Below are positions 1 to 23,127 of a stretch of 23,127 nucleotides of DNA, piece after piece. The notes beneath the pieces were generated by a model. The model made no database searches, was not told where the DNA came from, and saw only the letters and a list, made by a program, of their open reading frames with translations. Each line of letters opens with the position of its first letter. Positions within the stretch are counted from its first letter, which is position 1. Source of the DNA: a virus. The translations under genes and the position numbers were made by a program. The DNA is taken from the IMG/VR virus record IMGVR_UViG_3300030110_000176, positions 1 to 23,127 of that record, one strand, 5' to 3'.

Positions 1-8
1 CGATATAC

Positions 9-36
9 TTTACCTTATATAAGTTTTTGTTATAAT
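9..36 (+). promoter_or_regulatory. Candidate sigma70-type promoter ahead of the capsid gene
   Basis: A TATAAT hexamer at 31-36 lies 16 bases downstream of TTTACC at 9-14, close to the bacterial TTGACA/TATAAT pattern. It would start transcription near base 43 and give a leader of about 120 bases before the capsid start. I see nothing resembling the T7 RNA polymerase promoter (TAATACGACTCACTATA) here. In such AT-rich DNA a TATAAT is easily found by chance, so this is tentative. No other gene is visible in 1-163 apart from a stop-terminated open frame at 1-84 that I do not consider coding. Confidence 0.33.
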
Positions 37-47
37 TCAACTAACTT

Positions 48-58
48 CACTTCCATTT
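48..58 (+). repeat. Short direct repeat flanking the capsid-to-fibre block, left copy
   Basis: CACTTCCATTT here is identical to 20393-20403, which encodes the KWK(C) end of the 85-residue basic gene on the minus strand. The bases on either side are also partly alike. The two copies bracket the whole plus-strand block. An 11-base match can arise by chance in AT-rich DNA, so this is a weak call. Confidence 0.3.
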
Positions 59-86
59 TAACCTCTAGCAGGGTTGATTTGTAAGT

Positions 87-119
87 TAAAAGTGCCAGAT
101 ACGTCTGACAACACTTTTA
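87..119 (+). promoter_or_regulatory. Stem-loop in the leader of the capsid gene
   Basis: An 8-base arm TAAAAGTG (87-94) is complementary to CACTTTTA (112-119). Inside it a second arm CAGA (96-99) pairs with TCTG (104-107) around a TACG loop, leaving an asymmetric internal bulge. It sits 45 bases before the capsid start codon. Possible roles are an RNA processing site (T7 late messages are cut by RNase III at hairpins), a stabilising 5' structure, or a weak terminator for a gene upstream of the window. The pairing is seen directly; the role is not known. Confidence 0.45.
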
Positions 120-163
120 CGTCATGGATAAGAAGTCTGTAAACCTTTACTATTACTAGAAAA

Positions 164-1150
164 ATGGCTAATGCCACCGTTTCAAGGCTCGGTCTTGTAA
201 ACAATAGTGGAACAGGCTTTGATGCTCTGTTTCTTAAAACGTTTTCGGGTGAGATTCTAACTTCGTTTGCTGAAAATAATATTTTCAACGAAGCAATGCA
301 CACAGTTCGCCAAATCGAAAGCGGAAAATCAGCACAGTTTCCTGTATTAGGAACTGCGACTGCTGCCTACCATACAGTTGGTACACCTCTTGTTGGTGCA
401 AACCAAATCAAGGCAAATGAAAAGATCATAAATATTGATGATCTATTGATATCACAGGCTTTTGTGGCAGACATCGATAGTCTCAAGAATCACTATGATG
501 TTAGGCAAACCTATAGTTCCGAATTAGGAAAGGCTTTAGCCCGAACATACGATCAGAACGTTGCAAAGGTAATCGCAAATGCTTCTAGAGCTTCTACTAC
601 TCTTAGTGGTGGTAATGGAGGTGTTGTTCTAACTCTTGCTTCTGGTAATACTGCGTCAGCAAACGTTACTGGTGATGAGTTAGCAGCAGCTATCTACGAT
701 ATTGCTCAGACATTTGATGAAAGAGACATTCCTACTACAGATAGATTTGTAGTTTTACCACCTGCTGAGTATTACAAACTTGCAGAGTCAGCAACTAGAA
801 CAATAGACGTTGACTTTAACCCAGGCGGTAACGGTTCATTTGCATCAGGTAGAGTTCAGCAAATTGCTGGTATGCCTGTAATGATGAGCAACAACGTTCC
901 TCAATCAAACGTTTCATCTGAAGTTACTGGTACAAATAATAGCTACGCAGGTGACGATAGTAAAACTATTGGTTTAGTTTTCCATAAGTCGGCTGTAGGT
1001 ACTGTTAAATTAATGGACATGACTACTGAGATCTCTGGCTCTGACTATGGATTGATGTATCAAGGTACATTAATGGTTGCTAAATATGCTCTTGGTCATG
1101 GAATCCTAAGACCAGAAGCAGCAGCAACAATTAAATTATCTGCTTCCTAA
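164..1150 (+). CDS. Major capsid protein (T7 gp10-like)
   Basis: This 328-residue protein is the shell subunit of the icosahedral head. Its length is close to T7 gp10A (about 345 residues). The sequence has the feel of marine T7-like capsid proteins: an N-terminus MANATVSRLG, a helix-rich segment around residues 100-140 (HYDVRQTYSSELGKALARTYDQ) and a basic, glycine-rich C-terminal part. It lies directly before a strong terminator and tail tube genes, as in T7. The start at 164 matches the expected N-terminus, but there is no Shine-Dalgarno sequence before it (the preceding bases are CTAGAAAA). That is odd for what should be the most abundant virion protein. The scaffold and portal that normally precede it are instead on the opposite strand at the far end of the window. 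Confidence 0.93.
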   Translation: MANATVSRLGLVNNSGTGFDALFLKTFSGEILTSFAENNIFNEAMHTVRQIESGKSAQFPVLGTATAAYHTVGTPLVGANQIKANEKIINIDDLLISQAFVADIDSLKNHYDVRQTYSSELGKALARTYDQNVAKVIANASRASTTLSGGNGGVVLTLASGNTASANVTGDELAAAIYDIAQTFDERDIPTTDRFVVLPPAEYYKLAESATRTIDVDFNPGGNGSFASGRVQQIAGMPVMMSNNVPQSNVSSEVTGTNNSYAGDDSKTIGLVFHKSAVGTVKLMDMTTEISGSDYGLMYQGTLMVAKYALGHGILRPEAAATIKLSAS

Positions 1151-1162
1151 TTTACAAAAATG

Positions 1163-1193
1163 GGGTATCTTATTAGTAGATACCCTTTTTTTT
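1163..1193 (+). terminator. Intrinsic terminator after the capsid gene
   Basis: GGGTATCT (1163-1170) pairs perfectly with AGATACCC (1178-1185) around a 7-base loop and is followed by eight T residues (1186-1193). An A run just before the stem extends the pairing. It starts 13 bases after the capsid stop codon, the position T7 uses for its late terminator after gene 10. Partial read-through here would give high capsid and lower tail protein expression. The start codon of the next small gene follows the last T directly. Confidence 0.88.
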
Positions 1194-1292
1194 ATGCCAC
1201 AAGGTAAAGGAACGTATGGTAGTAAAGTTGGCAGACCAAAAGCCAAAAAAACTACTAAAAAAACTACTAAAAAAAAAGTTAAAAAAATGTAG
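1194..1292 (+). CDS. Tiny lysine-rich protein, 32 residues
   Basis: A 32-residue open frame starts MPQGKGTYGSKVGRPK and ends in a lysine/threonine tail made of two KKTT units and a VKKM end. I recall short phage proteins starting MPxGKGTYGSKVGRP next to structural genes, which supports it being real; no function is established for them. The start codon abuts the T tract of the preceding terminator and no Shine-Dalgarno sequence is present, so translation may be weak or may depend on read-through. The next gene starts 2 bases after its stop. It is strongly basic and could bind nucleic acid, which is inference only. Confidence 0.6.
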   Translation: MPQGKGTYGSKVGRPKAKKTTKKTTKKKVKKM

Positions 1293-1294
1293 CC

Positions 1295-1450
1295 ATGCCT
1301 AAAAAGAAACTTGGTCTATACGCAAACATCCATGCAAAAAGAAAGCGTATAAAAGCTGGTAGTGGTGAAAAGATGAGAAAGCCAGGTAGTAAAGGTTCTC
1401 CAACAGCAGCAAATTTTAGGAGAGCAGCTAAAACTGCTAAGAAAAGATGA
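1295..1450 (+). CDS. Small basic phage protein, 51 residues
   Basis: A 51-residue open frame starts MPKKKLGLYANIHAKRKR and continues through a KMRKPGSKGSPTAANF segment to a lysine/arginine end. I recognise this pattern (LYANIHAKRKRI...GSGEKMRKPGSKG) as a short conserved protein found near structural genes in many podoviruses and cyanophages, without a known function. It overlaps the start of the tail tube A gene by 4 bases (ATGA), so the two are probably translationally coupled. Its charge suggests DNA or RNA binding, or a minor virion component. The GSK and AA motifs loosely resemble part of the 85-residue basic protein at 20386-20643. Confidence 0.75.
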   Translation: MPKKKLGLYANIHAKRKRIKAGSGEKMRKPGSKGSPTAANFRRAAKTAKKR

Positions 1451-2055
1451 CAGTAGCAGCTACAACAGAATTAGAAGCTATTAACGTAATGTTAAGTGCG
1501 GTAGGAGAAGCACCAATAAACTCTCTTACAGGCACTTTGCCAGTAGATGCAAGACAAGCACAAAGTTTTCTTAACGAAGTTAGTAAAGAAGTACAAAGTG
1601 AAGGCTGGTCATTTAATTATGAATATGATGTAGTACTTACTAGGGATGCAGGTAATGGTATTGCGTTACCAACAAGTGCTTTACGTGTAGATGTAAGTAT
1701 TGCAAATCATCCTGATATAGATCCTGTACAAAGAGGATTAAAATTATACGATAGAAAAAATCATACATTTTCTTTTACAGAAGATCTTAAAGCTGAAATA
1801 GTTTATTTTTTAGCATTTGATGAATTACCAGAACCAGCTAGAAGATATATAAACATAAAAGCTGCAAGAATATTTATAGACAGAGTTTTAGGTGATGACG
1901 GATTAAGAACTTATACACAACAAGACGAAGTAAGAGCTAGAGCAGTATTTTTAGATTCTGACGCTAGTATTGCAGATCATAATGTTCTGACAGGAGATCC
2001 AGCGATCTCAGGTAGATTTGGTACATTTATGCCAAGTAAAGCATTAATTAGGTAA
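1447..2055 (+). CDS. Tail tubular protein A (T7 gp11-like)
   Basis: This 202-residue protein matches T7 gp11 (196 residues) in size and gene order. It forms the ring of the short tail that docks on the portal and is the adaptor for the nozzle and fibres. The N-terminal pattern ELEAINVMLSAVGEAPINSL, followed by a stretch around residue 50 with EVQSEGWSFN, is characteristic of the family. The start overlaps the preceding small gene (ATGA); an A/G-rich AAGAAAAG precedes the ATG. The gp12-like gene starts two bases after its stop, consistent with one late operon. Confidence 0.93.
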   Translation: MTVAATTELEAINVMLSAVGEAPINSLTGTLPVDARQAQSFLNEVSKEVQSEGWSFNYEYDVVLTRDAGNGIALPTSALRVDVSIANHPDIDPVQRGLKLYDRKNHTFSFTEDLKAEIVYFLAFDELPEPARRYINIKAARIFIDRVLGDDGLRTYTQQDEVRARAVFLDSDASIADHNVLTGDPAISGRFGTFMPSKALIR

Positions 2056-2057
2056 CT

Positions 2058-4520
2058 ATGGGACTTGTATCTAGAGCTATACCTACTTTATTAAGAGGTA
2101 TATCACAAGCTGCTGATGCGACAAAACAAGCTGACCATGCAGATTTACAAGACAACGCAAATAGTAGTCCAGTACAAGGATTAACAAAACGTAGTGGCTC
2201 ACAATTTGTCACTTCTATTAGCACATCTACATTAGGTAATGTTCATGTACAAACTATTAACAGAGATACAACAGAAAGATATATAGCAATATTTAGTAAT
2301 GGGAATGTAAAAGTCTATGAGTTAGATGGTACAGAAAAAACTGTAAACAAACCTGATGGTACAACTTATTTAAATACATCAAATCCAAGAGATCAAATAA
2401 AAACAGTAACGATTGCTGATTTTACTTTTGTTGTAAATACATCTGTAACTGCTGCTATGGACACTTCTTTGTCTCCTGGCAATATTACTCAAGCTGTTGT
2501 ATTTGTAAATCAAGTCTCAGATAAGACTACTTATACACTTACTGTAGATGGCACTACAGCTACTAAAGATACGTCAAGCGATAGCACATTAAGTACGACT
2601 ACTGTTGCTACAGCTTTGCGAACTGGTTTATCAGGTCTATCAGGTTTTACGATTACGCAAAATGGTGCTGTATTACGTATTAAAAAGAATGATGGTTCTA
2701 ATTTTTCTATAGATGGTACTGATACTCAAGGTAATTCTCACCTTACTGTAGTAAAAGACTCAGTACAAAGATTTACAGATCTACCAACAGTTTCACCACA
2801 TGGTTATGTAGTAGAAGTAAAAGGTGATGAAACAACAAACTTTGATAATTACTATGTAAAATTTGTAGCTAATAACAGTACTGTAGATGGCACATTAGAA
2901 GAAGGGCAATGGGAAGAAACTGTAGAAGCTGGTATTACTTTTAAATACAACTATGACACTATGCCACACGTTTTAATACGTCAGGCAGATGGTAATTTTA
3001 GATTTGCAAGGGTAGATGGAGATACTTATACAATAAGTGGAACTGATTTTACATTACCAAAATGGGGAGAAAGAACTGTAGGTGATTTAGAGTCAGCACC
3101 TAATTCTTCTTTTATAGGTACTAATATTAATAACGTATTTTTTTTTAGAAACAGATTAGGTTTTCTTGCAGATGATAATGTAGTTTTATCTAGAGTCTCA
3201 GAGTTTTTTAACTTTTTTCCAGAAACAGTTTTAACTGTTGTAGATTCAGATCCTATTGACGTAGCAGCATCACATACAAAAGTAGCTATTTTAAAAAATG
3301 CAGTCACTATGGGAGAACAGTTAATATTGTTTTCAGATCAAACACAATTTGTATTAGCTAGTTCATCAGATTCTTTAACACCAAAATCAGCAAACGTTAT
3401 AGTTGCAACAGAGTTTGAAAGTAGTGATCTTGTTGCACCTGTAGGTTCTGGTAGTTCTATATATTACCTAACAGATAAAGGACAGTTTGCAGGTGTAAGA
3501 GAATATATAACACAAGAAAATGCAGCTATAAAAGATGCAGCAAATATAACCATACATGTACCAAGACTTATACCAGCAAATATATTTAAGTTTGCAGTAT
3601 CTACTAACGAAGATGTACTGATATTATTAGGTTCTGATAATCCTAATAAATTATATGTAAACAGATGGTTAATAGGAGATAACAATAGAAAAATATTAAA
3701 CTCCTGGTCTACATATACTTTTAATGCAAGTAGAAGTATAAAAAATATTGATTTTATAGGAACAGATATGTTTATTGTTTTTGAAGAAGCAAATAAAGTT
3801 ACTTTAGAAAAAATACCTTTTGAAGCAAATTTTAGAGAAACTTATGCAGATTTTGAATATCATTTAGATCACAAGGTTACAGAAGCGACTACTGGTGTAA
3901 GTGTTTCATATAACTCAGGTACAGATGTTTCTACATTTACAGTTCCTTATAGGTTAAGAGCAAAAATGACTGTAGTAGGCAGGTATCTTAATACAGGAGA
4001 AACTAGCACATTTGTAGATACACAAGGCAATACAAAAACATTAAAGCCTGGACAAGTTTTATTGACTGCTAATGCTACAAACGGATCTACTTCTACAATT
4101 ACAATAAGTGGCGATTATAGAAATAGTAAATTTATTATTGGAGAACCATACGAAATGCACTATAGATTTAGTACACAAAGACTTACGCAAAGTAGCGGTG
4201 GTACTAATCAAGGAGAAGTAATTAGTGGTCGATTACAACTACGTAATTTTTATCTTAAGTTTGAAGATACTGGTTTTTTTAAAGTAGAAGTCACACCACA
4301 AAATAGAGATACAAGTATTCATAAATTTACTGGTAGATTTTTAGGAGCAGCTTCTAGTTCTATAGGAAGTATTAATTTAGAAACAGGCACATTTAAATTT
4401 CCTGTTATGAGTAGAGCAGATAGAGTTACTATAGATGTTAAAAATGACACTTTTTTACCTACACAATTAGCAAGTGCAGAATATGAAGCACAGTTTCATG
4501 TAAGAAGTAAGAGGATTTAA
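2058..4520 (+). CDS. Tail tubular protein B, tail nozzle (T7 gp12-like)
   Basis: This 820-residue protein corresponds to T7 gp12 (794 residues), which forms the distal tail nozzle through which DNA leaves. The N-terminus (MGLVSRAIPTLLRGISQAAD, then QGLTKRSGSQF) matches the family opening, in which an ISQ motif is followed by GLxKRP/S. The middle and C-terminal parts are rich in beta-strand patterns (for example NNVFFFRNRLGFLADDNVVL near residue 355), as expected for its propeller-like fold. A threonine-rich segment around residues 155-230 looks like an inserted domain. It ends in a TAATG overlap with the next gene, with AGAGGA upstream serving as the next gene's ribosome binding site. Confidence 0.93.
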   Translation: MGLVSRAIPTLLRGISQAADATKQADHADLQDNANSSPVQGLTKRSGSQFVTSISTSTLGNVHVQTINRDTTERYIAIFSNGNVKVYELDGTEKTVNKPDGTTYLNTSNPRDQIKTVTIADFTFVVNTSVTAAMDTSLSPGNITQAVVFVNQVSDKTTYTLTVDGTTATKDTSSDSTLSTTTVATALRTGLSGLSGFTITQNGAVLRIKKNDGSNFSIDGTDTQGNSHLTVVKDSVQRFTDLPTVSPHGYVVEVKGDETTNFDNYYVKFVANNSTVDGTLEEGQWEETVEAGITFKYNYDTMPHVLIRQADGNFRFARVDGDTYTISGTDFTLPKWGERTVGDLESAPNSSFIGTNINNVFFFRNRLGFLADDNVVLSRVSEFFNFFPETVLTVVDSDPIDVAASHTKVAILKNAVTMGEQLILFSDQTQFVLASSSDSLTPKSANVIVATEFESSDLVAPVGSGSSIYYLTDKGQFAGVREYITQENAAIKDAANITIHVPRLIPANIFKFAVSTNEDVLILLGSDNPNKLYVNRWLIGDNNRKILNSWSTYTFNASRSIKNIDFIGTDMFIVFEEANKVTLEKIPFEANFRETYADFEYHLDHKVTEATTGVSVSYNSGTDVSTFTVPYRLRAKMTVVGRYLNTGETSTFVDTQGNTKTLKPGQVLLTANATNGSTSTITISGDYRNSKFIIGEPYEMHYRFSTQRLTQSSGGTNQGEVISGRLQLRNFYLKFEDTGFFKVEVTPQNRDTSIHKFTGRFLGAASSSIGSINLETGTFKFPVMSRADRVTIDVKNDTFLPTQLASAEYEAQFHVRSKRI

Positions 4521-4972
4521 TGGGATATTTAAGAAAGTCTAATAACAAAGATTTAGATCATGTTATAAAAAACATGAGGGTAATAGATAAAATAGAAGCA
4601 TATTATCAAAGTGGTCAAAGTCCAGAAGATGCAGTAGCTTATAGTTATTTAAACAGTAGTATCACAATGACAGTTGCAGGTGATAAAGATCAACCTATGG
4701 GATTATGTGGTGTTGCACAAGATAAATGTATATGGTTTGTAGCTACTGATGAATTATACGAAACTAAAAAATATAGAATACAACTTATTAGAAAAGGTAA
4801 GGAATGGGTCGATAGTTTATTAAAAAACCACGATTATTTATATAATTATGTGTATAAAGAAAATACAAATGCTATTAAGTGGTTAAGGTCTATGAATTTT
4901 AATTTTATAAATCTACATCAAGAGTTTGGTTATCAGAAACAACCTTTTTATGAATTTATGAGGATAGTATAA
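4520..4972 (+). CDS. Internal virion protein gp13-like (acetyltransferase-like fold)
   Basis: This 150-residue protein sits exactly where T7 has gene 13 (138 residues), between gp12 and gp14. It shares the CxWFVxTDEL pattern (residues 70-79), the basic stretch before WVDSLLKNHDYLYNYVY and the C-terminal IKWLRSMNFNF. These are spaced like a GNAT-type acetyltransferase fold and match T7 gp13 well. T7 gp13 is required for virion morphogenesis and is not a demonstrated acetyltransferase; the same caution applies here. AGAGGA, 6 bases before the ATG, is a good ribosome binding site. The start overlaps the gp12 stop (TAATG). Confidence 0.83.
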   Translation: MGYLRKSNNKDLDHVIKNMRVIDKIEAYYQSGQSPEDAVAYSYLNSSITMTVAGDKDQPMGLCGVAQDKCIWFVATDELYETKKYRIQLIRKGKEWVDSLLKNHDYLYNYVYKENTNAIKWLRSMNFNFINLHQEFGYQKQPFYEFMRIV

Positions 4973-5760
4973 TGTGTATTTTTGCTGCCCCTGCTGTTGC
5001 TGGTGCTGCTGGAACAGGAATTAGTTTTGGTGCTGCTGCATCATTACCAGCTTTAGGTGCTGCTGCTGCCCCTGCATTTTTACCTGCTGCAACCGCAGCT
5101 TCTATATTTAGCCCTGCTGCCTTTGCTGCGTCATCCGCAATACCTTTTGCTGCTGGTATAGCTGCCCCTTTAGGTGTAGCTTCTGCAAGTAGTAGTTTTT
5201 TAGGTTTAGGTTCTGCTGCAAAACCATTTTTAGGAAGGCAAGCATTAAATTTTGGTACAAAATTATTTAGTGGCATACAACAAAGAAGAATTGCAAATCA
5301 ACAAGCACAGTACGCATACGAAGCTGCAAGACGAGGTGCGGAAGCTGCTGATCTTGCATTTTCTAGAGAAGTAGAAGCTACAGCAGCTAGATTAAAAGAA
5401 GAAAAAGCTAGTGCAGCACAGCAAAAATTAACAGCTACTATAAAAGGTATGAGAGCTAGAGCAGCTATAAGAGCAACAGAAAGATCAGGTCTTACAATAG
5501 ATTTACTATTACAGGATGCGGAAAATCAAGCTGCTAACCTAAGAGAAGCAATAGCACAAACTATGGAAACACAGACAAGGCAATATTCTAGGGATGTACA
5601 AGCATTTGAAGCGAAGAGAGATAGTAGAAGAAATCAACAAGTAGACTTACAAAATCAAGCATATGTAAATGCACAGAAAGCACCTACGCTTTTAGATACG
5701 ATTGCACAAACAGCAAATCAAGGTCTACAAGATTACACAACCCTTAAGGCATTAGCATGA
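4972..5760 (+). CDS. Internal virion protein gp14-like
   Basis: This 262-residue protein matches T7 gp14 (196 residues) in order and layout. T7 gp14 is ejected first and forms a pore in the outer membrane. The N-terminus MCIFAAPAVAGAAG resembles the MCWAAAIP opening of T7 gp14. Residues about 3-85 are almost entirely Ala, Gly, Ser, Phe and Pro, a hydrophobic region suited to membrane insertion and longer than in T7. From about residue 100 on, a charged, Gln/Ala-rich helical region (RRIANQQAQYAYEAARRG onward) resembles the coiled part of the family. GAGGA lies before the start; the stop overlaps the next start (ATGA). Confidence 0.85.
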   Translation: MCIFAAPAVAGAAGTGISFGAAASLPALGAAAAPAFLPAATAASIFSPAAFAASSAIPFAAGIAAPLGVASASSSFLGLGSAAKPFLGRQALNFGTKLFSGIQQRRIANQQAQYAYEAARRGAEAADLAFSREVEATAARLKEEKASAAQQKLTATIKGMRARAAIRATERSGLTIDLLLQDAENQAANLREAIAQTMETQTRQYSRDVQAFEAKRDSRRNQQVDLQNQAYVNAQKAPTLLDTIAQTANQGLQDYTTLKALA

Positions 5761-8700
5761 CAGATTCTTACATAGGAACAGAATTTAAATCTGGTACAAG
5801 ACCTAGAGATACTTTTGTACAACAAAGTAAAATTGCACCTGTAAATACACAAGATGCTATAGGTCAACTTGCTAGTGCATTATCAACAATAAATCCAGGA
5901 TTAAATAAATTAATAGAACAAAATATAAAAGAAAAGATTGCAGAAGATCAGGCAGAAGGACAAAGAATGGCAATAGAAGAGACTGTAGATAGTGGTGGTT
6001 TTTTAAATGTTGTAGATAACTATAGAAAAACAAATGGTGATGTAGCTGCAAATAATTTGATTGGTGGAAGCATGTTTATACAAGGTCAATACGAAAGAAC
6101 AAAAGCAAAATTAGGTCAACAGTCTCTTAAAAACGCATTAGATAATGGTTATACAAATACATTACTGCCATTTGTAGATCCAGAAACAGGAGAGACAATA
6201 CAAAAGCCTATAAACTCTTTTGCACCTAATGATCCTGTAGTCCAGGCTTGGAGGGATGGCATAGTAAAAAAACATACAGATAAATTAAGTGACGTTAGAC
6301 CAGCTTTTCTTAACAAGCATTTTTATCCAAAGATGCAAGAACATGTTTTTAACAATGCAAATCATCATATAAAAGAAAACAGAAAATATAAAATTACACA
6401 AATACAAACACAGTCAACGCAAGTTGTTACAGCTTTTGCAGCTACGTATTCTAAATACAGAGATATACAACCTTATACAGATTTAGAGTTAGAACAAATA
6501 GAAGATGGTACTTTTATAGGTGATGTAGATCCTAACCGTAAAGCATATGCAGAGTCATTACAAATAGTAGAAGATTATGCAACAGGACTTAGGAATTTAG
6601 GTCTTACAGGTACTAATGCAAAAACAACTTTTGACATTATATCTAAATCTATTATTAATAATGCAAAAATATTAGCAAGTAGTGGCAATCCAGCAGATCA
6701 ACAAGTAGCTAGAGACTTTCCTGTAAAAATGGCAAGTCTTATAAGGTATGGTAATGATGGTGGTACGTTAGTAAATCATCCAGAGTTTAAAGAAGAATAT
6801 GCAAAGTTTCAGTATAATTTTGATGATTCTGCTAGAAAAAGAATAGAGGGTAGACAGAAGTTAGGTAATACGTTTGCTAATGTTGAATTTAATAAAGACA
6901 TGGAAAACATATGGTATAACACAGAAGAGGTTGACGGTAAAACTGTTATTACTACAAGATCAAGAAAAGAAGTACAAAATGAATTTGCAAAATTACAAAC
7001 AAAATACAGAACTATTATTGATAAAGTAAACGAAAGAGGTTATGCAGATAATATTGAACTTAAAACAGATCTAGAAAAATTAAAACAATACATGAGTTAT
7101 GGTTTTGGTTCACAAGATACAGGTGTTTTATACCAATTATTAGCTGAAATACAAGCAAATCATCCTACATTAGATGATAAAGCATACGGAATGATAGACA
7201 AAGTAAGAGAAGATATAGCAAAGCATAAGACTATTGCAGACCGTATAGAAGATACAAGAACAGATATATATAAAATTACAAATCCTTATTTTGGTATTTT
7301 AGGTCTAGGTCAATATGGTTCTAATTTTGAACAAAAAAAGATTAATCAATTTACAATACAAACTGATAAATTATTAAGGCAATATTATTACAGTCGTTTG
7401 CAAGTACAAAAAGATGATGACGGAACATATTTTTATGGACATGATGCTGTTGATTTTGATACTTTCAAGCAAAACATTATAATTTCAGCACAAGTAGCAA
7501 CAGGTAATCTTAGCTTTGCAGAAGCGGACAAAATACCTGGATTTGTATATATGTATGACGTTACAAAAATTCCTATTCCAAATACATCTTTTGCTACAAC
7601 AGATAAGGAAGGTATAGAAAGTGTTATTTCACCAGGAGAAGAAGATATAAAAACAAGAATACCAGGATTTGTAGGGGTAGGAACTAACACTATAAGAGAT
7701 CAAAATACAGCTAATATAGCTGCACAAAAAGGTCTTACATTTAATCCAGAAGCAAGTCAAAAACAAGGTAGAGCAGTATTTGATAACCAACCAAGATCAA
7801 ATGACAACGTAGATGGTACGTTTGACGATAACCAAACTACTGAAATAGAAAACGACAATAGTGAAATAAATGAAGTTGTAAATAAAGGTACTAATGTAGA
7901 AGAAGAAGAAAATCTTAATGCAGAAGTAGAACTAGCAGATACAAATAATGCTGTTAAGGTGTCACGCAAGGTATTAGAAACATTAATAGAAAATGGGTCA
8001 GTTAAATTTAGTGCTGGTAGTTACGTAGATGATGATGGAAATACATATGCGTCAAGTGAACCTGTAGACATGAAAACAACTACAGGTAATAAACCACTTA
8101 TAGAAAATAATAAAAACGTATTCGAGCAAGATCCTGTGGATGCAGATGGATATGTTAAAAACATATCTCAGTCAGTATTCCAAAGATTACAACAACAAAA
8201 ACTTATAAAACCAATACAAAAAGATGGTAAAACATTCTATGAAAACGTAATGTCAGGTGAAATGTATCAGCTTGCAACACCTCTACAAACCAACAACGTA
8301 CAATCAGATATACCTAGCCAAGTAGAAACTGCACCTGGTTTTAATATAAATGACATACAAAATAGTTCACAAATACGTAGTGATGCAAGCACAGGATTAG
8401 GTGCAAAAGAAGGTGATTTTATTGCCATGAGTCCTACAGAAAAAAATAACGTAAAACAAAAACTTACAAGTATTTTAAAAGACGTAGATACAACAAAAAT
8501 TCCACAAAATACAATACAAGAAATGTTGTTAGCAGTAGGGTTTAGTCCTAGAGAAGCAAGAATATTAGCAGCAGTAGCAATGGCAGAATCAAGAGGTGAT
8601 GCTACTACAGATACAGTAAAGTCTGGTACAGATCCTAATAAAGAAAATGAGTTTTCTATAGGATTATTTCAGATTAATATGGAAGATAGATTTAAAGAGC

Positions 8701-8882
8701 AAAGGTTAAAATTATTTGGTATTAGTTCTATAGATGAATTGTATGATCCTATCGTCAATGTTATGGCAGCTAAAGCGGTATATGATGAACGTGGAGGAGG
8801 AGAAAACGGATTAAACGCATGGACAACATATGAATTTGGTAGATATAAAGAATTTTTATCTGACCGTACACCACCTGGCTAA
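5757..8882 (+). CDS. Internal virion protein gp15-like with C-terminal lytic transglycosylase domain
   Basis: This 1041-residue ejection protein lies where T7 has gp15 (747 residues). The first ~680 residues are helical and charged and form no family I can name further. Residues about 680-725 are an acidic, Asn-rich linker. From about residue 925 there is a lysozyme-like lytic transglycosylase domain: an AMAESRGD motif whose Glu (E944) is the likely catalytic acid, then SIGLFQINM, then a PIVNVMAAKAVYDERGG segment and an AWTTYEFGRYKEF end, all typical of the SLT family. It would cut peptidoglycan during DNA entry. In T7 this activity lies at the N-terminus of gp16, so the domain is in a different protein here. 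The ATGA and TAATG junctions link it to its neighbours. Confidence 0.87.
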   Translation: MTDSYIGTEFKSGTRPRDTFVQQSKIAPVNTQDAIGQLASALSTINPGLNKLIEQNIKEKIAEDQAEGQRMAIEETVDSGGFLNVVDNYRKTNGDVAANNLIGGSMFIQGQYERTKAKLGQQSLKNALDNGYTNTLLPFVDPETGETIQKPINSFAPNDPVVQAWRDGIVKKHTDKLSDVRPAFLNKHFYPKMQEHVFNNANHHIKENRKYKITQIQTQSTQVVTAFAATYSKYRDIQPYTDLELEQIEDGTFIGDVDPNRKAYAESLQIVEDYATGLRNLGLTGTNAKTTFDIISKSIINNAKILASSGNPADQQVARDFPVKMASLIRYGNDGGTLVNHPEFKEEYAKFQYNFDDSARKRIEGRQKLGNTFANVEFNKDMENIWYNTEEVDGKTVITTRSRKEVQNEFAKLQTKYRTIIDKVNERGYADNIELKTDLEKLKQYMSYGFGSQDTGVLYQLLAEIQANHPTLDDKAYGMIDKVREDIAKHKTIADRIEDTRTDIYKITNPYFGILGLGQYGSNFEQKKINQFTIQTDKLLRQYYYSRLQVQKDDDGTYFYGHDAVDFDTFKQNIIISAQVATGNLSFAEADKIPGFVYMYDVTKIPIPNTSFATTDKEGIESVISPGEEDIKTRIPGFVGVGTNTIRDQNTANIAAQKGLTFNPEASQKQGRAVFDNQPRSNDNVDGTFDDNQTTEIENDNSEINEVVNKGTNVEEEENLNAEVELADTNNAVKVSRKVLETLIENGSVKFSAGSYVDDDGNTYASSEPVDMKTTTGNKPLIENNKNVFEQDPVDADGYVKNISQSVFQRLQQQKLIKPIQKDGKTFYENVMSGEMYQLATPLQTNNVQSDIPSQVETAPGFNINDIQNSSQIRSDASTGLGAKEGDFIAMSPTEKNNVKQKLTSILKDVDTTKIPQNTIQEMLLAVGFSPREARILAAVAMAESRGDATTDTVKSGTDPNKENEFSIGLFQINMEDRFKEQRLKLFGISSIDELYDPIVNVMAAKAVYDERGGGENGLNAWTTYEFGRYKEFLSDRTPPG

Positions 8883-11800
8883 TGACAAACTCAAACCCAA
8901 ACTTCAACCCTAATATAGACGAAACAGATTCAGCAGAGTCTAATATACCCCCTATAGAAGAGTTAGTAGAAGAAAATAAACAAAATATAGAACTTAATAG
9001 TTTACAAACAGAAGGTACAGACCCTAAAGGTAAAGCTATAAAAAATAGAAGAGGTAGAACTATAGGATATGAAAACGATACAGAAGAAGGTTTTGATAAA
9101 GACGCATTTTTAGATTACAAAAACAACAACTATACAAATCCACAAATAGGTAGGTCTGTTGTAAGAAACAATGAGTCAGATGTTGAAAGAAGTGAGTTTA
9201 ATCAAAAAGATTTATTTGCAGAATTTGAACAAAACATAAGACCTTTATCTATATTAGAAAAAACATTTCCTAGTAATTTACGTTTTCAATTAACACAAGA
9301 GGAAAGAAATAAATTTGCTGTAAGAAAAGAAGATGGAACTATAGATCATGCAGCTACAGATAGAAAATTTACAACTTTAGGAGAAAACAAATATGCGAGA
9401 GCATCAGTAGCAGGTGTAGCAAACATACCAAATGAGTTATATAAAATAGGTCGATATATAGGTGGAGACAGAACACCTGATAATTTATATGCACTACAGG
9501 ATTTAGGGTTAGAACTAGAAGATGACAAAGATGATTTTGCTTATCAAACTACAAAATTTCTAGCAGGGTTTTTATTGCCATACGCAGGTCTAAGTAAGAC
9601 AGGAAAGGTTCTTAGCGGTTGGAAAATGTTAAAAGGAGTAAATGGTCTAGGACTTGCTAACCCTGCCTTCAGATCTTTTGTAGCAGGTAGTGTTGCAGAA
9701 ACTATAGCTATAGATGCTTATGACGAAAACTTTTTTAATTTTCTTATAGATATAGATACACCATATTTAGATTTTGCAAAACCATTATTTGAAGTTTTAG
9801 CTGCTGACGAAACAAGAACGGAAGATTTAGGTACAGCAAAATTAAGACAGTTTTTAGCAGGTGGTATTTTTGGTGAAGTTTTAGGTTATGGAGGATCTAA
9901 GGTTGCACAAAAACTTATATTAGAACCTATTGGTTATGGAGCCAGAGCAACAGGTAACGGTGCTTTATTTTTAGCAGATCAAGGTAGTCAAGTTATAAGA
10001 AGGACTATGGATGAATTTATGCCACCTACTATTTTAAGTAAGGAGCAAATAAAAAGTAGAACTATACAGTTATTAAAAGATATAAAAGCAAATCCAAAGC
10101 GTTTAGAATTTTTTAAAAAACAAATAGATATTCTTAATAACGCAAACGTTACTGAGACTGCTGGTTTCGTACCAAAAGAAATGGCAGATGAGATTACAGA
10201 ATTAGATAGAGTTGCAAAAAGGGTAGAAGATTTAATTGTAAGAGGTGATCTTGTATATACAGAAGGTGCATTAGATTTTGAACCTGATGCTGATTCAATG
10301 GAATATTTTACACAAAAGATATTTCAAGAACTTAGTGAAGGAACATTAAATAATCAACGTTTAGATGATTTGTTAAGACAACAACCTTTACTAACTTTTA
10401 AACAAAGTAAAGAACAATCATTTACAAGAGTCTCAGAACGTATAGAAGGATTACGTAGCTATAGAGGTATAGAACGTACAGAAAGGTATCTTAATAATTT
10501 AGCTAGAGATAGAGTTATAGGCTTAGAAGAAGTAGACGAAATTAGAGATTTTCTTAATTTTATAGGTAGAGAAGCATTTGACGATATTGTTTTAGAGCAA
10601 GATGCAACTTTAAGTAGAGCAACTTTAGGTAATTATAATTTTAATAAATCACTTATAAAACTTAGAAATACAACTATTAAAGAAGGTCGTATGAGTGAAG
10701 TACTTATACATGAGCTATGGCATAGTCTTAGTAGAAACCTACCAGATAAACAGTTACGAAAACTTACAGGAGAGTTTGCTAGAGCAAGAAACAAGTTTTT
10801 ACAGACACATGAAGCTGGTAAACGAGCATTTATAGCAAAAACAAGTATTCAAGAAATGCAAGTTATAAAAAATTTAGAAGCATTTAATCAACCAGGTAGA
10901 ATAACAAGTCCAGTAAAAGTAACAGAAGCAAACTTTAACAGACTTGCATCTAAGCATTACGATAAAGAATTTAAATTTGTAGGTGATAGTTATCAGTTTT
11001 TAAATATTGATGAGTTTTTTGCAGTTAATATGACAAAAATGTTTGAAGATTATGCACTTGAGTTAGAAACCTTAGCACCAAAAGGAACATTTAAATACAT
11101 AACACAAATAGTTTCAGAAATGTTTAGAGATACATTGGCAAGTATTAGGTCTGTACTTGGATTAGAGCAAACAAAAAATATATTTAATATGTATAAGAGA
11201 AGAATGTTTAAGCAAAGACTTAGTAATTATCCTTTAGAGTTTCGTAACTTAGACAAAATGCCAACAGAGTTAGAAGCAACTCTTAATGCAAAAATGCCAG
11301 GAGATAAAGGATTTAAAAGACAAAGAATAAAAGCTAGATTTAACCGTAATTTATATGGTGATGGTCAAGAAATAACAATAGCTGAAAGGGTTGCAGATAA
11401 TTTATTAGATCTAGATCCTAAAGCACCTTTTAGGATGACGCATGCAGAGACTATAGGTTATGCACATGGCGAGCTACCAGAACATGTATATAAGGATATA
11501 GTTGCTGCTGCTGGTGCAATGAATACAGGCAACCCTACAAAGAGGTTAAGAGTTAAATTATTAAGAGCCTTAAATCTACAAAAAGAGATTATAGGTAACA
11601 TGAAAACTAACATACATGAGTTAGAAAAATATGCACTTACAGGATCACAAATACCACAAGAGATAATAGATGAAGTTGCTTTAGATTCTTATCGTTGGAT
11701 AAAATTTAATACACCTACTAAGAAAGTTGTAAGTGAAGTTGCAGGTACTTTAGATGCAATAAAATTAGTAGGAAAAGAACCACCAGAAGGTGCTATATCT

Positions 11801-14365
11801 ACAAAATTAGGAAGAAGAAAAAAAGATACTTTACCTAAAGGAAATATAAAAAATCAAGTTGCAGGTACATTAAAAAGAATAGAAGAAGAAGAGTTATTAC
11901 CAAAACCAGAGGAGATAGCAAAAGCTATTAGTGACATGCAAACTAATGGTGATATAGAAGGTATATTGACATATGCAAGAAGAATGATGATACTTGCAGA
12001 TGATCCTAAACAAGCTGGTCGATTTATAGCAAAAGCACCTCTAACACAGGCACTATTTAAAACTGGCAGTATTGCTAACGAATTGTTTATAAATAGTATT
12101 TTATCTGCACCAGAAACACAGATAGTAAATACTATAGGTTCTTTATTTAACGTTGCTCTTGCACCTGTAGATTTATTTTTAGGTAGTGGTATAGGTGATG
12201 CTGCACTAAAAGGTAGAGCTATAAAAGAGTTTACAGCAATGTTTTCTACCTTAGAACAGAGTTTTATATTAGCAGGTAAGGCTCTTAGAGGTGGAGAAAG
12301 TATTATAGATCCACATCATATGTTTGGTGTACAAGATGGGATGAGAGGTAGAGGTAGATATGCTATGCAGTTTGAAAACGAAATGAGTAATCCATTTATT
12401 GCAACTATTAATTTACTTGGTTCAGTTGCAAGATTACCTTCTAGATTTCTTATAGCAGGTGACGAACTTATAAAAAACGTTGCATTTAGAAGTCATGTAA
12501 CAGGTGAATTTTATGAGCAAGCCTACAGGCAAGGTTTAAAGGGTGATGCTATGAAGAAATATATACAAGAAAAAACAAGTAGAGTATTTGATATTGTAGA
12601 AAAACATAAGTTTAGTGCAGATAAAAAGAACAAAGATATTTTAGAAGCATATTTAAGAGGTATAGATTTTGCACAGGACAAGACATTTACATCACAAATA
12701 GGTGGTAGTGGTATTACAGGTCTTGGTGGAGGTAAGTTTACAAATGATGTAGCAACAATAATGAAGCATCCAGTAATGAAACCTATAGCACCTTTTGTCA
12801 CTACACCAGTAAATATAGGTAAGAGTGTTATTAGAAGAGCAGGTGTATCTATACCAGGTCAACCTAAAATGAACGCTAGTTTAGGAAGAATATTAGCTGA
12901 ACATAATGACAGATTATTTAGTCCAGACATGGCTACAAGAATGAGAGCTAACGGAGAAAGTATTACAGGTGGTTTGTTAATAGGATCATTTGTAACGTTA
13001 GCAGTAGCAGCAGATAATCCAGAAGCACCCATAGCTTTAGTAGGAGGTGGTACTACATTTAATACTGAGAAGCGTAGACAGACACAATTTGGATTTAGAC
13101 AATTACCATATAGTTTTAGATTTTTAAAGAAAACAAACGGTATGTTTGGTGAAGTTGTAAGAAATGAAGATGGTAGTCCACAATATGTATATATAGATTT
13201 TATTTCTAGATTAGAACCTATAGCATCATTACTTATGCTTGCTTCTGACTTTGCAAATGTAAGTAAGTTTCAAGGTGAAGAAGATGATAGAAACCTAGCA
13301 GCTACATTACGTGTATTAGTAGGTAATAACTTAAGTAATAAATACTTTATACAAAGTGTAGGTAATTTATTTGATTTGATGAATAATCCTACCAGGTTAG
13401 AGTCCTGGTTAAGGCAACCTGCTAATTATATTGCAGCTATAGGTGCATATCCTATAGGTCTTAGAAAGAGTTTACGTAGGGCTAGAGGTGAAGATTGGAC
13501 ATCTACATTAGGTCAAGTTTATGAAAACGGTAAATTTATAGGTAAAGGTATGGGAATAGAAAAAGGTGAATTAGATCCACAAGAAATAAGTAAAGTAGAT
13601 GCTGGTAATTATGAAGAAGATTTTATGATGGGTATGTTTGAAGGTAATGATTTAGGAAGCCTTAAAACAAAACGCAAACCATTTTTAATGAACTCATTAG
13701 ACGTTTTAGGTACTATGGTTATGCACACAGTTAATAATGATTTAGCACCTAGATTAAATCCATTATCAGGCAAGCCATATAAAAACTTTGGAACGATACC
13801 TTTTGTTGGCGGTATTAGATACAGCGAAAGTAGTACAGATCCTAACGAAGTACTATTAAAAAAATATGATCTTAATTTAGTACCTGTATCAGATATTCTT
13901 AGTGAGAATAGTAGTATGGTTGTAAGTAATGTAAATTTAAAATCTAAAGAACTACATACATTAGAAAATCTTACATCCAGTATAAAAATAGATTCACCTT
14001 ACGGAAATAATTTACAATTTAACCAGGCATTGTATAAGTTACAGCAGACTACAGAATTTAAAACATTTATGAAAAACTTTAATACACCCCAAGATGATAG
14101 ATTTCCTGATAATGAGTCATATGTAGAGTTTCAAAATCAACAAAGAAGATATATGAACAATATGATAAATCGACTTTATAGAGCCTACAAAGAACAGGCA
14201 GTTAATGTTTTAATAGATAGAAAGCGTGGACTTTTATCAAATGACTTTTATGATAGGGTTGAAGCTGGTAATAATCGTGAACGCTTACGTATTATGAACG
14301 AGCAATCAACAAACGCTAGTGTACAAAATGTTAGCGGATTAGAAGATTTACTTAGGACTGTCTAA
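8882..14365 (+). CDS. Giant internal virion protein gp16-like with zincin metallopeptidase motif
   Basis: At 1827 residues this is the largest gene, in the position of T7 gp16 (1318 residues), the ejected inner-core protein. The N-terminal 60 residues are acidic and Asn-rich. Residues about 590-790 contain a zincin pattern: VLIHELWHSL gives HExxH at H610-E611-L612-W613-H614, and IDEFFA about 97 residues later supplies a likely third zinc ligand (E711), followed by a basic amphipathic helix. Hydrophobic segments occur near 1075-1110 and 1360-1380, and an AGDELIKNVAFRS motif lies between them, as in large polyvalent phage proteins. I see no transglycosylase motif here; that domain is in the preceding gene. 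A protease role in head maturation or in the host envelope is inferred. Confidence 0.85.
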   Translation: MTNSNPNFNPNIDETDSAESNIPPIEELVEENKQNIELNSLQTEGTDPKGKAIKNRRGRTIGYENDTEEGFDKDAFLDYKNNNYTNPQIGRSVVRNNESDVERSEFNQKDLFAEFEQNIRPLSILEKTFPSNLRFQLTQEERNKFAVRKEDGTIDHAATDRKFTTLGENKYARASVAGVANIPNELYKIGRYIGGDRTPDNLYALQDLGLELEDDKDDFAYQTTKFLAGFLLPYAGLSKTGKVLSGWKMLKGVNGLGLANPAFRSFVAGSVAETIAIDAYDENFFNFLIDIDTPYLDFAKPLFEVLAADETRTEDLGTAKLRQFLAGGIFGEVLGYGGSKVAQKLILEPIGYGARATGNGALFLADQGSQVIRRTMDEFMPPTILSKEQIKSRTIQLLKDIKANPKRLEFFKKQIDILNNANVTETAGFVPKEMADEITELDRVAKRVEDLIVRGDLVYTEGALDFEPDADSMEYFTQKIFQELSEGTLNNQRLDDLLRQQPLLTFKQSKEQSFTRVSERIEGLRSYRGIERTERYLNNLARDRVIGLEEVDEIRDFLNFIGREAFDDIVLEQDATLSRATLGNYNFNKSLIKLRNTTIKEGRMSEVLIHELWHSLSRNLPDKQLRKLTGEFARARNKFLQTHEAGKRAFIAKTSIQEMQVIKNLEAFNQPGRITSPVKVTEANFNRLASKHYDKEFKFVGDSYQFLNIDEFFAVNMTKMFEDYALELETLAPKGTFKYITQIVSEMFRDTLASIRSVLGLEQTKNIFNMYKRRMFKQRLSNYPLEFRNLDKMPTELEATLNAKMPGDKGFKRQRIKARFNRNLYGDGQEITIAERVADNLLDLDPKAPFRMTHAETIGYAHGELPEHVYKDIVAAAGAMNTGNPTKRLRVKLLRALNLQKEIIGNMKTNIHELEKYALTGSQIPQEIIDEVALDSYRWIKFNTPTKKVVSEVAGTLDAIKLVGKEPPEGAISTKLGRRKKDTLPKGNIKNQVAGTLKRIEEEELLPKPEEIAKAISDMQTNGDIEGILTYARRMMILADDPKQAGRFIAKAPLTQALFKTGSIANELFINSILSAPETQIVNTIGSLFNVALAPVDLFLGSGIGDAALKGRAIKEFTAMFSTLEQSFILAGKALRGGESIIDPHHMFGVQDGMRGRGRYAMQFENEMSNPFIATINLLGSVARLPSRFLIAGDELIKNVAFRSHVTGEFYEQAYRQGLKGDAMKKYIQEKTSRVFDIVEKHKFSADKKNKDILEAYLRGIDFAQDKTFTSQIGGSGITGLGGGKFTNDVATIMKHPVMKPIAPFVTTPVNIGKSVIRRAGVSIPGQPKMNASLGRILAEHNDRLFSPDMATRMRANGESITGGLLIGSFVTLAVAADNPEAPIALVGGGTTFNTEKRRQTQFGFRQLPYSFRFLKKTNGMFGEVVRNEDGSPQYVYIDFISRLEPIASLLMLASDFANVSKFQGEEDDRNLAATLRVLVGNNLSNKYFIQSVGNLFDLMNNPTRLESWLRQPANYIAAIGAYPIGLRKSLRRARGEDWTSTLGQVYENGKFIGKGMGIEKGELDPQEISKVDAGNYEEDFMMGMFEGNDLGSLKTKRKPFLMNSLDVLGTMVMHTVNNDLAPRLNPLSGKPYKNFGTIPFVGGIRYSESSTDPNEVLLKKYDLNLVPVSDILSENSSMVVSNVNLKSKELHTLENLTSSIKIDSPYGNNLQFNQALYKLQQTTEFKTFMKNFNTPQDDRFPDNESYVEFQNQQRRYMNNMINRLYRAYKEQAVNVLIDRKRGLLSNDFYDRVEAGNNRERLRIMNEQSTNASVQNVSGLEDLLRTV

Positions 14366-16440
14366 TGGCTACTAACACCACAGCTACAGCTACAAATCAT
14401 ACAGGAAACGGTAGTACTACTAACTTTGCAATATCTTTTTCTTTTTTAGCCAATGCAGAAATAGATGTAACAGTAGCAGGTGTATTAAAAACATTAGATA
14501 CTCATTATACGATTAGCGGATCTACAGTTACATTTACTTCTGGTAACACCCCTGCTAATGGTGCTGCTGTTAAATTTCAAAGAGATACAAATATAAGTGC
14601 AAAGAAGGTAGATTTTACAGATGGTAGTGTTTTAACAGAAACAGATCTTGATACAAATAGTGACCAGGTATTATTTGCTCAACAGGAGATTACAGATAAG
14701 TTAGGAGGAATAGAGGAGGGAGCAACCGCAGACCAGACAAATGCAGAAATAAAGACAGCTTACGAAGCAAACTCTGATACAAACGCATTTACTGACGCAG
14801 ATCACAACAAGTTAGATGGAATAGAAGCTAGTGCAACCGCAGATCAAACAGTAACAGAAATAAAAAGTCTTATAGCAGGTAGTCCTTTAGATGCTAGTCA
14901 TCTTGCAGCAAACTCAGTTGATAGTAGTGAACTGGCAGATGACGCAGTTACTACAAATAAAATACCTGATAACGCTGTAACAAATGCCAAAATTGCAGAT
15001 GCAGAACTAAAAACTTTGGCAGGTATGCAATCTGGTACAGCTTCTAAATTAGCTGACAGTACAGCTTTGACATCTGATATAGCAGACCTTAACCAGTTAG
15101 ATGGCTTACAAAAGGCAACAACTATAACTGATGATGATACTAAGTTTCCTACAAGTGGTGCAATCGTAGATTATGTAGCTGCACAGTTAGCACCTATTGG
15201 TGGTTTTGAAGCTATTGCAAATGAAAGTTCTTTTCCTAATACACAACCAGCATCAGGTGTAGTTATAAGTATTGCAGATGCAGGTGGAATGGCAGTTAGT
15301 AGTACTGGTACTGCATCTGGTCAAACAGTTGGTGGTACGACAGTAAATATATCTGGTATTGCTACAAACTTTCGTGGAGCTAGTGTTGCAGCAGGTATAA
15401 GATTTCTTGTCAGTTCTACAGGATCAGGTCAAAACTATACATATCACAAAGCAACTTTAAAAGAAGATGATCTGGTAAGTCTTAGTGGAGATATAAACGA
15501 CTTTTCAGAAAGATATAGGGTAGGTTCTTCTAACCCGACAACCAGTTTAGATAGTGGAGACTTGTTCTTTAATACAAGTACAGGCAAGTTGATGGTATAT
15601 AACGGAACCAATAGTACGTGGGAAGAAGCACAAAGTATTGGTAACTTTTTTATATCTACACTTAGCCCTGCCTTTGATGGCAGTACAGCAGACTTTACTA
15701 TTACTAATGCACCTACAAATGCACAACAGATATTATTAATAGTAGAAGGTGTCTTACAAAAACCTAATAGCGGTACATCTACACCGACAGAAGGTTTTGC
15801 TTTAAGTGGCAGTACAGTTAAGTTAGCTGCTGCACCTGCGGTTGGTGCAAGCTATCACGCAGTAGTAATGGGATCTACTGTAAACATTGGAACTCCAAGT
15901 GACAACACAGTAACAACAGCAATCCTACAAAACAATTCTGTATCAACAGGAAAAATACAAGACGAAGCTATAACACTTGCAAAATTAGAACATGGTACTT
16001 CTAGCAATAATGGTAAGTTTTTAAGAGCTAATAATGGTGCTGACCCTACTTTTGAGACATTAGACCTTACTGCTTTAAGTGCAGCAAACTTAACATCTGG
16101 AACTATACCTGACGCTAGATTCCCTGCTACTTTACCAGCAGCATCAGGAGCAAACTTAACTAATTTACCAGCAGGTAATTTAACAGGAACAGTAGCAGAT
16201 GCTAGGATTTCTACACTTACTGCATCAAAACTTACTGGTGCATTACCAGCTATTGATGGCTCTAGTTTGACAGGAGTTTCATCACAAAAAGCTGATGGTT
16301 GTATAACAGAAAACTCACAAACAATTTCAAATAATTACACTATGGGTACAAACAAGTCAGGAATTAGTGCAGGGCCTATAACTATAAATAGTGGGATAAC
16401 AGTTAACATTCCGTCAGGTTCACGCTATGTTATTGTCTAG
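14365..16440 (+). CDS. Tail fibre with T7 gp17-type N-terminal domain
   Basis: Residues about 1-115 match the tail-attachment domain of T7 gp17: a beta-rich opening, the pattern TISGSTVTFTSGNTPANGAAV, then VDFTDGSVLTETDLD before a helix. After it come two copies of a phage stalk repeat with DGIE(E/A)xATADQT (near residues 115 and 155), and SSELADDAVTTNKIPDNAV-type repeats that favour trimer formation. Toward the end, DLTALSAANLTSGTIPDARF and NLTGT-type units form a shaft, and the protein stops after GSRYVIV. At 691 residues it is longer than T7 gp17 (553). It starts by overlapping the gp16-like stop (TAATG) with AGGA upstream. The host receptor cannot be read from it. Confidence 0.9.
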   Translation: MATNTTATATNHTGNGSTTNFAISFSFLANAEIDVTVAGVLKTLDTHYTISGSTVTFTSGNTPANGAAVKFQRDTNISAKKVDFTDGSVLTETDLDTNSDQVLFAQQEITDKLGGIEEGATADQTNAEIKTAYEANSDTNAFTDADHNKLDGIEASATADQTVTEIKSLIAGSPLDASHLAANSVDSSELADDAVTTNKIPDNAVTNAKIADAELKTLAGMQSGTASKLADSTALTSDIADLNQLDGLQKATTITDDDTKFPTSGAIVDYVAAQLAPIGGFEAIANESSFPNTQPASGVVISIADAGGMAVSSTGTASGQTVGGTTVNISGIATNFRGASVAAGIRFLVSSTGSGQNYTYHKATLKEDDLVSLSGDINDFSERYRVGSSNPTTSLDSGDLFFNTSTGKLMVYNGTNSTWEEAQSIGNFFISTLSPAFDGSTADFTITNAPTNAQQILLIVEGVLQKPNSGTSTPTEGFALSGSTVKLAAAPAVGASYHAVVMGSTVNIGTPSDNTVTTAILQNNSVSTGKIQDEAITLAKLEHGTSSNNGKFLRANNGADPTFETLDLTALSAANLTSGTIPDARFPATLPAASGANLTNLPAGNLTGTVADARISTLTASKLTGALPAIDGSSLTGVSSQKADGCITENSQTISNNYTMGTNKSGISAGPITINSGITVNIPSGSRYVIV
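16068..16160 (+). repeat. Shaft repeat shared with the last fibre gene, copy 1
   Basis: This segment encodes DLTALSAANLTSGTIPDARF and continues FPATLPAASGANLTNLPAGN. The same protein segment recurs near 19039-19160 in the last large fibre gene with only a few substitutions, while the DNA has drifted mainly at third codon positions. It is a diverged in-frame duplication of a beta-structured shaft between two fibre genes 3 kb apart. Confidence 0.75.
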
Positions 16441-16452
16441 GGGGTAAAAATT

Positions 16453-17037
16453 ATGCCAGTAGTAATTAACGGATCAGGAACAGTAACAGGAATATCAGCA
16501 GGTGGTTTGCCAGATGGAATAATACAAGCTGCGGATTTAGCAAGTGGTGTTGGTGGTAAAATTGTTAATTACGCTGTTACTTATAAAACTGATACTGCAT
16601 CTAGTGATGTTGGCTACCCTACACGAACTGGAGACTTAATATTTTTAGATTATGCAGCATCTAGTAGTAATAATAAATTATTAATTATGGCTAACTTATC
16701 TATATCAAATCAACATAGTAATAGAACTTATGGTGAATTGTATATAGGAGGATCAATTGTTACAGCATCTTTAGCTGATGCTTCTAGTAGTAGAGGGAGG
16801 TCTTCTTTTGTAGCACAGCCAAACAATGATGATGAAAAAATAATACTTATGCACCATAACTATTTACATGGTGGTTCTGGTGCAACTGCAACAAGTACAA
16901 CTAGATATTCATATAGATTTTTTCATGAAAACACTACTGCAAGAACAGTTTATCTAAACAGATCACATAATGATTCAGATACTGGTGTTGCTGCGAGGTC
17001 TACATCATCCATTATTATTTTGGAGGTGGCAGCATGA
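16453..17037 (+). CDS. Small fibre or receptor-binding protein, EVAA-ended (copy 1)
   Basis: This 194-residue protein starts MPVVINGSGTVTGISAGGLP, a short stalk seen at the start of many marine phage fibre proteins, then has IQAADLASGVGGK followed by a beta-sandwich-like body. The C-terminal pattern (ART, VYLNRSHNDSD, then SSIIILEVAA) is shared with the gene at 17034 and more loosely with the one at 18031. It probably forms a trimeric adhesin that binds the host surface or attaches to the main fibre. An AGGGGGT ribosome binding site precedes the start by about 7 bases. Its last codons hold GGAGGT, which serves the next gene. Confidence 0.8.
   Translation: MPVVINGSGTVTGISAGGLPDGIIQAADLASGVGGKIVNYAVTYKTDTASSDVGYPTRTGDLIFLDYAASSSNNKLLIMANLSISNQHSNRTYGELYIGGSIVTASLADASSSRGRSSFVAQPNNDDEKIILMHHNYLHGGSGATATSTTRYSYRFFHENTTARTVYLNRSHNDSDTGVAARSTSSIIILEVAA
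17021..17033 (+). promoter_or_regulatory. Shine-Dalgarno sequence inside the EVAA codons, copy 1
   Basis: TGGAGGTGGCAGC encodes the final (L)EVAA residues of the 16453 gene and contains GGAGG at 17022-17026, complementary to the 16S rRNA tail. It lies 7 bases before the ATG at 17034, the ideal distance. Near-identical sequences recur at 17644 and 18551. Confidence 0.85.
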
Positions 17038-17660
17038 GCCAGATTAAGTTATTACATAGCGGTGGTAATGGTGTTTCTATAGTTGCACCCGATAGTAACC
17101 CTGCATCTGATCGTACCCTTAAGTTACCTAGTGATGGTGATGGTACTATCCTTACTTCTAATTCTTCTGTAGGTAAAATTCTTCAAGTAGTACAAGGTGG
17201 TAGTAATACTGCTTCTTCCGCAAGTGTGGCATCAAAAGCAACTCAAGATACAGGTATTCAAGTTTCTATAACACCTTCAAGTGCTTCAAGTAAAATTTTA
17301 GTAATAGCCACAATTAGTGGAAGTGCAAGTGCTAATATTAATAATTGGGCAATGACTTTACAGAAAAAAACTGGGTCAGGATCTTTTGCAAATTTAACAG
17401 CAGCTAATGGTGCAGCAGATGGTAATAGGTATTTGTCCATATCTGGAACTTATATGGATAATATTTACTCAATGTATAACGTAGGTTTTAATTTTTTAGA
17501 TACTGCCGGAAGTACAGACACATTAATATATCGAGCCGCATATTTTAATTCAAGTGGTAGTACTAGGACTTTGTATATAAATAGAAGTTCTCAGGACACA
17601 AACAATAATGATTATACAAGAGGAGCTTCTTGGATTCAAGCATTGGAGGTAGCAGCATAA
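17034..17660 (+). CDS. Small fibre or receptor-binding protein, EVAA-ended (copy 2)
   Basis: This 208-residue protein starts MSQIKLLHSGGNGVSIVAPD and has LKLPSDGDGTILTSNSSVGK, a stem typical of marine phage fibre accessory proteins. From GKILQVVQGG (about residue 47) a body follows with TQDTGIQVSITPSSASSKILV, then RTLYINRSSQDTN and the end WIQALEVAA. The body matches the 18031 gene (GKILQVV, then TPTSNTSKILI) and its end matches the 16453 gene. These are likely paralogous beta-sandwich adhesins with different stems. GGAGGT within the previous gene drives its translation. It carries its own EVAA/GGAGGT end at 17644-17656. Confidence 0.82.
   Translation: MSQIKLLHSGGNGVSIVAPDSNPASDRTLKLPSDGDGTILTSNSSVGKILQVVQGGSNTASSASVASKATQDTGIQVSITPSSASSKILVIATISGSASANINNWAMTLQKKTGSGSFANLTAANGAADGNRYLSISGTYMDNIYSMYNVGFNFLDTAGSTDTLIYRAAYFNSSGSTRTLYINRSSQDTNNNDYTRGASWIQALEVAA
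17172..17188 (+). repeat. 17-base exact repeat, copy 1 (stem-body junction)
   Basis: GGTAAAATTCTTCAAGT encodes GKILQV at the junction of stem and body in the 17034 gene. It is identical at 18133-18149 in the 18031 gene. A shorter form, GGTAAAATT, lies at the same place in the 16453 gene (16555-16563). Because the surrounding DNA has diverged, this could serve as a recombination point for exchanging bodies. Confidence 0.8.
17644..17656 (+). promoter_or_regulatory. Shine-Dalgarno sequence inside the EVAA codons, copy 2
   Basis: TGGAGGTAGCAGC encodes EVAA at the end of the 17034 gene, with GGAGG at 17645-17649. The nearest ATG downstream is at 17660, which opens only a six-codon frame. The real gene at 17693 has its own AAGGA at 17679-17683. 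Confidence 0.75.
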
Positions 17661-17680
17661 TGGCTATCTACTATAATTAA
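17660..17680 (+). other. Six-codon mini-ORF at a fibre gene junction
   Basis: ATG at 17660 overlaps the preceding stop (TAATG) exactly as real gene starts do elsewhere in the window. It is served by the GGAGGT of copy 2, yet it reads only MAIYYN before a stop. It may be the stump of a deleted fibre gene or a short coupling leader for the gene at 17693. I do not call it a protein gene. Confidence 0.4.
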
Positions 17681-17692
17681 GGAAAAACTATT

Positions 17693-18034
17693 ATGGCCTT
17701 AGATCACGAAGCTATTTACGAAGCTTACAAATCAGAAGCAAAACCTGTTGTTTCTATAGATGATTCTGCTGGAGCGTTTGACGCTGACGGAGCTTCAGTA
17801 ACACTAGACAATGCAAAGGTGGCAGCAGCTAGAACTGCTTTAGATACAGCAGCAGCAGCGATAGCGTACAAGTCAAAAAGAACTGGTGCTGATGGTACAA
17901 CAGATACTATCTATCCAACGATAGGAGATCAGTTAGATGCTTTGTATAAAGATATTGTTGCTGGTACAGTAACTACATCAGGTGCTTTTGCAACTGCAAT
18001 CAAAGCTACTAAGGACAAATATCCTAAACCATGA
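17693..18034 (+). CDS. Small phage protein with IGDQLDALY motif, likely fibre-associated or fibre assembly
   Basis: This 113-residue protein has IYPTIGDQLDALYKDI at residues 73-88 and an Ala/Lys-rich C-terminus ending KDKYPKP. The YPxIGDQLDxLY pattern is common in short proteins encoded beside phage tail fibres, some annotated as tail fibre assembly or XkdW-like, and is widespread in marine cyanophages. Function is unproven. AAGGA lies 9 bases before the ATG. Its ATGA end overlaps the start of the next gene. It interrupts the series of EVAA-ended adhesin genes, so it may belong to an older fibre module around which adhesins were inserted. Confidence 0.78.
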   Translation: MALDHEAIYEAYKSEAKPVVSIDDSAGAFDADGASVTLDNAKVAAARTALDTAAAAIAYKSKRTGADGTTDTIYPTIGDQLDALYKDIVAGTVTTSGAFATAIKATKDKYPKP

Positions 18035-18567
18035 GTAGATTAGTTACCAACGCAATAAGAAGTACCGCAGCATCTAGTGATGCTATGACAATAGATAGTG
18101 CTGGCAAACCAGCATTTCCAAACGGAGGTGTTGGTAAAATTCTTCAAGTTGTTCACCAAAGCACAACAACCCATTTCAGCACATCTTCTACAAGTTATGT
18201 AGATACTGGTGTAACTGCTAATATTACCCCTACATCAAACACCAGTAAAATCTTAATAATGATAGATGCCCCTTGTCACATTATTAGAAGTAGTGGTTCA
18301 ACTTGGGAAATGTTTATAAAAATATTACGAGATAGCACAGGTATTTTTGGCGTAGATCCTACAAGTGGAAATTATCATTGTGGAATAGGCGGTTCTATTT
18401 CTTCTAATAGAGGTGTATTTTCTATTGTAAAACAATTTATAGATTCACCAGCTACAACAAGTCAAGTTACATACAAACTACAAGTAAAACATTATTCAAA
18501 CCAAACTTTAGATATTTCAAAGGGAAATGAAGCTTCACATATTACTTTAATGGAGGTAGCAGCGTAA
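18031..18567 (+). CDS. Small fibre or receptor-binding protein, EVAA-ended (copy 3)
   Basis: This 178-residue protein starts MSRLVTNAIRSTAASSDAMT with a short stem ending PNGGVGKILQVV. The body (STSSTSYVDTGVTANITPTS, then NTSKILIMID) aligns with the 17034 gene, and the end HITLMEVAA matches both other copies. It is likely another host-binding accessory fibre. The central region (residues 65-150) differs greatly from the other copies, as expected where receptor contact drives change. It starts in an ATGA overlap with the preceding gene. Its last codons carry the GGAGGT used by the next fibre gene. Confidence 0.8.
   Translation: MSRLVTNAIRSTAASSDAMTIDSAGKPAFPNGGVGKILQVVHQSTTTHFSTSSTSYVDTGVTANITPTSNTSKILIMIDAPCHIIRSSGSTWEMFIKILRDSTGIFGVDPTSGNYHCGIGGSISSNRGVFSIVKQFIDSPATTSQVTYKLQVKHYSNQTLDISKGNEASHITLMEVAA
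18133..18149 (+). repeat. 17-base exact repeat, copy 2 (stem-body junction)
   Basis: GGTAAAATTCTTCAAGT, identical to 17172-17188 and in the same reading frame (GKILQV), marks the stem-body junction of the 18031 gene. Confidence 0.8.
18551..18563 (+). promoter_or_regulatory. Shine-Dalgarno sequence inside the EVAA codons, copy 3
   Basis: TGGAGGTAGCAGC encodes EVAA at the end of the 18031 gene. GGAGG at 18552-18556 lies 10 bases before the ATG at 18567, within a working distance for translation of the last large fibre gene. Confidence 0.82.
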
Positions 18568-20207
18568 TGCCTTTAACACAAGTATCATCAAGACTTATAG
18601 AGGACACCCTGAGATATGTCTTAGGTGCTAGTGGTACAAACCACTATACGTTTACAGGTAAAGGTCTTACAGGTGCAGTCAATGACCCTACGTTAACACT
18701 TAGCAGAGGTCATACTTATATTTTTGAGAATAGATCAGGTGGACATCCTTTCTATATAAAAACCAGTATTGCTAATGGCGGTACGAATGATGCTTATAAC
18801 ACAGGAGTAACAAATAATGGTGGAGGTAATGGTACAGAAATAGTATTTACAGTACCGCATGATGCACCTGATACCTTGTACTACCAATGCTCAAGTCATA
18901 GCACTATGGCAGGGCAGTTAAGTATATCTGGTTCTGTAGCAGATGGAAGTATAACGGAATCTAAATTAGCTGATGATGCAGTAACAGCAGATAAGTTAGC
19001 TAACTCAATTAACTCAGCCATTGCAGCAAATACAGCAAAAGACCTTACAGCTTTAAGTGCAAGTAACCTTACATCAGGTACAGTTCCAGATGCTAGATTC
19101 CCTGCTACGTTACCTGCTGCTAGTGCAGCTAATTTAACAAACGTACCTGCTGCAAATATTACTGGTACACTACCAGCAATTAGTGGAGCAAACCTTACTG
19201 GTATATCTACTACCCCTGCTGACGGAAGTATTACGCAAGCAAAACTAAACTTTCCAGTTGCTAATCGTAATTTAATAATCAACGGAGCTATGCAAGTGGC
19301 TCAACGTGGTACGTCATCTACATCTACTGGCTATCAAACTGTCGATAGGTTTGTAGGAGATCATGGAAGTACAGATGAAGCACCAACCTATGCACAAGTT
19401 GATGTTGTTAGTGGAACTACACCTTACACATTAGGTTTTAGAAAGGCATTTAAAATTACAAACGGAAACCAGACAAATGGTTTTGGTGCTGGTGATTCTT
19501 TAAGAGTTGACACTAAACTTGAAGCACAAGATCTTGGTAATAGTGGTTGGAATTTTAAATCTTCATCAAGTTATATAACTTTATCCTATTGGGTTAAGTC
19601 AAGTGTCGCACAGGAATTTTTTGGTTACTTATACATAGACGACACTCCATATAAGTATGGGTGGTCTTTAGGTTCTCTATCTGCTGACACTTGGACGAAA
19701 ATAACAGTAACCATTCCTGGAAATAGCAACTTAGGGATTAATAATGATAATGGAGTTGGTTGTTGGCTAAATTTATTAGGTATTTGGGGTACAAACTTAA
19801 CAGCTAGTGATGCAGCACCAAATACATGGGCAGCTTGGGATGGAACAAAACGATCTACAGATCAAGCTACAACATGGTACACAACAAATGATGCAACCTT
19901 TGAAATTACAGGAGTTCAATTAGAAGTAGGCAGCGTGGCAACAGATTTTGAACACCTTAGCTATGGAGAGGATTTAGCTAAGTGTGAAAGGTATTTTCAT
20001 TATTTTGCAGGCGATACCTATGCTTGTGCACATGGTTCCAATAGCTTTACTATTTTTCCTTTTCATTGCAAAATGAGGGCTAATCCAACTGTAGCTGGAA
20101 CTTATACAAATGGTATAGGTAACTATTCTAATGACATGAGAGGTATGTATTATCATAGTGGTACAAGTGCTAATGCTAGTAATGTTTCATTTAGTGCGGA
20201 GCTTTAA
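18567..20207 (+). CDS. Large tail fibre with N-terminal cupredoxin-like domain
   Basis: This 546-residue protein has three parts. Residues about 15-120 resemble a cupredoxin: TLTLSRGHTYIFENRSGGHP followed by FYI, then YYQCSSHSTMAGQLSI. H60, C108, H111 and M114 stand where blue copper ligands would be. Residues about 125-225 are shaft repeats (ESKLADDAVTADKL, then DLTALSASNLTSGTVPDARF) shared with the 14365 fibre. The rest is a carbohydrate-binding-like head: NRNLIINGAMQVAQRGTS, later ITGVQLEVGSVATDFEHLSY and a CERYFHYF segment. Such heads in marine phages often end in AEL, as here (SFSAEL), so the gene looks complete. The GCGGAGCTT codons at the end give GGAG 8 bases before the next ATG. Host surface binding is likely; copper binding is untested. 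Confidence 0.87.
   Translation: MPLTQVSSRLIEDTLRYVLGASGTNHYTFTGKGLTGAVNDPTLTLSRGHTYIFENRSGGHPFYIKTSIANGGTNDAYNTGVTNNGGGNGTEIVFTVPHDAPDTLYYQCSSHSTMAGQLSISGSVADGSITESKLADDAVTADKLANSINSAIAANTAKDLTALSASNLTSGTVPDARFPATLPAASAANLTNVPAANITGTLPAISGANLTGISTTPADGSITQAKLNFPVANRNLIINGAMQVAQRGTSSTSTGYQTVDRFVGDHGSTDEAPTYAQVDVVSGTTPYTLGFRKAFKITNGNQTNGFGAGDSLRVDTKLEAQDLGNSGWNFKSSSSYITLSYWVKSSVAQEFFGYLYIDDTPYKYGWSLGSLSADTWTKITVTIPGNSNLGINNDNGVGCWLNLLGIWGTNLTASDAAPNTWAAWDGTKRSTDQATTWYTTNDATFEITGVQLEVGSVATDFEHLSYGEDLAKCERYFHYFAGDTYACAHGSNSFTIFPFHCKMRANPTVAGTYTNGIGNYSNDMRGMYYHSGTSANASNVSFSAEL
19039..19160 (+). repeat. Shaft repeat shared with the 14365 fibre gene, copy 2
   Basis: This segment encodes DLTALSASNLTSGTVPDARF and continues FPATLPAASAANLTNVPAAN, nearly the same as the segment at 16068-16160. 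It then adds NITGTLPAISGANLTGI, a further copy of the NLTGx unit. DNA identity is partial, with most differences at third positions. Confidence 0.75.
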
Positions 20208-20209
20208 TT

Positions 20210-20389
20210 ATGGCAACTTACAAATTTTTTAAGGCTACACTTGTAGATGGTACAACTACAGAAAAAAATGTAATTCTTAGGACTGATATAACTCCTAATT
20301 TACAAATACCATTTGACGAAGCAAACACCGACTACCAAGAGTACCTTGCTTGGGTAGCAGAGGGAAACACAGCCGAAGCTGCTGATTAA
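20210..20389 (+). CDS. Small hypothetical protein, 59 residues, end of the fibre operon
   Basis: The frame reads MATYKFFKATLVDGTTTEKN, then VILRTDITPNLQIPFDEANT and ends in DYQEYLAWVAEGNTAEAAD. The YxxYLAWVAEGNTxEAA ending is common in short proteins encoded next to phage tail fibres, so the gene is probably real, but no function is known to me. GGAG inside the last codons of the preceding gene lies 8 bases before the start. Its stop codon (20387-20389) overlaps the stop codon of the minus-strand gene (20386-20388), so two transcription units meet here with no spacer. Confidence 0.78.
   Translation: MATYKFFKATLVDGTTTEKNVILRTDITPNLQIPFDEANTDYQEYLAWVAEGNTAEAAD
20369..20382 (-). terminator. UUCG hairpin at the 3' end of the minus-strand operon
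   Basis: On the minus strand, immediately after the stop of the 85-residue gene, the sequence reads CAGC-TTCG-GCTG. It is a four-pair stem (plus one G-U pair) closed by a C(UUCG)G tetraloop, known to be unusually stable, followed by TGTTTCCC. The T tract is short and imperfect, so this may be a weak terminator or a message-end stabiliser. It lies inside the coding region of the plus-strand gene at 20210. The hairpin is seen directly; its role is inferred. Confidence 0.35.
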
Positions 20390-20643
20390 TTACACTTCCA
20401 TTTCTTAAGAGCTAATCCTTTTCTTGTTAGCTTACCGCCTTTACTGGTAGCACCTTTAACACCTTTCATCCTGGCACAAAAAGATTTACGTCTTTTAGCA
20501 GCTTTACTACCAGGTTTTACTTTACCTGTTACTGGTGCTTTTAGGTTACTACCTGTTTCTCTATTTATTTTATCTCTACCTTTTTTAGTAAGACCACCAG
20601 TTTTACTTTTGTGTTCTTTGCGTAGCCTTACTGATTTAGCCAT
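20386..20643 (-). CDS. Small basic phage protein, 85 residues, with SFCARMKG motif
   Basis: The frame starts MAKSVRLRKEHKSKTGGLTK and has KPGSKAAKRRKSFCARMKG in its middle and LTRKGLALKKWKCN at its end. I recognise this as a small conserved protein of marine phages, I believe classed as DUF6321, with no proven role. It is very rich in lysine, arginine and glycine and has two cysteines in conserved positions (SFCAR and KWKC). It starts in a TAATG overlap with the scaffold gene, so it is translated with head assembly genes and might help package or coat DNA (inference). Its stop overlaps the stop of the opposing plus-strand gene. Confidence 0.85.
   Translation of the reverse strand: MAKSVRLRKEHKSKTGGLTKKGRDKINRETGSNLKAPVTGKVKPGSKAAKRRKSFCARMKGVKGATSKGGKLTRKGLALKKWKCN
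20393..20403 (+). repeat. Short direct repeat flanking the capsid-to-fibre block, right copy
   Basis: CACTTCCATTT, identical and in the same orientation as 48-58. It falls in the last codons of the 85-residue minus-strand gene, next to the point where the two transcription units meet. Confidence 0.3.
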
Positions 20644-21479
20644 TAATCAGATATACCAAAGACATTACTTTCAGCTAATCTTCTTTGCACTTCATGTTGA
20701 TAAGCTATATCTTTTTTATATCTAGGATCACTCATAGCAGCTACAACTTCTTGGTTAGATTTAAATACTTTTGTATTAGGTGTTGAAGATCCTCTACCAC
20801 CAATTAATCTAGGTTCTACACCCATAGCATTTCTATACCTGGTAAACATTTCTTGTACTGCAAGAGTAACTTTAGGTATGTTTCTTTTTTCAGCATCTAC
20901 AATTTTATCAAATTCTGTTAGTTCTTCTTTGTCAACATTACCATCCATCCATTGCAGCATTTCTTTGTACTTATCTTCACCACCTGCGATACCTACAATA
21001 TCTTCATACTCAGGAAAGCTAGGATCAGCAGCAACTTGTTCTGTACCTTCTTGTGGTTTTAAACCTGCTAGGTAACTATCAATAAGATTTCTAGGTAAAC
21101 CAGTAGCTTCTAGTTCTTTGTAATGCTCTTCTGAAATAGTACCGTTGTTTTCCTGGTAATACTTATTTATAGCAAAAGGATCAACGTCACTTTGTTCAAA
21201 CAGTTCTCCTAACTTTTCACCGTATTGTTGTTTTGCTAGTTCATAATTTACAGAACCATCTTCTTGATATTCAACTACATCTTCTGTAGCAGGTTCTTCT
21301 TTTGTTTTTGCAACATCACCTAACTTACCTTCTAGTTCTTTATAACTAGCAGCAAGAGCTTCAACGCTATCAAACTTGCCTAAGATCTTACCATCTTCAT
21401 TTTTGTTATCATCAGCAAATTTTTGTAGATCCTCTTGTGACATAGGAGGAGTTTCGTTTGACTGTAAGGATGCTTTCAT
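20643..21479 (-). CDS. Capsid assembly scaffold protein (T7 gp9-like)
   Basis: This 278-residue acidic protein matches the size and character of T7 gp9 (about 307 residues), the internal scaffold around which the procapsid forms and which leaves before DNA packaging. The N-terminal part has FADDNKNEDGKILGKFDSVE and ALAASYKELEGKLG. The C-terminal part (FKSNQEVVAAMSDPRYKKDI followed by AYQHEVQRRLAES) is the most conserved segment of the family and probably binds capsid subunits. It lies two small steps downstream of the portal, as in T7, but on the strand opposite to the capsid gene. No clear Shine-Dalgarno sequence precedes 21479; MSQEDLQ, 12 codons further in, is an alternative start. Confidence 0.9.
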   Translation of the reverse strand: MKASLQSNETPPMSQEDLQKFADDNKNEDGKILGKFDSVEALAASYKELEGKLGDVAKTKEEPATEDVVEYQEDGSVNYELAKQQYGEKLGELFEQSDVDPFAINKYYQENNGTISEEHYKELEATGLPRNLIDSYLAGLKPQEGTEQVAADPSFPEYEDIVGIAGGEDKYKEMLQWMDGNVDKEELTEFDKIVDAEKRNIPKVTLAVQEMFTRYRNAMGVEPRLIGGRGSSTPNTKVFKSNQEVVAAMSDPRYKKDIAYQHEVQRRLAESNVFGISD

Positions 21480-21485
21480 AATTAA

Positions 21486-21644
21486 TTAGCTATTAGTAAT
21501 AGTATTACCATGTGCAGTAACTTTTTCAACTGGTGTTGTAGGTTCTGGTGTATCGTTTACACCTAGACTACTTACAACTGCTACTTCTTCTTTAGTGTAG
21601 CGACCATTTTCATCACGTTTTTTAGATGTTTTTTTAGCTGGCAT
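21486..21644 (-). CDS. Small protein between portal and scaffold, 52 residues
   Basis: The frame reads MPAKKTSKKRDENGRYTKEE, then VAVVSSLGVNDTPEPTTPVE and ends KVTAHGNTITNS. It overlaps the portal stop by 11 bases and ends 6 bases before the scaffold start, filling the gap in a way typical of a real gene. The N-terminal half is basic with KRDENGRYT; the C-terminal half is Thr/Pro-rich and probably unstructured. Small genes of this kind between portal and scaffold occur in other marine podoviruses as far as I recall; no function is known. Confidence 0.65.
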   Translation of the reverse strand: MPAKKTSKKRDENGRYTKEEVAVVSSLGVNDTPEPTTPVEKVTAHGNTITNS

Positions 21645-23127
21645 TCGGTGTTACCTCGTTTTGTATTTGTTGAGCTTCCGCTTGATTTTTAGGATCTAAT
21701 AGTTTATGACCCTGTAATGCAGAAGGAGCTAGATCTTTTAAAAGTTGTTGTTGCTGTTCAGCTTGCAACTCTTGAGCTATCTCTTCTTTTGATTTTATCA
21801 AATTTAAAGTCTCAATACCAACACTATTAGCTAACCTTATAATCGCTTCGTCAATGTTCATGTACCTTCTCATAACATCTACACCTAGTGCTTGAGCTAT
21901 CGTACCTATAAACTCTATGAGTTTTGCTTTATCTGCATCCCTACCAAGACCATTTATACCTGTAACTATTTTAGGTCTAACTAATTTATCTGGTAGTTTT
22001 GGTGCTTTACCTGCTCTTATAAGTAGATGTAATTTTCTACGTAAATACTTAATTTGAAACTCACTACTTAATACAGAATAAATCCCACCTAAAGTAGCTT
22101 CTAAAGCATTACTCATTATTTGTATTTCAGTACTGGTTACACGTTCTGCATCCCTTTGTATGCTCTTAGTCATAAGGAAAGCATCTTCTAATCTTTTCTC
22201 TAACGTAGCTTTTACCCTTTCAGCTACAGCAAAATCATTAGCTTTATTAGTTTGTAGTGTAGATACATCAGTAGCAAGTCCTTCACGTACCGCACCATTA
22301 GGTGCTTGACTTACTGCCTTCGGTGAAGTTACACCATTAGGATTTATAAAATATATTGTACGTGCAGACGCAGCAGCACCTTCTACTATTGCTTGTGTTA
22401 ATGCTTCTAATGTAATTAGATCTCCTTTATATTCATTTACATAAGACGTACCATAATTAGTATCTGTTTGAGTCCAACGTAAAACTATAAAAGGTGATAC
22501 ATCAACAGGAGAAATGCCATCAGTACCAGGTATCTTTTCTCCTTTACATTCTTGAAACCATACATGATTATCACCTTCACGTTCTAGCTTTGTATAAATA
22601 TCTATTTCCGTACCATCCATAGATTCTGTATAGTTTTCTTTTTGTTTTATCTGTTCATAAAATTCTGGATCTAATGCTTTTGTAGATACAGATTCTTTTG
22701 TCACTACAGTTAAAATATTTCCTACTTCATCCCTTTGTACTACGTAGCGATCTAAATAATATACCTTTAATCCATCTTCTGTTATGTATAACAATACATT
22801 ACCTACTACTATTAAATGCTTTAGTGCTTCAAACATAGCTACTCTATCGTTGCTAGTTTCTATATCTGCCATGACTGCATTTTCTAAACCACGTAAACCT
22901 TTATCTATTTCTGCCATTATTTCTGTCTGACCACTTTTTTGCAGTTCTAGTTCATCAATTATTAATTTAAAGAATGGTGTGTTAGGTGGTATTAAAGCCA
23001 TTAACATTTTTGCAGCAAGGCTATTAGTACCAGCAGCACCCAACGCTTGCATTGGTGTTTTTATTTTTTGTTTCTTTGCAGAATTATTATTAAATAAACT
23101 AGGTATTGTTAACTTGGCACAGTCATC
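21634..23127 (-). CDS. Portal (head-tail connector) protein, T7 gp8-like, 5' end beyond the window
   Basis: The portal forms the ring through which DNA is packaged and to which the tail attaches. The frame stays open to the window edge. Residues upstream of the first internal Met include CAKLTIPSLF, which matches the N-terminal CAQYTIPSLF of T7 gp8, so the ATG at 23052 is not the real start and about 30 residues are missing. The 497 visible residues contain QALGAAGTNSLAAKMLMALI, FEALKHLIVVGNVLLY, YVVQRDEVGNIL, RDAERVTSTEIQ and a clip-region pattern LEATLGGIYSVLSSE, all shared with T7 gp8. The C-terminus is Gln-rich. Its last 11 bases overlap the next small gene. Its orientation is opposite to that of the capsid and tail genes. 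Confidence 0.95.
   Translation of the reverse strand, partial: DDCAKLTIPSLFNNNSAKKQKIKTPMQALGAAGTNSLAAKMLMALIPPNTPFFKLIIDELELQKSGQTEIMAEIDKGLRGLENAVMADIETSNDRVAMFEALKHLIVVGNVLLYITEDGLKVYYLDRYVVQRDEVGNILTVVTKESVSTKALDPEFYEQIKQKENYTESMDGTEIDIYTKLEREGDNHVWFQECKGEKIPGTDGISPVDVSPFIVLRWTQTDTNYGTSYVNEYKGDLITLEALTQAIVEGAAASARTIYFINPNGVTSPKAVSQAPNGAVREGLATDVSTLQTNKANDFAVAERVKATLEKRLEDAFLMTKSIQRDAERVTSTEIQIMSNALEATLGGIYSVLSSEFQIKYLRRKLHLLIRAGKAPKLPDKLVRPKIVTGINGLGRDADKAKLIEFIGTIAQALGVDVMRRYMNIDEAIIRLANSVGIETLNLIKSKEEIAQELQAEQQQQLLKDLAPSALQGHKLLDPKNQAEAQQIQNEVTPNAS

Follow-up and report, generated by a model that had tools for sequence, protein, structure and literature searches.

A cupredoxin domain with a predicted type 1 copper site in the N-terminal part of a phage tail fibre

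We describe a tail-fibre protein of a marine cyanobacterial phage. On balance, we take its N-terminal part to be a true cupredoxin whose type 1 (blue) copper site, of amicyanin spacing, is intact, and to serve as a joint at the virion-proximal end of the fibre. The gene resides in a window of 23,127 bases (the whole stretch of viral DNA that was analyzed), in which T7-like capsid, tail tube, nozzle and internal virion genes are followed by the fibre genes. Its 546-residue product (positions 18,567 to 20,207, plus strand, as are all features of this protein) yields matches to PHROG families 4492 and 677 and its relatives are annotated as tail fibres, in full agreement with the initial annotation, which had assigned the domain to such a protein. 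A lead of 13 residues (MPLTQVSSRLIED, 18,567 to 18,605), constant among near relatives, precedes the cupredoxin domain (residues 14-122, 18,606 to 18,932), and the distal fibre follows (residues 126-546, 18,942 to 20,204), which differs between relatives and whose phage matches are annotated as carbohydrate-binding or tail fibre. The nearest named phage with respect to the domain is the Prochlorococcus podovirus P-SCSP2 (89.5% identity).

The fold was assessed with an AlphaFold2 model calculated from 68 sequences, the alignment consisting of the window and the loci from our collection scans only. For residues 14-122 the model reached a pLDDT of 90 and a pTM of 0.82, and it presents a predicted Greek-key beta-sandwich that matches solved cupredoxins over most of the domain. 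The best 50 PDB matches returned by Foldseek were cupredoxins or multicopper-type proteins made of cupredoxin domains. With VIA-align, a cupredoxin domain of the copper nitrite reductase (CuNIR) from Hyphomicrobium (2dv6) scored best (Z 11.3, 96 residues aligned, 2.1 Å), followed by rusticyanin (2cal, Z 10.1) and then by laccase domains. A profile built from 23 relatives likewise retrieved CuNIR, plastocyanin, amicyanin, auracyanin and rusticyanin from the PDB, with the Cys-His-Met loops aligned, and the same kind of profile recovered the annotated plastocyanin of phage P-SSM2 as a positive control. An alignment profile was needed for this, as a single-sequence phmmer search against the PDB gave E values of 0.5-1 only and included antibody light chains among its matches. 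The cupredoxin-like domain originally proposed for the fibre N-terminus is thus borne out by profile, Foldseek and VIA-align comparisons alike. With 17.5 bits, the window domain alone stays below the Pfam cut-off for PF00127 (Copper-bind, 21.2 bits), which homologous copies in a P-SSM2 fibre protein (23.3) and in a Flavobacteriaceae protein (22.4) pass; judged by these scores, it is a diverged relative of PF00127, not a formal Pfam member. In a viral structure library, cyanophage proximal fibres and gp9 connectors were the best matches to the model. The same library also returned three short 'beta-sandwich' proteins of 124-169 amino acids (A0A481Z6J5, A0A481Z7Q7 and A0A481YVH3) from Pithovirus LCPAC and Marseillevirus LCMAC.

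The motifs GHPF and YYQCSSHSTM are present in the fibre reading frame as first described and supply the four predicted copper ligands. In the model, H60 (18,744 to 18,746) is located in the loop between strands 50-55 and 62-65, C108 (18,888 to 18,890) ends strand 103-108, and H111 (18,897 to 18,899) and M114 (18,906 to 18,908), the predicted second His and axial Met, reside in the loop that follows. Such a distribution over loops and strands is classical for a type 1 copper site. The predicted positions thus reproduce the type 1 order His...Cys-His-Met with its ligands on two loops, and the earlier proposal that these four residues fit a type 1 ligand set is upheld by their exact positions and by the strand topology of the model. 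The two-residue spacing between His and Met that had been pointed out as short is present as described but is not a defect: the loop of amicyanin is likewise Cys-x2-His-x2-Met, and the aligned PDB proteins 6hbe (CSIHPYM) and 9cck (CTLHPWM) also have it. The phage domain departs from blue copper proteins in the residue after the first His, which is Pro where the canonical residue is Asn. A chance occurrence of the motif was rejected: the 7,398 residues that the window encodes contain a single C-x2-H-x2-M, where shuffled sequences lead to an expectation of 0.004 (0.0008 when an upstream His at the right distance is included), and its conservation is far beyond chance. A disulfide within the domain was likewise rejected, since the domain contains only one Cys; C108 is in fact the single Cys among the first 398 residues of the fibre.

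All loci fetched yielded 439 copies of the domain, which fell into 113 clusters at 70% identity. The four ligands are intact in 87 of these and Met is replaced by Gln in three, the remainder being partial copies or losses. An axial Gln is a natural type 1 variant, known from blue copper proteins of the stellacyanin type. The ligands are kept in relatives with as little as 29% identity, and in alignments A1 and A5 they are invariant or nearly so (H60 strictly invariant) where most other positions of the domain vary. Alignment A1 proved too heterogeneous for scanning with patterns, and sub-alignments A2-A4 were used instead. The A2 and A3 patterns themselves include ligand residues; a scan with the N-terminal half as query was added, and copies outside those patterns were recounted. 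Among the 36 clusters obtained in this way, 29 were intact, one carried Gln, two were partial and four had none of the ligands. Independent loss would lead to only 0.02 clusters without any ligand (permutation p = 5e-5), a small test in which the four clusters are not fully independent, as they include two neighbouring copies of one protein (L091). Because four such clusters stand against an expectation of 0.02, the comparison shows that the putative ligand residues are retained or disappear together, which is the behaviour expected of a metal site.

These data bear directly on the possibility that the cupredoxin has been reused as a plain Ig-like beta-sandwich without any metal, the ligand residues persisting through descent or for reasons of packing. 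Phage tails frequently carry beta-sandwich modules, some tandem arrays include copies without ligands, and one such copy is still predicted to form a beta-sandwich, a prediction that used an alignment rich in ligand-bearing sequences. Against this, the ligands stay invariant where most other positions vary, losses are mostly all-or-none, as expected of a metal site abandoned as a unit, and the ligand-less copy is no longer closer to cupredoxins (best Z 5.2, rusticyanin) than to Ig domains (Z 5.7). Relatives that retain the fold and lack Cys and His had been named at the outset as the observation that would speak against a copper site; such copies proved to be few and mostly lacked all four ligands. 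We therefore consider a metal-free module quite improbable and return to the reading of the domain as an intact type 1 site.

The metal of the predicted site is quite likely copper. A set of two His, one Cys and an axial Met in which only Gln recurs as axial substitute is the type 1 copper signature, and the nearest folds and profiles are those of copper proteins. Both observations weigh against zinc, iron or several metals occupying the site in the virion with a role that would still be structural. Such an occupancy is distinctly unlikely, even though the identity of a metal cannot be told from sequence alone and iron-bearing tail fibres are known, T4 gp37 being the example cited in PMC11705849. 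Metal in tail fibres is not new in itself: iron at HxH sites is discussed in that paper, and the T4 gp37 sites and the proposed iron-binding fibres of marine phages share with the window protein a metal-binding site in a tail fibre. Those iron sites, however, are octahedral and His-only and sit at the tip of a trimeric fibre, in a fold unrelated to the phage cupredoxin.

The position of the domain in the virion can be approached through its relatives. When the fibres of near podovirus relatives (L013-L062) are compared, lead and domain are 78-100% identical, whereas the remainder of the fibre mostly cannot be aligned or shows local similarity only. A constant lead and cupredoxin combined with a swapped distal part is the pattern of a fixed anchor carrying exchangeable receptor-binding parts, as far as sequence comparison can tell. 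A tblastn search of 50,697 phage records found the domain in 347, of which 340 are named Synechococcus phage, Prochlorococcus phage or Cyanophage; for scale, a T4-like major capsid gene is present in 463 records with names of this kind. All three are record counts that include redundant isolates and reflect the sensitivity of a single query. In most of the matches listed, the domain resides on the gp9 baseplate connector. Residues 14-122 match the C-terminal domain of PHROG 677, the baseplate wedge tail fibre connector (E 8.9e-33, profile positions 305-410 of 412). The match is confined to this part, the window protein having its 13-residue lead in place of the gp9-like N-terminal part, while the ACG-2014d member of PHROG 677 has a T4 gp9/10 N-terminus. 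In cyanomyovirus gp9 the same domain is about 35-46% identical to that of the window (tblastn) and the ligands are kept in the sequences read, but the context is a T4-like baseplate and the annotation makes no mention of a copper site. In T4-like phages, gp9 is placed between the baseplate and the long fibre, and the anchor reading is thus also supported from this side. Taken together, modularity and the names of homologous genes point to a location of the domain at the virion end rather than at the host-contacting tip.

In the cyanopodovirus P-SCSP1u, fibre N-termini are docked and distal parts are flexible (PMC10575957). The P-SCSP1u fibre N-terminus is a jelly roll, so that its likeness to the window cupredoxin is one of analogy only. 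The counterpart of that fibre in the window is more likely the main tail fibre (14,365 to 16,440, plus strand), residues 1-111 of which match the N-termini of several PHROG tail-fibre families. Downstream of the cupredoxin-bearing fibre, the portal and scaffold genes are inverted (20,643 to 23,127, minus strand, versus 164 to 1,150, plus strand). This is unlike P-SCSP2, where portal and scaffold lie upstream of the capsid gene; the contigs of L025, L027, L032 and L050 share this usual order of the portal gene. In the contigs of L013 and L036 the portal likewise lies beyond the fibre and in opposite orientation to it, so that the inversion looks like a real lineage trait and not an assembly error.

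The domain also occurs in other protein contexts. P-SSM2 has two copies in one putative proximal fibre, one of them near its start, in addition to a separate annotated plastocyanin gene, and some giant proteins carry four or five copies in tandem. A 2,078-residue open frame with several cupredoxin copies (L254) was observed on the 189-kb contig QCLS01000003.1, deposited as a host genome under the title Prochlorococcus sp. AG-418-C09, which may represent a phage genome that entered an assembly made from a single cell. In Actinomycetia phage DSL-LC01 (L011:1541-2911) the domain follows a YHYH domain and in Synechococcus phage S-H9-1 (L010:803-2809) a subtilase domain. Relatives from cells include domains of secreted proteins of Flavobacteriaceae, which also carry DUF285 and Ig-like repeats, and, at a greater distance, Acidithiobacillus proteins resembling the blue copper proteins of that genus. 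A scan of plasmids found no match to the domain. Recent capture of a host plastocyanin gene is not favoured, as the nearest cell relatives by sequence, in a scan with one pattern that was not exhaustive, are the Flavobacteriaceae surface-protein domains.

In principle, a copper-bearing domain could serve the virion itself or act at the host. In the former case, copper on H60, C108, H111 and M114 would most likely lock the two ligand loops of the beta-sandwich; the contact of the fibre with the virion or with an adjacent tail protein would thereby gain a rigid and stable docking surface, and the distal part could still vary freely. In the latter case, the domain would dock to a surface or periplasmic protein of the host, or exchange electrons or copper with it, as the copper counterpart of an iron 'Trojan horse'. 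Type 1 copper sites usually serve electron transfer and expose a His, conservation extends to the ligands and not just to the fold, and a single host group is infected by most phages that carry the domain, all of which would suit a function at the host; iron in phage tail fibres with a proposed receptor role offers a precedent (PMC11705849). The domain of the podoviruses, however, is the constant N-terminal end of a fibre whose distal part is swapped, the gp9 copy is placed on a baseplate connector, and in marine Flavobacteriaceae the same domain stands at the end of secreted surface proteins for which no redox partner is obvious. We thus regard a host-side function as unlikely. The ideas in the initial annotation that the domain binds copper-stressed hosts or touches a host redox protein are weakened accordingly, while its suggestion of added stability fits best. 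A structural or docking role, rather than redox or receptor binding, nevertheless represents an even judgement.

The mature virion probably contains the bound copper. Against this stands the fact that phage proteins acquire their fold in the cytoplasm, which offers little free copper; loading would therefore have to draw on host copper or take place after lysis. In a more far-reaching version, which we consider very improbable, type 1 copper would be stoichiometric at the fibre joint of marine cyanophage tails and its state (occupied or empty, Cu(I) or Cu(II)) would alter docking or deployment, allowing redox or copper sensing or delivery of copper to the host surface.

With the PF00127 proteins amicyanin, plastocyanin and rusticyanin, the phage domain has the cupredoxin fold and the order His...Cys-His-Met in common, yet those are soluble electron carriers, whereas the phage domain is part of a virion fibre protein and its site is a predicted one. 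The CuNIR cupredoxin domains (2dv6, 6tfo, 6hbe), its best structural and profile matches, belong to an enzyme with a type 2 copper active site, which the phage domain does not possess. The open literature searched yielded no description of a cupredoxin that retains its blue-copper ligands and recurs as a virion module, an absence that is weak evidence given that subscription papers and preprints were outside the scope. By this assignment, domains so far annotated as hypothetical or just as gp9 acquire a name, and many marine viruses may, judging from the four ligands retained across hundreds of related virus tails, carry copper at the joint where the fibre is attached. If so, a virus joint would have been made from a protein family known for carrying electrons. 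Cyanophages rank among the most abundant viruses of the ocean, and should the majority of their tails carry a blue-copper site, virions would constitute a class of copper-containing particles in seawater.
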